From: Streptomyces sp. NBC_01231
GTDB lineage: Bacteria; Actinomycetota; Actinomycetes; Streptomycetales; Streptomycetaceae
Length of the DNA: 64,000 bases
NCBI GenBank assembly: GCA_035999765.1
Contig: CP108521.1
Location: 9,362,001-9,426,000, forward strand
Direction: 5' to 3'
Positions 1-64,000 of the stretch are shown here, piece after piece (positions within the stretch are counted from its first letter, which is position 1; each line of letters opens with the position of its first letter). The notes beneath the pieces were generated by a model. It was not told the origin of the DNA, made no database searches, and saw only the letters and a program-made list of their open reading frames with translations. The translations under genes were made by a program, and so were the position numbers.

Positions 1-252
1 CTGGAACTCGGCGTGCCCGGTGAACGGATCAACACGATCATCGACTTCGCGGGCGCGGCGAAGCACGGCACCAAGGCGGAGGGCTGCGCGGCGGCGGCAA
101 GGGCCGACGTCCTGCGAGAACTTGCCACACTGCTCGCCGACGGTGATCTGGACATCCCCATCGCCCGTGTCCACCGGCTCGAGGAAGTCCGCGAAGCCTT
201 CCGAGAACTGGAACGTCGCCACACGAGGGGAAAGATCGTGCTCAAGCCCTGA
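1..252 (+). CDS. Zinc-type alcohol dehydrogenase / quinone oxidoreductase, C-terminal part
   Basis: This reading frame is open from the first base of the window, so only the last 83 residues of a longer protein are present. The sequence LELGVPGERINTIIDF followed by a C-terminal GKIVLKP is typical of the end of NADPH:quinone reductase-like members of the MDR family, where the Rossmann domain runs into the final helix and a GK-[IV]-V-L strand. The MDR family transfers hydride between NAD(P)H and carbonyl, alcohol or quinone substrates; the substrate cannot be told from this fragment. An internal GTG at position 13 could be taken as a start, but it lies inside the conserved fold. The gene ends 91 bp before the convergent iclR gene and need not belong to the salicylate operon. 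Confidence 0.7.
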   Translation: MELGVPGERINTIIDFAGAAKHGTKAEGCAAAARADVLRELATLLADGDLDIPIARVHRLEEVREAFRELERRHTRGKIVLKP

Positions 253-343
253 CGGACCCGCATCCCAGTTGATGAACCAAGTACGCGCCCCTGGGGTGAG
301 CCGGGCAGTGCGGGCCAGGGCCGTGGGCGTGCGCCGCCTTCGT

Positions 344-1117
344 TCACAACCCCTGACCGATGTCCCGCGCGGTCGCGAGCAGCGGCTGCGCCAGGTCCGC
401 GAGTCGTGCGCGGGTGCAGCGGACGGACGGTGCCGCCACGGCAACGGCGGCCACGGCGGTGCCCGTGCGGTCGCGCACGCAGCCGCCGACGGCGTGCACT
501 CCGCGCTCGCTCTCCTGGAGGTTGAGGGCGTAGCCGTGGCGGCGCACGGACACCAGCTCGTTCATCAGGCTCTCGAAGTCCTTGGGAGACCGGGCCCGGT
601 CCCCGGGGAGCCCGTTCGGGTAGAGCGCCCGGACCCGGTCCGCCGGCAGTACCGCGAGCATGGCCTTGCCGCCCGAGGTCGCGTGCGCGGGCAGCAGCGT
701 GCCGGTGCGGAAGCTGACGCGCAGCGCCTGGGGGCCCTCCACGCCGTCCAGGAAGCGGGCTCCGTTGCCCTCGAGCACCATCAGGTGGGTCGTCTCACCC
801 ACGGCGTCCGCCAGCCGTCGAAGGTGCGGGTGCGCGATGGTGATCAGGTCCGGGGGCGGGGCCGACTGGCTTCCCCTGATCGCCTGCAGAGCCGGCCCCG
901 GCCGGTACACCTTGTGGCGGTCCTGCGCCGCGAATCCCTCGAAGACGAGCATCGCCAGGATCCGGTGAGCGGTCGAGCGCGCGACGCCGAGCCGGTCGGC
1001 CACGTCCATCACTCGCAGCTCGTCGAGCTCGTGCAGCAGCCGGACGACGCGCAGGGCGTTGCCGGCGGCGCTCACGGGATACGAAGGGCTGGGCGAAGGG
1101 GCCGCTGAATTCTCCAT
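344..1117 (-). CDS. IclR-family transcriptional regulator of the salicylate/gentisate operon
   Basis: This 257-residue protein has the two-part IclR layout. A winged helix-turn-helix lies at about residues 18-80 (ALRVVRLLHELDELRVMDVA, then a recognition helix with ARSTAHRILAML), and an effector-binding domain fills about residues 95-250 (HPHLRRLADAVGETTHLMVL). It is transcribed divergently from the gentisate dioxygenase gene, with 119 bp between the two starts. Many IclR proteins regulate the neighbouring divergent aromatic operon, and gentisate or salicylate would be the obvious ligand; that is inference. A perfect inverted repeat at 1121-1144 overlaps its own upstream region, which suggests autoregulation. 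The start ATG at 1115-1117 has no strong ribosome binding site. Confidence 0.9.
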   Translation of the reverse strand: MENSAAPSPSPSYPVSAAGNALRVVRLLHELDELRVMDVADRLGVARSTAHRILAMLVFEGFAAQDRHKVYRPGPALQAIRGSQSAPPPDLITIAHPHLRRLADAVGETTHLMVLEGNGARFLDGVEGPQALRVSFRTGTLLPAHATSGGKAMLAVLPADRVRALYPNGLPGDRARSPKDFESLMNELVSVRRHGYALNLQESERGVHAVGGCVRDRTGTAVAAVAVAAPSVRCTRARLADLAQPLLATARDIGQGL

Positions 1118-1120
1118 AGA

Positions 1121-1144
1121 GGAATCCTACGCCTCAAGGATTCC
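1121..1144. promoter_or_regulatory. Candidate IclR operator (GGAATCCT-N8-AGGATTCC)
   Basis: Two perfect 8-bp arms, GGAATCCT and AGGATTCC, are separated by 8 bp. The element sits between the divergent iclR gene and the gentisate dioxygenase gene and begins 4 bp upstream of the iclR ATG, so a bound protein would cover the iclR translation start. It is the only clear perfect inverted repeat seen in this intergenic region. Binding by IclR is inferred. Confidence 0.55.
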
Positions 1145-1236
1145 GGTGAGGGGAAACGGCGGCGTAGCGTCAGGGACAGCGCGGAACGATGCGCGCCTTT
1201 TCTGGCGGTCGCCGAACACACGACGTGGAGGTTTCC

Positions 1237-2313
1237 GTGACCGACACCACCAGCGAACAGACCGAGCACAAGCTGCTCGACGAGCTGTACGCGGATTTCG
1301 AGGACGCGGGCCTGATCCCGCTGTGGACGCAGGTGGACGGCCTGATGCCGATGTCGCCGCAGCCCGCCGCGGTCCCGCACCTGTGGCGGTGGGCGGAGCT
1401 GCTGCCCATCGCACAGCGCTCCGGAGAGCTCGTACCCGTGGGACGTGGCGGCGAGCGCCGCGCCATGGCGCTGTCCAACCCCGGCCTTCCGGGCCTTCCC
1501 TACGCCACGCCGACCCTGTGGACCGCGATCCAGTACCTGGGTCCGCGTGAGGTCGCCCCCTCGCACCGGCACAGCCAGGGAGCCTTCCGGTTCGTGGTCG
1601 AAGGTGAGGGCGTGTGGACCAACGTCGACGGCGACGCGGTGGCGATGCGGCGGGGTGACCTGCTGCTCACGCCGAGCTGGGCCTTCCACGAGCACCAGAA
1701 CGTCACCGACCAGCCGATGGCCTGGCTCGACGGCCTCGACATCCCGCTCGTCTCCCAACTGGACGCCGGCTTCTTCGAGTTCGGCCCCGACGAGCTCTCC
1801 ACCCGTGCCACCCCCGAGCGTTCGCGCGGCGAGCGGCTGTGGGGGCACCCCGGGCTGCGCCCGATGGGTCTGCCCGACCAGCCCAACTCCCCACTGGGCG
1901 CCTACCGTTGGGAACACACCGACGCCGCCCTGACCGCCCAGCTGGAGCTGGAGGAGGAAGGCGTGCCCGGTGTGCTCGAACCCGGGCACGCCGGAGTCCG
2001 CTTCTCCAACCCCACCACCGGCAAGGACGCCCTGGTCACGATGCGCACCGAGATGCGCCGACTGCGGGCCGGTACGCGGACCGTCCCGGTGCGCTCGGTC
2101 GGCTCCGCGGTCTGGCAGGTGTTCGACGGCGAGGCGGTCGCCCATGTCGGCGACAAGGTCTTCGAGATCGCCAAGGGCGATCTGTTCGTCGTCCCGTCCT
2201 GGTGCGAGGTCTCCCTCACCGCCCGTACTCAGGTCGACCTTTTCCGTTTCAGCGACGAGCCCGTCTACGAGGCCCTGGGCCTCGCCCGCACCTCCCGAGG
2301 AGAACACAAGTGA
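1237..2313 (+). CDS. sdgD: Gentisate 1,2-dioxygenase (two-cupin ring-cleavage enzyme)
   Basis: This protein of about 358 residues is an Fe(II) cupin dioxygenase that opens gentisate to maleylpyruvate. The N-terminal cupin carries the metal-binding set H110, H112 and H151/H153 (SHRHSQGAFRFVVEGEG, then AFHEHQN). A second, degenerate cupin lies in the C-terminal half (FDGEAVAHVGDKVFEIAKGD). The GTG at 1237 is preferred over upstream starts because GGAGG at 1227-1231 lies 5 bases before it. It is the first gene of a six-gene operon in which nearly every junction overlaps, and its stop overlaps the next start (GTGA). The symbol follows the salicylyl-CoA pathway of Streptomyces sp. WA46; the assignment rests on family and context. 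Confidence 0.88.
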   Translation: MTDTTSEQTEHKLLDELYADFEDAGLIPLWTQVDGLMPMSPQPAAVPHLWRWAELLPIAQRSGELVPVGRGGERRAMALSNPGLPGLPYATPTLWTAIQYLGPREVAPSHRHSQGAFRFVVEGEGVWTNVDGDAVAMRRGDLLLTPSWAFHEHQNVTDQPMAWLDGLDIPLVSQLDAGFFEFGPDELSTRATPERSRGERLWGHPGLRPMGLPDQPNSPLGAYRWEHTDAALTAQLELEEEGVPGVLEPGHAGVRFSNPTTGKDALVTMRTEMRRLRAGTRTVPVRSVGSAVWQVFDGEAVAHVGDKVFEIAKGDLFVVPSWCEVSLTARTQVDLFRFSDEPVYEALGLARTSRGEHK

Positions 2314-3140
2314 AGCTCGCCACCATCCGGGTCAACGGCGGCACGCGCGCCGTCCGCATCGACGACGACAAGGCGGTGGACCTGGGCGAGAGCGACCTGG
2401 TGGCCTTCCTGCGCCACGGCGACTGGGCGGCGCGTGCCGCGGACGCCGTCGGCGAGACGTACGAAGGCGCCCTGGACTACGCCCCCGTCGTCGTCGCGCC
2501 CGAGAAGGTCGTGTGCGTCGGCCTCAACTACCGCACCCACATCCTGGAGATGGGTCGCGAACTCCCCTCGCACCCCACGCTGTTCAACAAGTACGCGCGG
2601 GCGCTGGTCGGCGCGTACGACGACGTGACCCTGCCCGCCTCCTCCACGCAGATGGACTGGGAGGCCGAACTCGGCGTCGTCATCGGGGCCGAGGTCCGGC
2701 ACGCCGATACGGAACAGGCACGGGCCGCGATCGCCGGGTACACCGTGCTCAACGACGTCACCGCCCGCGACTGGCAGTACCGCACCACCCAGTGGGACCA
2801 GGGCAAGACCTTCGAGGCCACCACCCCCATCGGACCGTGGCTGGTGACCGCCGACGACCCCGCGGTCTCCGCCCAGGGCCTGAGCCTGTCATGCGAGGTC
2901 GACGGCGACACGGTGCAGAAGGCCGACACCGGTGACCTCGTCTTCGACCCGGCCACGCTGGTCGCGTACCTGTCCGAGATCATCACGCTGGTTCCGGGTG
3001 ACGTGATCGCCACCGGCACTCCGGGCGGGGTCGGCCATGCCCGCAAGCCCGCCCGCTATCTCCAGGACGGTTCGCTCCTCGTCACCCGGATCGAGGGGAT
3101 CGGCGAGTGCCGCAACACCTGCCGCCGGGAGACGCGGTGA
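2310..3140 (+). CDS. Fumarylacetoacetate hydrolase-family protein, probable fumarylpyruvate hydrolase
   Basis: This 276-residue protein has the FAH fold. Visible hallmarks are VCVGLNYRTHILEMG at the domain entry, the metal-binding acidic pair in MDWEAELGVVIG, and the closing VIATGTPGGVG loop. In gentisate pathways this family splits fumarylpyruvate into fumarate and pyruvate, the last step, and its place between the dioxygenase and the maleylpyruvate isomerase supports that. The GTG start at 2310 overlaps the TGA of the preceding gene by 4 bp, and its own stop overlaps the next start in the same way, so translation is probably coupled. An upstream in-frame extension exists but would run inside the dioxygenase gene and is not used. 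Confidence 0.87.
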   Translation: MKLATIRVNGGTRAVRIDDDKAVDLGESDLVAFLRHGDWAARAADAVGETYEGALDYAPVVVAPEKVVCVGLNYRTHILEMGRELPSHPTLFNKYARALVGAYDDVTLPASSTQMDWEAELGVVIGAEVRHADTEQARAAIAGYTVLNDVTARDWQYRTTQWDQGKTFEATTPIGPWLVTADDPAVSAQGLSLSCEVDGDTVQKADTGDLVFDPATLVAYLSEIITLVPGDVIATGTPGGVGHARKPARYLQDGSLLVTRIEGIGECRNTCRRETR

Positions 3141-3862
3141 GCGCACACCCGGCCGCGACGCCGGAGTGGGCCGCCAAGGGCACGGCGGCCTTCGAAGCCG
3201 CCGTGCACTCGCTGACCGACCCGGGATTCGCCAGGCCCTCGTACCTGCCGGGCTGGAGCCGGGCCCACATCATCGCCCACGTCGCCCGCAACGCCGATGC
3301 GCTCGTCAACCTGCTGACCTGGGCGCGTACCGGTGTCGAGACGCCCATGTACGCGAGTGGCGACCAGCGTGCGCGCGAGATCGAGGAGGGCGCCCGGCGG
3401 CCGGCCGAAGAGCTGCGTGCGGAGCTGCTCGCGGCCGACAGCCGTCTCGGCGCGGAACTCGCCGCACTGCCGGACGAGTGCTGGGAAGCGATCGTCCGCA
3501 CCGCGCGAGGCCGTGAGGTGCCCGCCTCCCAGGTGCCCTGGATGCGGGTGCGCGAGGTGTGGGTCCACGCCGTCGACCTGAACATCGACACCACCTTCGA
3601 CGACGTCCCGCACGACGTGTGCGCCGCGCTCCTCGACGACGTGACCGCCGCCTTCCGGGCCCGCCCGGACTGCCCGCCCGTAGAACTGCGGGCCGAGGAC
3701 GCCGACCGCACCTGGCTCCTGGGCGCGCCCGGCAGCGCGGAGCCGGTCGTGGTGAGCGGTGACGCGCCCAGCCTGACCGCCTACGCGACCGGGCGCCCCG
3801 TGCCCGGCCCCCTGTACCCGACCGGCGGGGGATCCCTGCCGAAGCTGCCCGCGTGGCTGTGA
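3137..3862 (+). CDS. Maleylpyruvate isomerase, mycothiol-dependent type (DinB/MDMPI fold)
   Basis: This 241-residue protein belongs to the MDMPI/DinB-like family that uses mycothiol instead of glutathione to turn maleylpyruvate into fumarylpyruvate. The N-terminal helical bundle shows the family signature GWSRAHIIAHVARNADALVN, and a second conserved block REVWVHAVDLN carries histidine and acidic residues typical of the metal site. A GTG at 3137 overlaps the stop of the FAH gene (GTGA), which fixes the start. The three genes sdgD, FAH and this one form the complete lower gentisate pathway: ring cleavage, isomerisation, hydrolysis. Confidence 0.85.
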   Translation: MSAHPAATPEWAAKGTAAFEAAVHSLTDPGFARPSYLPGWSRAHIIAHVARNADALVNLLTWARTGVETPMYASGDQRAREIEEGARRPAEELRAELLAADSRLGAELAALPDECWEAIVRTARGREVPASQVPWMRVREVWVHAVDLNIDTTFDDVPHDVCAALLDDVTAAFRARPDCPPVELRAEDADRTWLLGAPGSAEPVVVSGDAPSLTAYATGRPVPGPLYPTGGGSLPKLPAWL

Positions 3863-3890
3863 GCGTGGCTGTGAGCGCGAAGGAAAGACG

Positions 3891-5444
3891 ATGAAAGTTG
3901 CCTGCATCGGCGCAGGTCCCGGAGGACTGTTCTTCGCCACGCTGCTGAAGCGGAGCCGGCCCGGCGCCGAGGTCGTGGTCTTCGAACGCAACCGCCCCGA
4001 CGACACGTTCGGCTTCGGAGTGGTCTTCTCCGACGCCACACTCGACGCCATCGACGCCGCCGACCCGGTTCTCAGTGAGGCGCTGGAGAAGCACGGCAGG
4101 CACTGGGACGACATCGAGGTCCGCGTGCACGGCACACGGGAGCGCGTCGGCGGCATGGGCATGGCGGCGGTGAACCGCAAGACGCTGCTGAGCCTGCTGC
4201 AGGAACGGGCCCGCGCCGAGGGCGTTCAGATGCGTTTCCAGCACGAGGTCAGCGACCCCGCCGAACTGGACGACTTCGACCTGGTCGTCGTGTGCGACGG
4301 CGCCAACAGCCGTTTCCGCACCCTGTTCGCCGACGACTTCGGACCGACCGCCGAGGTGGCGAGCGCGAAGTTCATCTGGTTCGGCACCTCGTACATGTTC
4401 GACGGGCTCACCTTCGTCCACCAGGACGGCCCTCATGGTGTCTTCGCCGCCCACGCCTACCCGATCAGCGACTCGCTGAGCACCTTCATCGTGGAGACCG
4501 ACGCCAACTCCTGGGCCAAGGCCGGTCTCGACGCCTTCGATCCGTCGACCCCGCCCGGCGCCAGCGACGAGAAGACCAAGGCCTACCTGGAGGACCTCTT
4601 CCGCGAGCAGATCGACGGCCACGCTCTGGTCGGCAACAACTCCCGCTGGGCCAACTTCGCCACCCGCAGGGCCCGTTCGTGGCGACGGGGGAAGTGGGTG
4701 CTGCTGGGCGACGCGGCACACACCGCGCACTTCTCCGTCGGGTCCGGCACCAAGATGGCCATGGAGGACGCGGTCGCGCTGGCCGAGGCGCTGGGGGAGG
4801 CGTCGCACAGCGTGCCGGAGGCACTCGAGCTGTACGAGGAGCGCCGCCGCCCCAAGGTGGAGAAGATCCAGAACTCGGCGCGGCCCAGCCTGTCGTGGTG
4901 GGAGCACTTCGGCCGCTACGTCCGCACCCTCGACGATCCGACACAGTTCGCCTTCCACTTCCTCAGCCGCAGCCTCCCCCGCGGCAAACTCGCCGTGCGC
5001 GACGCGGCGTACGTGGACCGCGTCGACGGATGGTGGCGGCAACACCACGAGACACCGCCCCTGGAGGCACCCTTCAACGCCGGCCCGTTCCGGCTTCCCT
5101 CGCGCCGCGTGACGGCCGGCGAGGACCTCCTGACCGGAACCGACGGCACCGACATCCCGATGGTCCCCTTCAGCGCTCAGTCGTCCGGCGCAGGCGTGTG
5201 GATCGACGCTCCGGACACGGAGGAGGGTCTACCGCTCGCCCTCGATCAAGTGCGTGAGGCGGCGGAAGAGGGCGTTCCGCTGATCGGCGTACGCGGTGGA
5301 ACGGCGCTGACCCGCGTGCTGATCGCGGAGGAGGCCCGGCTCGCGCACGGCCTGCCCGCCGCGATCACCGGCCCGTACGACGACGACACCGCGACCACGC
5401 TCCTGCTGTCCGGCCGCGCCGACCTCGTGGGAGGCACCAAGTGA
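3891..5444 (+). CDS. sdgC: FAD monooxygenase, probable salicylyl-CoA 5-hydroxylase
   Basis: This 517-residue protein has the class A flavoprotein hydroxylase fold. The FAD-binding GAGPGG is at residues 7-12 (start MKVACIGAGPGG), the DG-type motif is in LVVVCDGANS, and the second FAD motif GDAAHTAHFSVGSGTKMAM is near residue 273. It resembles the hydroxylases that act on aryl-CoA thioesters (salicylyl-CoA, anthraniloyl-CoA), which carry extra sequence after residue 400. Here it would make gentisyl-CoA from salicylyl-CoA. AAGGAAAG just upstream supports the ATG at 3891. Its stop overlaps the start of the CoA ligase gene. No thioesterase gene is seen in the operon for releasing gentisate. Confidence 0.85.
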   Translation: MKVACIGAGPGGLFFATLLKRSRPGAEVVVFERNRPDDTFGFGVVFSDATLDAIDAADPVLSEALEKHGRHWDDIEVRVHGTRERVGGMGMAAVNRKTLLSLLQERARAEGVQMRFQHEVSDPAELDDFDLVVVCDGANSRFRTLFADDFGPTAEVASAKFIWFGTSYMFDGLTFVHQDGPHGVFAAHAYPISDSLSTFIVETDANSWAKAGLDAFDPSTPPGASDEKTKAYLEDLFREQIDGHALVGNNSRWANFATRRARSWRRGKWVLLGDAAHTAHFSVGSGTKMAMEDAVALAEALGEASHSVPEALELYEERRRPKVEKIQNSARPSLSWWEHFGRYVRTLDDPTQFAFHFLSRSLPRGKLAVRDAAYVDRVDGWWRQHHETPPLEAPFNAGPFRLPSRRVTAGEDLLTGTDGTDIPMVPFSAQSSGAGVWIDAPDTEEGLPLALDQVREAAEEGVPLIGVRGGTALTRVLIAEEARLAHGLPAAITGPYDDDTATTLLLSGRADLVGGTK

Positions 5445-7501
5445 TCGCCCTGGACCCGCTGTTCGCACCCCGCGCCATCGCCGTGCTTGGCGCCTCCGCC
5501 ACGCCCGGCAAGCTCGGCGCGGCGATGACCGACTCCCTGGCTTCCTTCCCGGGGCCGGTCATGAAGGTCAACTCCGGCCGCCCCGACCCCGACCGGGGCT
5601 TCTTCCGCACCGTCGGCGAGGCCGCCGAAGCCCGGGGCAGCACGCCGGACCTGGTCGTCTCCTGCATTCCGGCCGCGGTGACCGCCGACGCCCTGCGCGA
5701 GGCGGCGGCCGCAGGGGCCCGCGCCGCCCTCGTGTGCGCCGGTGGGTTCGCCGAAGCCGGCGGCGACGGTGCGCTGTACCAGCAGGCGTTGGCCGAAGTG
5801 GTGCGGGACACCGGCATCCGTGTCCTCGGGCCGAACACCTCGGGCTTCCTCGTGCCCTACCGACGGCTCACGGCCAGTTTCGTTCCGGGCGTGGCCGATC
5901 TGGAACCCGGTCCGGTGGCGGTGGTGGCCGCGAGCGGCGGCGTGAACCACGCGCTGGCCTTCGCCCTGGCCGAGGCCGGCGTCGGCCTGCGCCTCGGGGT
6001 CGGCCTCGGCAACAGCCTGGACGTCACCCAGGCCGACGTCCTCAACCACCTCGCCGAGGACGACGCCATAAGGGCCGTCGCCCTGCACGTGGAGACCGCC
6101 GCGGAAGGCCGCCGCCTCACCGAGGCCGTACGCCGCCTGACCGATCGGGTCCCCGTGGTGGCCCTGGTCGTGGGCCGCAGCGACATCGGCGACTTCGCCC
6201 GCTCCCACACCGGTGCCCTGGCCACCTCCTGGCGCGTGACCAGGACGGCCCTGCGCCAGGCCGGAGCCGTCCTCGTCGACGACGAACGCGACCTCGTCGA
6301 CGCCGTCACCGCCCTCAGCCGTGTACGGCTCCCGGCGAACCCACGCCCAGGGATCGGCCTGGTCACCGCACAGGCCGGACCCGGACTGCTGCTCACCGAC
6401 GACCTGCGCTCCCACGGCATCCAGGTTCCGCCCCTGGTCGAACGGACGGTGAAGGAGCTGCGCGAGCTGCTCCCCGCCCTCACCTACCTCAACAACCCCG
6501 TCGACACCGGCCGCCCCTCGCCCGCGCTCACACAGGTCGTGGAGCGGGTCTCGGAGGATCCCGGCATCGACGTCACCGCCGTGTACGGCCTGCTGGAACC
6601 CACCGCCGTGGACCTCCCTGCCGCGCTGGCCGCCGCCCGCACCGCCACCCCACTCGTCGCCGTCGTCGGCGGACCCGTGGAGCAGGCACGGCAGACCCGC
6701 CGGGAACTCGGCGAAGCCGGCATTCCCTGCGCGGCCACACCGGCCTCCGGATCGACCATGGTGCGCGCGCTCGTCGAGGACGCGGCGGCCCGCACCCGCC
6801 CGGAGGCCACCACCGTCACCGCGCCCAGTGCACCCACCCTGCCCCCGCCGGGCCCGGTCGACGAGCACACCGCCAAGAGCGTCCTCGCGGACCTGGGCAT
6901 CCGTACACCGCTACGACGCGTGTGCGCCGCCCCCGCCGCAGCGCACGCGGCTCTCGACGAGCTCGCCGGACCGGTCGTCGTGAAGATCCTCGACGCGGCG
7001 ATCCTGCACAAGACGGAGGTCGGCGGGGTCCAGGTCGGCATCCGCACGCACCAGGAACTCGACGACGCCGTCGCCCGCATGCCCGCAAGCCCCGCACTGC
7101 TGGTCGAGCAGATGGCGCCCGCCGGCCCCGAACTCATCGTCGGCGTACGCCGCGACCCGGTCTTCGGCCCCGTGCTGGCTCTGGGCGCCGGGGGAATCGC
7201 AGCCGACATCCTCGGCGACGTCTCCCTGCGCCTCGCGCCCCTGTCCGCGCACGAGGCCGGCGCCATGCTCGACGAGCTCGCCACCCGCCAGATGTTCCTC
7301 GGCGCGCGCGGCGCCACCCCGGTCGATCGCGCGCGACTCACCCACGCATTGCTCGCGCTCTCCTCCCTCGCCGCCGACAACGCCGTGGCCGAGTGCGAGA
7401 TCAACCCCCTGCGCGTCCTGCCCGACGGCGATGTCGTCGCGCTCGACGCCGTACTGCTGCTGCGTGACCCCCGGGATCAAGGAGGATCCGACGATGCGTG
7501 A
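5441..7501 (+). CDS. sdgB: Acyl-CoA synthetase of the ADP-forming (NDP-forming) superfamily, probable salicylyl-CoA forming enzyme
   Basis: This 686-residue protein joins a CoA-binding Rossmann domain (start IALDPLFAPRAIAVLGASAT), a succinyl-CoA ligase-like domain, and a C-terminal ATP-grasp domain from about residue 465 (VVVKILDAAILHKTEVGGVQ, later ECEINPLRV). The mobile histidine loop of the family is present in ARSHTGALA near residue 256, so the phosphohistidine chemistry could be intact. In the WA46 pathway the equivalent gene is assigned to forming salicylyl-CoA after adenylation by SdgA. Having both an AMP ligase and an NDP-forming-type synthetase in one operon is unusual. The GTG start overlaps the sdgC stop. 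Confidence 0.78.
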   Translation: MIALDPLFAPRAIAVLGASATPGKLGAAMTDSLASFPGPVMKVNSGRPDPDRGFFRTVGEAAEARGSTPDLVVSCIPAAVTADALREAAAAGARAALVCAGGFAEAGGDGALYQQALAEVVRDTGIRVLGPNTSGFLVPYRRLTASFVPGVADLEPGPVAVVAASGGVNHALAFALAEAGVGLRLGVGLGNSLDVTQADVLNHLAEDDAIRAVALHVETAAEGRRLTEAVRRLTDRVPVVALVVGRSDIGDFARSHTGALATSWRVTRTALRQAGAVLVDDERDLVDAVTALSRVRLPANPRPGIGLVTAQAGPGLLLTDDLRSHGIQVPPLVERTVKELRELLPALTYLNNPVDTGRPSPALTQVVERVSEDPGIDVTAVYGLLEPTAVDLPAALAAARTATPLVAVVGGPVEQARQTRRELGEAGIPCAATPASGSTMVRALVEDAAARTRPEATTVTAPSAPTLPPPGPVDEHTAKSVLADLGIRTPLRRVCAAPAAAHAALDELAGPVVVKILDAAILHKTEVGGVQVGIRTHQELDDAVARMPASPALLVEQMAPAGPELIVGVRRDPVFGPVLALGAGGIAADILGDVSLRLAPLSAHEAGAMLDELATRQMFLGARGATPVDRARLTHALLALSSLAADNAVAECEINPLRVLPDGDVVALDAVLLLRDPRDQGGSDDA

Positions 7502-9152
7502 GGGATTCGTCCCCTGGCCCAAGGAGGCGGCCGACCGCTACCGCGAGGCCGGGTACTGGCGTGGCAGGCCGCTCGGTTCGTACCTCCACGAATGGGCCGA
7601 GACCTACCAAGACGCGGTGGCCGTCGTGGACGGCGACACCCGCCTGACCTACCGTCAACTCACCGACCGTGCCGATGGATTGGCCTGCCGCCTGCTGGAC
7701 GCCGGCCTGGGCCCCGGTGACGCGATGCTCGTCCAGCTGCCCAACGGCTGGGAGTTCGTCACGCTCACCCTGGCGTGTCTGCGGGCCGGCATCGCTCCCG
7801 TGATGGCGCTGCCCGCGCACCGCGGCCACGAACTGCGCTACCTGGCCGCACATGCCGAGGTCACGTCGATCGCCGTACCGGACCGACTCGGCGACTTCGA
7901 CCACCAGGCTCTGGGGCGGGAGGTCGCCGAAGCCACGCCGAGCGTACGGCTGCTGCTCGTCGCAGGCGGCACGGTCGGCACCGACGCCACCGATCTGCGC
8001 GCGCTCGCCGAACCGGCCGACGACCCGGCCGCCGCCCGGGCCCGGCTCGACGACATCGCCCCGGACAGCGCCGACATCGCCGTCTTCCTGCTCTCCGGCG
8101 GTACCACCGGACTGCCGAAACTCATCACCCGCACCCACGACGACTACGAGTACAACGCGCGGCGCAGCGCCGAGGTCTGCGGCCTCGACTCCGACACCGT
8201 CTACTTGGTGGCCCTGCCCGCCGGACACAACTTCCCCCTGGCCTGCCCGGGGATCCTGGGCACCCTCATGAACGGTGGCCGTGTGGTCCTGGCCCGCACC
8301 CCGCACCCCGACAAGGTGCTTCCGCTGATGTCCGACGAGGGCGTGACGGCCACCGCAGCCGTGCCCGCCGTCGTCCAGCGCTGGATCGACGCCGTCGCCT
8401 CCGGCCGCCACGCCGCGCCGCCCGCGCTGCGGTTGCTCCAGGTCGGCGGCGCCCGCCTCGCCCCGGAGGTCGCCCGCCGTGCCGAACCCGTGCTCGGCGG
8501 CACCCTCCAGCAGGTGTTCGGCATGGCGGAGGGGCTGTTGAACTACACGCGCCCGGACGACCCCGACGACATCAAGATCGAGACGCAGGGGCGCCCCATG
8601 TGCCCCGACGACGAGATCCTCGTCGTCGACGCCTCCGACGATCCCGTACCCCCCGGAAGCATGGGCGCCCTCCTCACCCGTGGCCCGTACACCCCCCGCG
8701 GCTACTACCGGGCCGACGAGCACAACGCCCGCGCGTTCACCCCCGACGGCTGGTACCGCACCGGCGACGTCGTCCGGTTGCACCCCTCCGGCAATCTCGT
8801 CGTCGAAGGACGCGACAAGGACATGATCAATCGGGGCGGCGAGAAGATCTCCGCGGAGGAGGTCGAGAACCTCGTCTACCGTCTGCCGGGTGTCGCCCGT
8901 GTCGCCGTTGTCGCGAAGCCCGACCCGGAGCTGGGGGAGCGGGTGTGCGTGGCCGTGGTCGTCGAACCGGGTGCCGACCTGACCCTCGCATCGGTCCGCG
9001 CCGCACTCACCGCGATGCAGGTGGCCCGCTACAAACTGCCCGAATACCTGCTGGTCGTGGACGAGTTGCCGCTGACGAAGGTCGGCAAGATCGACAAGAA
9101 GCGTCTGCGGGACATCGTCCGAAACGAGGCAGACCCGGTCGAGGCGGTCTGA
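7494..9152 (+). CDS. sdgA: Salicylate-AMP ligase (2,3-dihydroxybenzoate-AMP ligase family)
   Basis: This 552-residue protein is an ANL-superfamily adenylating enzyme. Key motifs are LLSGGTTGLPKLI near residues 200-212 (P-loop), YRTGDVVRLHPSGNLVVEGR near residue 420, and the catalytic lysine in TKVGKIDKK near residue 530. The opening REGFVPWPKEAADRYREAGY is characteristic of the DhbE/EntE aryl-acid group, which activates salicylate or 2,3-dihydroxybenzoate. The ATG at 7494, 4 bases after GGAGGATCC, overlaps the previous stop by 8 bp. No siderophore genes are nearby, so a catabolic role with sdgB, sdgC and sdgD is preferred. It is the last gene of the operon and converges on the rhamnosidase gene. 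Confidence 0.85.
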   Translation: MREGFVPWPKEAADRYREAGYWRGRPLGSYLHEWAETYQDAVAVVDGDTRLTYRQLTDRADGLACRLLDAGLGPGDAMLVQLPNGWEFVTLTLACLRAGIAPVMALPAHRGHELRYLAAHAEVTSIAVPDRLGDFDHQALGREVAEATPSVRLLLVAGGTVGTDATDLRALAEPADDPAAARARLDDIAPDSADIAVFLLSGGTTGLPKLITRTHDDYEYNARRSAEVCGLDSDTVYLVALPAGHNFPLACPGILGTLMNGGRVVLARTPHPDKVLPLMSDEGVTATAAVPAVVQRWIDAVASGRHAAPPALRLLQVGGARLAPEVARRAEPVLGGTLQQVFGMAEGLLNYTRPDDPDDIKIETQGRPMCPDDEILVVDASDDPVPPGSMGALLTRGPYTPRGYYRADEHNARAFTPDGWYRTGDVVRLHPSGNLVVEGRDKDMINRGGEKISAEEVENLVYRLPGVARVAVVAKPDPELGERVCVAVVVEPGADLTLASVRAALTAMQVARYKLPEYLLVVDELPLTKVGKIDKKRLRDIVRNEADPVEAV

Positions 9153-9203
9153 CCGCCCGTCCGACGCGAGCAGGAGAAGATCGATCGCACGTCGGCGGTG
9201 GCC

Positions 9204-11864
9204 TCAACACCCGTTCCCCATGCGGCGGGTGGCGCGGAAGGTGCCCGCGGTGGCGGTCTCGGTGGTGCCGTCGGGGAAGACCAGCCGTGCGGTGGTCGCA
9301 GGCGGCACGTCGACGGTGATGGTCAGCTCGGCGCCGGTCGTTCGCCACTCGACGGCGATCGTGCCCTGGGGGGACTCGTGCGTGCCCCGGGCCCACCTCA
9401 ACGACGGGTGGGGGACCGGCGCGACCTCGAAGGACTCCCAGGCGACCGACCCCGGGGTCTGTCGTAGCCCCAGCGTGTGGGTGTGCAGGAAGCGGATGAC
9501 GGCTCCCTTGCTGTAGTGGTTCAGGGAGTCGTGGGCGTCTCCGTTCTCGTCAACGCCCTCCCAGTCCTCCCAGATGGTCGTCGCGCCGCGGTCGAGCATG
9601 TACAGCCAGGACGGTGCGCTGCGCCGGAAAAGCAGCTCGTACGCGAGGTCGGCGTGGTCGGTGTCGGCCAGAACGTGGAGCAGGTCGCCGGTGGAGAGGA
9701 AGCCGGTGCCGAGGTGGGTGCCGGCGGCGCGGATCAGCTCGACCAGGCGTGCGGCGGCGGCCGCGCGCAGCTCGTCGGGGACGAGTCCGAGGGACAGCGC
9801 GCGTACATAGGCGGCCTGGGTGTCGCCGGTGGTGCGTCCGTCGGGGGTGAGGAACTCGGTGCGCCAGGCGTCACGGACGCGCTCGGCGGTCTCCGTCCAG
9901 CGGCTTGCGTCCTCGGTGCGGCCCAGCACCCTTGCGATGTCGGCGAGGGTCGACGTCGAGCGGTACAGGAACGCCGTGCCCACCTCGCCCTTGTCCGCCA
10001 TGAACCAGGCGATCGGGTCGGTCTGGACCGGGTCGATGCGGGTGCCGTCGGTCGCCTTCTCCTTCGGTTCGGTCCATTCGCCCCAGTGGAAGGAGCCGTC
10101 CCAGAGATACCGCTCGTGCGGGAGCGGCTCGGCCAAACGTTCGATCCGGGACGGGTGGCGGGCCGTGCGGGCGGTCCGCAGCGCCCACTCGACCCAGCGG
10201 ACCATCGCCTCCCAGTTCTCGGTGAGGATTTCTCGGTCGCCGTAGGACCGGTACAGCTCCCAGGGGACGGCGACGATCGCGTCGCCCCAGCCGGCCGAAC
10301 CGGTCATCAGGGCGAACTGGTCATCGAGGTGGTGCTTGATGCGGCGGCCGTCGGGCGAGAAGTTGGCGATCCGGCCGTCGGGCAGCTGGTCGTCGCGGAC
10401 CGCGCGGAGCCATTTGCGGCTGAAGCCGAGGACGTCGTACAGACGCGTGGCGGTCGGAGCGAAGACCTGGTAGTCGCCGGTCCAGGCGAGACGTTCACGG
10501 GTCGGGCAGTCGGTGGGGACGTCGACGGCGTTGCCGCGGAAGCTCCAGTCGGCGATCTCGTGCAGCCGGTTGAGGTCGTTGTCACCGCACGCGAAGGTGC
10601 CGGTGCGGCGTAGGTCGGTGTGCACGACGCGCATCGTGATGCTCGTGGGGTCGAGCGGGGCGCCGTCGCGGCGGATGCGCGCGTACCGGAAGCCGTGCAC
10701 GGTGTGGCGCGGCTCGAACGTCTCGCCCCGGCCCGCGGAGACGGCCTCGTCACGCTGGACGAACGCGATCGGGTCCTCGCCGGGACGCACGGAGTCCAGG
10801 TGAGCAGTCGTCAGATCGCGCTCGGAGTCGACGTGTTCGCCGTATTCGACGACGGTGCGGGTGCCGGCCGGACCGAGGTCGTCCAGGGTGATCCAGCCGG
10901 AGGTGTTCTGGCCGAAGTCGGCGACCCAGACCCCGTCCTCCAGCTGTTCGACGGATCGCGGCGGACGGGAGTCGACGACCCGTACGGGCGGTGCGGGCGA
11001 CCAGTCGATCGCGGGAGCCTCCACCTGGTCGACGAGGACCGGTCGTGCGGCCCCCGGCTCGCTGCGGAAGTCGGTGGTCTGGCCGTCCATGAGGTCGGCC
11101 CGGGTGATGGCCGACCGGGCACTCGTCCAGGTCTCGTCGGTGCGCACGATCTGGCGTGTGCCGTCCTCGTACGCGATGTGCAGCTCGGCCCGTGCGCCGA
11201 GCACCGTCCCCCATTCGGCCGGGCGGCGGAACGCCCCGACCTGGCCCCGGTACCAGCCGTCGGAGAGGACGATCTCGATCAGGTTGCCGCCCTCCTCGAC
11301 GGCGGCTGTGACGTCCGACGCCTGGGCGTAGAGCGTGCGGTCGTACGAGGTGGACCCCGGCGACAGTTCGGCGGTGCCCGCCCGCTCGCCGTTCACGTAC
11401 GCCTCGTACACGCCGAGCGCCGTCGCGTACAGCCGCGCCGAGCGCACCCCGGGCCGTACCGCGAACCGTGTCGTCAGGGTGTGGGCCGGGCGCCTGCCGT
11501 ATCCGGGGTCGCCGGATACGGGCGGCGATATCCAGCGCGCCTGCCAGTCGTCGTCGAGGAGGCCGACCTCGAAAGGGTCCCACTCCGACCACGGGCCCCG
11601 GCTCTCCGTGCCGCGGGCCCGGACCCGCCAGGCCACCCGCCGACCGCTGCGCAGCGCCGTCCAGGGCCACGGAAGGAACCGATGCGTGCCGGGGGCGGTC
11701 GTCACCGCTGGTTGCGGCTCGCCGTCGACGGTGCATTCCAGCTCATGTCCGGCCGCGTGTCCCGCGTCCGACGGCGGCTTCCACGACAGGCGGGGAGCGG
11801 GGCCCGACACGGCGAACTGGTCACCGCCGCTGTCGATGCGCAGGTCATACGGTGCGTTGCTCAT
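9204..11864 (-). CDS. GH78 alpha-L-rhamnosidase
   Basis: This 886-residue enzyme hydrolyses terminal alpha-L-rhamnose from glycosides. It shows the GH78 order: N-terminal beta domains (ARWISPPVSG, then TLYAQASDVT, where the galactose-binding-like accessory domain sits), the acid-bearing motif TDCPTRERLAWTGDY near residue 458, the alpha/alpha barrel, and the second conserved block ATTIWEDWEGVDENG with the following SLNHYSKGAV. No signal peptide is seen, so it should act in the cytoplasm on imported glycosides, as fits the MFS gene upstream. It is the last gene of a five-gene minus-strand operon. Only a weak purine run precedes the ATG, so coupling to the upstream gene is possible. Confidence 0.92.
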   Translation of the reverse strand: MSNAPYDLRIDSGGDQFAVSGPAPRLSWKPPSDAGHAAGHELECTVDGEPQPAVTTAPGTHRFLPWPWTALRSGRRVAWRVRARGTESRGPWSEWDPFEVGLLDDDWQARWISPPVSGDPGYGRRPAHTLTTRFAVRPGVRSARLYATALGVYEAYVNGERAGTAELSPGSTSYDRTLYAQASDVTAAVEEGGNLIEIVLSDGWYRGQVGAFRRPAEWGTVLGARAELHIAYEDGTRQIVRTDETWTSARSAITRADLMDGQTTDFRSEPGAARPVLVDQVEAPAIDWSPAPPVRVVDSRPPRSVEQLEDGVWVADFGQNTSGWITLDDLGPAGTRTVVEYGEHVDSERDLTTAHLDSVRPGEDPIAFVQRDEAVSAGRGETFEPRHTVHGFRYARIRRDGAPLDPTSITMRVVHTDLRRTGTFACGDNDLNRLHEIADWSFRGNAVDVPTDCPTRERLAWTGDYQVFAPTATRLYDVLGFSRKWLRAVRDDQLPDGRIANFSPDGRRIKHHLDDQFALMTGSAGWGDAIVAVPWELYRSYGDREILTENWEAMVRWVEWALRTARTARHPSRIERLAEPLPHERYLWDGSFHWGEWTEPKEKATDGTRIDPVQTDPIAWFMADKGEVGTAFLYRSTSTLADIARVLGRTEDASRWTETAERVRDAWRTEFLTPDGRTTGDTQAAYVRALSLGLVPDELRAAAAARLVELIRAAGTHLGTGFLSTGDLLHVLADTDHADLAYELLFRRSAPSWLYMLDRGATTIWEDWEGVDENGDAHDSLNHYSKGAVIRFLHTHTLGLRQTPGSVAWESFEVAPVPHPSLRWARGTHESPQGTIAVEWRTTGAELTITVDVPPATTARLVFPDGTTETATAGTFRATRRMGNGC

Positions 11865-11931
11865 GCTGTGCTTTCTCGGAGTCGATGAACTGTGTTGTCA
11901 CAGCCGGGCCGTGCGCTGTCGAAAAGCCCTG

Positions 11932-13323
11932 CTACCGGACCGACTTGACCTTGAACTTGATGATCAGACCGCCGACCAGGGCGAGGACCGCGCCGCTCAG
12001 GTAGAGCTGGGTGTAGTTCTTGTCGCCGCCGTCCGTGACGCCGATGGTGATGACGAGCGGGGCGATCAGCGGGGCTATGGCGCTGGGGATCTTCTGGGCG
12101 AACGCGACGACCGCGAGATAGCGGCCGGCCTGGGCCCGGTCCGGCAGGACGGCGAACACGATCGCCTGGTCGACGGCGCTGAACACGGCGATGGCGAGCT
12201 GCATCAGCACCGCGCCGACCACGAGCTGGGGCAGCGAGTGGGCGAACGCCTCCGTGACGGCGCCGACTACGAAGACCGCGGAGCCGATCAGGGTGAACAG
12301 CTTGCGCCTGCCGAGCTTGTCGGACAGGAAGCCGCCGCCGATGGCGCCGCCGGCCGCCGCCAGCACCCCGATGGTGCCGATCGTCGCCACGACACCGGCG
12401 ACCTCCTTGACGGGCAGGTCGAGCCGCTGGGCGTAGAAGAACGTGCCGAAGGTGGTGTTGGAGTACAGGCCCATGAAGAAGACGAAGCGGCCGAGCCAGT
12501 TCCAGCCGAAGTCGGGGTACGTCCGCGGATTGAACCAATAGCTGGCCATCAGGCCCTTGAGGGTCACCTCGCTGGTGTGGACGAGGGCACGGGAGTCCCC
12601 CTCCGGCTTGACGAGGGGGAACGCCACCAGCATGGCGGCTCCGAGGAGGCCCGGGACCAAGAACACCAGGAGGGTGCTGGAGGCCACCGTGTACGCGATG
12701 CCGATACCGATCACCGGTGCGATCTGGCTCGTGACGCTGGTCCAGGCCGAGATACGGCCGCGCTGCTCCTCGGGGACCCGGTCGGCCTGGATGTTCTGGA
12801 TGGCCTGACTGGCCGTCGACCAGCCGACCATGCCGACCACCCACGAGAGGCCCACCAGCAATACGCTGGGCGCGGCGGCGATACCGAAGAGCGCGACGGC
12901 ACCGAGGACCGTACCGACGATCATGAACGGGGTCCTGCGGCCGAAGCGGGACCGCTTCCGGTCGCTCCAGAAGCCGATCAGGGGACTGAGGACCAGATAG
13001 ACGAACTGGGCGGACCCGGTGACGTACCCGAGCAACTCCTCACGGCCGGGGGCGAGATCGGAGATCCGCACCGCCAGCGAATAGGAGAGCGGCACCATCA
13101 GGGCCAGTGAGGACCCGAAGTTCGCGATCATCATCCAGGTGAGGTAGGCCGTGCCGACCTTCTCCAGCGGCGGGGCCTCGATCTCGGGGGCGGAGGTCTC
13201 GGCAGCCACCTCGGCGACGCCCGTTGTCGGTCCTGTCGGACCTGTCGGCTCCTCACCCTCACCCTTCGCCGACTCGGTCGGCGGAGGTCCGGCCACGCTG
13301 ATGTCGCGATCGTTCTGAAGCAT
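11932..13323 (-). CDS. MFS transporter, probable glycoside importer
   Basis: This 463-residue membrane protein has about 12 hydrophobic segments after a Pro/Glu-rich cytoplasmic tail of roughly 50 residues. The loop 2-3 signature is SDRKRSRFGRRTPFMIVGT, which resembles the SLC45/sucrose-type and glycoside symporters more than drug exporters, and a second copy SDKLGRRKLF lies before segment 8. AAGGAG 5 bases upstream supports the ATG at 13323. Its position between a beta-glucuronidase and a rhamnosidase, both lacking signal peptides, argues that it brings in an intact plant glycoside or its oligosaccharide. Substrate and direction are inferred from context only. Confidence 0.8.
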   Translation of the reverse strand: MLQNDRDISVAGPPPTESAKGEGEEPTGPTGPTTGVAEVAAETSAPEIEAPPLEKVGTAYLTWMMIANFGSSLALMVPLSYSLAVRISDLAPGREELLGYVTGSAQFVYLVLSPLIGFWSDRKRSRFGRRTPFMIVGTVLGAVALFGIAAAPSVLLVGLSWVVGMVGWSTASQAIQNIQADRVPEEQRGRISAWTSVTSQIAPVIGIGIAYTVASSTLLVFLVPGLLGAAMLVAFPLVKPEGDSRALVHTSEVTLKGLMASYWFNPRTYPDFGWNWLGRFVFFMGLYSNTTFGTFFYAQRLDLPVKEVAGVVATIGTIGVLAAAGGAIGGGFLSDKLGRRKLFTLIGSAVFVVGAVTEAFAHSLPQLVVGAVLMQLAIAVFSAVDQAIVFAVLPDRAQAGRYLAVVAFAQKIPSAIAPLIAPLVITIGVTDGGDKNYTQLYLSGAVLALVGGLIIKFKVKSVR

Positions 13324-13433
13324 GAGGACTCCTTCGTCTCATGAGTGCAAGGTGGCGCGGCAGTCGGTGGGGACGGCACACGCGCTGGAGAAGGAATCCG
13401 TCGAACCGCCGAAGGCCACGGCGGATCTCGGCT

Positions 13434-13452
13434 CTCGGGTCTCGGGTCTCGG
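13434..13452. repeat. Short tandem repeat of CTCGGGT
   Basis: The heptamer CTCGGGT occurs about 2.7 times head to tail between the MFS gene start at 13323 and the GH2 gene stop at 13481. The 157-bp gap holds no recognisable gene. The repeat may be replication slippage or part of an intercistronic structure; nothing more can be said. Confidence 0.5.
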
Positions 13453-13480
13453 ATCGGGGAGAACGGAGCGTGAAGAAGCG

Positions 13481-15307
13481 TCATCCGTCCGCGGTCTGGC
13501 CGGGCTTGCGACCGCCCAGGCCGTGCCAGCGGCCACGGAGGGCGAACGCGGCCGTCTTGGGCCTGCGTTCGCGGGTGAACACGCCCTTCTTGTTGCCGTC
13601 GACGCGGTGGATGCCGGCCGAGGTCTGGAAGTCGGCGAAGTTCCAGACGTGTTCGCCGACGAACTCGGGGATGCGGTCGAAGACGCGGTGATACATGGCG
13701 AGGTAGTCGCTCTGGTACTCCTCGCTCCACGGGGTGTCCCAGACGGAGTGCAGGCCGGGCTGGGTGTCGGCGCCGTACTCGGACATCATGAGCGGCTTGC
13801 CGAAGCGCGCGGCCCAGCCGCGGAGGTCCTGTTCCAGGGCCTGCTCGGCGGTCGCGAGATCGCCGGTGAACAGGTACCAGCCGTAGTAGCGGTTGATGCT
13901 CAGTACGTCGAACAGGTCGCCGATCCGGTCGTTCTGCGACGTTGCGAACATGACCGCGGAGTAGGTGAGGGGGCGGGTCGGGTCGAGCTTGCGGGCCAGC
14001 TCGACCAGCGGCTCGAAGTACTCGCGGGCGCCGTCCTCGTTGGAGGCGGGTTCGTTGGCGAGGGACCACATCACCACGCTCGGGTGGTTCCTGTCCCGCT
14101 CGATCAGCTCCCGCAGGTGCTCGGCGTGGACGTCGCGCGTGGTCCCGCCGAAGTTCTCCGGCGCGAAGGTCGGGGTCGGGGCCTGTCCGGTGAGACCGCC
14201 CATGACACCCAGGTTGAGGCCGACGGCGGCGGTCTCGTCGATGACGACGATGCCGTGCCGGTCGGCGAAGTCGAGCACTTCCTCCGCGTACGGGTAGTGC
14301 GAGGTGCGGAAGGAGTTGGCGCCGGTCCAGTCGAGGAGCTGGAAGTCGTGGACCAGGTAGGCGTCGTCGTGGCCCTTGCCTCGGACGGGGGTGTCCTCGT
14401 GCTTGCCGAAGCCGGTGAAGTAGAACGGGTCGCCGTTGATGAGGAATTCGGTGCCCCGCACGTCGACGGTGCGCACGCCGAAGGGCTGGGTGTAACTGTC
14501 GACGGGTTCTCCCGCACCCTTCTCGCCCTCGTCCACCAACTCCACCACGAGGTCGTAGAGATAGGCGGCGCCGGGCTGCCAGAGGATGACGTCCTCTATG
14601 CGGAGGGTGCCCTCGGGGCCGTGTGCCTCCGCCACGGTCCGGCCGGCCTCGTCGACCGCGCGCACCCGTGTGGCGATCACGTCGGCGGCTTCGCCTGCGA
14701 TCTCCACGCGGTACTCGACGACACCGGCCGTGCCGTTCCGTCCGGTGACGACCGTGACGTCCTCGACGTGGGTCAGCGGCGTGCTGCACAGCCGGACCGG
14801 ACGCGCGATGCCCGCGTAGTTGTAGAAGTCGTGCAGATACGACTGGCGTTCGCGGCCGTCGGGGCCGGTGGTGACGGTGCCGGGAGGGATCGTCACGTTC
14901 GTCAGCCGGTTGTCGACGCCGACCGTCAGCCGGAACTCGGCGCCGGGGCGGACGATCCCGGTCAGGTCCGCCTCGAACGGTGTGTAACCGCCGGTGTGTT
15001 CGGCCACCAGCCGGTCGTCCACGTAGACCTGCGCGGCGTGAGTGACGGAGCCGAAACGCAGGACCACCCGCTCGCCCGCCCAGCCGCGCGGCACCCGCAC
15101 CTCGCGCTGGTACCAGACGACGCCGACGTGGTCACGGATCTCCGCGTCCACGAACAGGTCGTTGTAGCTGGCGGGGACGGGGGCTTCGAGGGGTGAGGTG
15201 AGCCGTGACGTCCACGGAGTGGTGGCGGCGCGGGTGTCGAGCGCGAACCGCCACAGGCCGTCGAGGCTGACGACGTCCCGGGTGGAGCTGGTGCGGGGGA
15301 AGAGCAT
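13481..15307 (-). CDS. GH2 beta-glucuronidase
   Basis: This 608-residue protein has the three-domain GH2 layout: N-terminal jelly roll (LDGLWRFALDTR), immunoglobulin-like middle domain, and C-terminal TIM barrel. The acid/base is in NHPSVVMWSLANEPASNE and the nucleophile in PLMMSEYGADTQPG. Near residue 571 the sequence DGNKKGVFTRERRPK holds the N-x-K motif that contacts the substrate carboxylate in true beta-glucuronidases and separates them from galactosidases. No signal peptide is present. AGGAG precedes the ATG by 4 bases. Within the operon it implies that the imported glycoside contains glucuronic acid as well as rhamnose. Confidence 0.9.
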   Translation of the reverse strand: MLFPRTSSTRDVVSLDGLWRFALDTRAATTPWTSRLTSPLEAPVPASYNDLFVDAEIRDHVGVVWYQREVRVPRGWAGERVVLRFGSVTHAAQVYVDDRLVAEHTGGYTPFEADLTGIVRPGAEFRLTVGVDNRLTNVTIPPGTVTTGPDGRERQSYLHDFYNYAGIARPVRLCSTPLTHVEDVTVVTGRNGTAGVVEYRVEIAGEAADVIATRVRAVDEAGRTVAEAHGPEGTLRIEDVILWQPGAAYLYDLVVELVDEGEKGAGEPVDSYTQPFGVRTVDVRGTEFLINGDPFYFTGFGKHEDTPVRGKGHDDAYLVHDFQLLDWTGANSFRTSHYPYAEEVLDFADRHGIVVIDETAAVGLNLGVMGGLTGQAPTPTFAPENFGGTTRDVHAEHLRELIERDRNHPSVVMWSLANEPASNEDGAREYFEPLVELARKLDPTRPLTYSAVMFATSQNDRIGDLFDVLSINRYYGWYLFTGDLATAEQALEQDLRGWAARFGKPLMMSEYGADTQPGLHSVWDTPWSEEYQSDYLAMYHRVFDRIPEFVGEHVWNFADFQTSAGIHRVDGNKKGVFTRERRPKTAAFALRGRWHGLGGRKPGQTADG

Positions 15308-15371
15308 GGGGCTCCTACGCGTGGTTGCCGGGCGGTGGCCCGAGGAGGACGGAGGTGGGGGGCGTCGCGGA

Positions 15372-16190
15372 TCAGATCGTTTCGCCGGCGTCGGCGAGGA
15401 GCGTGCTCCCTGTCATGAAGGCCGAGAGGTCGCTCGCGCAGAACAGCACCACGCGGGCGATGTCGTCGGGGACGCCGAGGCGACCGAGCAGGCTCGGCTG
15501 CATCACGGACATGATGTCCCCGGCGTCCGCGGATGCCCCGGCAGCTGCCGCTGCCACGTTGCCTTCGGTCGGCACGTACGTCGGTGCGACGCCCAGGACG
15601 CGAATGCCGAACGGTGCGAATTCGAGGGCGAGTTGCCGGGTGATGCCGCGCGCCGCGTGCTTGGAGCCGACGTAGGCGGCGAGCCCGGGGGCCGTTCCCC
15701 GAAAGCCGGCCGTGGAGACGACGTTCACGATGACGCCGCCGCTCCCGGCCGCGCGGATCCGGCGGGCGGCCTCCCGGGATCCGAGGAAGACACCGCGCGT
15801 GTTCACGGCGAACACCTCGTCCCAGGTCTTCTCGGACATCTCCAGCGCGGGAACGCTGGGGAAGACACCGGCGTTGTTGACCCAGATGTCGATCCCGCCG
15901 AGCTCCCGGACCGCGAGATCGGCGGCCCCGACGACACTCACCGCGTCGGTGACGTCCACATGGGCGGCCGCCGCGCAGCCCGGGCGGCGGGCGTTCAGAT
16001 CCTCGGCGACGGCAGTGGCGAGCCCGTGCTCGATGTCGGCGACGAGTACGTCCGCGCCTGCTTCGGCCAGGCGTTCGGCGATGGCCCGGCCCAGTCCACG
16101 GCCCGCGCCGGTCACGACGGCGCGCCGCCCGGTGAGCGAGACGAGCTCGGCCAGGGACCGGGACGAGACGTCGGGTACGGATACCTGCAC
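15372..16190 (-). CDS. Short-chain dehydrogenase/reductase (SDR), classical type
   Basis: This 272-residue oxidoreductase carries the full classical SDR set: cofactor loop VVTGAGRGLGRAIAERLA, VNNAGVF, and the catalytic Ser-Tyr-Lys in NVVSTAGFRGTAPGLAAYVGSK split over that stretch. The acidic residue after the second strand (VLVADIEHG) favours NAD over NADP. The start is the GTG at 16190, preceded by AAGGA; the frame is open further upstream, but that part overlaps the GH1 gene. It could oxidise a released sugar such as rhamnose, or a hydroxyl on the aglycone; the sequence does not decide. It is cotranscribed with the glycosidases, with 26 bp to the GH1 stop. Confidence 0.85.
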   Translation of the reverse strand: MQVSVPDVSSRSLAELVSLTGRRAVVTGAGRGLGRAIAERLAEAGADVLVADIEHGLATAVAEDLNARRPGCAAAAHVDVTDAVSVVGAADLAVRELGGIDIWVNNAGVFPSVPALEMSEKTWDEVFAVNTRGVFLGSREAARRIRAAGSGGVIVNVVSTAGFRGTAPGLAAYVGSKHAARGITRQLALEFAPFGIRVLGVAPTYVPTEGNVAAAAAGASADAGDIMSVMQPSLLGRLGVPDDIARVVLFCASDLSAFMTGSTLLADAGETI

Positions 16191-16216
16191 GAGGTGTCCT
16201 TCCGGTGGCGGGGCGG

Positions 16217-17428
16217 TCAGTTGCCCGCGCGGCGGGCGGTCTCGCCCAGCCAGGCGAGGCTGGGCTTGGGGCGGCGCTCGAAGGTCTCGCGGTCGACCTC
16301 GACCAGGCCGAACGTCGGCTCCCAGTGGCCCCACTCGTAGTTGTCGAGCAGGCTCCAGTGGAGGTAGCCGCGTACGTCGACGCCGTCGCCGTCGGCGATC
16401 GCCGCCTCGAGATGCTTCAGGGCCTCGCCGGTGTAGGCGATCCGGCGGGTGTCGTCGTGGGTGGCGATGCCGTTCTCGGTGACCAGGATCGGCGTGCCGC
16501 CGGTGACCTCGGCGGTGTGCCGCACGGCGATGCTCAGGGCTTCGGGCCGGTACGCGGTTCCGACGAGTGTGTTGTCCGGGTGCTGCGGGTGGGGCTCGAC
16601 GCCGTCCGGGCCGACCCACTGGCTGGAGTACGACTGCACGCCCACGAAGTCGTCTCCGCGCGCCCCCTCCAGGTACAGGTCCTCCCAGATGTGATCCAGC
16701 TCCCGCTTCCTCTCCTCGGATCCCGGCCGGGCGACGAAGGCGCGGTTGGCGACCGTCCAGCCGACCTTGGCGCCGGTGCGCTCGCGCAGGACATCCCGGA
16801 CGGCATGGTGTGCCTCGACCAGCCGCGCGCCGATCCTCACGTCCGGGGCCGGCAGCGGCGGCCGTGGACCCTCGTGGTCGAGGGTGGGGCTCTGCCACTC
16901 CCCGGCCGCCTGCTGGTTCTGCATGGCCTGAGCCATGCCGATCATGATGGCCAGCATGTTCGGCTCGTTCATGGTGACGACCCACTCGACGCCGTCGAGG
17001 ATCGGGGTGACCGCCTCGGCGTATGCCCGAAACCGCTCAACGGCGCGGTCGCCGAGCCAGCCGCCCTCCTGGGCGAACCAGAGCGGGCTGGTGAAGTGGT
17101 GCAGGGTCACGACCGGTGTCAGGCCGAGCTCGAAGGCCGTCTCGATCATGCGCCGGTAGTGGGCCAGTTCCGCCCGCGACACCATGCCGGGGACGGGCTC
17201 GACGCGGGCCCATTCGATGCCGAAGCGGTACGCGTTGAGCCCGGCGTCAGCCAGCAGTCGCATGTCCTCGCGGTAGCGGTGGTAGCTGTCGCAGGCGTCA
17301 CCACTGCGCTCCATGCCCGGCATGCGCCCCTCGTTCGCCCAGAAGTCGCTGTTGAGGTTGTTGCCCTCGATCTGGTGCGGCGCGGTGGAGGCTCCCCAGA
17401 GGAACCCGGGAGGGAATTCGGTCATCAT
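16217..17428 (-). CDS. GH1 beta-glucosidase-type glycosidase
   Basis: The protein is about 403 residues, slightly short for GH1 (usually 430-480). It opens with the typical FPPGFLWGASTAPHQIEG, has the acid/base glutamate near residue 154 (VVTMNEPN) and the nucleophile near residue 318 (ILVTENGIA), and ends with the usual EWGHWEPTFGLVEVD block. No signal peptide is seen. Two adjacent ATG codons at 17428 and 17425 are candidate starts; AGGAAA lies upstream. It is the first gene of the glycoside operon and follows a promoter and TetR-type operator. It could remove glucose or galactose from the same conjugate handled by the rhamnosidase and glucuronidase. Confidence 0.87.
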   Translation of the reverse strand: MMTEFPPGFLWGASTAPHQIEGNNLNSDFWANEGRMPGMERSGDACDSYHRYREDMRLLADAGLNAYRFGIEWARVEPVPGMVSRAELAHYRRMIETAFELGLTPVVTLHHFTSPLWFAQEGGWLGDRAVERFRAYAEAVTPILDGVEWVVTMNEPNMLAIMIGMAQAMQNQQAAGEWQSPTLDHEGPRPPLPAPDVRIGARLVEAHHAVRDVLRERTGAKVGWTVANRAFVARPGSEERKRELDHIWEDLYLEGARGDDFVGVQSYSSQWVGPDGVEPHPQHPDNTLVGTAYRPEALSIAVRHTAEVTGGTPILVTENGIATHDDTRRIAYTGEALKHLEAAIADGDGVDVRGYLHWSLLDNYEWGHWEPTFGLVEVDRETFERRPKPSLAWLGETARRAGN

Positions 17429-17588
17429 CGGCGGCTTTCCTGGGTGTCGGTGGTCGGGGCCTGGTGGCGTTTGCGCCACGACCTGGCCGTTCGGGCGCGG
17501 TGGGCGACGGCCTCGGCTTGATGAGCGGCGGCCGCGGCGCGAGCGCCAGCTCGCCAGTTCGGCAAGTGCCTGACCTGCGAGCGCCAAC

Positions 17589-17606
17589 ACTTACCACGTG
17601 GTTGGT
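17589..17606. promoter_or_regulatory. TetR-type operator copy 1, in front of the GH1 operon
   Basis: The 18-mer ACTTACCACGTGGTTGGT matches the copy at 18673-18690 in 17 of 18 positions. Both follow the symmetric pattern AC-N2-ACCA-N2-TGGT-N2-GT. It lies directly after the -10 box of the GH1 promoter, where a bound repressor would block transcription. Recognition by the neighbouring TetR is inferred from the shared site. Confidence 0.7.
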
Positions 17607-17607
17607 T

Positions 17608-17636
17608 TTAATGCGGACCGTAGACCGGGATCGCAA
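17608..17636 (-). promoter_or_regulatory. Candidate promoter of the glycoside operon (TTGCGA-N17-CATTAA)
   Basis: On the minus strand TTGCGA (17631-17636) and CATTAA (17608-17613) are separated by exactly 17 bp, a reasonable housekeeping-type promoter. Transcription would start near or inside the adjacent operator copy 1, leaving a leader of about 170 bases before the GH1 ATG. The assignment rests on consensus and spacing only. Confidence 0.45.
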
Positions 17637-18002
17637 GGGCAGGAAGACTGTCGCTCTACTTCGTGATCAGAACGTTATCCGGCGGTGTTTTGGCCGGTGG
17701 GAAGCGAGCGCACTGTGAGCAGGCGGCCGGCTTGTCGGCATGGATGAGTGGCACCGCGTCGGGGGAACTCGTGGGTCGTCGCGTGGAATTGCCGCGTAAC
17801 TGCCGGGTGGAACAGTCGCGGGGACGTGAGCGGATCGGCGACGCCGGCCGCGAGCGAGATCCTCAGATGGTCCGCGAGGCAGTCCGCGAGGTCGTATGCG
17901 AGCACTCGCAGAGCGTGCGGCGCGCGCCGCACGGCCATGAGCTCGGGCCGCGGCCGGTGATCCAGTGGGGGCGCCGCGGCGCCGAGCTGGGCGGCCCTCA
18001 GC

Positions 18003-18617
18003 TCACTCGTCGGAGTCGGAGTCGGCGTGGTCGAAGAGCAGGCGTACGAAGTCGGTGACGGGCCCGACGATGTCGAGGTCCGGGGCGAGGACCCACTGCA
18101 GCTGGAGCCCGTTGAGCACGGCGTGGAAGAGGACCGCCGCGCCCTCGGGGCTGACGCCCTCGCGCAGCCTGCCGCGTGTGGCCTCGTCGTGGAACCCCTC
18201 GGCGAACTGGGCGCGCCCACGTTCGTAGCGTTCGACGAAGTAGGCGTGGGCGGGATGATCCGGCCGTGAGGCCGCCGCGGCGAGCTCGATCCACAGGCGC
18301 ATCAGCTCGGGCGCCATCTGGTGGTGTCGGATGAGCTCGGCGAGGTAGGGCCCTAGTTGGTCCGGGCTGTCGACCTGTTCCAGGCCCTGCTGCCATTCTT
18401 CGGCATCGCGTTCGGCGAGTACCGCGGCGAGGACTTCCTCCTTGTTGCGGAAGTGGTGCAGGAGGCCGGCATGGGTGATGCCGGCCCGCTCCGCGATGTC
18501 GCGCAGGGACGCTTTGGCGTAGCCGTTCTCGGCGAAGCTGTCGCGCGCGGCCCGTACGATCTCCGCTCTGCGGGCCGGGGTCTTGGCATACGGCCCACGC
18601 GCTCCTGCCTGACCCAC
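18003..18617 (-). CDS. TetR-family repressor of the glycoside operon
   Basis: This 204-residue protein has an N-terminal TetR helix-turn-helix at about residues 13-60 (RRAEIVRAARDSFAENGYAK, then LRDIAERAGITHAGLLHHFR), followed by a helical ligand domain. The start is a GTG at 18617. It is transcribed in the same direction as the glycosidase operon but separated from it by 574 bp. The same 18-bp operator is found upstream of this gene and upstream of GH1, so the simplest reading is repression of both itself and the operon, relieved by a glycoside or aglycone. The C-terminal stretch is acidic (DHADSDSDE). Confidence 0.9.
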   Translation of the reverse strand: MGQAGARGPYAKTPARRAEIVRAARDSFAENGYAKASLRDIAERAGITHAGLLHHFRNKEEVLAAVLAERDAEEWQQGLEQVDSPDQLGPYLAELIRHHQMAPELMRLWIELAAAASRPDHPAHAYFVERYERGRAQFAEGFHDEATRGRLREGVSPEGAAVLFHAVLNGLQLQWVLAPDLDIVGPVTDFVRLLFDHADSDSDE

Positions 18618-18672
18618 GGTGCGCTCACTCTCCTCGACGAGTTCGGTCCAGCGCAGTGGCTGAGCCTCTAAA

Positions 18673-18690
18673 ACTTACCACATGGTTGGT
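18673..18690. promoter_or_regulatory. TetR-type operator copy 2, in front of tetR
   Basis: ACTTACCACATGGTTGGT lies 56 bp upstream of the tetR GTG and differs from copy 1 by one base. On the minus strand it directly follows an A+T-rich GATAAAT stretch that could be the tetR -10 region, the same arrangement as in front of GH1. Confidence 0.65.
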
Positions 18691-18753
18691 ATTTATCGGC
18701 TCGCGGTGGACGGTCGCACTTACCGTACGGGGCCAGGACGTCATCGCATGTGG

Positions 18754-18779
18754 CTGACTCCGTAAGCGCGGGGAGTCAG
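18754..18779. terminator. Stem-loop CTGACTCC / GGAGTCAG
   Basis: A perfect 8-bp stem with a 10-base loop spans the stop codon of the transporter remnant. It has no T-run after it, so factor-independent termination is uncertain. It lies upstream of the tetR promoter and may isolate tetR from leftward transcription. Confidence 0.35.
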
Positions 18780-19093
18780 GTCGCATGTCGACGTACCACT
18801 TCGCCGGCGCGCTCCGGCCGGGCCGCGCTGCGCATGGTGTCCGAGCCGAGTGTCATGACCGCTCCGGAGCCGAACCCGGCCGCGACCAGCCCCGGGTAGT
18901 TGTTCTCCGCGCCGAACACACCGAACGCGACCAGCGCGGCGGCGAGCAGCAACAGACCGCCGGACAGGCCCCGTTGGGGACCGCGTGGCGCGCTCGGCCT
19001 GCGCGCGAGCGCGGCACCGGCCGCATTGGCCACGGCCAGTGGGGTCATGACGAGTCCGTCCTGGAGTGGCGAAGAACCGTCGGCCAGTTGCAG
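18776..19093 (-). pseudogene. Remnant of an MFS (DHA2-type) transporter
   Basis: About 105 residues can be read that look like the middle-to-end part of a drug:H+ antiporter. The piece SSPLQDGLVMTPLAVANAAG matches the usual segment 7-8 loop of DHA2 transporters, followed by two hydrophobic segments (SGGLLLLAAALVAFGVF and YPGLVAAGFGSGAVMTLGSD). There is no start codon or ribosome binding site, and neither N-terminal half nor full C-terminus is nearby. Upstream the frame enters the MBL gene region. It is best read as a decayed gene, perhaps the scar of an earlier tetR-efflux pair next to the present tetR. Confidence 0.6.
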
Positions 19094-19140
19094 CCGGGCT
19101 TCGGTCAGGAGCGCGCCCCACCGTCCTGTGGTCGCGGACC

Positions 19141-20220
19141 TCAGCAACAGCCCGCCGCGTGCGCGCTCGTGGTCGCCGACGTCGTCGCCGCGGGGGTGGC
19201 GGCCTGCTGATCCTGGGCGATGCGGCCGCGCAGCATGGTCTCCACGATCTTCATGAAGCGCTGTGCTCCCGAGGTGCCCACGACGAACGGGTTCTCGCGA
19301 CCGTTCGGCGCACCGCGCAGCTCCTCCATGCGCTCGAGCCCGTAGTCGACGAAGCCGTGGTTGCTCAGCTCGACGTCGACCCCGGCCCGTTTCATCCGGG
19401 AGGCGAAGGTGAGGGCGGAGGAGAGGTAGGCCTCCTTGCTCGCGGTGGCCGTGGGCGGGTTGGTGCCGCCCCACAGCATCGCGGTGTGGGCGCGGCCCTG
19501 CCGACGGGCCGGGAAGATCGGCGAGACGGTGCCGGGTGTGTGACCCGGGGTGTGGTGGAGCGTCACGGTGGTGCCGCCCAGTGTCAGCTTCTGGCCGTCG
19601 GCGATGTCCAGGTCGCGGGTGGGCGCGTTGGCCGGGGACGTGGAGGCGACGAGGTCCCAGTCGGCAGGGGCCATCATGACCCGGGCGCCGTACTGGTCGG
19701 CCAGGTACTGGGCGCCGCCGAAGTGGTCGCCGTGGCCGTGGGTGACCACGACGTACTTGATCGTCGAAGGGTCGGCCCCCACGTCGCGCAGTCCGGAGAC
19801 GATGTACTGCTCTGCCTCGTCCGGTGTGTCGAGGGCGTCGATGAGGATGATGCCGCGTGGCGTGAGGATCGCCGTGGCGGACACGAAACCGACGCTGAGC
19901 ACGGCGACGTTGTCGAAGATCCGCAGCGGCGCGGGAGCGGGCGGCCTCGGCGGGGTGTAGCCGGCGGTGAGCCCGCTGACCAGGCTCTTGAGGACCGGGT
20001 TGTCTCCGGCCAGTTCGGCGGCGCGGTCGAAGTACTCCTGCGCGGTCGGGTCCGCGGACGCCGAGGTCTCGGCGGAGGCGTACTCGGGAAGCAGCGAAGC
20101 CGCGCCGGCGGTGACCGCCGCGGCGGCGCCGAGCTGCCAGAAGCGGCGGCGCGTCAGGGCTCCGTGGGGGCGGCCTGCGGGCGATGCCGGGCGGGTGGGG
20201 TCGGTTTGCGGCTCGTTCAT
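19141..20220 (-). CDS. Tat-exported metallo-beta-lactamase-fold hydrolase
   Basis: This 359-residue protein begins with a twin-arginine signal (LTRRRFWQLGAAAAVTAG, cleavage probably after YASAET or nearby), so it should be folded before export. The MBL zinc motif H-x-H-x-D-H is present as THGHGDHFGGAQ near residue 160, with the third-ligand histidine in LHHTPGHTPGTVSP. The layout resembles subclass B3-like and quorum-lactonase-like extracytoplasmic hydrolases; substrate is unknown. AAGGAGC precedes the ATG. It is the third gene of the leftward arm of the PucR regulon (class II aldolase, MHS transporter, this gene), 52 bp after the transporter stop. Confidence 0.8.
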   Translation of the reverse strand: MNEPQTDPTRPASPAGRPHGALTRRRFWQLGAAAAVTAGAASLLPEYASAETSASADPTAQEYFDRAAELAGDNPVLKSLVSGLTAGYTPPRPPAPAPLRIFDNVAVLSVGFVSATAILTPRGIILIDALDTPDEAEQYIVSGLRDVGADPSTIKYVVVTHGHGDHFGGAQYLADQYGARVMMAPADWDLVASTSPANAPTRDLDIADGQKLTLGGTTVTLHHTPGHTPGTVSPIFPARRQGRAHTAMLWGGTNPPTATASKEAYLSSALTFASRMKRAGVDVELSNHGFVDYGLERMEELRGAPNGRENPFVVGTSGAQRFMKIVETMLRGRIAQDQQAATPAATTSATTSAHAAGCC

Positions 20221-20272
20221 GCGGGGCTCCTTGAGGTGGGGGGTGAGGGGAGGGGCTGGTTGTGTCGGTTCG

Positions 20273-21613
20273 TCAGGCGGTCACGACCGCCTGCTCGTCC
20301 TTCTCGCCGGCTTCGGCGTCACTCAGCGGCACACCCTGGGGTTCCTTCAGGAAGAAGGTGACGGCGAGCCCGATCACCGTCACCGCCGCGAGGTAGACGC
20401 CGACGGAGTACACGGTGCCGGTGCCGGCCTGCAGGGCTTCGGCGATCATGGGGGCGAAGGCGCCGCCCAGGACGGCTCCGACGGCGTACGACAGCGCCGC
20501 ACCGCTGTACCGGACGGCCGTCGGGTACAGCTCCGCGAACAGGGCGGCCTGCGGCCCGTAGGTGAGCCCCAGGCCGATGCTGTAGAGGACGAGCGCCACC
20601 ACGACGAGACCGGCGTTCGCCGTGTTGAGCAGCGCGAAGAACGGGAACATCCACGCGAGTTGGATGACGAAGCCGATCCGGTAGACGCGCAGGCGGCCGA
20701 GCCGGTCGGACAGCCGGCCACCCGCCAGGGTGCTGGCCAGCCAGCCGACCGCGGCGACCATCACGCAGATCAGGATCAGCGTCGGGTCCATGCCCAGGTG
20801 GTTCACGGCGTAGCTCTGGACGTAGCCGCCGGTGGTCATGTAGCCGACGGCGTTGTTGGCGGCGAAGAGCAGGGCACCGGCCACGACGAGCGGCCAGTGG
20901 TGCTTGAACAGCACGGCGATCGGGGCGCGCGATCGGCTCCCGGTCTGTTTCAGCTCCTGATAGACGGGGCTTTCCTCGACCCTGCGCCGGATGACGAACC
21001 CGGCGGCGACGAGGACGACGCTGAGCAGGAAGGGGATGCGCCAGCCCCAGGCGAGGAACTGGTCGTCCGTGGTGAGAGCGGTGACGGCCGCCAGGGCGCC
21101 GTTGGCCAGCAACAGACCCAGCGGTGCGCCGAGTTGGGGGTAGGAACCGAACCGTCCGCGCTGTGCCGCGGGTGCGTGCTCCACCGAGATCAGCGCGGCG
21201 CCGCCCCACTCGCCGCCGGCGGACAGACCCTGGAGGATCCGCAGGAGGACGAGAATGATCGGGGCGCCCGTGCCGATGGATGCGGACGACGGCACGAGGC
21301 CGATCAGGGTGGTGGAGACGCCCATGAGCAGCAGGGTGGCGATGAGCATCGCGCGGCGGCCGAGCCGGTCACCGAGATGGCCGGCGAGTGCGGCTCCGAC
21401 CGGCCGGAAGAAGAAGCTGATGCCGATGGTCGCGAAGGAGATGACCAGCGAGTCCTCGCCGAGCCCGTCGAAGAACTGGCTGCTGAACACCAGTCCCGTG
21501 CACAGGGCGTAGATGAAGAAGTCGTACCACTCGATGGTGGTGCCCGCCATGGCGGCGAGCGCGACGGTGCGGTGCTGACTCTGCGTGCCGGATGCCTGAG
21601 CGGATGGGGACAT
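20273..21613 (-). CDS. MHS-family MFS transporter for an organic or aromatic acid
   Basis: This 446-residue protein has the metabolite:H+ symporter layout with about 12 membrane segments. The family-specific start TIEWYDFFIYALCTGLVF, the loop 2-3 motif GHLGDRLGRRAMLIATLL, and LRILQGLSAGGEWGGAALIS are all visible. MHS transporters import acids such as shikimate, proline-betaine, 4-methylmuconolactone or protocatechuate together with protons. The placement between a class II aldolase and an exported hydrolase in an aromatic regulon suggests uptake of the pathway substrate. A 67-bp gap separates it from the aldolase gene; it is probably cotranscribed. Confidence 0.85.
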   Translation of the reverse strand: MSPSAQASGTQSQHRTVALAAMAGTTIEWYDFFIYALCTGLVFSSQFFDGLGEDSLVISFATIGISFFFRPVGAALAGHLGDRLGRRAMLIATLLLMGVSTTLIGLVPSSASIGTGAPIILVLLRILQGLSAGGEWGGAALISVEHAPAAQRGRFGSYPQLGAPLGLLLANGALAAVTALTTDDQFLAWGWRIPFLLSVVLVAAGFVIRRRVEESPVYQELKQTGSRSRAPIAVLFKHHWPLVVAGALLFAANNAVGYMTTGGYVQSYAVNHLGMDPTLILICVMVAAVGWLASTLAGGRLSDRLGRLRVYRIGFVIQLAWMFPFFALLNTANAGLVVVALVLYSIGLGLTYGPQAALFAELYPTAVRYSGAALSYAVGAVLGGAFAPMIAEALQAGTGTVYSVGVYLAAVTVIGLAVTFFLKEPQGVPLSDAEAGEKDEQAVVTA

Positions 21614-21680
21614 GGGGAGTCCGATCGTCGTCGGGGCGTCGTTGGCCCGGGGGGGAGCGGAGGAGCGGGGGAGCGGGGGG

Positions 21681-22460
21681 TCAGACGGCGTAGTCGGGGG
21701 CGATGCGGTCGATCCTGCGGCGCAGTGCGTCGAACAGGGTCCTGCCCGCCTCCGTACGGTCGCCCATCTGGAAGGACTCCTTGGTCGAGCGCACCGCAGC
21801 CTCCCGGCTCACCGGGGTCAGCGGCTGCCCGGACTGCTGGGCGGCGAGCTGGATCTCGCAGGCCCGTTGCAGAGTCCACAGGGCGGCGAAGGCAGCGGGG
21901 ACGGTCGGCCCCACCGCCAGCAGGCCGTGGTTGCGCAGGATCATCAGGTCGCGGTCACCGAGGTCGGCCACCAGCCGTGGCTTCTCCTCCGGGTCGACGG
22001 TGATGCCCTCGAAGTCGTGGTAGGCGACCATGTCGTGCAGTTGGGCGGCGTAGAAGTTGTCCGGGTCCAGTCCGCCGCGCAGACAGGCGACTCCGGTGCC
22101 GGCGGTGGTGTGGGTGTGCATGATGCAGTGCGCGTCGGACCGGTTGGCGTGGATCACCGAGTGGATCAGCAACCCCGCCTCGTTGACCGGCCAGTCCGAG
22201 TCCGACAGGACGTTGCCGTCGAGGTCGATCTTCACCAGGTTCGACGCGGTCACCTCGTCGTACATCAGGCCGAACGGATTGATCAGCAGGTGCCCCTCCT
22301 CACCGGGCACCCGGACGGTGATGTGGTTGAAGATCATCTCCACCCATCCGAGGTGGTGGAAGACGCGGTAGCAGGCGGCGAGTTCGAGCCGCGCCCGCCA
22401 CTCCGCGTCGCTCATGTACGCCGGTTTCGCCGTGCTCGTCGGGGTGTCCAGAACGGTCAC
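21681..22460 (-). CDS. Class II aldolase/adducin-family protein
   Basis: This 259-residue protein has the zinc lyase fold of the L-fuculose-phosphate aldolase family. Metal-binding histidines are visible in CIMHTHTTAG (HxH) and in the later ILRNHGLLAVG, and SDAEWRARLELAACYRVFHH is the usual N-terminal helix. Some members are aldolases of sugar phosphates and some decarboxylate hydroxyaromatic acids; the aromatic context makes a lyase or decarboxylase role plausible. The GTG at 22460, preceded by AAGGAG, is preferred over upstream codons. Two TGTCG-N4-CGACA operators lie 94-139 bp upstream. Confidence 0.82.
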   Translation of the reverse strand: MTVLDTPTSTAKPAYMSDAEWRARLELAACYRVFHHLGWVEMIFNHITVRVPGEEGHLLINPFGLMYDEVTASNLVKIDLDGNVLSDSDWPVNEAGLLIHSVIHANRSDAHCIMHTHTTAGTGVACLRGGLDPDNFYAAQLHDMVAYHDFEGITVDPEEKPRLVADLGDRDLMILRNHGLLAVGPTVPAAFAALWTLQRACEIQLAAQQSGQPLTPVSREAAVRSTKESFQMGDRTEAGRTLFDALRRRIDRIAPDYAV

Positions 22461-22553
22461 TGCCGTGCTCCTTGATTGCTGCGTGGGTATCGCCGGTATC
22501 GGGTGACGGCCTCGGTGTGCAGGAGCATGGGTGCGCGACCGCTCGGGAGCCAA

Positions 22554-22599
22554 TGTCGGGCTCGACAGTGAATCCGGCCAGGTGGTGTCCGATGCGACA
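22554..22599. promoter_or_regulatory. Paired operators upstream of the class II aldolase operon
   Basis: Site D, TGTCG-GGCT-CGACA (22554-22567), is a perfect inverted repeat. Site C, TGTCC-GATG-CGACA (22586-22599), has one mismatch. Their centres are 32 bp apart, about three helical turns, exactly as in the pair at 24245-24290. Site C ends one base before the pucR stop triplet, so the aldolase promoter region directly adjoins the end of pucR. The likely binder is the PucR-family regulator encoded alongside. Confidence 0.7.
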
Positions 22600-24222
22600 T
22601 CAGTCGGTCGGAGGCGGCTCCGACAGGCCGGCAAGCGCCGTCAGTTCCAGTGTCAGCAGAAGGCGCCGTGTCGGATCGGCGAGCGCCACGTCGAAGAGTT
22701 GCTCGGCCCGGCGCAGCCGCAGCCGCAACGTGTTCTGGTGAATGTGCAACTCGGCGCTGGACGCGGCGACATCGCCGAAATGCCGCAGATAGCTGAGCAG
22801 CGTGGCGCAGTAGTCGGTGGCGTGTTCGGCGTCGTGTGACCGCAGGCGTTCCGCGATGCCGGTGCGCAGTTCGGCGTCCTCGCGTACGGCGCCGACGAGC
22901 CGCCGCAGCACCAGCTCCGGCCGCAGGTCCTCGGCGTGGTACGCGCCAGGGCCGGCGCACTGCTCCCGGAGGTGGTCAAGCGCGGCGTCGATGTCGCGGC
23001 GGGCCGCGAGCAGGGCGGAAGTCGTCCCGACCGTGGGGGAGTCGACCGCCGTGAACGACCGGTGCAAGCTGTGCCGGGCCCGGTCCAGGAGGTGGTCCAG
23101 CAGGACACCGGTGGACACGGAGCCGGAACCGGCGGTCGGCAGCAACACGTAGACACGGTCGTCGAGCAGGGCCGCCGCCGGTTCGTACCCGAGGGAGCGC
23201 CCGTCGAGGACGGCCAGATCCAGCGCCCGAAGCAGAGCGGCGCGGCGTCGAGCCGCGGTACCGGCTTCCCACGACTCCTCGTCGCCGCGCTTTCGTACCG
23301 CCTCGGCCAGCCCGATCAGCACGGCGGGAAGGCGGACTCCGCCGGGCGGGTCGCCCTGCCCCGACCGGCCCTCCAGCGCGTGACGCAGCGCGCGGTCGCG
23401 ACTCTCCTGCTCGGCGTCGACCTGGCGGCGCAGCGCCAGCATGTGCAGCGCCGCGACCCGGGCCGCCTCCTGGAGGGTGGGCCCGCAGTCGGAGGCGGCA
23501 GCCTCGTCGGGAAACGCGACCCAGAGGGAACCGAGCACGTCCTCGCCCGCCCTGATGACCACGGCCGTGCGCGGCAGATCCCCGGCCCGGTGCCGGGGTA
23601 CGACCGTGTCGCTCACCCACACCTCCCGGTCCAGGTGATCGGCGAGCGCGTCCTCGGGCACCCGCCTGCCCAGGATCCCGCGCCGCCGGGTCTCGTCGAT
23701 GGGCTGGTCGGGCAGGTTCGAGTAGGCGACCACCACCTGCTGCGTGTCCATGATCGCGACAGCGCCGCCGACGATGCCGGCGACCGCGTTGGCCAGGGAG
23801 AACAGGTCGCCGCCCGTCGCTCCACCGCTCGGTTCCGCAACCGCCGCACGCGCGGCCAGGATGGTCGTGACCAGGCGCTGCACACGCGTCCACGGCACCT
23901 GCGGATCGACGGCCAGGACGGGGACGCCGGCCCCGTCGACCTGCGCCGACACCTCCGGCGGCGGGGGAGTGGGGCACTTGACGGCGAGTGCGCAGGAATG
24001 GTCCGCCGCCGTTCGAAGGGCCGCGCCCAACGCGTCACGGTCGGCGATGTCCACACCGACCCCGAGCAGCAGATGCCCGGGTGCGGTGGTCCCGAGTGCC
24101 TCCGGAGAGTCCAGCAACTCGACGCCCTTGACGCGCCATTCAGCATCACCGCCATCGGACAGCAGGCTGATGACACCGCCTCGCAGGGCCTCGACGAGCT
24201 GCTCGAGGGGCATCGCGGTCAT
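22600..24222 (-). CDS. PucR/CdaR-family transcriptional regulator
   Basis: This 540-residue protein has the PucR three-part layout: an N-terminal sensing domain (about 1-135), a GAF-like middle domain (about 155-260, LANAVAGIVGGAVAIMDTQQ) and a C-terminal helix-turn-helix of the HTH_30 type (AELHIHQNTLRLRLRRAEQL). Proteins of this group commonly activate catabolic genes in response to a pathway compound. GGAGGG 5 bases upstream supports the ATG at 24222. It is divergent from the PanE-like gene, and the region between them holds two operators; a second pair flanks its 3' end in front of the aldolase gene. That makes it the prime candidate regulator of both arms. Confidence 0.88.
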   Translation of the reverse strand: MTAMPLEQLVEALRGGVISLLSDGGDAEWRVKGVELLDSPEALGTTAPGHLLLGVGVDIADRDALGAALRTAADHSCALAVKCPTPPPPEVSAQVDGAGVPVLAVDPQVPWTRVQRLVTTILAARAAVAEPSGGATGGDLFSLANAVAGIVGGAVAIMDTQQVVVAYSNLPDQPIDETRRRGILGRRVPEDALADHLDREVWVSDTVVPRHRAGDLPRTAVVIRAGEDVLGSLWVAFPDEAAASDCGPTLQEAARVAALHMLALRRQVDAEQESRDRALRHALEGRSGQGDPPGGVRLPAVLIGLAEAVRKRGDEESWEAGTAARRRAALLRALDLAVLDGRSLGYEPAAALLDDRVYVLLPTAGSGSVSTGVLLDHLLDRARHSLHRSFTAVDSPTVGTTSALLAARRDIDAALDHLREQCAGPGAYHAEDLRPELVLRRLVGAVREDAELRTGIAERLRSHDAEHATDYCATLLSYLRHFGDVAASSAELHIHQNTLRLRLRRAEQLFDVALADPTRRLLLTLELTALAGLSEPPPTD

Positions 24223-24244
24223 GGCGACCCTCCGTTCACGGTGA

Positions 24245-24290
24245 TGTCGGAATCTACATCACGCAACCTCCGTGAGTGTAGGCATCGACA
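24245..24290. promoter_or_regulatory. Paired operators between pucR and the PanE-like gene
   Basis: Site A, TGTCG-GAAT-CTACA (24245-24258), sits inside a longer inverted repeat GTGATGT-N8-ACATCAC. Site B is TGTAG-GCAT-CGACA (24277-24290). Each differs by one base from the TGTCG-N4-CGACA consensus. Centre-to-centre distance is 32 bp. Site A lies only 23 bp from the pucR ATG, which suggests that pucR is itself controlled, while site B lies upstream of the rightward operon. Confidence 0.7.
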
Positions 24291-24382
24291 TTGTTGCGGG
24301 CTGCGAGGCGGCGCATGCTCGCTGCGAACGGCCACACCGGCCCGTGGCCACACCGGCCCACGGCCACACCCGCAAAGGAGGC

Positions 24383-25444
24383 GTGACGGCGTTGTCGCAT
24401 TCACCCGCATCCCCACCGCACAGCCGCCCACCTCGGATCACCGTCGTGGGCCCGGGTGCCGTCGGCGCCACCCTCGCCGGGGCGTTCGACGCCTCGGGCG
24501 CCGAGGTCTCCCTGCTCGGACGGCCCGGCCCGCACCTCGACGCAATCGCCGCGCAGGGGCTCCTGCTGTGTGGCCGGGAAACGGGAGTCGGCCACACAGC
24601 AGGCGAGGTCCGCCATCACTTCCCCACAGCACACGACGCAGCGCGGCTCCCCGTCCCGGACCTGGCCGTCGTCTGCGTCAAGAGCCAGTACCTGCTCCCG
24701 GCCACCCGCGGTATCCGCACCTGGGTCGAGCACGGTGTGGACGTGCTGGTCGTGGCCAACGGAGTGCCCTGGTGGCTGCCGTCCACCGCCGAGCGCACCG
24801 GGGAAGACCCCGTGCTGCGATCGGTCGACCCCGACGGGGAACTGCTGCGGCTGCTGCCCGCCGAGCGGGTGATGTCCGGTGTGGCGCACTTCAGCAGCGC
24901 CGTCGAGGGCCCGGGCCGCGTGACACACCTCAGCGGTGACAGGCTGCTCATCGGCGACCCGACAGGCGGGATCTCCGACCGCGTCCACCGGTGCGCCGCG
25001 GCCCTCTCCGCAGGTCCAGTCCGCCCGGAACCCAGCGCGGACATCCGCCGGGACATCTGGGAAAAGCTGCTGGGCAACGTCAATCTCAACCCCGTCAGCG
25101 CACTCACCGGTGCCACCGTCCTCGACATCCTCGACGACCCGGACGTACGGCAGGTCTGCGCCGCCATGTTCGACGAGGCAGCGGCCGTCGGTACGGCACT
25201 GGGCATCAAGAGCGCCATGACGGCCGACGAACGGCTCGACATCGCCCGCGAGCTCGGCGCGTTCCGCACCTCCATGCTGCAGGACGCGGACCGGGACCGG
25301 CCCCTCGAACTCGACGCGATCGTCGGTGCCGTACGCGAACTCGCGCGCCGCACCGGTGTGCCGTCCCCCTCCCTCGACGCGGTGCACGGACTGCTCGCCC
25401 TGCGCGAGCGCGTTCGCGGCCACGGCGAGTCGTCCGCCAGGTGA
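24383..25444 (+). CDS. Ketopantoate reductase-like (PanE/ApbA) dehydrogenase
   Basis: The protein is about 350 residues. The N-terminal Rossmann motif ITVVGPGAVGATLAGAFDAS and the helical C-terminal domain (EKLLGNVNLNPVSALTGATV, a strong PanE signature with the conserved lysine and asparagine) are clear. PanE proper makes pantoate, but relatives in catabolic clusters reduce other 2-oxo acids; that is more likely here. The start is uncertain. AAAGGAGG ends 1 base before GTG 24383, too close, whereas TTG 24392 lies 10 bases away and gives a protein three residues shorter. It is the first gene of the rightward operon under operators A and B. Confidence 0.8.
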   Translation: MTALSHSPASPPHSRPPRITVVGPGAVGATLAGAFDASGAEVSLLGRPGPHLDAIAAQGLLLCGRETGVGHTAGEVRHHFPTAHDAARLPVPDLAVVCVKSQYLLPATRGIRTWVEHGVDVLVVANGVPWWLPSTAERTGEDPVLRSVDPDGELLRLLPAERVMSGVAHFSSAVEGPGRVTHLSGDRLLIGDPTGGISDRVHRCAAALSAGPVRPEPSADIRRDIWEKLLGNVNLNPVSALTGATVLDILDDPDVRQVCAAMFDEAAAVGTALGIKSAMTADERLDIARELGAFRTSMLQDADRDRPLELDAIVGAVRELARRTGVPSPSLDAVHGLLALRERVRGHGESSAR

Positions 25445-25454
25445 AGGAGCCCCG

Positions 25455-26897
25455 GTGCCACACCCCTTGGGGAACCCCCCATCGAAGATCATCGCCGTCC
25501 ATCTCAACTTCCGCAGCCGCGCCAAGGAGCGCGGCCGGACCCCCGCTCATCCCTCCTATTTCCTCAAGCCGCCGTCGTCGCTGGCCGGCACTCAGGAGAC
25601 GATCGTCCGGCCGCGCGGCTGCCAACTCATGGGCTTCGAGGGTGAGATCGCCCTCGTCATCGGCTCACGGGCCCGGCAGGTGCGGCCGGAGGACGGCTGG
25701 CGCCACGTGCGCTGGGTGACCGCCGCCAACGACGCGGGCGTGTACGACCTGCGGTACGCCGACCGCGGCTCCAACCTGCGCTCCAAAGGCGCGGACGGCT
25801 TCACCCCGATCGGGCCACGGCTGCTGGACGCCACCGAACTCGACCCCGGCGCACTGCGGTTGCGGACCTGGGTCAACGGTGAGCCGGTCCAGGACGACAC
25901 GACCGACACCCTGCTGTTCCCGTTCGGCGAGCTGGTCGCGGACCTGTCCAGACTGGTCACCCTGGAACCCGGGGACGTGATCCTCACCGGCACACCGGCC
26001 GGGTCCTCGGTGGTCGAACCGGGCGACGTGGTCGAAGTCGAGGTCAGCGACGGCCGGTTGAGCACCGGAGTGCTGCGCAACCCGATCGCCTCCGCCGAAC
26101 ACGACCTGGAGCCGTGGGGCGCGCAGCCCAGGACGGACCGGGCCGAGGAGGAGTCGGCGTACGGATCCACGTACGTCCCCGAGCCGCTACTGGACGAGGC
26201 ACTCGCCCGCGGTCTCCGCTCGGTTGCCGTGGCGACGATCAGCGCGCAGTTGCGGCGGCGCGGCCTGCCGCACATGTCCGTCGACGGGGTGCACCCCGCC
26301 ACGCGCGGCACCCGCCTGGTGGGCGTGGCACACACCCTGCGCTATCTGCCGCTGCGCGAGGACCTGTTCGAGAAGTACGGCACCGGCATGAACGCCCAGA
26401 AGAGGGCGATCGAGGAACTCCGGCCCGGACATGTGCTGGTGATGGACGCCCGACGGGACACCTCCGCCGGAACGCTGGGCGACATCCTCGCCCTGCGTGC
26501 CCAGCAGCGTGGCGCGGCCGGGGTGGTGACCGACGGAGGGCTGCGGGACAGCGCGGCCGTCGCCGCCCTTGGACTGCCCGTGTTCCATGGCGGAGCCCAC
26601 CCGTCGGTGCTCGGCCGCCGTCACGTCCCGTGGGACACGGGCGTTCCGGTCGCCTGCGGCGGGGCGCTGGTCCAGCCCGGCGACCTGATGGTCGGTGACG
26701 ACGACGGGGTCGTGGTCGTCCCGCCTGAGCTGGCCGGAGAGGTGATCGCCGACTGCCGGGAGCAGGAGCGGCAGGAGCGGTTCATCACCGAACAGGTGGC
26801 CGGCGGCGAGAGCGTCGACGGCCTGTATCCGCTGGGTCCTGCCTGGCGGGATGCCTATGAGAACTGGTGCAAGGGAGAGAACAGTGAAGTTCCGTAG
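25455..26897 (+). CDS. Fusion of FAH-type isomerase/hydrolase and RraA-like aldolase/decarboxylase domains
   Basis: This 480-residue protein joins two enzymes. Residues about 10-215 form a fumarylacetoacetate hydrolase-like domain (KIIAVHLNFRSRAKERG, the E-x-E metal pair in GFEGEIALVIG, and VILTGTPAGSSVVEPGD). Residues about 245-465 form an RraA-like domain with the class II HMG/CHA aldolase motif VVTDGGLRDSAAVAALG and the ending LMVGDDDGVVVVP. In the homoprotocatechuate pathway HpaG/HpcE has two FAH domains, one isomerase and one decarboxylase. Here the second is replaced by a fold known to decarboxylate oxaloacetate-like acids. GGAG 5 bases before the GTG at 25455 supports this start. The next gene overlaps it by 14 bp. 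Confidence 0.85.
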   Translation: MPHPLGNPPSKIIAVHLNFRSRAKERGRTPAHPSYFLKPPSSLAGTQETIVRPRGCQLMGFEGEIALVIGSRARQVRPEDGWRHVRWVTAANDAGVYDLRYADRGSNLRSKGADGFTPIGPRLLDATELDPGALRLRTWVNGEPVQDDTTDTLLFPFGELVADLSRLVTLEPGDVILTGTPAGSSVVEPGDVVEVEVSDGRLSTGVLRNPIASAEHDLEPWGAQPRTDRAEEESAYGSTYVPEPLLDEALARGLRSVAVATISAQLRRRGLPHMSVDGVHPATRGTRLVGVAHTLRYLPLREDLFEKYGTGMNAQKRAIEELRPGHVLVMDARRDTSAGTLGDILALRAQQRGAAGVVTDGGLRDSAAVAALGLPVFHGGAHPSVLGRRHVPWDTGVPVACGGALVQPGDLMVGDDDGVVVVPPELAGEVIADCREQERQERFITEQVAGGESVDGLYPLGPAWRDAYENWCKGENSEVP

Positions 26898-27810
26898 CGA
26901 CCCGTCCAGGATCCGCGGCTCGATCGCCCCGGTCGTCACCCCCTTCACGGCCGAGGGCGCCGTCGACCACGAATCCCTGCGGGAGCTGATCCGCTTTCAG
27001 CTGGAGTCCGGGTCGCACGGCATCTCGCTGGGCGGCTCGACCGGTGAGCCCAGTGCCCAGTCCGTCGCCGAGCGGATCGCAGGGATGTGTACGGCGGTGG
27101 AGGAGATCGGCGACCGGGTGCCGTTCCTGCCCGGCACCGGCTCCCACAAGCTGGACGAGACCCTTGAACTCACGGCCGCAGCCGAGGAGTTGGGCGCGGA
27201 CGCGGCCCTGGTCATCACGCCGTACTACGCGCGCCCCACCCAGGAGGCCCTCTACACCTGGTACGCCACGGTGGCCCGGGAGTTCCCGGACCTGCCGATC
27301 GTCGCCTACAACGTGCCCTCCCGCACGGCGGTGGACATCGCGCCGGAGACGGTCAGGCGGCTGTTCACCGACGTCGAGAACTTCGTCGGGGTGAAGGAGA
27401 CGACGAAGGACTTCGAGCACTTCTCCCGCGTGCTGCACGCCTGCGGACGCTCGCTGCTGGTGTGGTCCGGGATCGAGCTGCTGTGCCTGCCCCTGTTGGC
27501 GCTCGGCGGCGCCGGTTTCGTCTCCGCCGTGGCCAACCTGGCCCCGACCGCGGTGGCGCGGATGTACGAGCTGTGGGAGGCGGGTGACTTCGAGGCCGCC
27601 CGTGATCTGCACTACCGGCTGCACCCGCTGGTCGACCTGCTGTTCGTGGAGACCAATCCGGCACCCGCCAAGTGGGTCCTCGCCCAGCAGGGCCGCATCG
27701 CCTCCGCCCACGTCCGCCCGCCGTTGACGACACCCACCGAGGCGGGCCTGACGAAGATCCGCGCGCTGCTGGCCGAGGGCGGCGACCTCACCGCACAGAT
27801 CGGAGCGTGA
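26884..27810 (+). CDS. Dihydrodipicolinate synthase-family lyase (DapA/NahE-like)
   Basis: This 308-residue TIM-barrel protein carries the family signature GGSTGEPSA near residue 50, the tyrosine Y142 in AYNVPSRTAVD, and the Schiff-base lysine K171 in VGVKETTKD, so aldolase chemistry should be intact. The biosynthetic enzyme is rarely found in catabolic operons; relatives include N-acetylneuraminate lyase and the hydratase-aldolases of aromatic degradation. In this operon it could cleave a 4-hydroxy-2-oxo acid into pyruvate plus an aldehyde, standing in for HpaI. The GTG at 26884 follows GGGAGAG and overlaps the previous gene by 14 bp. It is probably not dapA for lysine. Confidence 0.85.
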   Translation: MKFRSDPSRIRGSIAPVVTPFTAEGAVDHESLRELIRFQLESGSHGISLGGSTGEPSAQSVAERIAGMCTAVEEIGDRVPFLPGTGSHKLDETLELTAAAEELGADAALVITPYYARPTQEALYTWYATVAREFPDLPIVAYNVPSRTAVDIAPETVRRLFTDVENFVGVKETTKDFEHFSRVLHACGRSLLVWSGIELLCLPLLALGGAGFVSAVANLAPTAVARMYELWEAGDFEAARDLHYRLHPLVDLLFVETNPAPAKWVLAQQGRIASAHVRPPLTTPTEAGLTKIRALLAEGGDLTAQIGA

Positions 27811-27812
27811 CC

Positions 27813-29300
27813 ATGAGCGTGAGCATCGAGAACCTGCCTCCCGTCATCCGGCACTGGATCGGCGGCGAGTTGGTCGACAGCGCCGACGGGCGGACGTTCC
27901 CCGTGGCCGATCCGGTGACCAACACGTCCTACGCCAAGGCCGCGGCCGGCGGCCCGGCCGACGTCGAACGGGCGGTCGCGGCCGCCAGGTCCGCCTTCCC
28001 CGCCTGGTCGTCCCTCGGCAACCGGGAACGCGCGAACGTGCTGAACCGCATCGCGGACGCCGTCGAGGCCCGCCACGAGCGGCTGGCGTCCTTCGAGTCG
28101 TACGACACGGGACTCCCCATCACCCAGGCCCGCGGCCAGGCCCGGCGCGCCGCCGAGAACTTCCGCTACTTCGCCGACGTGATCGTCGCCCTCGGCGAGG
28201 AGTCCTTCCGGCAGGGTGACGAGCAGTTCAGTTACGTGGTGCGCAAGCCGGTCGGCGTTGCCGGGCTCATCACGCCGTGGAACACCCCCTTCATGCTGGA
28301 GAGCTGGAAGCTGGCCCCGGCCCTGGCCTCCGGCTGCACGCTGGTCCTCAAGCCCGCCGAGTGGACCCCGCTGTCCGCCTCGCTGTGGCCGGAGATCTTC
28401 GCCGACGCAGGAGTGCCCGACGGGGTGGTCAACATCGTCCACGGCATCGGCGAGGAGGCGGGCCAGGCACTGGTCGACCACCCGGACGTACCGCTGATCT
28501 CCTTCACCGGCTCCACCGACACGGGCCGCCACATCATCAGGTCGAGTGCCCAGCACCTGAAGACCACCTCGATGGAGCTGGGCGGCAAGTCCCCGGCTGT
28601 CGTCTTCGCGGACGCCGACCTGGAAGCCGCACTCGACTCGGTCGTCTTCGGGGTGTTCTCCCTCAACGGCGAGCGCTGCACGGCCGGTTCACGTGTCCTG
28701 GTGGAGCGTCCGGTGTACGAGGAGTTCACCCGCCGTCTGACGGAACGGGCGGACGCCGTCCGCGTCGGGCCGCCCTCCGACCCGGCCACCGAGGTGGGCG
28801 CGCTGGTCCACCCCGAGCACTACGAACGCGTCCTGACCTACGTCGAGATCGGCAAGAAGGAGGCCCGCCTCGTCGCCGGCGGCACCCGGCCGGCGCATAT
28901 GGCGGACGGCAACTACCTTCAGCCGACCGTCTTCGCGGACGTCGACCGTGACGCCCGCATCTTCCAGGAGGAGATCTTCGGCCCCGTAGTCGCCGTCGCC
29001 CCCTTCGACGACGAGTCCGAGGCGATCGAGCTGGCCAACGCCACCCAGTACGGTCTCGCCGCCTACATCTGGACCTCGGACCTCAAGCGCGGCCACCGCA
29101 TCGCCCACGCCGTCGAGTCCGGCATGGTCTGGATCAACTCCCACAACGTACGGGACCTGCGCACCCCCTTCGGCGGGGTCAAGGCCTCCGGCGTCGGCCG
29201 CGAGGGCGGCGCCCACTCCATCGACTTCTACACCGAGTCGAAGATCGTCCACGTCGCCCTCGGCGACGTCCATACCCCCCGCTTCGGAGCCGCCCGATGA
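27813..29300 (+). CDS. hpaE: Aldehyde dehydrogenase, probable 5-carboxymethyl-2-hydroxymuconate semialdehyde dehydrogenase
   Basis: This 495-residue NAD(P)-dependent aldehyde dehydrogenase has the family elements [20 protein letters not shown], the general base in TTSMELGGKSP, and the catalytic cysteine C289 in LNGERCTAGSR. The ending SGVGREGGAHSIDFYTESK fits HpaE/HpcC, which oxidises the ring-cleavage product of homoprotocatechuate. It sits directly before the extradiol dioxygenase gene, whose ATG overlaps this stop (ATGA). GGAG lies 8 bases upstream of its ATG. Another aromatic semialdehyde is possible if the dioxygenase acts on a related catechol. Confidence 0.83.
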   Translation: MSVSIENLPPVIRHWIGGELVDSADGRTFPVADPVTNTSYAKAAAGGPADVERAVAAARSAFPAWSSLGNRERANVLNRIADAVEARHERLASFESYDTGLPITQARGQARRAAENFRYFADVIVALGEESFRQGDEQFSYVVRKPVGVAGLITPWNTPFMLESWKLAPALASGCTLVLKPAEWTPLSASLWPEIFADAGVPDGVVNIVHGIGEEAGQALVDHPDVPLISFTGSTDTGRHIIRSSAQHLKTTSMELGGKSPAVVFADADLEAALDSVVFGVFSLNGERCTAGSRVLVERPVYEEFTRRLTERADAVRVGPPSDPATEVGALVHPEHYERVLTYVEIGKKEARLVAGGTRPAHMADGNYLQPTVFADVDRDARIFQEEIFGPVVAVAPFDDESEAIELANATQYGLAAYIWTSDLKRGHRIAHAVESGMVWINSHNVRDLRTPFGGVKASGVGREGGAHSIDFYTESKIVHVALGDVHTPRFGAAR

Positions 29301-30307
29301 CCAGCGCGCACCCGGACGCCCCGGACGTCGTCCGCTCCGCCTACGCCCAGCTGGCCGTCACCGATCTCGCCGCATCCCGCTGGTTCTGGGTCGACATGCT
29401 CGGTTTCCACGTCCAGTACGAGGACGCCGGCACCCTGTGCCTGCGCGGCACCGACGAGTTGACCCACCACTCCCTCGTCCTGCGCGGGGGCGAGCTCGCC
29501 GCCCTCGACCACATCGCCTACCGGGTCCGCACCCCCGAGGACGTCGACAAGGCGGAGAAGTTCTTCACCGGCCTCGGCCGACCGGTGCGGCGCATCCGCA
29601 AGGGCGACGGCACGCCCGGTGTCGGCGACGCCGTCCGCGTCATCGACCCGCTCGGCTTCCCCGTCGAGTTCTTCCACGACATCGAGCACGCCGAACGCCT
29701 CATCCAGCGCTACGACCTGCGCCACGGCGCCGAGATCGCCCGCCTGGACCACTTCAACATCTGCACCCCCGACATCCCCGCCGCCTACGCCCACTACAAG
29801 TCGCTCGGTTTCGGCTGTTCGGAGACCATCGAGGGCGACGAGCACGAGCTGTACGCGGCCTGGATGTACCGCAAGCAGACCGTCCACGACGTCGCCTTCA
29901 CCTGCGGCGCCGGACCCCGCCTGCACCACCTCGGCGTCGCCACCCACGAATCCCACCAAGTCCTGCGCGCCGCGGACCTGTTCGGCTCGATCCGCAAGGA
30001 ACACCACATCGAACGCGGCCCCGGCCGGCACGGCGTCTCCAACGCCTTCTACCTCTACCTGCGCGATCCCGACGGGCACCGGGTGGAGATCTACACCTCC
30101 GACTACTACACCGGCGACCCCGACCACGAGACGTACCGCTGGAACGTCCACGACGACCGCCGCCGCGACTTCTGGGGCAACGCCGTCATCGAGTCCTGGT
30201 ACAAGGAGGCCGCCCCCGTCCTCGGCCTCGACGGGAGCCCACAGCTCGTCTCCGACGCCGTGCTGGACGAGTCCGCCGTGCAGGTCGGCGCGGACGGCCT
30301 CGGCTGA
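29297..30307 (+). CDS. hpaD: Extradiol dioxygenase, 3,4-dihydroxyphenylacetate 2,3-dioxygenase type
   Basis: This 336-residue protein is a two-domain vicinal-oxygen-chelate dioxygenase. The expected metal ligands are H152 (RLDHFNICTPD), H210 or H211 (PRLHHLGVATHE) and E264 (GHRVEIYTSDYY). The C-terminal tail NVHDDRRRDFWGNAVIESWY is typical of the homoprotocatechuate enzymes of actinobacteria (Brevibacterium and Arthrobacter HPCD/MndD), which use Fe(II) or Mn(II). It would open 3,4-dihydroxyphenylacetate to 5-carboxymethyl-2-hydroxymuconate semialdehyde, the substrate of the preceding gene. It is the last gene of the operon. No phenylacetate hydroxylase gene is seen in the window. Confidence 0.88.
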   Translation: MTSAHPDAPDVVRSAYAQLAVTDLAASRWFWVDMLGFHVQYEDAGTLCLRGTDELTHHSLVLRGGELAALDHIAYRVRTPEDVDKAEKFFTGLGRPVRRIRKGDGTPGVGDAVRVIDPLGFPVEFFHDIEHAERLIQRYDLRHGAEIARLDHFNICTPDIPAAYAHYKSLGFGCSETIEGDEHELYAAWMYRKQTVHDVAFTCGAGPRLHHLGVATHESHQVLRAADLFGSIRKEHHIERGPGRHGVSNAFYLYLRDPDGHRVEIYTSDYYTGDPDHETYRWNVHDDRRRDFWGNAVIESWYKEAAPVLGLDGSPQLVSDAVLDESAVQVGADGLG

Positions 30308-30335
30308 CCCGCCGACGTACGGGGTGTACTCGGCG

Positions 30336-30782
30336 TCAGGACGGGACGCGGTGCGGTTCTCGGACGACGACACCTCCAGGCGGGACGAAGACCGTCCCCG
30401 TGACCGGGGTGCCGGTGAGGAGCTCCACCCCCATGGCGGGGGCTTCGGCTCCTTTTCCTGCGTGGTCGATGAGGAACAGGAAGTCGGCCTCCGCGCCGCG
30501 GCGCCGGACGACTTCGACTCCCGCGGGCACCTGGTGTTCGGGAGCGACGCCGGCGTCCTGGCGGATGCGGTGGAGCAAATCGGCCAGGGTGTCCTGGTCG
30601 GGGTGGGTCGCCAGATACCAGGCGATCCCGTTGCCGTATTCGTGGCGAGTGGCGGCGGGCAGGCCGGTCAACGGGCCGTCGGCGTACGAGACGACGTCCA
30701 GCGCGCCGGCCGTCATCCAGTGGACGGACGTGAACGTCGACGACCAGCTCTGGAAGATCGTCCGCATCAACTGACCGGCCAC
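30336..30782 (-). pseudogene. Remnant of a GH42 beta-galactosidase C-terminus
   Basis: An open frame of 148 residues ends with sequence typical of the last domain of GH42 beta-galactosidases: ATRHEYGNGIAWYLATHPD, PAGVEVVRRRGAEADFLFLI and LLTGTPVTGTVFVPPGG. The similarity covers roughly 30336-30720. The first 22 residues do not look like GH42, and the catalytic barrel is absent, so the gene has lost about four fifths of its length. There is no good ribosome binding site. It lies between the end of the hpa operon and a metallophosphoesterase gene and marks a deletion boundary. Confidence 0.65.
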
Positions 30783-30929
30783 CGGCCCCTTCCACAGGGC
30801 CTCCTGCCGGCGCAGGGTCGCATGGTGACCCGCGTGTCAGGAGGCCCTGTGTCGTTCGATGCCGGGCCGGGAATCTTGGCTGGTCAGGAACTTCCTTCTG
30901 GGTAAGGCGGATGTGTTGGGCGCCCAGTG

Positions 30930-32150
30930 CTACGGCGAGGTGGGCAGGTGCGGGGAGCGGAGCACGAGCAGGGTGATCTCGCTGGGGGCGAAGACGCGGA
31001 ACGGCGGGCCCCAGAAACCGGTGCCGCGGCTGGTGTAGAGGAGGGTGCGGGTGCCGTGGTGGCTGAGGCCGGCGAGGGCGGGCTGGTCGATGCGGACCAG
31101 GTGGTGGAAGGGCCAGATCTGGCCGCCGTGGGTGTGGCCGGAGAGTTGGAGGTCGATGCCGTCGGCTGCCGCCCGGTCGACGAACTTCGGCTGGTGTGCC
31201 AAGAGCAGGACGGGTAGGTCGGGGTCGGCGCCGTTCAAGGCTCCGGCGAGGTGGGCGCGGTGGCCTGCCAGGCCGGAGGACTCGGCGGTGACGTCATCCA
31301 CGCCGGCGACCACGAGGGTGTCGCCTCCGCGTTCGAGCAGCAGATGGCGGTTGCGCAGCGGCTCCCAGCCCAGCTCGCCCATCAGGTCGACCCAGCCCTG
31401 GGCCTCGCTGTAGTACTCGTGGTTGCCGGTGACGTAGACACGGGCTCGGGTGGCCTGCACGGTACCGAGTGGGACGGCCTGGGCGCGGCGGCGTTCGGCC
31501 GTGCCGTCCGCGATGTCGCCGGTGTGGCAGACCAGGTCGGCTTCCAGGGTGTTCACCGTCTCGCACACTCGCGCCGACCAGCGAGTGCGATCGAGCGGGC
31601 CGTAGTGGGTGTCGGTGATGAGGACGACGCGAAGGCCGTCCAACCCGGCACCCAGTCGCGGGAGTTGCACGTCGAGTCGGCGCACGCGCGGCACGCGGAG
31701 GGCTTCGGCGTACCCCCAGGCGAGCAGTACGGCGGTTGTGCCGAGGACGGCCCATGTGACGATGCGGGCCCGGTCCTGACTCGCGCCGACGCCGGCCACG
31801 GTCAGGGCGAGCCGCAACAGGACGCCGAGCAGAATGGACCAGGTGAACAGAACCCAGCTGGTGCCCAGCAGGGTGTCACCGACGATCGCCGCCCGGTCCT
31901 GCTGGCGTCGGCCGTGGCCGCGCATCATCGCGAGCGGCATGCCGACGAGGCCGAGGGCGAACAGGGCGGTGCCGGCGAGCGTGACAGGCAGCGGCCAGTG
32001 TTGGCCGGTGTGCATAAGCACCCCGTACGGCACGGCCCACAGCAGGACGGGGGCGATCAGGGGGAGGTAGCGCATCAGGCGGTGCAGTCGGCTCTGCCGT
32101 GGCGCTCGCGCTTCACTGTCGGCGGGTCGGGTGTCGCTGGTGTCGGTCAC
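30930..32150 (-). CDS. Membrane-anchored calcineurin-like metallophosphoesterase
   Basis: The protein is about 406 residues. Four hydrophobic segments fill the first 140 residues (LPLIAPVLLWAVPYGVLM, PVTLAGTALFALGLVGMPLA, WVLFTWSILLGVLLRLALTV, VLGTTAVLLAWGYAEAL). The phosphoesterase domain follows, with metal motifs ITDTHYG, HTGDIADG, YVTGNHEYY, and LSGHTHGGQIWP. The layout matches the YkuE/YaeI group, which acts on lipid or nucleotide phosphates at the membrane; the substrate is unknown. The GTG at 32150 after GAGGGG is preferred to a start 12 residues upstream. The gene is separated from the GH62 gene by a pair of strong hairpins. Confidence 0.82.
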   Translation of the reverse strand: MTDTSDTRPADSEARAPRQSRLHRLMRYLPLIAPVLLWAVPYGVLMHTGQHWPLPVTLAGTALFALGLVGMPLAMMRGHGRRQQDRAAIVGDTLLGTSWVLFTWSILLGVLLRLALTVAGVGASQDRARIVTWAVLGTTAVLLAWGYAEALRVPRVRRLDVQLPRLGAGLDGLRVVLITDTHYGPLDRTRWSARVCETVNTLEADLVCHTGDIADGTAERRRAQAVPLGTVQATRARVYVTGNHEYYSEAQGWVDLMGELGWEPLRNRHLLLERGGDTLVVAGVDDVTAESSGLAGHRAHLAGALNGADPDLPVLLLAHQPKFVDRAAADGIDLQLSGHTHGGQIWPFHHLVRIDQPALAGLSHHGTRTLLYTSRGTGFWGPPFRVFAPSEITLLVLRSPHLPTSP

Positions 32151-32345
32151 GCTTCCCCTCACAAACCAGGCTGCCGTCCCGCGCACTGTATCCGGTCGCT
32201 CTCGGGCCGGCCGGACCGGCGTTCATGGGCGCGGACCCTTGGGCGAAGGGTTCTCCGCGGGACGGCAAGACTTTGCCGCGGACACCTCCTTTGGCATGAG
32301 CCGCGATCAGAGCGCTGCTGAAAAGATCACCAACTGTGCGACCCG

Positions 32346-32398
32346 GGCGGGCTCGGCCTTTCGCCGAGCCCGCCACGCCGGCTCCATACCGGAGCCGG
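32346..32398. terminator. Two tandem hairpins between GH62 and metallophosphoesterase genes
   Basis: Hairpin 1 (32346-32374) has a perfect 12-bp stem GGCGGGCTCGGC with a 5-base loop. Hairpin 2 (32378-32398) has a perfect 8-bp stem CCGGCTCC with a 5-base loop. They lie just downstream of the GH62 stop in its direction of transcription and are the clearest terminator pair in the window, although the T-run is short. Confidence 0.65.
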
Positions 32399-32413
32399 AC
32401 TCGTGTCACGCCG

Positions 32414-33880
32414 TCAGCGCTGGCGTGTCAGCAGACCCGGACGGTAGGGCAGGAGGCCGTAGTCGCCGCCGGAGTTGGGGCTGCGCCCCTGGTAGAGCAA
32501 CTGCAGATTGCAGGGATCGACGGTCATGGTCTGATCCGCGCTGGTGCGGATCAGTTCGCCGTGGCTGATGTCGTTGGTCCAGGTGGCGCCACTGTTGGCC
32601 TTGCCGGCGAAGGGATTGCTCTCGGTCGCGGCCTGGGGTGTCCATGAGCCGTTCAGACTGGTGGCCGTGAACGAGCGGAAGTAGCGGCCCTGCGAGCCGA
32701 TCGCCTCGACGATCATGAGGTAGCGGTTCTGGCCCTGGAGCTTGTAGACCTGCGGGGCTTCGAACAGGTTGTTCGTCGTATCGCTCATGACCACGGTCGA
32801 GGTCGAACCGAAGCTGCCCGGGAAGTTCCCGATCGGCATGCCGGCCCGGTAGATCTTGCCGTTGTCACCGGCGAAGAACAGGTACATGTTCGTCCCGTCA
32901 CCGATGAGCGTCTGGTCGATGGGTCCTGTTCCGGAGCCGGAGATGCTTCCGGAGAAGAGCACCTGCTGGGATGACCAGCCATTCGGGTTGGTGGGGTCGC
33001 TCGACGTCCGGTAGGAGAAGGCGGTCCCGCCCCACTGGTAGGCGAGCACCCAGATGTTCTTCGGCGCGAAGTAGAAGAGCGTGGGCGCGACGGTGGAGGA
33101 CGACATCGTGTTCTGACCGGCCGAGGCCATCTCCGACCAGTTGGTGAACAGGCCGAAGTTCATCGAACCCCAACTCGTCCCCGTGTCGTGCGTCGTCGCA
33201 TAGACGAGTTGCCTGCCGTTGTAGGGGACGACGGTGAAGTCCTTGAGCGAGACCCATCCCTGCTTGGGCTGCGCCAGCGCGCCCGTTGATGTCCAGCGAT
33301 AGGTCGACGGAAGATCGCACGGGCCGGAAGTGTCGCCGCCGACCTTGACGAGCTGCCACTGCTGGTTGGTGCCGCCCCAGTCGTCGTACTGGACGATGTT
33401 CGCGCTGTCGGTGGTGGAGGCGCCCTGCACTTCGAGAGCCTTGTTGCTGTGGCGCGAGATGAGCCTCACGTAGCCGTCCGAGCTGTCGGCCAGCCGCCAC
33501 TGCTGGTTGGTGGCGTTCAGGTCGGTCCACTGGACGATCGCGCCGCCGTTCGCGGTGGACCAGTTGTTGACGTCCAGCACCTTGCCCGAGTGGCGGGACT
33601 TGATGCGGTAGTAACCGCCCCCGGAATCGACGAACTGCCACTGCTGTTGGGCCTGGTCGTTCCTGGACCACTGAGTGATGCGGGCGCCGTCGGCGCTCGC
33701 CATGTTGTAGAGGTCCAGGGCCTTGCCGCTGTTGCGGTTGACCAGCACATACGAGGCGTTGGGGTCTACGGTCGCCGCGCCGGCGGGCTGGGCACCGAGG
33801 AAGGTGGCCACGAGCAGCAAGGGCGCAAGGACGGCGAGTAAGCGTCTTAGACGGACCGGGGACGGGTGGCGAAACCACAT
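32414..33880 (-). CDS. Secreted GH62 alpha-L-arabinofuranosidase with N-terminal CBM13
   Basis: This 488-residue enzyme removes arabinose side chains from arabinoxylan. It has a Sec signal peptide ([19 protein letters not shown], cleavage near GAQPAGA), a ricin-type CBM13 with three QxW repeats (residues about 42-175) and a GH62 five-bladed propeller (about 185-488). Catalytic positions are the base Asp in [13 protein letters not shown], the Asp in [12 protein letters not shown] and the acid Glu in [20 protein letters not shown], 8 bases upstream, fixes the ATG at 33880. Codon 14 (33839-33841) is TTA, so translation probably depends on the bldA tRNA. It is divergent from the GH10 xylanase gene. 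Confidence 0.92.
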
Positions 33881-34102
33881 CAGAGGGCCTCCTTTGGGGG
33901 TGGGGGTGAGGTGACCCGATGAACCGCTGGGCAGACGTGCCGGAGGGGCAGGCACCGTCTCGAAACATTCGAAGAATTCCCGGATGCTTTGACGCCACAA
34001 GCTAGGAATGTGGGGCCCTCTGGTCAAGGCCTGTCGCCGATCTGTCCACAAACAGCGCCTCCGTGGCGCCGGGGGTTCGCCGTCCGGCTCGCCGGGATCC
34101 CG

Positions 34103-34131
34103 GAAAGTTTCGGGCGAGGAACGGAAATTTC
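34103..34131. promoter_or_regulatory. Two GAAA-N(0-1)-TTTC palindromes of the Streptomyces xylanase type
   Basis: GAAAGTTTC (34103-34111) and GAAATTTC (34124-34131) lie 21 bp apart, start to start, and CGAA-ACA-TTCG (33961-33971) is a relative. Conserved GAAA-N-TTTC repeats are known upstream of actinomycete xylanase genes, where they mediate repression. Their presence between two arabinoxylan-degrading genes fits shared control. Confidence 0.5.
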
Positions 34132-34139
34132 TGCGGGGA

Positions 34140-34163
34140 GTATTGACGATGCATCGTCAATAC
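34140..34163. promoter_or_regulatory. Perfect 24-bp palindrome, candidate operator
   Basis: GTATTGACGATG (34140-34151) is followed at once by its exact reverse complement. A gap-free 24-bp palindrome in a G+C-rich genome is far beyond chance, and its A+T content is high. It is the style of a LacI-family or similar dimeric regulator site. No other copy was noticed in the window and the binder is not identified. Confidence 0.65.
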
Positions 34164-34235
34164 CTCAATCATCCCTGTCTAAGAACCCGGCCATAGTTCG
34201 AGATCGAACCACGTCGGCCCTGAGCAATCTGTGTT

Positions 34236-34277
34236 GCACGGCAGATCCACGCACAGCCGCACGGCAGATCCACGCAC
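34236..34277. repeat. 19-bp direct repeat upstream of the xylanase gene
   Basis: GCACGGCAGATCCACGCAC occurs at 34236-34254 and 34259-34277 with a 23-bp period and no mismatch. It lies about 210-250 bp upstream of the xylanase ATG, possibly in the leader. Function is unknown; simple duplication is possible. Confidence 0.6.
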
Positions 34278-34387
34278 CACAGCACCTGCGCCACCCCGTC
34301 TCGTTCCGGTGAGGTTCGCACCAGCGCATCCCGGCTCTCCGCGCAGTTGGAGAGGTACGCGACGCCGCGTGGCGGTCCCCCGGCTGA

Positions 34388-35917
<1,530 letters not shown>

Positions 35918-36015
35918 GGGGACCTACCTCAACGCGTACTGGAACTTCAGGTGAGGTGATCGGCGCCAAGCGCGCGCTCCTGCCACTGGATCGCTTCGGC
36001 GGACCAGAACGAACA

Positions 36016-36055
36016 CCCGCGCCCGGCACGGCGGCCCGTCGCCGGACGCGGGTTT
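36016..36055 (+). terminator. Hairpin terminator after the xylanase gene
   Basis: CCCGCG-CCCGGC pairs with GCCGG-A-CGCGGG around a 13-base loop and is followed by TTT at 36053-36055. It lies about 100 bp after the xylanase stop and separates it from the GH54 gene. Confidence 0.6.
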
Positions 36056-36164
36056 CGCCATGCCCTCACATAGGCCTGACCAGGGACAAGACATGGGATG
36101 GCTTGCGTTCCTTCTGGGCGTGTCATGCCTATTGACAGTGCGAGAGGCCTGTGAAATCACTATC

Positions 36165-36177
36165 GACATGGGATGTC
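36165..36177. promoter_or_regulatory. Inverted repeat GACAT-GGG-ATGTC upstream of GH54
   Basis: A perfect 5+5 bp inverted repeat lies 108 bp before the GH54 ATG. A partial copy GACATGGGATG is found at 36090-36100, 75 bp upstream. The surrounding stretch 36056-36284 has no recognised gene and should hold the GH54 promoter. Confidence 0.45.
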
Positions 36178-36284
36178 TGAGGGGTTCCTGTGGGTGCTCT
36201 CGGGTGCCTTGGCTCCCCCCCTTGGCTCCCTTCGAACAGGCACGGCACTCTCTGTCCCCTTCCCCCACACAGCCAAGGAACAGA

Positions 36285-37787
36285 ATGCAGCCTTCATCCG
36301 TTTCGCCCTGGGGCCCAGCGGCTCTTGGACGACGCTTACCGGCGGCCGCCGCCGCATGCGTGATGGCACTGCTGACCATGCTGCTGGCCACCGCGCCGAC
36401 ATGGTCGGCACCGGCGGCGGCGTCCCTGGTGAGTTCGGCGTCGGGGCGGTGTCTGGACGTCAAGGGCAACGCCGACACGCCGGGAACGGCGTTGGACATC
36501 TGGGACTGCAACGGTCAGGGCAATCAGGCGTTCGAGTTCACGTCGGCGGGCGAGCTGAGGACGATGGGCGGCACCCGGTGCGTGGACGCCTACGACGACC
36601 GGACGGCTCCGGGAGCTTCGACAGTCATCCGGTCGTGCGACGGACGGTCGACCCAGATGTGGCGACAGACCTCCGACGGGTCCGTCAGCGGTGCCCGGTC
36701 CGGTTTGTGCCTGGACGTCAACGGGGCCGGCACGGCCAATGGCACCGCGGTCATCCTGTGGACCTGCAACGGCCAGGGCAACCAGAAGTGGAGCACGCGG
36801 ACACCTCCGCCCTCGCCCAGCGGGTCGGGCCCGTGCGACATCTACTCCGCGGGCGGTACGCCGTGCGTGGCCGCGCACAGCACGGTGCGGGCGCTCTACG
36901 GTTCGTACAACGGCGCCCTGTACCAGGTCAGGCGCTCCTCGGACAACGCGACCAGGGACATCGGCGTGCTCGCACCCGGCGGCTTCGCCGACGCGACGGC
37001 GCAGGACTCGTTCTGCGCGGGCACCTCATGCGTGATCACGGTGGTCCGCGACCAGTCCGGACGCGGCAACGACCTGTGGTACCAGGGGTCGGCCCAGGTC
37101 CCGGGATCGACTCAGAGCAGCCCCGCGAAGGCGACCTCCGAGTCGCTGACCGCCGGGGGCGCCAAGGCGTACTCGCTGTACATCAATCCCGGGAACAGCT
37201 ACTGGCGGGACGGCCACCTGACGGGTGTGCCGACCGGTGCCGCACCCGAAGGGGCGTACATGGTCACCAGTGGCACCCATGTCAACGGCGGCTGCTGCTT
37301 CGACTACGGCAACAGCGAGACGAGCCGGAAGGCCGACGCCGCCGGGGCGATGGACGCGATCAACTTCGGTACCCAGTGCTGGTTCGGCGGCTGCGCCGGC
37401 AGCGGTCCCTGGGTGCAGGCCGATCTCGAGTGGGGCCTGTACTCCGGCGGCAGCCAGTCCTGGAACACCAACCAGCGGGCTTTTCGCAGCAAGTTCGTCA
37501 CCGCGATGCTGAAGAACAACGGGACGTCGAGGTTCGCCCTCAAGGGTGGCGACGCGCAGTCCGGTGGCCTGACCACCCTGTGGGACGGCGGACTTCCCGG
37601 CGGATACAGCCCCATGAGGAAACAGGGAGCCATCGTCCTGGGGAGCGGCGGCGACTGCTGCAAGCCGGGCGGCGGCGCCAACCTGAGCGCCGGCACCTTC
37701 TACGAAGGGGCGATCGTCGCCGGTTACCCCTCCGACGCGACCGACAACGCGGTGCAGGCCAACGTCACCGCGGCCGGCTATCGCTGA
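36285..37787 (+). CDS. Secreted GH54-type alpha-L-arabinofuranosidase with N-terminal CBM13
   Basis: This 500-residue enzyme releases arabinose from arabinan or arabinoxylan. After a signal peptide (PAAAAACVMALLTMLLATAP) comes a CBM13 (residues about 45-175, with NGQGNQAFEF and NGQGNQKWST repeats). A GH54 catalytic domain follows (about 185-500, start GPCDIYSAGGTPCVAAHSTV). The probable nucleophile is the Glu in QADLEWGLYSGG, and the acid region is GSGGDCCKPG before AGTFYEGAIV. Fungal GH54 enzymes end in an AbfB (CBM42) domain; it is absent here and replaced by the N-terminal CBM13. AAGGAA precedes the ATG by 4 bases. Codon 18 (36336-36338) is TTA, within the signal peptide. Confidence 0.88.
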   Translation: MQPSSVSPWGPAALGRRLPAAAAACVMALLTMLLATAPTWSAPAAASLVSSASGRCLDVKGNADTPGTALDIWDCNGQGNQAFEFTSAGELRTMGGTRCVDAYDDRTAPGASTVIRSCDGRSTQMWRQTSDGSVSGARSGLCLDVNGAGTANGTAVILWTCNGQGNQKWSTRTPPPSPSGSGPCDIYSAGGTPCVAAHSTVRALYGSYNGALYQVRRSSDNATRDIGVLAPGGFADATAQDSFCAGTSCVITVVRDQSGRGNDLWYQGSAQVPGSTQSSPAKATSESLTAGGAKAYSLYINPGNSYWRDGHLTGVPTGAAPEGAYMVTSGTHVNGGCCFDYGNSETSRKADAAGAMDAINFGTQCWFGGCAGSGPWVQADLEWGLYSGGSQSWNTNQRAFRSKFVTAMLKNNGTSRFALKGGDAQSGGLTTLWDGGLPGGYSPMRKQGAIVLGSGGDCCKPGGGANLSAGTFYEGAIVAGYPSDATDNAVQANVTAAGYR

Positions 37788-37901
37788 GCTCCGTTCAGCA
37801 AGTGCGGGAGGGGTGGTCCTCCCGAACGCCCGAAGGACCGCCACGGGACCTGTCCCGCCTCCATGCATGCGTTCTCCCGCAACTCGGCCAGGAGTCGATG
37901 A

Positions 37902-38036
<135 letters not shown>

Positions 38037-38100
38037 TCCGATGACCGGCTGACGACCACCGACTCCCGCATCACCTCGTCGATCCCCAGAGAGGCCTCAC

Positions 38101-41465
<3,365 letters not shown>

Positions 41466-41479
41466 ACGCGAGCCTGAGA

Positions 41480-41509
41480 TGCCTGGAGGGGCAAAGTTCC
41501 CTCCAGGCA
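41480..41509. terminator. Bidirectional hairpin between esterase and aldehyde dehydrogenase genes
   Basis: A perfect 11-bp stem TGCCTGGAGGG with an 8-base loop lies between two convergent genes, 15 bp after one stop and 28 bp from the other. Confidence 0.7.
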
Positions 41510-41536
41510 CCCGACTTGGTCCCTCCATTGCTCCCT

Positions 41537-43060
<1,524 letters not shown>

Positions 43061-43156
43061 GCCGGTCTGCCTCCCTCAGAAGCGCTGCCCGCCGTTGGGC
43101 AGCTCTCGGTCCGAGGCTAGGAAGCGGGAGGTTGCACATACGTTGCGTGGCCGCCC

Positions 43157-43227
43157 ACACGGAGCCCGGGGCACGGAGCCCGGATCGCCCGACCGAGGTC
43201 GCGTGAACCGAGGTCGCGTGAACCGAG
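43157..43227. repeat. Two short tandem repeats in the aldehyde dehydrogenase promoter region
   Basis: CACGGAGCCCGG occurs twice with a 14-bp period near 43157-43182. ACCGAGGTCGCGTGA occurs twice without gap at 43192-43221 and a third time partly. They occupy the region where the activator would be expected to bind upstream of the dehydrogenase gene. Confidence 0.6.
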
Positions 43228-43234
43228 CGTCCGT

Positions 43235-44512
43235 TCAGGGCGCCGTCGGACGTGACCACGCGGCCGGCGCCGCCAACTCGGACTCCAGTGCCGCCAGCCG
43301 CGCCCGGACCGCCGCCGTCGGCCGCACCGTGGCGAGCGCCCGCCATACGTCCAGGTCGTCCTCGCCCCACGGAGCGTGCGCCCAGTCCGCCAGCAGGTCG
43401 GGATCCCGGCGTGCGATCAGCGCCGAACGCAGGCCGTCGGCGAGGCGCCGGCGCAGCCGCACCACCGCCGGTGCCTGCGAGCCGGGCAACAGCGGACCCG
43501 CGTACGCCGTCGCCGCCGACGTCACGGCGCCGGTCTCCAACCGCCGTTCGACGACGGCGACATCCGACTCGACCGGCACGGTGAGCCGGTAGGGACGCGA
43601 CGCGAGCAGACCCGGACCCAGCATCCGGCGCAGCCGGGCCAGTTCGGCGCGCAGCGTCACCGGCGTCACCGACTCGTCCTGGTACAGCGCACACAACAAC
43701 TGGTCGCCGCTCAGCCCCTCCGGCCGGCCGGCCAGCAGCACCACGATCTCGCTGTGCCGACGGCTGAGCCGGATCCTGCGCCCACCGGCGCACAGCTGTG
43801 CCTCGTCGCGGCCCAGCGCGCTGAGCTCCGGCATGTCGACCGCGGGCTGCTCGGGCAGCTGGAGCGCCAGCTGGGACTCGGCGGCCCGCGCCACGGCCTG
43901 TACGAACCCCAGGCTGTGCGGATGCGCCAGGCCGTGGCCGCCGGTGATGTCGACGGCCCCGAGCACCCGCCCGGAGCGGGGGTCGTGCACCGGAGCCGCC
44001 GCGCAGGTCCAGGGCTGCACCCGCCGGATGAAGTGCTCGGCCGCGAACACCTGTACCGGCCGGTCCACGGCGACCGCCGTGCCCGGCGCGTTCGTCCCGA
44101 CCGCGGTCTCCGCCCACCGCGCCCCGGGGACGAAGTTCATCCGGTCCGCCTGGCGGCGGGTGGCCGGATGACCTTCGACCCACAGCAGCCTGCCCTGCGT
44201 GTCGCACACGGCGAGCAGGTGCTCGCCGTCCGCGGCGAACGTGCCCAGCAGCTCACGGAACAGGGGCATGACCCGCGCCAGTGGGTGCTCGGCCCGGTAG
44301 GCGCCGAGGTCGCCGTCCGAGATCTCCACGTTCGCGGTGCCGTCGGGCCCGACCCCGGCCCGCGCCGAACGCCGCCAGGAGTCGGCCACCACCGAACGCA
44401 CCGGACGTGGCACGGTGCCCGCCTCCGTGAACGTCTCGTGCGCGCGCAGCAGCATCCGCACACGCTCGGCGGGGTCGGCCCCCGGCTCCAGGGCCACCCA
44501 GGGTTCGGACAA
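43235..44512 (-). CDS. GAF-domain transcriptional regulator (AcoR-like N-terminus, no AAA+ domain)
   Basis: This 425-residue protein resembles the sensor half of AcoR. There is a conserved N-terminal helix (RPVRSVVADSWRRSARAGV), a GAF domain (about 75-215, with VPGARWAETAVGTNAPGTAV and FIRRVQPWTCAAAPVHDPRS), then a C-terminal DNA-binding part with a winged-helix-like stretch (RIRLSRRHSEIVVLLAGRPE, followed by TLRAELARLRRML). No sigma-54 ATPase domain is present, as expected for actinobacteria. The start is a TTG at 44512, strongly supported by GGGGAGG 5 bases before it. It probably activates the adjacent aldehyde dehydrogenase gene in response to an alcohol, acetoin or aldehyde. Confidence 0.82.
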   Translation of the reverse strand: MSEPWVALEPGADPAERVRMLLRAHETFTEAGTVPRPVRSVVADSWRRSARAGVGPDGTANVEISDGDLGAYRAEHPLARVMPLFRELLGTFAADGEHLLAVCDTQGRLLWVEGHPATRRQADRMNFVPGARWAETAVGTNAPGTAVAVDRPVQVFAAEHFIRRVQPWTCAAAPVHDPRSGRVLGAVDITGGHGLAHPHSLGFVQAVARAAESQLALQLPEQPAVDMPELSALGRDEAQLCAGGRRIRLSRRHSEIVVLLAGRPEGLSGDQLLCALYQDESVTPVTLRAELARLRRMLGPGLLASRPYRLTVPVESDVAVVERRLETGAVTSAATAYAGPLLPGSQAPAVVRLRRRLADGLRSALIARRDPDLLADWAHAPWGEDDLDVWRALATVRPTAAVRARLAALESELAAPAAWSRPTAP

Positions 44513-44633
44513 CTCGGCCTCCCCGAAAGGCGAACTCTTGGGGACATCGTCACTCCGGGTACGCGCGCGGACAACCGTTTCGACCGTGGTCCCGAACGGC
44601 GGGCCGGGACCGCCAGTGGTTCCGCAGCGTCGG

Positions 44634-45233
44634 TCAGGCGAGGTCGACCAGATACATGTAGCGGTCCCAGTCCCAGAGGGGGCCGGGATCGGTGTGGTCC
44701 GCGCCCGGTACCTCGTAGTGTCCGATGATGTGTTCCCGGTCCTTGGGAATGCCGTAGTTGGCGCAGATCGCGGCCGTCAGTCTCGCCGACTGCTCGTACA
44801 GCGCGTCGGTGAAGTAGGCGGGCTGGTCCACCCAGCCCTCGTGTTCGATGCCGATGCTGCGGGTGTTGTAGTCCCAGTTCCCCGCGTGCCAGCCGATGTC
44901 GGCCTCACGGACGCACTGCGCGACATGACCGTCCAGCGAGCGGACGACGTAGTGCGCGGACACCTGTGTCTGCGGGTTGCGGAAGATGGCCAGCGTGTCG
45001 GCGTACGTCTCCTGGGTGACGTGGATGACCACGAAGTCGAGGGGATAGGAGGCGGGACGATCGGAGACCGTGTAGTTGGATGCGACCGCAGGCTGCCATT
45101 CGGCCGACGGGTAGTCGACAGCCCGGCCCTGCGCTCGGGCGAGTGTGTCGGGCAGCAGCGCGGTCGGGAGGGCGGCGAGGGCGGCGCCCTGCAACAGCCG
45201 TCGCCTGCTCGGGAACGATCTTGCGCGTTCCAT
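44634..45233 (-). CDS. Tat-exported N-acetylmuramoyl-L-alanine amidase (amidase_2)
   Basis: This 199-residue protein has a twin-arginine signal (SRRRLLQGAALAALPTALLP) and then a single amidase_2 domain. Zinc-binding and catalytic positions are visible in FVVIHVTQETYADT, the central GHVAQCVREADIGWHAGNWD and the terminal IIGHYEVPGADHTDPGPLWD. It cleaves the bond between N-acetylmuramic acid and L-alanine in peptidoglycan, probably for wall turnover or to attack other cells. There is no separate wall-binding domain. GAAAGG supports the ATG at 45233; an upstream in-frame extension of 61 residues lacks this. It appears monocistronic. Confidence 0.88.
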   Translation of the reverse strand: MERARSFPSRRRLLQGAALAALPTALLPDTLARAQGRAVDYPSAEWQPAVASNYTVSDRPASYPLDFVVIHVTQETYADTLAIFRNPQTQVSAHYVVRSLDGHVAQCVREADIGWHAGNWDYNTRSIGIEHEGWVDQPAYFTDALYEQSARLTAAICANYGIPKDREHIIGHYEVPGADHTDPGPLWDWDRYMYLVDLA

Positions 45234-45669
45234 ACGGAGTGCCTTTCGAAGGTGGTGGGGGGAATTCACTCGTGGGTAAGGGGCACGCGCAGCCTCGTAG
45301 CGTCGCCGCTGCCTGCCGAAGCCGGGCGTGCACCCTCGGTGAGTTTCGCGCTCGGGCGGCCGTTCCTTGCGGATCTTGGCCATGCGGGTGTGGTTGGTGT
45401 CGCACACGCCGGCCATGTGACCTCCCGACGTGTGCCCCGGCAGGTGCCCCTGCCGACATGTGATCCTTCTTCAGCTGGACCCAGCCGCTGTCCACGACGG
45501 CTGCGTCCCGCGTGAATCACGGTACGGCGCTTGCGGGTTGGGCAGCAGGGTGTCGTGTGCCTCGGTGGACGGCGGCACGGTTGTGGAAAACCTGCTCACC
45601 CGGACGAGGGAAGTCGCCGCGGATCGGTGGGCGGGTGGCCGGACCTGAGCCGGCGAAGTCGCCCAGCGT
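45234..45669. other. 436-bp intergenic region, no gene recognised
   Basis: The region lies between the amidase start and the ROK regulator stop. It contains a perfect 7-bp hairpin with a 4-base loop (CGGCAGG-TGCC-CCTGCCG, 45438-45455) that could end transcription of the ROK gene. No frame shows a recognisable protein. Confidence 0.5.
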
Positions 45670-46878
45670 TCAGGCTCGTTCGGCCACCACCGCCGGGTCG
45701 TCCAGCACCGCCCGGACCACCGAGTGCGCGGCCCCCAGCAGCGGTCCCTCGGAACCCAGCCGTGACACGGACACCGGGCAGGCGGGCCCGGCCGTGCGTC
45801 GGGCCAGCTCCTCCCGCAGCGACGGCAGCAGCCAGGGCGCCAGTCCCGCCAGCGCACCGCCGAGCACGACGCCCTCGGGATCCAGCAGGTTGACCGCCCC
45901 GGTCAGCGCGATCCCGAGCGCCTCTCCCGCATCCCGCAGGGCATGCCGTACCTTCTCGTCCCCCTGCGTGGCCCGCTGCGCGAGCAGCCCCACGCGGTCC
46001 TCACCCGGCTCCAGACCGGCCGCCCGCAGGACCGCCTCCTCACCGGCGTACTGCTCCAGGCAGCCGCGTCCGCCGCACGGGCAGTCCGGCCCGTCCGGAT
46101 GGACCGGCACATGCCCCAACTCGCCCGCGAAACCCCGGGTTCCGTGCAGCAGGCGGCCGTCCACGACGACCGCGGCACCGATGCCGATCTCGGCGGACAC
46201 ATGCAGGAAGTCGCGTGGGGTGCCGCCACCGAGCCAGAGTTCGGCGAGGGCGCCGAAGTTGGCCTCGTTGCCCACCGACGGCGTGAACTCGGCGGGCAGC
46301 AGGGCACCGAGGTCCGTGTCGTGCCAGTCGAGGTTCGGGGCGCGTACGACGGTCCGGGCGTCACGCGCCACCAGGCCGGGCACGGCCACGGCCAGCCCAG
46401 CGGGCCACAGACCCTCGCCCTCCGCCTCGGCGACGACCCGGCGCACCAGGTCGATGAGGTCCACGATCACCGGTTCGGGGGAGCGGCCCCGGTTTGCGCC
46501 GTACCGCACCGCCCGGGCCCGTACCTCTCCGCGCAGGTCGACCGCGCACACCGCGAGGTGGTCGACGCCGACCTCGGCGCCGATCCCGGCCGGTCCGCGC
46601 CCGCTGACCGCGAGCGCCGACCCCGGCCTGCCCACTCGTGCGGGCCGCTCGGGACCGAGTTCCTCCAGCAGTCCCGACCGGATGAGTTCGTCGACGAGGC
46701 TCGACACCGCGGCGCGGGTGAGACCGATGCGCGAGGCGACGGTGGCGCGGGACAGCTGTCCCTCGGCACTGACGGCGTGCATCACCCGGGCGAGGTTGCG
46801 CCGCCGCATGCCGGCCTGGGTGTCGGGCAGCGCACGCCCGGGGCCGGCCGGGTGGGCCTCGTGCAGCGGTGCGGTCAT
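45670..46878 (-). CDS. xylR: ROK-family repressor, probable xylose regulator
   Basis: This 402-residue protein has an N-terminal winged helix (about 15-75, LSRATVASRIGLTRAAVSSL) followed by a ROK sugar-kinase-like domain. The zinc motif CPCGGRGCLEQYAG and the catalytic-region sequence GFAGELGHVPVHPDG are present. ROK repressors of this design (XylR, NagC) bind the operators of sugar genes and release on sugar binding. It lies 87 bp downstream of xylB in the same direction and is divergent, together with xylB, from xylA, so xylose is the likely effector. The symbol is given from this context. Confidence 0.85.
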   Translation of the reverse strand: MTAPLHEAHPAGPGRALPDTQAGMRRRNLARVMHAVSAEGQLSRATVASRIGLTRAAVSSLVDELIRSGLLEELGPERPARVGRPGSALAVSGRGPAGIGAEVGVDHLAVCAVDLRGEVRARAVRYGANRGRSPEPVIVDLIDLVRRVVAEAEGEGLWPAGLAVAVPGLVARDARTVVRAPNLDWHDTDLGALLPAEFTPSVGNEANFGALAELWLGGGTPRDFLHVSAEIGIGAAVVVDGRLLHGTRGFAGELGHVPVHPDGPDCPCGGRGCLEQYAGEEAVLRAAGLEPGEDRVGLLAQRATQGDEKVRHALRDAGEALGIALTGAVNLLDPEGVVLGGALAGLAPWLLPSLREELARRTAGPACPVSVSRLGSEGPLLGAAHSVVRAVLDDPAVVAERA

Positions 46879-46965
46879 GCCTCCCTGCGTCCTCGGTCGG
46901 TGGTGTCCGGCGGTCGGTTGACGGCCGGGTCCGCACGTCGACTGTCGTGCGTCACAGGGTGTCCG

Positions 46966-48411
46966 TCAGCTCTGGCCCGTCCCCCGCTCCAGCAGCGGGG
47001 CCGCGTCGGAGAGTACCCCGGAGATCCTGGCCAGGGCCGTCTCGTCCCGCTCCACGGCGTCGAGCACCGGCCCGGCTGCCGTGTTCCAGCGTCGGGCGAC
47101 CGCGCCCGGGTCCTCGCCGGTCAGCAGGCCGGCGGCCTGGGCAGCCGCGCCCAGCGCGACCAACTCCTTTGCCTCGGGTACCTGAACGGGACGCCCCGAC
47201 AGCCGTCGTACGGTCTGCTGCCAGGCCGTGCCCCGGGCGCCGCCGCCGATCAGCAGCAGCGGGGTCGAACGGTCGGCGTCCTCGTCGAGGACCAGGTCGA
47301 GCGCGCCGAGCAGCGCGTGGACGGCGCCGTCGTACGCGGCCTGCAGTAGCTGGCCGCCGGTCGTGTCGTGGCGCAGGCCGTGCAGCAGCCCGGAGGCGTT
47401 CGGAAGGTTCGGGGTGCGTTCGCCGTCCAGGTAGGGGAGGAGGGTGACGCCCTTCGTCGGCTCCACCGCCTCGCGATCCAGACCGAGCAGCGCCGCGACG
47501 CGGTCGACGGCGAGTGTGCAGTTCAGGGTGCAGGCCAGCGGCAGCCAGTCGCCGTGGGCGTCGGCGAAACCCGCCACGGTGCCGGTCGGGTCGGTGGGGC
47601 GGTGCTTGGACACCGCGTAGACCGTGCCGGAGGTGCCCAGGCTCAGCACAGGGGTGCCGGGGCGCAGGCCCAGCCCGAGCGCGGCGGCGGCGTTGTCGCC
47701 GGTTCCGGGAGCGACCAGGGTGCCCTTGGCGAACGGCAGGTCGTGACCGCCGCGCACCGTACCGGCCACCTCACCGGGGCGCACCACACGAGGCAACAGG
47801 GCGGGATCGAGCCCCACGTGGCTGAGGATCTCGTCGTCGTACGACTCGGTCGCCGACGCCCACCAGCCGGTGCCGGAGACGTCGCCGCGATCGGTCGTGC
47901 CCTGGCCGGTGAGCCGCTCGGTGAGGTAGTCGTGGGGCAGGCGGACGGCCTTGGTGGCGCGGAGGTTCTCCGGCTCGTTCTCGGCCAGCCAGGCCCACTT
48001 CGTGACCGTGAAGGAGGCTGCCGGAACGGAGCCGACGCGTTCGGCCCAGAACTTCGCGCCGCCGAGCTCCTCGGTCAGCCGGCGAGCCTGCGGCGCCGAG
48101 CGCACGTCGTTCCACAGCAGGGCCTCACGCACCGGATCCCCCTGTGCGTCCAGCGTGACCAGGCCGTGCTGCTGCCCGCCGATCGACACCGCGGCCGCCT
48201 CGCGCGCCGCGTCCCCGCACTGGCGCAGTGCCTCGCCCAGGGCGTCCCACCACTGGCGGGGGTCGCTCTCGCGGCCGGCCCCCGAGGACACGGTGTGCGG
48301 AGCCTGTCCGTGGGCCACCACCCGTCCGGTCGACGCGTCGACGACCAAGGCCTTGGTGGACTGTGTGGATGTGTCCACACCGACGACGAGCGGACCCTCG
48401 GATGCTGACAT
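46966..48411 (-). CDS. xylB: Xylulokinase
   Basis: This 481-residue FGGY kinase phosphorylates D-xylulose to xylulose 5-phosphate. Clear features are the N-terminal phosphate loop VVGVDTSTQSTKALVVDAST, the aspartate region SIGGQQHGLVTLD and LLWNDVRSAPQ, the FGGY signature region DYLTERLTGQGTTDRGDVSG and the C-terminal LLLIGGGARGTAWQQ. GGGAGA lies 6 bases before the ATG. It is divergent from xylA over a 169-bp operator region and probably cotranscribed with the ROK gene. Confidence 0.95.
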   Translation of the reverse strand: MSASEGPLVVGVDTSTQSTKALVVDASTGRVVAHGQAPHTVSSGAGRESDPRQWWDALGEALRQCGDAAREAAAVSIGGQQHGLVTLDAQGDPVREALLWNDVRSAPQARRLTEELGGAKFWAERVGSVPAASFTVTKWAWLAENEPENLRATKAVRLPHDYLTERLTGQGTTDRGDVSGTGWWASATESYDDEILSHVGLDPALLPRVVRPGEVAGTVRGGHDLPFAKGTLVAPGTGDNAAAALGLGLRPGTPVLSLGTSGTVYAVSKHRPTDPTGTVAGFADAHGDWLPLACTLNCTLAVDRVAALLGLDREAVEPTKGVTLLPYLDGERTPNLPNASGLLHGLRHDTTGGQLLQAAYDGAVHALLGALDLVLDEDADRSTPLLLIGGGARGTAWQQTVRRLSGRPVQVPEAKELVALGAAAQAAGLLTGEDPGAVARRWNTAAGPVLDAVERDETALARISGVLSDAAPLLERGTGQS

Positions 48412-48477
48412 CGGGCTCTCCCTAAGTGCGGCTCATGACTCTCACTGCGTTCGCGTCTCTGCCTGAAGACATCCCGC

Positions 48478-49747
<1,270 letters not shown>

Positions 49748-49815
49748 CCGCACGCGCGCGTGCCGCCCATCCTTGAGCGGCCCGCTCGGAGCTCCCCGCA
49801 CGGAATGTGCCGGAA

Positions 49816-49835
49816 TCATGCCGTCCATGGCATGA
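49816..49835. terminator. Hairpin after xylA (TCATGCC-GTCCAT-GGCATGA)
   Basis: A perfect 7-bp stem with a 6-base loop lies 69 bp after the xylA stop. No T-run follows, so termination is likely but not certain. Confidence 0.5.
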
Positions 49836-49902
49836 GGCCGTATCAACGTCCGTGCGGGGGGCGCGACATGCCCGGATCGGAGCGACTCTGGAGGGTATGG
49901 GC

Positions 49903-50484
49903 ATGCCGCCGGTACCCCCTCGACCGCCCGGACCGCCGGACGACACACCGCCTCCGGGCGGCGGTTTCGGACCGCCTCCCGACGGCTACGGCCACCCTGG
50001 ACCGCCTCCCGACGGCTACGGCCACCCTGGACCGCCTCCCGACGGCTACGGCCACCCTGGACCGCCTCCTGACGGGTATGGCCACCCTGGACCGCCTCCT
50101 GACGACTTCAGCCACCACCCATCGCCTTCGTACGGCGGTTCGCCTCCCACTCAGCCTCTGGGGCCGACCGGCGATCCGGGCGGCCCCAGAAGGCGGCGCG
50201 GCCCCCTCTGGGCCCTTCTGGTCTTGATCGCGGCTGCCGTAGCGGTCGTCGCGCTGGTCCTCATGGAGTCGGGGAGCGGCGATTCGCCGGAAGAGCAGCC
50301 GCCCGCCGGGAGCAGCGCCGGCACCAGCGACTCTCCCGCGCCGTCGTTCAGCCTGCCCACAGACATGCCCAGCGGACTGCCCAGCGATCTGCCGTCCGGG
50401 TTCCCGACCGAGCTGCCGAGCGACTTTCCCAGCGGACTCGAATCTCTGTTCCCGTCACTGGCCGACGAGCTCCCTCAGCCATGA
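49903..50484 (+). CDS. Proline-rich membrane protein with decapeptide repeats
   Basis: This 193-residue protein has a Pro/Gly-rich cytoplasmic N-terminus with four copies of GPPPDGYGHP. One membrane segment follows (PLWALLVLIAAAVAVVALVL) preceded by RRRR, then a Ser/Pro-rich outer tail with degenerate SGLPSDLPSGFPTELPSD repeats. The topology is N-in, C-out. GGAGGG at 49890 favours the ATG at 49903 (7-base spacing) over the ATG at 49897. Such proteins are common in Streptomyces and have no established function; a scaffold or wall-associated role is only a guess. Confidence 0.7.
   Translation: MPPVPPRPPGPPDDTPPPGGGFGPPPDGYGHPGPPPDGYGHPGPPPDGYGHPGPPPDGYGHPGPPPDDFSHHPSPSYGGSPPTQPLGPTGDPGGPRRRRGPLWALLVLIAAAVAVVALVLMESGSGDSPEEQPPAGSSAGTSDSPAPSFSLPTDMPSGLPSDLPSGFPTELPSDFPSGLESLFPSLADELPQP
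49969..50088. repeat. 30-bp minisatellite inside a coding region, 4 full copies
   Basis: Four consecutive 30-bp units begin at 49969, 49999, 50029 and 50059 and a partial fifth follows. The first three are nearly identical; the fourth differs at a few third positions. Each encodes the decapeptide GPPPDGYGHP. Copy number is likely to vary between strains. Confidence 0.9.
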
Positions 50485-50495
50485 GCCGAAGAGCG

Positions 50496-50528
50496 CGAAG
50501 GGGAGGTCAGCGAGTCTCCTCCCCTTCG
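50496..50528. terminator. Convergent terminator overlapping the SWIM gene stop
   Basis: A perfect 11-bp stem CGAAGGGGAGG (50496-50506) pairs with 50518-50528 around an 11-base loop. The SWIM gene stop triplet (50507-50509) lies in the loop, so the last codons of that gene form one arm of the hairpin. Confidence 0.65.
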
Positions 50529-51802
50529 GCACGCTCGATTTCCGCACGCTCGATCGAGGCCAACGCCGTTGCGGGGTCCTGGGCCGCGGTGCCCGCCGGC
50601 ACCCAACGGCCGCGGTCCTTCCGGTACGGCCACCAGCGGCCGTCCCGTCCCAGGCGCAGCTGGCGCGGTGAGCCGACGACCGTCCAGCGGTTGCCCGTCG
50701 CCCGTAGTGTCGGCCGCTCGTCGTCCTCCCAGGCCGAGTCGAGAGCGCCACGCGCGCGGGCGAGCGTTTCCCCCTCCACGGTCCACTCCTCCTCGTACAC
50801 GGACAGGGCCGTCACACCGCCGTACCGCCAGGCCCGCACGGCCCGGGCCAGCTGCTCCCGGCCCCGCCCGGACCCGTCGGCGAGCCGGTCCGCGACGGCC
50901 TTCGCCGAAGCGACGCCCTTCGCCGACGCGGTGCCCGCGGCGAGGCGGACGGCGTCCTGGGCCACCGTCAACTCCGCTTCCGGACCCTGGGGTTCCGACC
51001 GAAGCGCGTCGGCGAGCAGACGATGAGCCTCGACGGCGGTCCTGGCGGCCAGGAACTCCAGGGCTGCCGGATCGATTCCGGGCGCGGGCAGGGCCTCGGT
51101 GTCCAGGGACGGCGGTACGCCCGGCTCCGCGGGAAGTTCGGGCACGGCGGGCAGCGGCGGCAGGATGCCCCCGGCCGCGTACGCCTCCGCGGCGTCCAGT
51201 CCTGGCGGCTCGGCACTCTCCTGGACGGGGGCGGAGCTGCGCTCCTGGAGGGCGTCCAGCAGGGGACGTTCGGCGCGTCCTCGCATCAGCAGCAGCACGA
51301 AGGGGTCCTGGTCCAGCAGCCGGGCCACCTGATGGCACAGGGCCGTCGTGTGCCCGCAGTGGTCCCAGGCGCCGCAGTCGCACTCGGGCTCCAGGTCACC
51401 GATCCCCGGCAGCAGCTCGATCCCCTCCGCGGCCGCGTCCTCGACCAGATGCGGCGGCATGTCGCGGTCCAGCAGCGCGGCGACGTGTCCCGCGCGCTCC
51501 ACGGCCATGTCGGCAAAGCGGTCCCACTGCTCCTCGGACAACTCCGCCAGCAGGACGTCGGCCCGGTGCGCCGTACCGTCATGGTCATGAACGACGGCCG
51601 TGATACGTCCCGGGCGCACCGACACCGTGCCCACCGCTCCCGAGCGCGCGAGCCTTCGGCCCGTCTTCACCTGCGCGGAGTCCAGTGCCGTGTCCGCCAG
51701 CGCCTTGAGCCAGGCCTGTCCCCACCACGACTGAGCGAAGCCCCGGCCGTGCGCGGGCGGCAACGCGGCGAACGTGCGCTCCAGATGTTCGTCCGCGGTC
51801 AT
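50507..51802 (-). CDS. SWIM zinc-finger protein, partner of the SNF2 ATPase
   Basis: This 431-residue protein carries a SWIM motif C-x-C-x(n)-C-x-H in PECDCGAWDHCGHTTALCHQ near residues 138-157. The N-terminal GRGFAQSWWGQAWLKALADT is the usual entry of actinobacterial SWIM proteins, and a tryptophan/arginine-rich C-terminus (GRDGRWWPYRKDRGRWVP) follows. SWIM domains bind DNA or proteins. Its ATG overlaps the stop of the SNF2 helicase gene (ATGA, 51799-51802), so the two are translationally coupled and likely act together on DNA. Exact function is unknown. Confidence 0.85.
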   Translation of the reverse strand: MTADEHLERTFAALPPAHGRGFAQSWWGQAWLKALADTALDSAQVKTGRRLARSGAVGTVSVRPGRITAVVHDHDGTAHRADVLLAELSEEQWDRFADMAVERAGHVAALLDRDMPPHLVEDAAAEGIELLPGIGDLEPECDCGAWDHCGHTTALCHQVARLLDQDPFVLLLMRGRAERPLLDALQERSSAPVQESAEPPGLDAAEAYAAGGILPPLPAVPELPAEPGVPPSLDTEALPAPGIDPAALEFLAARTAVEAHRLLADALRSEPQGPEAELTVAQDAVRLAAGTASAKGVASAKAVADRLADGSGRGREQLARAVRAWRYGGVTALSVYEEEWTVEGETLARARGALDSAWEDDERPTLRATGNRWTVVGSPRQLRLGRDGRWWPYRKDRGRWVPAGTAAQDPATALASIERAEIERAEGEETR

Positions 51803-54663
51803 CGTCCGCCCCCTCGCAGCTCGACCAGATCGGCCAGTTCCCCGTCCGTCAGTTCCGTGAGCGCCGCCTCTCCCGCGCCCAGCACGGCATCGGCGAGCTC
51901 CTTCTTGCGGGCCAGCATGTCGGCGATGCGGTCCTCGATGGTCCCCTCGGTGATCAGCCGGTGCACCTGCACGGGCCGGGTCTGGCCGATGCGGTAGGCC
52001 CGGTCGGTGGCCTGCGCCTCGACCGCCGGGTTCCACCAGCGGTCGTAGTGCACGACATGCTCGGCCCTGGTGAGGTTCAGCCCCGTGCCCGCCGCCTTCA
52101 ACGACAGCAGGAAGACGGGCACTCCGCCGTCCTGGAAGCGACGCACCATCGCCTCGCGCCCGGCGACCGGGGTGCCTCCGTGCAGGAACTGCGAGGCCAC
52201 GCCGCGGGCCGCCAGATGCTGCTCGATGAGGCGTGCCATGCGGACGTACTGCGTGAAGACCAGGACACCCGCCCCCTCGGCGAGGATGGTGTCCAGGAGT
52301 TCGTCCAGGAGCTCCAGCTTCCCCGAGCGTCCGACGATCCTCGGCCGGTCCTCCTTGAGGAACTGCGCCGGGTGGTTGCAGATCTGCTTCAGGCCCGTCA
52401 GCAGCTTCACGATGAGCCCGCGGCGCACCATGCTGTCCGCGCCGGAGATCTCCGCGAGCGTCTCTCGCACCACGGCCTCGTAGAGACCGGCCTGTTCCGT
52501 GGTGAGCGACACCGCGCGGTCGGTCTCGGTCTTGGGCGGCAGTTCCGGGGCGATCCCCGGATCCGACTTGCGGCGGCGCAGCAGGAAGGGGCGCACGAGT
52601 CGGGTGAGCCGCTCCGCGGCGGCCGGGTCCTGGCCGCCCTCGACGGCCTGCGCGTACCGGGTGCGGAACGTGCCGAGCCGGCCCAGCAGGCCCGGGGTCG
52701 TCCAGTCGAGGATCGCCCACAGCTCCGACAGGTTGTTCTCCACCGGGGTCCCGGTGAGCGCCACGCGCGCGCGTGCCTCGATGGAGCGCAGCCGGCGGGC
52801 GGTGTCCGAGTACGGGTTCTTCACGTGCTGGGCCTCGTCCACCACGACCAGGCCCCAGGGGACGTCGGCGAGCCGTTCGGCGTCCAGGCGCATCGTGCCG
52901 TACGTGGTGAGGACGAACTCCCCGTCCGCCAGGGCGTCCAGACTGCGACGCGCACCATGGAAGCGGCGCACGGGCGTGCCGGGCGCGAACCTCTCGATCT
53001 CCCGCTGCCAGTTGCCCATCAGGGACGTCGGACACACCACGAGGGTCGGCCCGGCGCAGGCCGCGTCGGTCTGCCGGTGCAGATGCAGTGCGATCAGCGT
53101 GATCGTCTTGCCGAGCCCCATGTCGTCGGCCAGGCAGCAGCCCATGCCCAGGGACGTCATCCGGGCCAGCCAGCTCAGGCCGCGCACCTGGTAGTCCCGC
53201 AGCGTGGCGTCGAGCGCGGCCGGCGGCCCGACCGGCTCCTGCGCCTCGGGGTCCGTGAGCCGTTCCCGCAGCGCCGCCAGCCACCCCGTGGGATGAACGT
53301 CCACCCGGCGGCCGTCGACCTCCGTGGAGCCCGTCAGCGCCGCGCCCAGCGCGTCGATGGGGGTCACCTTGCGGTCCTGCTGGGTTCGGGCCCGACGCAC
53401 CTCCTGGGGATCGACGAGGACCCACTGGTCTCGCAGCCGTACCACGGGGCGGTTGGCCTCGGCGAGACGGTCCAGTTCCTCGCGCGTGAGCCGCTGGTCC
53501 CCCAGTGCGAACCGCCAGTTGAAGGCGAGCAGGGCGTCGGCGGACAGGAACGACGGCGTGTCCGAGGAGATGCCGTCCGGTCCCGGCCCGTGGTCCGGCG
53601 GACCCACCACCGCGCGGGCGGTCAACTCGCGGGCCAGTTCCTTCGGCCAGTGCACCTCGACTCCGGCGCCGGTAAGGGCCTGGGTGCCCGCACCGAGGAG
53701 TTCGGTGATCTCCTCGTCGGCGAGGTCGACGGCCTCCGGCACGGTCGCCGAGAGCAACGGCGTCAGCGGCGGCCAGGCCCGTGCCGCGCGGCGGAGCGCG
53801 AGCAGGGCGTCCATCCGCGCGCGCGGACCGAAGCCGTCGCCCGCGCCCGCCGAGCCCTTCCACACCTCGGCGGCGTCCGCGACGAGCGCCGGATCGCTCA
53901 CGCTGTGCAGTTGCGGAACGGCTCTGAACGCCAACTCCGCCTCGTCCTGCGCCTCGGCGGCCAGACCGGACACCTCGACCCGCAGTGAGAGCCGCACCCC
54001 GGCGTCGTGCCCCGCGGCGACATCCGCCGCCCACGCACGCTGCCCGGGCAGGTGCTGTGGCTCCCGCGCCGCATACGCGGGGCCGCCGGTCACCAGCGGG
54101 GCCGCGGGAGAGCGGGGCAGGGAGTCGGCGACCGCGTCCAGGAAGGCGCGCAACAGCCGCTCGGGATCGGGCAGCCGCGGCGGCCCGGCGCCGTCCACCG
54201 GTACGGCGTGCGCCTCGGGCGGCATGGCGGCGGCGAGCCGGCGGACACGCTCGACGTCCTCCGCCCCCAACGGGCCCACGCGCCAGGCGTCGTGATCGTC
54301 CTCGGACAGGCCGGGCAACAGCAGCCCGCGAGCGAGGAGGTGCAGGGCGAGCACGCTCGCCGTCCCCCAGAAGAGGGTCCCGCGGTCGGCGTGGACGACG
54401 GCACGCGCGCGCGTGAGCACCGGCGCAGCGGCACTTACGGACAGCCGAACGGCGGGCACGATCTCCCGCTCGACTCCCTCGCTGCCGGGGAGCACCACGG
54501 TCAGGTCCTCGACCGGGCCCGACGCGACGGCGGGCGGAGCGCTGCCGTCCGGCCGCCAGAATGCGACGGTGCCGGTACGGGCCGGGTCTCCGGGCACGAA
54601 CACGGCGCAGCAGGTGGCCAGTTCGGAGAGCTGGGACGGTGTTGCCGGGGAAATCCTCTGCAC
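51799..54663 (-). CDS. SNF2-family DEAD/DEAH-type DNA-dependent ATPase (HelZ-like)
   Basis: The protein is about 954 residues. The C-terminal half is a full SWI2/SNF2 motor: LADDMGLGKTITLIALHLHR (Walker A, near residue 515), VVDEAQHVKNPYS (motif II, near 607), LTGTPVENNLSELWAIL (motif III), and the helicase C block FLLSLKAAGTGLNLTRAEHV with YRIGQTRPVQVHRL. The first 450 residues hold the SNF2_assoc region found in bacterial homologues. The GTG at 54663 (VQRISPATPS) is chosen because upstream sequence looks non-coding; GAGGAA lies 12 bases before it. It forms an operon with the SWIM protein and would remodel protein-DNA or RNA polymerase complexes, possibly in repair. Confidence 0.88.
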   Translation of the reverse strand: MQRISPATPSQLSELATCCAVFVPGDPARTGTVAFWRPDGSAPPAVASGPVEDLTVVLPGSEGVEREIVPAVRLSVSAAAPVLTRARAVVHADRGTLFWGTASVLALHLLARGLLLPGLSEDDHDAWRVGPLGAEDVERVRRLAAAMPPEAHAVPVDGAGPPRLPDPERLLRAFLDAVADSLPRSPAAPLVTGGPAYAAREPQHLPGQRAWAADVAAGHDAGVRLSLRVEVSGLAAEAQDEAELAFRAVPQLHSVSDPALVADAAEVWKGSAGAGDGFGPRARMDALLALRRAARAWPPLTPLLSATVPEAVDLADEEITELLGAGTQALTGAGVEVHWPKELARELTARAVVGPPDHGPGPDGISSDTPSFLSADALLAFNWRFALGDQRLTREELDRLAEANRPVVRLRDQWVLVDPQEVRRARTQQDRKVTPIDALGAALTGSTEVDGRRVDVHPTGWLAALRERLTDPEAQEPVGPPAALDATLRDYQVRGLSWLARMTSLGMGCCLADDMGLGKTITLIALHLHRQTDAACAGPTLVVCPTSLMGNWQREIERFAPGTPVRRFHGARRSLDALADGEFVLTTYGTMRLDAERLADVPWGLVVVDEAQHVKNPYSDTARRLRSIEARARVALTGTPVENNLSELWAILDWTTPGLLGRLGTFRTRYAQAVEGGQDPAAAERLTRLVRPFLLRRRKSDPGIAPELPPKTETDRAVSLTTEQAGLYEAVVRETLAEISGADSMVRRGLIVKLLTGLKQICNHPAQFLKEDRPRIVGRSGKLELLDELLDTILAEGAGVLVFTQYVRMARLIEQHLAARGVASQFLHGGTPVAGREAMVRRFQDGGVPVFLLSLKAAGTGLNLTRAEHVVHYDRWWNPAVEAQATDRAYRIGQTRPVQVHRLITEGTIEDRIADMLARKKELADAVLGAGEAALTELTDGELADLVELRGGGR

Positions 54664-54685
54664 AACTATGTCGTATTCCTCAAAT

Positions 54686-54714
54686 TTGACTACCGAGTCG
54701 GAGTCGCCGAGGAT
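54686..54714 (+). promoter_or_regulatory. Candidate promoter for the desaturase gene (TTGACT-N17-GAGGAT)
   Basis: TTGACT (54686-54691) and GAGGAT (54709-54714) are separated by 17 bp, a good vegetative Streptomyces promoter. The desaturase ATG is at 54909, so the leader would be about 190 bases. The element lies 23 bp upstream of the divergent SNF2 start. Confidence 0.4.
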
Positions 54715-54908
54715 ACAGCACCTGAGCGGCCTGCCCGGCAAGGGCTGACCGTGACCTGGGTCACTTCGCGTGGGGTGGCATCGGCCCCCCTGCCACGCGG
54801 TGCTGGCCCCCGCAGGTACACGGGGGGTGCCCTCATGGTCGCCGTATGTCATCAACACGTACGTTTCCTCAGGTCAGCGCGTTTCCCTGAGAGAGCCGGA
54901 GCTCCGAC

Positions 54909-55964
54909 ATGCCCCAGACCACGCCAGCCCTCGCACTCCGCCCACGGGACACGTCCGGCCCGCCGCCGGCCTCAAGCGGGTTCACGCCCTTACTGCGCGC
55001 GGTCAAGAGCCAGGGCCTCCTGCGACGCCGATCCGGCTGGTACGCGCGCGTCATCGCCCTCAACGCGCTCGCCCTGACCGGCGTGGTCACAGGCATCGTC
55101 CTGCTCGGCGGCTCCTGGTGGGTTCTGCTCCTCGCCCCCGTGCTCGCCGTACTCGGTGCGCGTACGGCCTTCATAGGCCACGACGCCGGGCACGCGCAGA
55201 TCACCGGCGCCAAGGGGGCCGGCCGCGTCATCGGCCTCGTCCACGGCAACCTGCTGCTCGGGATGAGCTTCTCCTGGTGGAACCACAAGCACACCAGGCA
55301 CCACGCCAACCCCAACCACATCGACAAGGATCCCGACGTCGCCGCCGACGTCCTTGTGTTCACCGGCGAGCAGGCGAAGGAACGGACGGGCTTCCGGCGC
55401 TGGCTCACCCGGCACCAGGCCTGGCTGTTCTTTCCGCTCACCCTCCTCGAAGGGATCGCCCTGAAGATCCATGGCTTCCAGGATCTGCGCCGCCAGCCGC
55501 CGGGGGAGCGCCGGGTCGAGGCCGTACTGCTGGTCGGCCACCTCGTCGGCTACACGACGCTGCTGCTCACGTCCATGCCGCCCGGTCGGGCCCTGGCGTT
55601 CGCCGCCCTCCACCAGGCCCTCTTCGGTCTGCATCTGGGGCTGTCCTTCGCACCCAACCACAAGGGCATGGAGATGCCGGACACCAACAGCGAACCCTGG
55701 GGGCACCTGCGCCGCCAGGTGCTCACCTCGCGCAACATCCGCGGCGGCATCGTGACCGACTGGTTCCTCGGCGGACTCAACTACCAGATCGAGCACCACC
55801 TCTTCCCCAGCATGCCCCGCCCGCATCTGCGACTCGCCCAGCCCCTTGTGCGCTCCCACTGCGGGGAATTGGGTATCACCTATGCGGAGACCGGGTTCGT
55901 CGACTCCTACCGGCAGGCCCTGCGCCACATGCACGAGGTGGGGGAGCCCCTGCGGGCCGGCTAG
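54909..55964 (+). CDS. Fatty acid desaturase (acyl-lipid type)
   Basis: This 351-residue membrane di-iron enzyme introduces a double bond into fatty acyl chains. The three histidine boxes are HDAGH near residue 91, HKHTRHH near 126 and EIEHHLFPSMP (HxxHH type) near 295. Membrane segments surround them, for example VIALNALALTGVVTGIVLLG and LLAPVLAVLGARTA. It likely adjusts membrane fluidity. Codon 28 (54990-54992) is TTA, a rare bldA-dependent codon. A small membrane protein gene follows 116 bp downstream. Confidence 0.87.
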   Translation: MPQTTPALALRPRDTSGPPPASSGFTPLLRAVKSQGLLRRRSGWYARVIALNALALTGVVTGIVLLGGSWWVLLLAPVLAVLGARTAFIGHDAGHAQITGAKGAGRVIGLVHGNLLLGMSFSWWNHKHTRHHANPNHIDKDPDVAADVLVFTGEQAKERTGFRRWLTRHQAWLFFPLTLLEGIALKIHGFQDLRRQPPGERRVEAVLLVGHLVGYTTLLLTSMPPGRALAFAALHQALFGLHLGLSFAPNHKGMEMPDTNSEPWGHLRRQVLTSRNIRGGIVTDWFLGGLNYQIEHHLFPSMPRPHLRLAQPLVRSHCGELGITYAETGFVDSYRQALRHMHEVGEPLRAG

Positions 55965-56080
55965 GGGTGCCTGTCAGGGATGTCTCAGGGGCATCTCAGG
56001 GTCACGGTCCGGAACCGTGGGAGGCGCGGACCCGTTCTTCTGGACAGAGAGCGGCCGTGGCCGCGAAGGAGGCGATGCAC

Positions 56081-56263
56081 ATGTCGAAGAACGCGAAGAT
56101 CGCCGCAGGAGGTGTGGCGGTCGGGCTGATCCTGCTGATCTGGCTGCCCTGGTGGGCCGCGCTCCTGATCATCCTGGGAGTCCCCGCGGTCGCATACCTC
56201 ACGCTGGACCCCTCACAGCGGCGCAGGCTGCGCCGTGTTTCCCGCAAGGAGCTCCGCCGCTGA
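56081..56263 (+). CDS. Small membrane protein of 60 residues
   Basis: The protein has a short basic N-terminus (SKNAKIAAGG), one or two hydrophobic segments forming a hairpin (VAVGLILLIWLPWWAALLII, then LGVPAVAYL) and a strongly basic tail (SQRRRLRRVSRKELRR). The start at 56081 is supported by GAAGGAGG with an 8-base spacing; the ATG at 56075 is too close to it. No family is recognised. The basic tail could bind nucleic acid or acidic lipid. It might be cotranscribed with the desaturase. Confidence 0.65.
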   Translation: MSKNAKIAAGGVAVGLILLIWLPWWAALLIILGVPAVAYLTLDPSQRRRLRRVSRKELRR

Positions 56264-56435
56264 CGACCGGCCGCGCCTGGACCGGCCCCGCGCGGGAGCC
56301 GGCCACATCGCCGCTCACGGACCGGCCGCCGGCATGGTCCGCGAGCGGCGGACCGTCGAACACAGCCGGTCCGGCCAGGGCCGTACCGCCGTCGAGGTGC
56401 GTACCGGCCGCTGGGGCGCGACCGGCCGGCACGCC

Positions 56436-57335
56436 TCACAGCGGACGTACGGCCATCTTGTCGAGTGCCTCGAGCAGGCCGGGCAGCTCCGGCCCCCGGC
56501 CCACCGGCAGGACCTCGCCGGGCTCGTCGTCGAGGAGGACGAACGCGATGTCGTCGGTGCGCGCCACGAGCGACCAGCCGGGACCGTCGGCACGCAGGGT
56601 CCGCGCCTCCCCGGGGGCGAACGACGACCTGACCCGGCCGAGCGGCGGCGGCGCGTCCACGTAGGCACGCGCCTCTGATAGGACGCGCCGGATGCCACTG
56701 TGGCCACTCCGGGCCCCGTCCTGCCGCGGAACCTGCCCGCCTCCGGTGTCCCCGGAGGGGGCGCCCTCCTCGGGAGCGTCGGCGGACTCGCCGTTCCCGG
56801 ACACGGGGGAGTCCCCTCCGCCCGGGCTCGGGAACGCGGCGTCGTCGATCTGCTCCCGCCAGATCGCCCACTGAAGCGCGATCTCGTCGGCGCCCAGGCG
56901 TCGCTGCGCCGGACCCCACCGGGAGGTGTCCGGCGGTGTCAGCGGAGCACAGTCCGCGACCTCGGGGCCCGGATCGTGCGGCGCCGGGACGCCCGGGGCC
57001 GCCACGGCGACCGCCAGCGGCCAGCCGGGCAGCGCGGCGACCACCGTGCGCTCGTCGGGCGACAGGTCGTGCTCCATGCCGCAGTCCCAGGATGCGATGG
57101 CGACGGCGACCAGCGACACGTCGTCGACGACGACCGTCCACCTGGAGCCGTCGCCGTCCTGACCGAGCACCAGACCGTATCCGTCGGCCATCGGCGCGAG
57201 CCCCAGCGCCGCGCAGGCCTCCGGATAGTCGTCGCCCAGCACGCTCGGGAACTTCGCCGGCGTCAGCAGCACCGCCGTCAGCACATAGAGCGCGTCGTCC
57301 GCGGCGGCGACGGTGTCCTCGTCCGTCCCGGCCAT
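56436..57335 (-). CDS. Conserved hypothetical protein, 299 residues
   Basis: The protein has an N-terminal globular part (ALYVLTAVLLTPAKFPSVLG, SRWTVVVDDVSLVAVAIASW), a Pro/Gly/Ser-rich linker near residues 165-215, and a second globular part (GPGWSLVARTDDIAFVLLDD). No signal peptide or membrane segment is seen. GGGGAGG supports the ATG. No domain was recognised; it looks like a Streptomyces-specific protein. Confidence 0.65.
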   Translation of the reverse strand: MAGTDEDTVAAADDALYVLTAVLLTPAKFPSVLGDDYPEACAALGLAPMADGYGLVLGQDGDGSRWTVVVDDVSLVAVAIASWDCGMEHDLSPDERTVVAALPGWPLAVAVAAPGVPAPHDPGPEVADCAPLTPPDTSRWGPAQRRLGADEIALQWAIWREQIDDAAFPSPGGGDSPVSGNGESADAPEEGAPSGDTGGGQVPRQDGARSGHSGIRRVLSEARAYVDAPPPLGRVRSSFAPGEARTLRADGPGWSLVARTDDIAFVLLDDEPGEVLPVGRGPELPGLLEALDKMAVRPL

Positions 57336-57467
57336 CCCAGCCTCCCCATTGGTTTGTTCAAGCGCGCACCCTAGTGCGCCCGGAAGGCGCTTGTCACGAT
57401 TCCTCTGCTCGACGGGAGCTGCGGTTTCCGGCCGGACGGGGCGAATCGACCATCCGTCGCCGACACG

Positions 57468-57764
57468 TCAGGCCGCCGGGAGTCCCAGCAGGGCGCGTGC
57501 CACCGTTCGAGGCGACTCGTCACGCTCCCTCGCGAGTGCGATCACGGCCCGGCACGCCAGCTCGTTCACCCCGAACGACAGGGCCTCCGGGGACACCCAG
57601 CCCGCTGCCTCGTCGATCCGTTCCTGGTCGTCCTCCGCGCAGGCCGAGACATAGGCGGCCGCGGCCTCGAACAGATTGTGCGAGCGAACCTCCCGGCCGG
57701 TCTTCGCCTCGGTGCGCAAGGCGTTGCGGAATCTGGCACCCGACTCGCGGACCCTGCCCCACAT
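57468..57764 (-). CDS. Hypothetical protein, 98 residues
   Basis: A small soluble, helix-rich protein (WGRVRESGARFRNALRTEAK, then LFEAAAAYVSACAEDDQERI). The ATG at 57764 has AAGG 8 bases upstream and is preferred over an ATG at 57818. It is divergent from the DUF2236 gene, with 108 bp between starts. No family is recognised. Confidence 0.6.
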   Translation of the reverse strand: MWGRVRESGARFRNALRTEAKTGREVRSHNLFEAAAAYVSACAEDDQERIDEAAGWVSPEALSFGVNELACRAVIALARERDESPRTVARALLGLPAA

Positions 57765-57872
57765 ACTGACCACCTTCCCCCTCGGTTGCCCTCTTGGTTG
57801 CTCTGACTGGTCGTGCATCTCCTGCTACTCAACGTAGAGTTGAAGCGTCGGCGGCAGAAGGGGGACGGCGCG

Positions 57873-58778
57873 GTGAAGCGCTTCGCGCGGCTCGAACAGA
57901 TCCGGAGGATGGACCCGGAGAAGGACGCCCTGGAGATCTATCGCCTCTCCTCCGCGTACGAGTTTCCCTGGGACTCCACCCGCGCATTGGAACTGGCCCT
58001 GTACCGCACCTACGCCGTGCCCCGCATCGGTCGGCTGCTCGCCGAGACCACGGAGCTCACGGACCGGCCCCAGAAGCGCTACGACGACACGACACTGCTC
58101 CTCGACGCCGTCGTCGAACACGGCTTCGACAGTGAACAGGGCCGTACGGCGATCCGCCGCGTCAACCAGATGCACCGCAGCTACGACATCAGCAACGACG
58201 ACATGCGGTACGTGCTCTGCACGTTCGTCGTGGTTCCCAGGCGCTGGATCGACGCCTACGCCTGGCGCAGGCTGTCCCGCCACGAGATCGTCGCCTCCGC
58301 CGTCCACTACCGCTCCCTGGGGCGGCACCTGGGTATCAAGGACGTTCCGGAGTCCTACGAGGAGTTCGAGACCTGCCTCGACGCCTACGAAGAGGCGCAC
58401 TTCGCCTGGGACGAGGGCGCGCGACGGGTCTCGGACGCCACGCTCGCCCTGATGGCCTCCTGGTACCCGCGCCCCCTCGCCCCGCTGTTGCGCGCCTCGA
58501 CGCTCGCTCTGCTCGACGAACCGCTCCTCAAGGCCTTCCGCTACACACCTCCGGGCCCTGTCACCCGCGACCTCGTCCGCAGCGCGGTCCGGATGCGGGG
58601 ACGAGCCGTCCGGCTGCTGCCACCCCGGAGGGCGCCCCATCACGCGCGGCAGAACTGGGAGATCAAGAGCTACCCGAACGGTTACCGGCTGGAGGACCTC
58701 GGCACGCGCCCCGTCCCGGGCGTGCGGGGCTGTCCGGTACGCCACGCGGGCCCGTCGGCGGCCGTCTCCACCGACTGA
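57873..58778 (+). CDS. DUF2236 / MpaB-type oxygenase family protein
   Basis: The protein is about 301 residues and shows the family opening RFARLEQIRRMDPEKDALEI, the conserved RVNQMHRSYDISNDDMRYVL, and RRLSRHEIVASAVHYRSLGR. The family includes rubber oxygenase Lcp and the fungal MpaB, which bind haem b through conserved histidines; here candidate histidines are in the MHRSY and RHEIV segments. The reaction is unknown. GTG at 57873 after GGGGGA is preferred; an ATG at 57813 would add 20 residues. Confidence 0.75.
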   Translation: MKRFARLEQIRRMDPEKDALEIYRLSSAYEFPWDSTRALELALYRTYAVPRIGRLLAETTELTDRPQKRYDDTTLLLDAVVEHGFDSEQGRTAIRRVNQMHRSYDISNDDMRYVLCTFVVVPRRWIDAYAWRRLSRHEIVASAVHYRSLGRHLGIKDVPESYEEFETCLDAYEEAHFAWDEGARRVSDATLALMASWYPRPLAPLLRASTLALLDEPLLKAFRYTPPGPVTRDLVRSAVRMRGRAVRLLPPRRAPHHARQNWEIKSYPNGYRLEDLGTRPVPGVRGCPVRHAGPSAAVSTD

Positions 58779-58829
58779 CCGCCTGCCAGGTTGACGGACG
58801 CGGCCCTCGCGGTCCCTGGACGAAGGCCG

Positions 58830-59438
58830 TCAGCCCTCGCGGACGGCCAGGGCCAGGAACCGTTCGTCCTCGTCGACGTACGACGTCATGCGCCACCCGG
58901 AACCGGCGAGCAGCGGACGCAGGTTGGGCTCCGCGCGCAGATCATCGGGCGTGATCCGCCGACCCTGGCGAGCGGCCAGCGCCGCCCTGCCGATCGGGTG
59001 GAACAGCGCCAGCGTCCCGCCGGGACGCACCACGCGCCCCAACTCCCGCAGATTCTCGGCCGGATGCGCCAGATGTGAGACGAGCCCCGCCCCGAACACG
59101 GCGTCGAGCGACTGAGAGCGCAGCGGCAGCACGGCCACGTCGGCGAGCACCAACTGCCCGTCGCGGTCCCGACCGGCCCGTACGGCGGCTTCCAGCATCG
59201 CCGGGGTCAGATCCACCCCGACGACCACTCCCGAGGGCCCCACGGCCGCTCGGAGCGGCGTCAGGGCGCGCCCGGTGCCGCAGCCGGCGTCGAGCACGCG
59301 GTCTCCGGCACGCAGCCCGAGGTCCGCGACCGCGGCGGCGTAGGCGGGGCCGTCATCGGGAAACCGCCTGTCCCAGTCGGCGGCACGGGCGGTGAAGAAC
59401 TCCTGCACATGTGTGTGGTCGTCGCTCATGTCCCGCAT
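58830..59438 (-). CDS. Class I SAM-dependent methyltransferase
   Basis: This 202-residue protein of the methyltransferase_11 type has motif I VLDAGCGTGRALTPL and a second acidic strand VVVGVDLTPAMLEAAVR. These are followed by LVLADVAVLPLRSQSLDAVF and VRPGGTLALFHPIG. The substrate is unknown and no partner genes are evident. Two ATG codons (59438, 59429) are possible; GAGGG lies just upstream of the first. Confidence 0.82.
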   Translation of the reverse strand: MRDMSDDHTHVQEFFTARAADWDRRFPDDGPAYAAAVADLGLRAGDRVLDAGCGTGRALTPLRAAVGPSGVVVGVDLTPAMLEAAVRAGRDRDGQLVLADVAVLPLRSQSLDAVFGAGLVSHLAHPAENLRELGRVVRPGGTLALFHPIGRAALAARQGRRITPDDLRAEPNLRPLLAGSGWRMTSYVDEDERFLALAVREG

Positions 59439-59581
59439 GATCCCTCACCGACACGGATGACAGCCGGGTGCACATGTTCGAGCGTGCCGCGATCGTTCAG
59501 CTACACCTCTGCGCCAGATTCCAGCAGCTTTCGAAAGGTGCCCCCTTTGTGCGCCCCTGCCCCGACTAGCGTCCCGGGGCC

Positions 59582-60355
59582 ATGGGACACCTGGACCACG
59601 CAGCCCTCGGGTGGCTGACCCCCGTGCTGTCGTACGTGATGGCCTGCATAGGCGCCGCCCTCGGGCTGCGCTGCACCGTCCGCGCGCTCGGCGCCACCGG
59701 ACGATCGCGCCGGAACTGGCTGATCACCGCCGCCTCCGCGATCGGCACCGGCATCTGGACCATGCACTTCGTGGCGATGCTCGGCTTCAGCGTCAGCGGC
59801 ACCGACATCCGCTACGACGTGCCGCTCACCATCGTGAGCCTGCTTGTCGCCATGGTGGTCGTCTGCGCGGGCGTCTTCGCCGTCGGTTACGGTCGCGACC
59901 GCACCCGCGCCCTCTTCCTCGGCGGGCTCACCACCGGGCTCGGCGTGGCGAGCATGCACTACCTGGGCATGGCCGCGGTACGCCTGCACGGCGATGTCGC
60001 ATACGACCCGGCGCTCGTCGGACTCTCCGTCCTGATCGCGGTGGTAGCGGCGACAGCTGCCCTGTGGGCGGCCCTGAACATCAAGTCACCCGTCGCCGTC
60101 ACCCTCGCCTCACTGATCATGGGGGCGGCGGTGAGCAGCATGCACTACACCGGCATGTTCGCGGTGAGCGTGCGCGTCGCCCCTTCGGGGGCAACCCTGC
60201 CCGGGGCCACGGCGATGCAGTTCATCTTCCCCCTCGCCGTCGGCCTCGGGTCCTACCTCTTCCTGACCTCGGCCTTCGTCGCGCTGTCGCCGACCACGGG
60301 GGAGCGTCAGGCCTCCGCCTCGGCCCAACGGCCGGTCGAGAGCGCGGCCTCCTAG
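59582..60355 (+). CDS. MHYT-domain seven-helix membrane sensor protein
   Basis: This 257-residue protein has seven membrane segments and three MHYT-type motifs: WTMHFVAMLG, ASMHYLGMAAV and SSMHYTGMFAV. MHYT domains are proposed to bind copper and sense O2, CO or NO. Usually they are fused to GGDEF/EAL or histidine kinase domains; here the domain stands alone, 63 bp upstream of the conservon histidine kinase gene in the same direction. A sensory link between the two is possible but unproven. Confidence 0.87.
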   Translation: MGHLDHAALGWLTPVLSYVMACIGAALGLRCTVRALGATGRSRRNWLITAASAIGTGIWTMHFVAMLGFSVSGTDIRYDVPLTIVSLLVAMVVVCAGVFAVGYGRDRTRALFLGGLTTGLGVASMHYLGMAAVRLHGDVAYDPALVGLSVLIAVVAATAALWAALNIKSPVAVTLASLIMGAAVSSMHYTGMFAVSVRVAPSGATLPGATAMQFIFPLAVGLGSYLFLTSAFVALSPTTGERQASASAQRPVESAAS

Positions 60356-60418
60356 CGGCATCCCGGACCCGCCCCGCCCGCACGGGCACGCCCCGACAAA
60401 CTCCCGAGCGAAGAGGCC

Positions 60419-63076
60419 ATGCGTACACCGCGTAGGACCCCCGAAGCCGGCGCCGAGACGCCGCACCAGCCCTCCGTGCGCGGCCGTCGCGCGCACGCCG
60501 GACCGCCCGCCGACGAACACCCGGACGAACCCCTGGGCGCGATACCGGACGACGCTCCCGCGTACGGGGGACGCTGGCGCATCCGTCCGCGGACGGTACG
60601 AGCCAAGATCGTGTGTCTGCTGATGGTCCCGGTCGTCTCGCTGCTCGCCCTGTGGGCGTACGCCACCGTGTCCACCGCCCAGGACATCTCCAGGCTCCGG
60701 CAGCTTCAGCGCGTGGACACCGCGATCCGCACTCCGGTCGCGGAGGCCGTGGCCGCGCTCCAGACCGAGCGGGCGGCCGCCGTCCGCTACGCGACCGACC
60801 CGCCGGCCGGGCGGAGCGGCGACCTGAAGAACCTCGGCCTGCGCACCGACCGCGCTGTCGCGAAACTCCGGCTCGGCGACGGCAACACCATCGCCGACAG
60901 CGAGGAACTGCCCGCCGGCGTGGCGCGACGGCTCGAGACGTTCGTCACCGGCGCCGAGGGGCTGCCCTCACTGCGCACCGCCGTACTCGACCACCGAGCG
61001 GACTGGCACGAGACGTACGGGCGGTACACGAAGACCATCGCCGGTGCCTTCGGTGTGGGGGGTGCCCTCACCGGCATCCAGGACGCCGAACTCGGTTCCG
61101 ACGCGCGCGTGCTGCTCGAGTTCTCCCGCGCGGGCGAGGCGCTGGCCCAGGAGGACGCCGTCCTGGGCAGCGCACGCCTGGCCGGCGGGCTGTCGGGGGA
61201 GAGGCTGCGGCTGTTCACCGGCGCCGTCGATACCCGCCGTGCCCTCACCGAGTCCGCCGTGGCCGACCTGCGCGGCTCCGAACGCGCCTCCTGGCGCGAC
61301 CTCGCCGGGGACAGCTCCTACGGCACCGTCGGCGCCACCGAGGACAGAGTCCTCGCCGCGGGTCCTGGTGGCCGGGCGCTCGCCGCGGCACCACAGGCCG
61401 CCTGGGAAGACGCGCACGCGCGTGTGCAGGACGACATGCGGACGATCGAGGGGGACGCGGGACGCGAAGTCTCCGACCGGGCCGACCCGTTCACCCGCGG
61501 TCTGCTCACCCCGGCCGGCGCCGCCGTCCTCCTCGGCCTCCTCGCCGTCGCCTCCTCCCTCGTGATCTCCGTCCGCATCGGCCGTGGTCTGGTCGTCGAG
61601 TTGGTGAGCCTGCGCAACAGCGCCCTGGAGATCGCCCGCCGCGATCTCCCCGAGGCCATGCGGAAACTCCGCGCGGGCGAGGAGATCGACATCGAGGCCG
61701 AGGCACCGCCCGGACCGCCCGCGGAGGACGAGGCCGGCCAGGTCGCCGAGGCGCTCGGCACCGTGCACCGTGCCGCGCTCAGGGCCGCCGTCGAGCGCGC
61801 CGAACTCGCCAGCGGCATCTCCGGCGTCTTCGTCAACCTCGCCCGCCGCAGCCAGGTCCTGGTCCACCGTCAGCTCAGCCTCCTCGACAGCATGGAACGC
61901 CGCTCCGACGACCCGAACGAACTGAGCGACCTGTTCCGGCTCGACCACCTCACCACCCGGATGCGGCGGCACGCCGAGAGCCTGATCATCCTCTCCGGCG
62001 CCGCGCCCGGCCGCGCCTGGCGCATGCCGGTCTCCCTGACGAACGTGGTTCGTGCGGCCGTCTCCGAAGTCGAGGACTACGCGCGCGTGGAGGTACGCCA
62101 ACTGCCCGACGCGTCCGTCACCGGCGCGGCCGTCGCCGACCTCACCCACCTCCTCGCCGAGATCATCGAGAACGCCGCCCAGTTCTCGCCGCCCCACACC
62201 CGCGTGCGGGTCACCGGCGAGCCCGTCGGCAACGGCTACGCCGTCGAGGTCGAGGACCGCGGCCTGGGCATGGGCCAGGAGACCCTGGCCGAGGCGAACC
62301 GGCGTATCGAACAGTCCGAGGCCCTCGACCTGTTCGACAGCGACCGCCTCGGGCTCTTCGTGGTGAGCAGGCTCGCCGCACGGCACGACATCAAGGTGCA
62401 TCTGCGAACCTCGCCCTACGGCGGCACCACCGCGGTCGTCCTGCTGCCCACCGCGCTGCTGCACGCCGGATCGACGGAACGTGCCCCTCACAGGTCGGCG
62501 GACGCGGAACGGCGGGCGGAACACGAGTACGCGCGCGTGCCCGCCGCCGCCCAGCATCAGGAGTCCGTGCCCGCCTCGGCCGACCGACCCGCACTGGTCG
62601 CTCCCGCACCCGCCGTGGCCCGCACCACCACGGAGCGCCGGGCCACGGCCGACGACCCACCTCCCGGGGCGGGTCGGGCCACCCCGGATTCGCGGGCCAC
62701 GGCAGACAACTCACCTCCCGGAGTCACCACCTTGCGTCTGCACCGTCCTCCGGACGACCTCGACGACGGCCCCTCGGACGACGCTCACAACGGCTCCCGG
62801 GACGACCCCCACGACGGCTCCCCGGAGGACCCCGACGGCCTGCCGCGCCGGGTACGCCAGGCCAGCCTCGCCCCTCAACTGCGTGAGCGGGCGGCCGAGG
62901 AACCGGCGCGGGCTTCCGCCACCGGGAACGACGAGAGACGCACCCCCGAACTCGTCCGGGACCGCATGGCGGCGTACCGCGACGGATGGGCCCGCGGCGG
63001 CGGCAGGCGGCCCGGCCGCGATGCCACCCCAGATTTCACAGCGGGCAGTCACAGCAGCGAAGGAGGCCCCGCATGA
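60419..63076 (+). CDS. cvnA: Conservon sensor-like histidine kinase CvnA
   Basis: This 885-residue membrane kinase-like protein has an N-terminal segment (IVCLLMVPVVSLLALWAYAT, about 65-85), an extracellular nitrate/nitrite-sensing-type helical domain, a second segment (GAAVLLGLLAVASSLVISVR, about 365-385), a HAMP-like linker and an HATPase domain. The HATPase domain has LAEIIENAAQFSPPHTRVRV as N-box and VEDRGLGMGQETL as G1 box. A long Pro/Asp-rich tail follows 685. The usual histidine-kinase phosphoacceptor histidine is not obvious, as in other CvnA proteins. Its stop overlaps the cvnB ATG (ATGA). Conservons couple a membrane sensor to a small GTPase. Confidence 0.9.
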   Translation: MRTPRRTPEAGAETPHQPSVRGRRAHAGPPADEHPDEPLGAIPDDAPAYGGRWRIRPRTVRAKIVCLLMVPVVSLLALWAYATVSTAQDISRLRQLQRVDTAIRTPVAEAVAALQTERAAAVRYATDPPAGRSGDLKNLGLRTDRAVAKLRLGDGNTIADSEELPAGVARRLETFVTGAEGLPSLRTAVLDHRADWHETYGRYTKTIAGAFGVGGALTGIQDAELGSDARVLLEFSRAGEALAQEDAVLGSARLAGGLSGERLRLFTGAVDTRRALTESAVADLRGSERASWRDLAGDSSYGTVGATEDRVLAAGPGGRALAAAPQAAWEDAHARVQDDMRTIEGDAGREVSDRADPFTRGLLTPAGAAVLLGLLAVASSLVISVRIGRGLVVELVSLRNSALEIARRDLPEAMRKLRAGEEIDIEAEAPPGPPAEDEAGQVAEALGTVHRAALRAAVERAELASGISGVFVNLARRSQVLVHRQLSLLDSMERRSDDPNELSDLFRLDHLTTRMRRHAESLIILSGAAPGRAWRMPVSLTNVVRAAVSEVEDYARVEVRQLPDASVTGAAVADLTHLLAEIIENAAQFSPPHTRVRVTGEPVGNGYAVEVEDRGLGMGQETLAEANRRIEQSEALDLFDSDRLGLFVVSRLAARHDIKVHLRTSPYGGTTAVVLLPTALLHAGSTERAPHRSADAERRAEHEYARVPAAAQHQESVPASADRPALVAPAPAVARTTTERRATADDPPPGAGRATPDSRATADNSPPGVTTLRLHRPPDDLDDGPSDDAHNGSRDDPHDGSPEDPDGLPRRVRQASLAPQLRERAAEEPARASATGNDERRTPELVRDRMAAYRDGWARGGGRRPGRDATPDFTAGSHSSEGGPA

Positions 63077-63510
63077 TCCAGGACCCGAGCACGAGAGCCG
63101 CCCAGAGGTCCGGCGAACTCGACTGGCTGCTGGACGACTTGGTGGTGCGCGTGAGCGAGGTGCGGCACGCGGTCGTCCTGTCCAACGACGGACTCGCCGT
63201 GGGCTCCTCCACCGGCCTGCACCGTGAGGACGCCGAGCACCTCGCCGCCGTGGCCTCCGGTTTCCACAGCCTGGCCAAGGGCGCGGGCCGGCACTTCGGG
63301 GCCGGAGGCGTGCGCCAGACCATGGTGGAGATGGACGACGGATTCCTGTTCGTGGCCGCCGCGGGCGACGGCTCCTGCCTTGCCGTCCTCACCGCGGTGA
63401 CGGCGGACATAGGACTGGTCGCCTACGAGATGGCACGGCTGGTCAAACGCGTCGGCGAGCACCTGTACACGGCGCCCCGCATCGGCGCCCGGCCTCCCGC
63501 CGCCGGATGA
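63073..63510 (+). CDS. cvnB: Roadblock/LC7-domain protein CvnB
   Basis: This 145-residue protein is a single Roadblock/LC7 domain (LDWLLDDLVVRVSEVRHAVV, NDGLAVGSSTGLHREDAEHL). In conservons it acts with the CvnD GTPase, probably as a GTPase-activating or scaffolding partner, much like MglB with MglA. AGGAGG lies 8 bases before the ATG, which overlaps the cvnA stop. Confidence 0.92.
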   Translation: MIQDPSTRAAQRSGELDWLLDDLVVRVSEVRHAVVLSNDGLAVGSSTGLHREDAEHLAAVASGFHSLAKGAGRHFGAGGVRQTMVEMDDGFLFVAAAGDGSCLAVLTAVTADIGLVAYEMARLVKRVGEHLYTAPRIGARPPAAG

Positions 63511-63532
63511 GGCCACAAGGCGGTCCACTCAG

Positions 63533-63946
63533 ATGACCGAGGACATGACGGACGCCATGCGCGAGCAGGGCAGCCAGTGGTACGACGGCGAGGCCGGGCC
63601 CCTGGTGCGCCCTTACGCCATGACGGGCGGCCGCACCAAACCCGGCCCCACCGGGGTGCGTTTCGACCTGATCGCCCTCGTCACGCTGGACCCTGGCGCG
63701 CCCGGCTTCGAGGACGACGCCGCGCTCGGGCCGGAACACCGCGCCCTGGTCGACCTGTGCCGCACGGAGACCCAGTCGGTCGCGGAACTGGGCGCGGGCG
63801 CCGATCTGCCCGTAGGCGTGGTCAGGGTCCTCCTCGGTGACCTCCTGGAGCTCGGCCTGGTCACCGTCAGCCGTCCGGTGCCGCCCGCGCAGCTGCCTGA
63901 CGAACGAATCCTGCGCGAGGTGATCGAAGGACTGCGGGCTCTGTAG
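63533..63946 (+). CDS. cvnC: DUF742 protein CvnC
   Basis: This 137-residue protein has the DUF742 winged-helix-like fold: PLVRPYAMTGGRTKPG near the start, then LVDLCRTETQSVAELGAGAD and a closing RILREVIEGLRAL. It is the third conserved conservon gene, 22 bp after cvnB. cvnD, the Ras-like GTPase, is expected beyond the right edge. The final codons are part of a 26-bp tandem duplication. Confidence 0.9.
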   Translation: MTEDMTDAMREQGSQWYDGEAGPLVRPYAMTGGRTKPGPTGVRFDLIALVTLDPGAPGFEDDAALGPEHRALVDLCRTETQSVAELGAGADLPVGVVRVLLGDLLELGLVTVSRPVPPAQLPDERILREVIEGLRAL

Positions 63947-63974
63947 ATATCGAAGGACCGCGGGCGCTGTGGAT
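63923..63974. repeat. 26-bp tandem duplication across the cvnC stop codon
   Basis: Two adjacent 26-bp copies (63923-63948 and 63949-63974) differ at 3 positions. The first copy contains the cvnC TAG stop; in the second the same triplet is TGG. Because 26 is not a multiple of 3 the second copy is out of frame with the first. It occupies the spot where cvnD usually begins. Confidence 0.8.
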
Positions 63975-64000
63975 GAAGGTTCACCACCGCCCGGACTCGT

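Follow-up and report, generated by a model that had tools for sequence, protein, structure and literature searches.

Few PucR-type regulators have been studied, as the report on GabR of Corynebacterium glutamicum points out (PMC7652997). GabR, itself PucR-type and an activator, recognizes two inverted repeats in the gabTDP promoter, between -87 and -23 and just upstream of the -35; single sites are bound more weakly, mutating both sites nearly abolishes binding, and the protein is an octamer in solution (PMC7652997). Inferred from the fragment ends printed in that paper, the spacing of the GabR repeats is at most ~34 bp. MabR of Mycobacterium tuberculosis forms dimers and tetramers in solution; its description leaves the DNA-binding oligomer open, favouring the dimer, and reports that the recognition helices would best fit neighbouring major grooves, at 34 Å (PMC11617747). 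Escherichia coli CdaR, of the HTH_30 family, is a PucR-type activator of the galactarate and glucarate genes (PMC7652997; annotation). Among the matches listed from the openly licensed PMC literature, taken without supplements, a paired operator was found for no PucR-type member but GabR.

We analysed a window of 64,000 nucleotides from Streptomyces sp. NBC_01231 (contig CP108521.1, positions 9,362,001 to 9,426,000), in which two paired operators flank a pucR gene (Table 1). As with GabR, a PucR-type regulator lies beside a catabolic operon and two inverted repeats lie next to the -35, which is a predicted one here (PMC7652997). The GabR repeat is 21 bp long, whereas the motif here has 14 bp and a constant spacing of 32 bp; in the sections of the GabR report drawn on here, one divergent operon is the known target (PMC7652997), whereas in the window the regulator has a promoter of one common design on each side. 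MabR shares the PucR-family helix-turn-helix, and its helix distance suits a palindrome whose half-sites, like those found here, are about one turn apart, but its N-terminal domain is globin-like (PMC11617747). HpaR also controls homoprotocatechuate meta-cleavage genes (the hpa-meta operon), but it belongs to another regulator family, as a MarR-family repressor (PMC7180172). The proposed operator belongs with the GabR kind; it has a motif of its own, its spacing is fixed, and promoters on both flanks of pucR carry it. The original prediction knew of no described operator of such design for an HpaD-type operon. That holds in the literature so covered, but a paired PucR-type operator was already known for GabR (PMC7652997). 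The motif string had no match in the openly licensed PMC literature without supplements, and none of the best-ranked matches there brought homoprotocatechuate, Streptomyces and PucR together.

Two putative operator pairs around pucR

Both arms had been described as divergent; only the PanE arm diverges from pucR, while the aldolase gene lies in tandem with pucR on the same strand. Pair A follows the pucR stop codon and precedes the aldolase gene; pair B is located between pucR and the PanE-like gene. The predicted four 14-bp sites, one a perfect TGTCG-N4-CGACA and three with one mismatch, are all in place, and their coordinates confirm an identical centre-to-centre distance of 32 bp in pair A and in pair B. 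The accompanying claim that the sites occur only here is right for the 32-bp pairs, which are unique in the genome, and wrong for single sites. Ten single sites with at most one mismatch occur in the window, against 4.6 expected (at least 10 were reached in 2 of 100 shuffles), the six beyond the pairs being at 2897, 14911, 17287, 33331, 42622 and 59995; the genome has 996, of which 17 are perfect. Given these numbers in window and genome, we rejected the significance of single sites. The pairing, unlike the single sites, is significant: TGTCGN4CGACA-N18-TGTCGN4CGACA with at most three mismatches occurs at 2 places in 11,338,389 bp, both at the pucR locus (1 place in the genome for the reversed control).

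Table 1. Positions of genes, operator sites and predicted promoter elements in the window
Feature	Positions	Strand	Remarks
MBL-fold hydrolase	19141..20220	-	none over cut-off among the NCBIfam matches listed (25 of 42)
MFS metabolite:H+ symporter	20273..21613	-	closest NCBIfam 2A0106, below cut-off
Class II aldolase/adducin-family protein	21681..22460	-	NCBIfam PRK07044 subfamily, over cut-off; GTG start 22458-22460
-10-like CATGCT, aldolase arm	22524..22529	-	spacer 18 bp; exact in 12/12 rows
-35-like TTGGCT, aldolase arm	22548..22553	-	TTG in 12/12 rows
Pair A, proximal site	22554..22567	-	TGTCGGGCTCGACA, perfect (0 mismatches); abuts -35-like TTG of aldolase promoter
Pair A, distal site	22586..22599	-	TGTCCGATGCGACA as read on +, 1 mismatch; adjoins pucR stop codon
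pucR, 540-aa PucR-type regulator	22600..24222	-	over the HTH_30 cut-off; proposed to bind the four sites
Pair B, distal site	24245..24258	+	TGTCGGAATCTACA, 1 mismatch; 22 bp from pucR ATG
Pair B, proximal site	24277..24290	+	TGTAGGCATCGACA, 1 mismatch; abuts -35-like TTG of PanE promoter
-35-like TTGTTG, PanE arm	24291..24296	+	TTG in 13/14 rows
-10-like CATGCT, PanE arm	24314..24319	+	spacer 17 bp; exact in 12/14 rows (not L020, L028)
PanE/ApbA-like reductase	24392..25444	+	TTG start 24392 set by comparison with ATG of L010
FAH-RraA fusion	25326..26897	+	NCBIfam PRK12764 over cut-off
DapA-family aldolase	26851..27810	+	over dapA cut-off; 356.4 bits to 'HpaI-NOT-DapA' exception model, cut-off 396.7
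HpaE, 5-carboxymethyl-2-hydroxymuconate semialdehyde dehydrogenase	27672..29300	+	681.4 bits, NCBIfam equivalog cut-off 638.35
HpaD, 3,4-dihydroxyphenylacetate 2,3-dioxygenase	29297..30307	+	376.8 bits, NCBIfam equivalog cut-off 321.4

The spacing is also the feature that a scan singles out. At the pucR promoters (the pair B side) of 14 loci, a spacing of 32 bp gives a summed best mismatch of 37; the runner-up among 47 spacings scores 78, and the median is 99. Some loci also have weaker pairs in the aldolase promoter, at 26, 57 or 58 bp, in which a third, partial site takes part. The average information is 1.35-1.93 bits in the half-site columns, 0.79-0.93 in the 18-bp spacer and 0.85-1.24 in the 4-bp inner gaps; the most conserved columns, at 1.88-2.0 bits, are those of the proximal outer half-site and the TTG. 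The inner half-sites of pair B are mostly CTACA/TGTAG, possibly because pair B and the pucR promoter overlap. With just 22 bp between pair B and the pucR ATG, that promoter has to be located within the operator or on its far side.

The PanE arm holds a homoprotocatechuate meta-cleavage set in which HpaD and HpaE both pass equivalog cut-offs. HpaG and HpaI models were not passed: the FAH half of the fusion scores 151.8 bits to the HpaG C-terminal model (cut-off 276.4), and the DapA-type protein also stays below the cut-off of its HpaI exception model. Perhaps these two are relatives that replace the enterobacterial HpaG and HpaI genes. The MBL-fold protein of the other arm reaches 98 bits to subclass B3 metallo-beta-lactamase profiles with cut-offs of at least 240, and is therefore not a called lactamase. 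Beside the HpaD cluster are GH62 and GH10 glycosidases (32414-34051 on the minus strand and 34487-35917 on the plus strand), each with ricin-type lectin domains, which we read as a plant-biomass neighbourhood.

Conservation of the pairs and co-occurrence with pucR

Twenty-one PucR relatives were compared, those of 15 loci (the window, L010 and L017-L029) together with L033, L034, L035, L101, L102 and the second PucR of L024; a scan of named genomes had given 13 loci, some from the same species, and each locus is counted once. Conservation beside orthologous pucR genes, the check proposed with the original prediction, was borne out. All 14 relatives with at least 51% PucR identity have a pair at exactly 32 bp in the pucR promoter (2-4 mismatches in 20 fixed positions), and none was found at the 7 relatives with at most 38% identity (L029 from Arthrobacter, L033, L034, L035, L101, L102 and the second PucR of L024), five of which were examined over ~1.5 kb on each side. 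Locus L102 has a perfect single TGTCGGGCTCGACA, as at window position 22554, at 1382-1395 and 3' of its 34%-identical PucR gene, and no pair.

The aldolase promoter has a pair at 32 bp in all 12 loci in which the aldolase follows pucR; that of L022 is degenerate (5 mismatches of 20 by hand count), and the aldolase of L024 was matched only in pieces. Pair B is weaker, with 4 mismatches of 20, in S. caniscabiei, S. ipomoeae and strain TRM68416, all of which retain pucR. In Actinacidiphila (L026) the aldolase gene is placed between pucR and PanE, and a single pair is found there. Nonomuraea, with a PucR 51% identical, keeps the pair before a different operon, encoding an FAD/Fe-S oxidoreductase and an MFS symporter. 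These patterns bear on the idea that the pairs arose by chance or recent duplication and have no function. One-mismatch single sites are indeed common, as the 996 in the genome attest, but the spacer and inner gaps have diverged and the half-sites and 32-bp spacing have stayed fixed down to 51% PucR identity. With the uniqueness of the pair in the genome, the spacing scan and the co-occurrence described below also speaking strongly against it, we regard this idea as almost certainly wrong.

An ortholog of pucR is present in 6 of 295 Streptomyces genomes, the source genome included. The composite operator pattern, composed after the loci had been seen, occurs with at most one mismatch in the same 6 genomes and in 0 of the 289 others. 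It was found at 11 places in these 6 genomes, and each place is on a pucR contig; no control match was among those listed. The six genomes are not independent events, because the cluster is common by descent. Relaxed to two mismatches, the composite gave five chance matches away from the pucR locus in 15 genomes, plus a duplicate in S. phyllanthi. This duplicate (L121, 1320-1824) is a decayed copy of the pucR-aldolase junction in which operator and promoter are retained. S. humi (L127) has an additional operator before an MBL paralog, 5.4 kb from pucR. Searches for plasmid copies gave no match at E 1e-40; among 200 genomes of the Nonomuraea family, the one with a match was Nonomuraea itself, and sampling 396 genomes of the phylum and 394 of the class brought in distant relatives only.

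Could a regulator other than PucR bind the pairs, with pucR a mere passenger of the cluster? Binding by PucR is a prediction from sequence, and the genome has 27 HTH_30 matches (26 over cut-off) and surely many regulators of further families. However, the composite with at most one mismatch is missing from all 289 Streptomyces genomes searched that lack this pucR, pucR alone among the window genes searched for adjoins a pair in all 14 loci, and a local regulator is to be expected because the pair is unique in the genome. We consider another binder very unlikely.

The original proposal that the two arms form one pathway is only partly supported. The arrangement in Actinacidiphila, with the aldolase gene between pucR and PanE and one pair, agrees with the proposal. 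In S. caniscabiei (L136, 6907-11454) and S. ipomoeae (L137, 2682-7535), the FAH-RraA, DapA, HpaE and HpaD genes are located away from pucR, and no paired operator was found in the 20.0 kb and 13.3 kb examined around the relocated HpaD genes, respectively; the aldolase arm keeps its operator in both species. HpaD was looked for in 7 genomes of these loci and found in 4, the exceptions being TRM68416, Nonomuraea and S. flaveus, whose contig ends inside HpaE. Because the relocated HpaD genes have no paired operator, the operator follows pucR and not the HpaD genes. This favours PucR as the binder and weakens the view that both arms are always one pathway. The comparison supports an operator that tracks the regulator rather than the operon.

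Promoter architecture and proposed mechanism

New in this analysis is that in both arms the proximal half-site CGACA directly abuts a -35-like TTG, with CATGCT following 17-18 bp past the hexamer. The exact pattern CGACATTG-N19..22-CATGCTC occurs at 2 places in the genome, which are the two arms, and its reversed control at 0. The B promoters of Nonomuraea and S. ipomoeae are without an exact CATGCT, and in that of S. caniscabiei TCG replaces TTG. In L022 and L027 the PanE ATG comes 7 nt after CATGCT, a distance consistent with a leaderless start and in support of the -10 assignment. Relative to the predicted starts, the proximal sites would be centred near -42/-43 and the distal sites near -74/-75. 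A promoter with an operator of the GabR kind has two inverted repeats a short way upstream of its -35, and this is what is found here with a sequence-predicted -35. With promoters so predicted, the arrangement has class-II activator geometry, as published for GabR.

The regulator itself has a C-terminal helix-turn-helix (PF13556, 52.7 bits, cut-off 27). Its match to the N-terminal PucR domain (PF07905) reaches 27.1 bits, against a cut-off of 33.5; this domain is precomputed for some close homologs, such as P0004 and P0014. The GGDEF-like middle domain (PF17853) has no Pfam match in PucR; such a domain is not strictly required of PucR-type regulators, since GabR is reported to lack it (PMC7652997). 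An AlphaFold2 model from a 13-sequence alignment (mean pLDDT 77.5, pTM 0.51) places an alpha/beta part at residues 1-125, a second alpha/beta stretch, of low confidence in part, at ~138-240, a long helix at 247-284, and an alpha/beta stretch at 298-420, the expected GGDEF-like position, before a helical C-terminal part. The best Foldseek matches to the model are 3onq and the C-terminal MabR fragment 9f80, with target-normalised TM-scores of ~0.4, and the next ones include CodY with its GAF domain. We infer which parts of PucR these matches correspond to, and the structural evidence is modest.

Quite probably, the two pairs are operators of the adjacent PucR-type regulator, which would act as an activator of two look-alike promoters. 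Each palindrome, TGTCG-N4-CKACA, would be taken by one PucR dimer, and two dimers, most likely forming one tetramer, would occupy one face of the DNA at a distance of three helical turns. Of these, the proximal dimer, near -42/-43, would touch the -35, with the distal dimer near -74/-75. With an aromatic-pathway metabolite bound, PucR would bring RNA polymerase to two promoters built alike, that of the aldolase-MFS-MBL genes and that of PanE/FAH-RraA/DapA/HpaE/HpaD. Expression of pucR itself would be restrained as well, through pair B at its distance of 22 bp from the start codon.

Promoter-adjacent operators are common among repressors, and here the proximal half-site CGACA touches the -35-like TTG. 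PucR might thus bind the pairs and repress both arms, the proximal dimer blocking the -35. However, the site is upstream of the -35 and not over the spacer or the -10, and the predicted -35 hexamers are weak past the TTG, as expected of an activated promoter. GabR, likewise positioned, is an activator, and the PucR regulators listed in the GabR paper are all activators save the dual PucR of Bacillus subtilis (PMC7652997). Repression therefore seems unlikely, and activation by PucR is the reading we prefer.

Spacing in other PucR-family regulons

The regulator L081 was chosen from its gene layout for a comparison outside this regulon, and the prediction, an inverted-repeat pair at 30-34 bp abutting the -35, was fixed before its orthologs had been seen. 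This GabR-like PucR paralog (L081/L138; G000:C1:9906700-9908400) is divergent from an aminotransferase gene that we read, from its sequence, as gabT-like. Of 30 Streptomyces loci fetched, the 24 with the divergent gabT-like gene were used; L154, L162, L163, L164, L166 and L167, without the gene in the flank, were dropped. An ungapped block is common to the 24 promoters, and it contains a direct repeat spaced 31 bp (z 6.9, 0/300 column shuffles; next z 2.9); a rerun gave z 6.7 with 0/500 shuffles, and a subset of 6 sequences z 6.8. The same scan on the PucR locus returned 32 bp, with z 8.5 for pair B and 6.9 for pair A. By hand reading, the proximal paralog element adjoins a -35 of the TTG type, and in L138 a 17-bp spacer separates this -35 from GATGCT. 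Spacing and -35 abutment thus came out as predicted, the latter by hand reading, but the palindromy did not, the elements being poor palindromes.

In a third paralog clade, 14 promoters were fetched and the 9 with a common block used, L162, L163, L166, L167 and L168 being set aside because their upstream regions differ. At the low power of 9 promoters, the best z is 2.2, at 39 and 29 bp, and the value at 31 bp is 1.7. In E. coli MG1655, the palindrome-like word GGCATTTGCACAATGCC is matched at 17/17 positions upstream of cdaR (L177 900-916), at 14/17 (L178 9031-9047) and 12/17 between garP and garD, and at best 10/17 at gudP. It is a candidate CdaR site; no pair at 31-32 bp was found in the CdaR promoters, unlike the PucR operator here. 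We also tried reading paralog pairs from single sequences in 24 regions, covering 25 of the 27 HTH_30 matches with this locus among them, and found the approach uninformative because the true pair ranked only fourth in its own region.

Tentatively, actinobacterial PucR-family activators might share a design of two elements 31-32 bp, or three helical turns, apart, the proximal one against the -35, read by a tetramer and varying in element sequence by paralog. We hold this generalization to be rather more doubtful than secure. Such a family-wide rule is a lead and not a result, as it held in two regulons and was unsupported in the third clade and in E. coli CdaR.

PucR-type regulators are numerous, as the 27 HTH_30 matches in this genome alone illustrate. 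The double operator is conserved in Streptomyces and as far away as Nonomuraea, in most Streptomyces loci at two promoters, and its composite allows the regulon to be located by a sequence search. Since its two elements are a fixed three helical turns apart and it touches the -35, a single protein and short pieces of DNA would suffice to test directly which oligomer binds. The operator is the likely landing pad at which one protein would switch on a cluster for the degradation of aromatic compounds.
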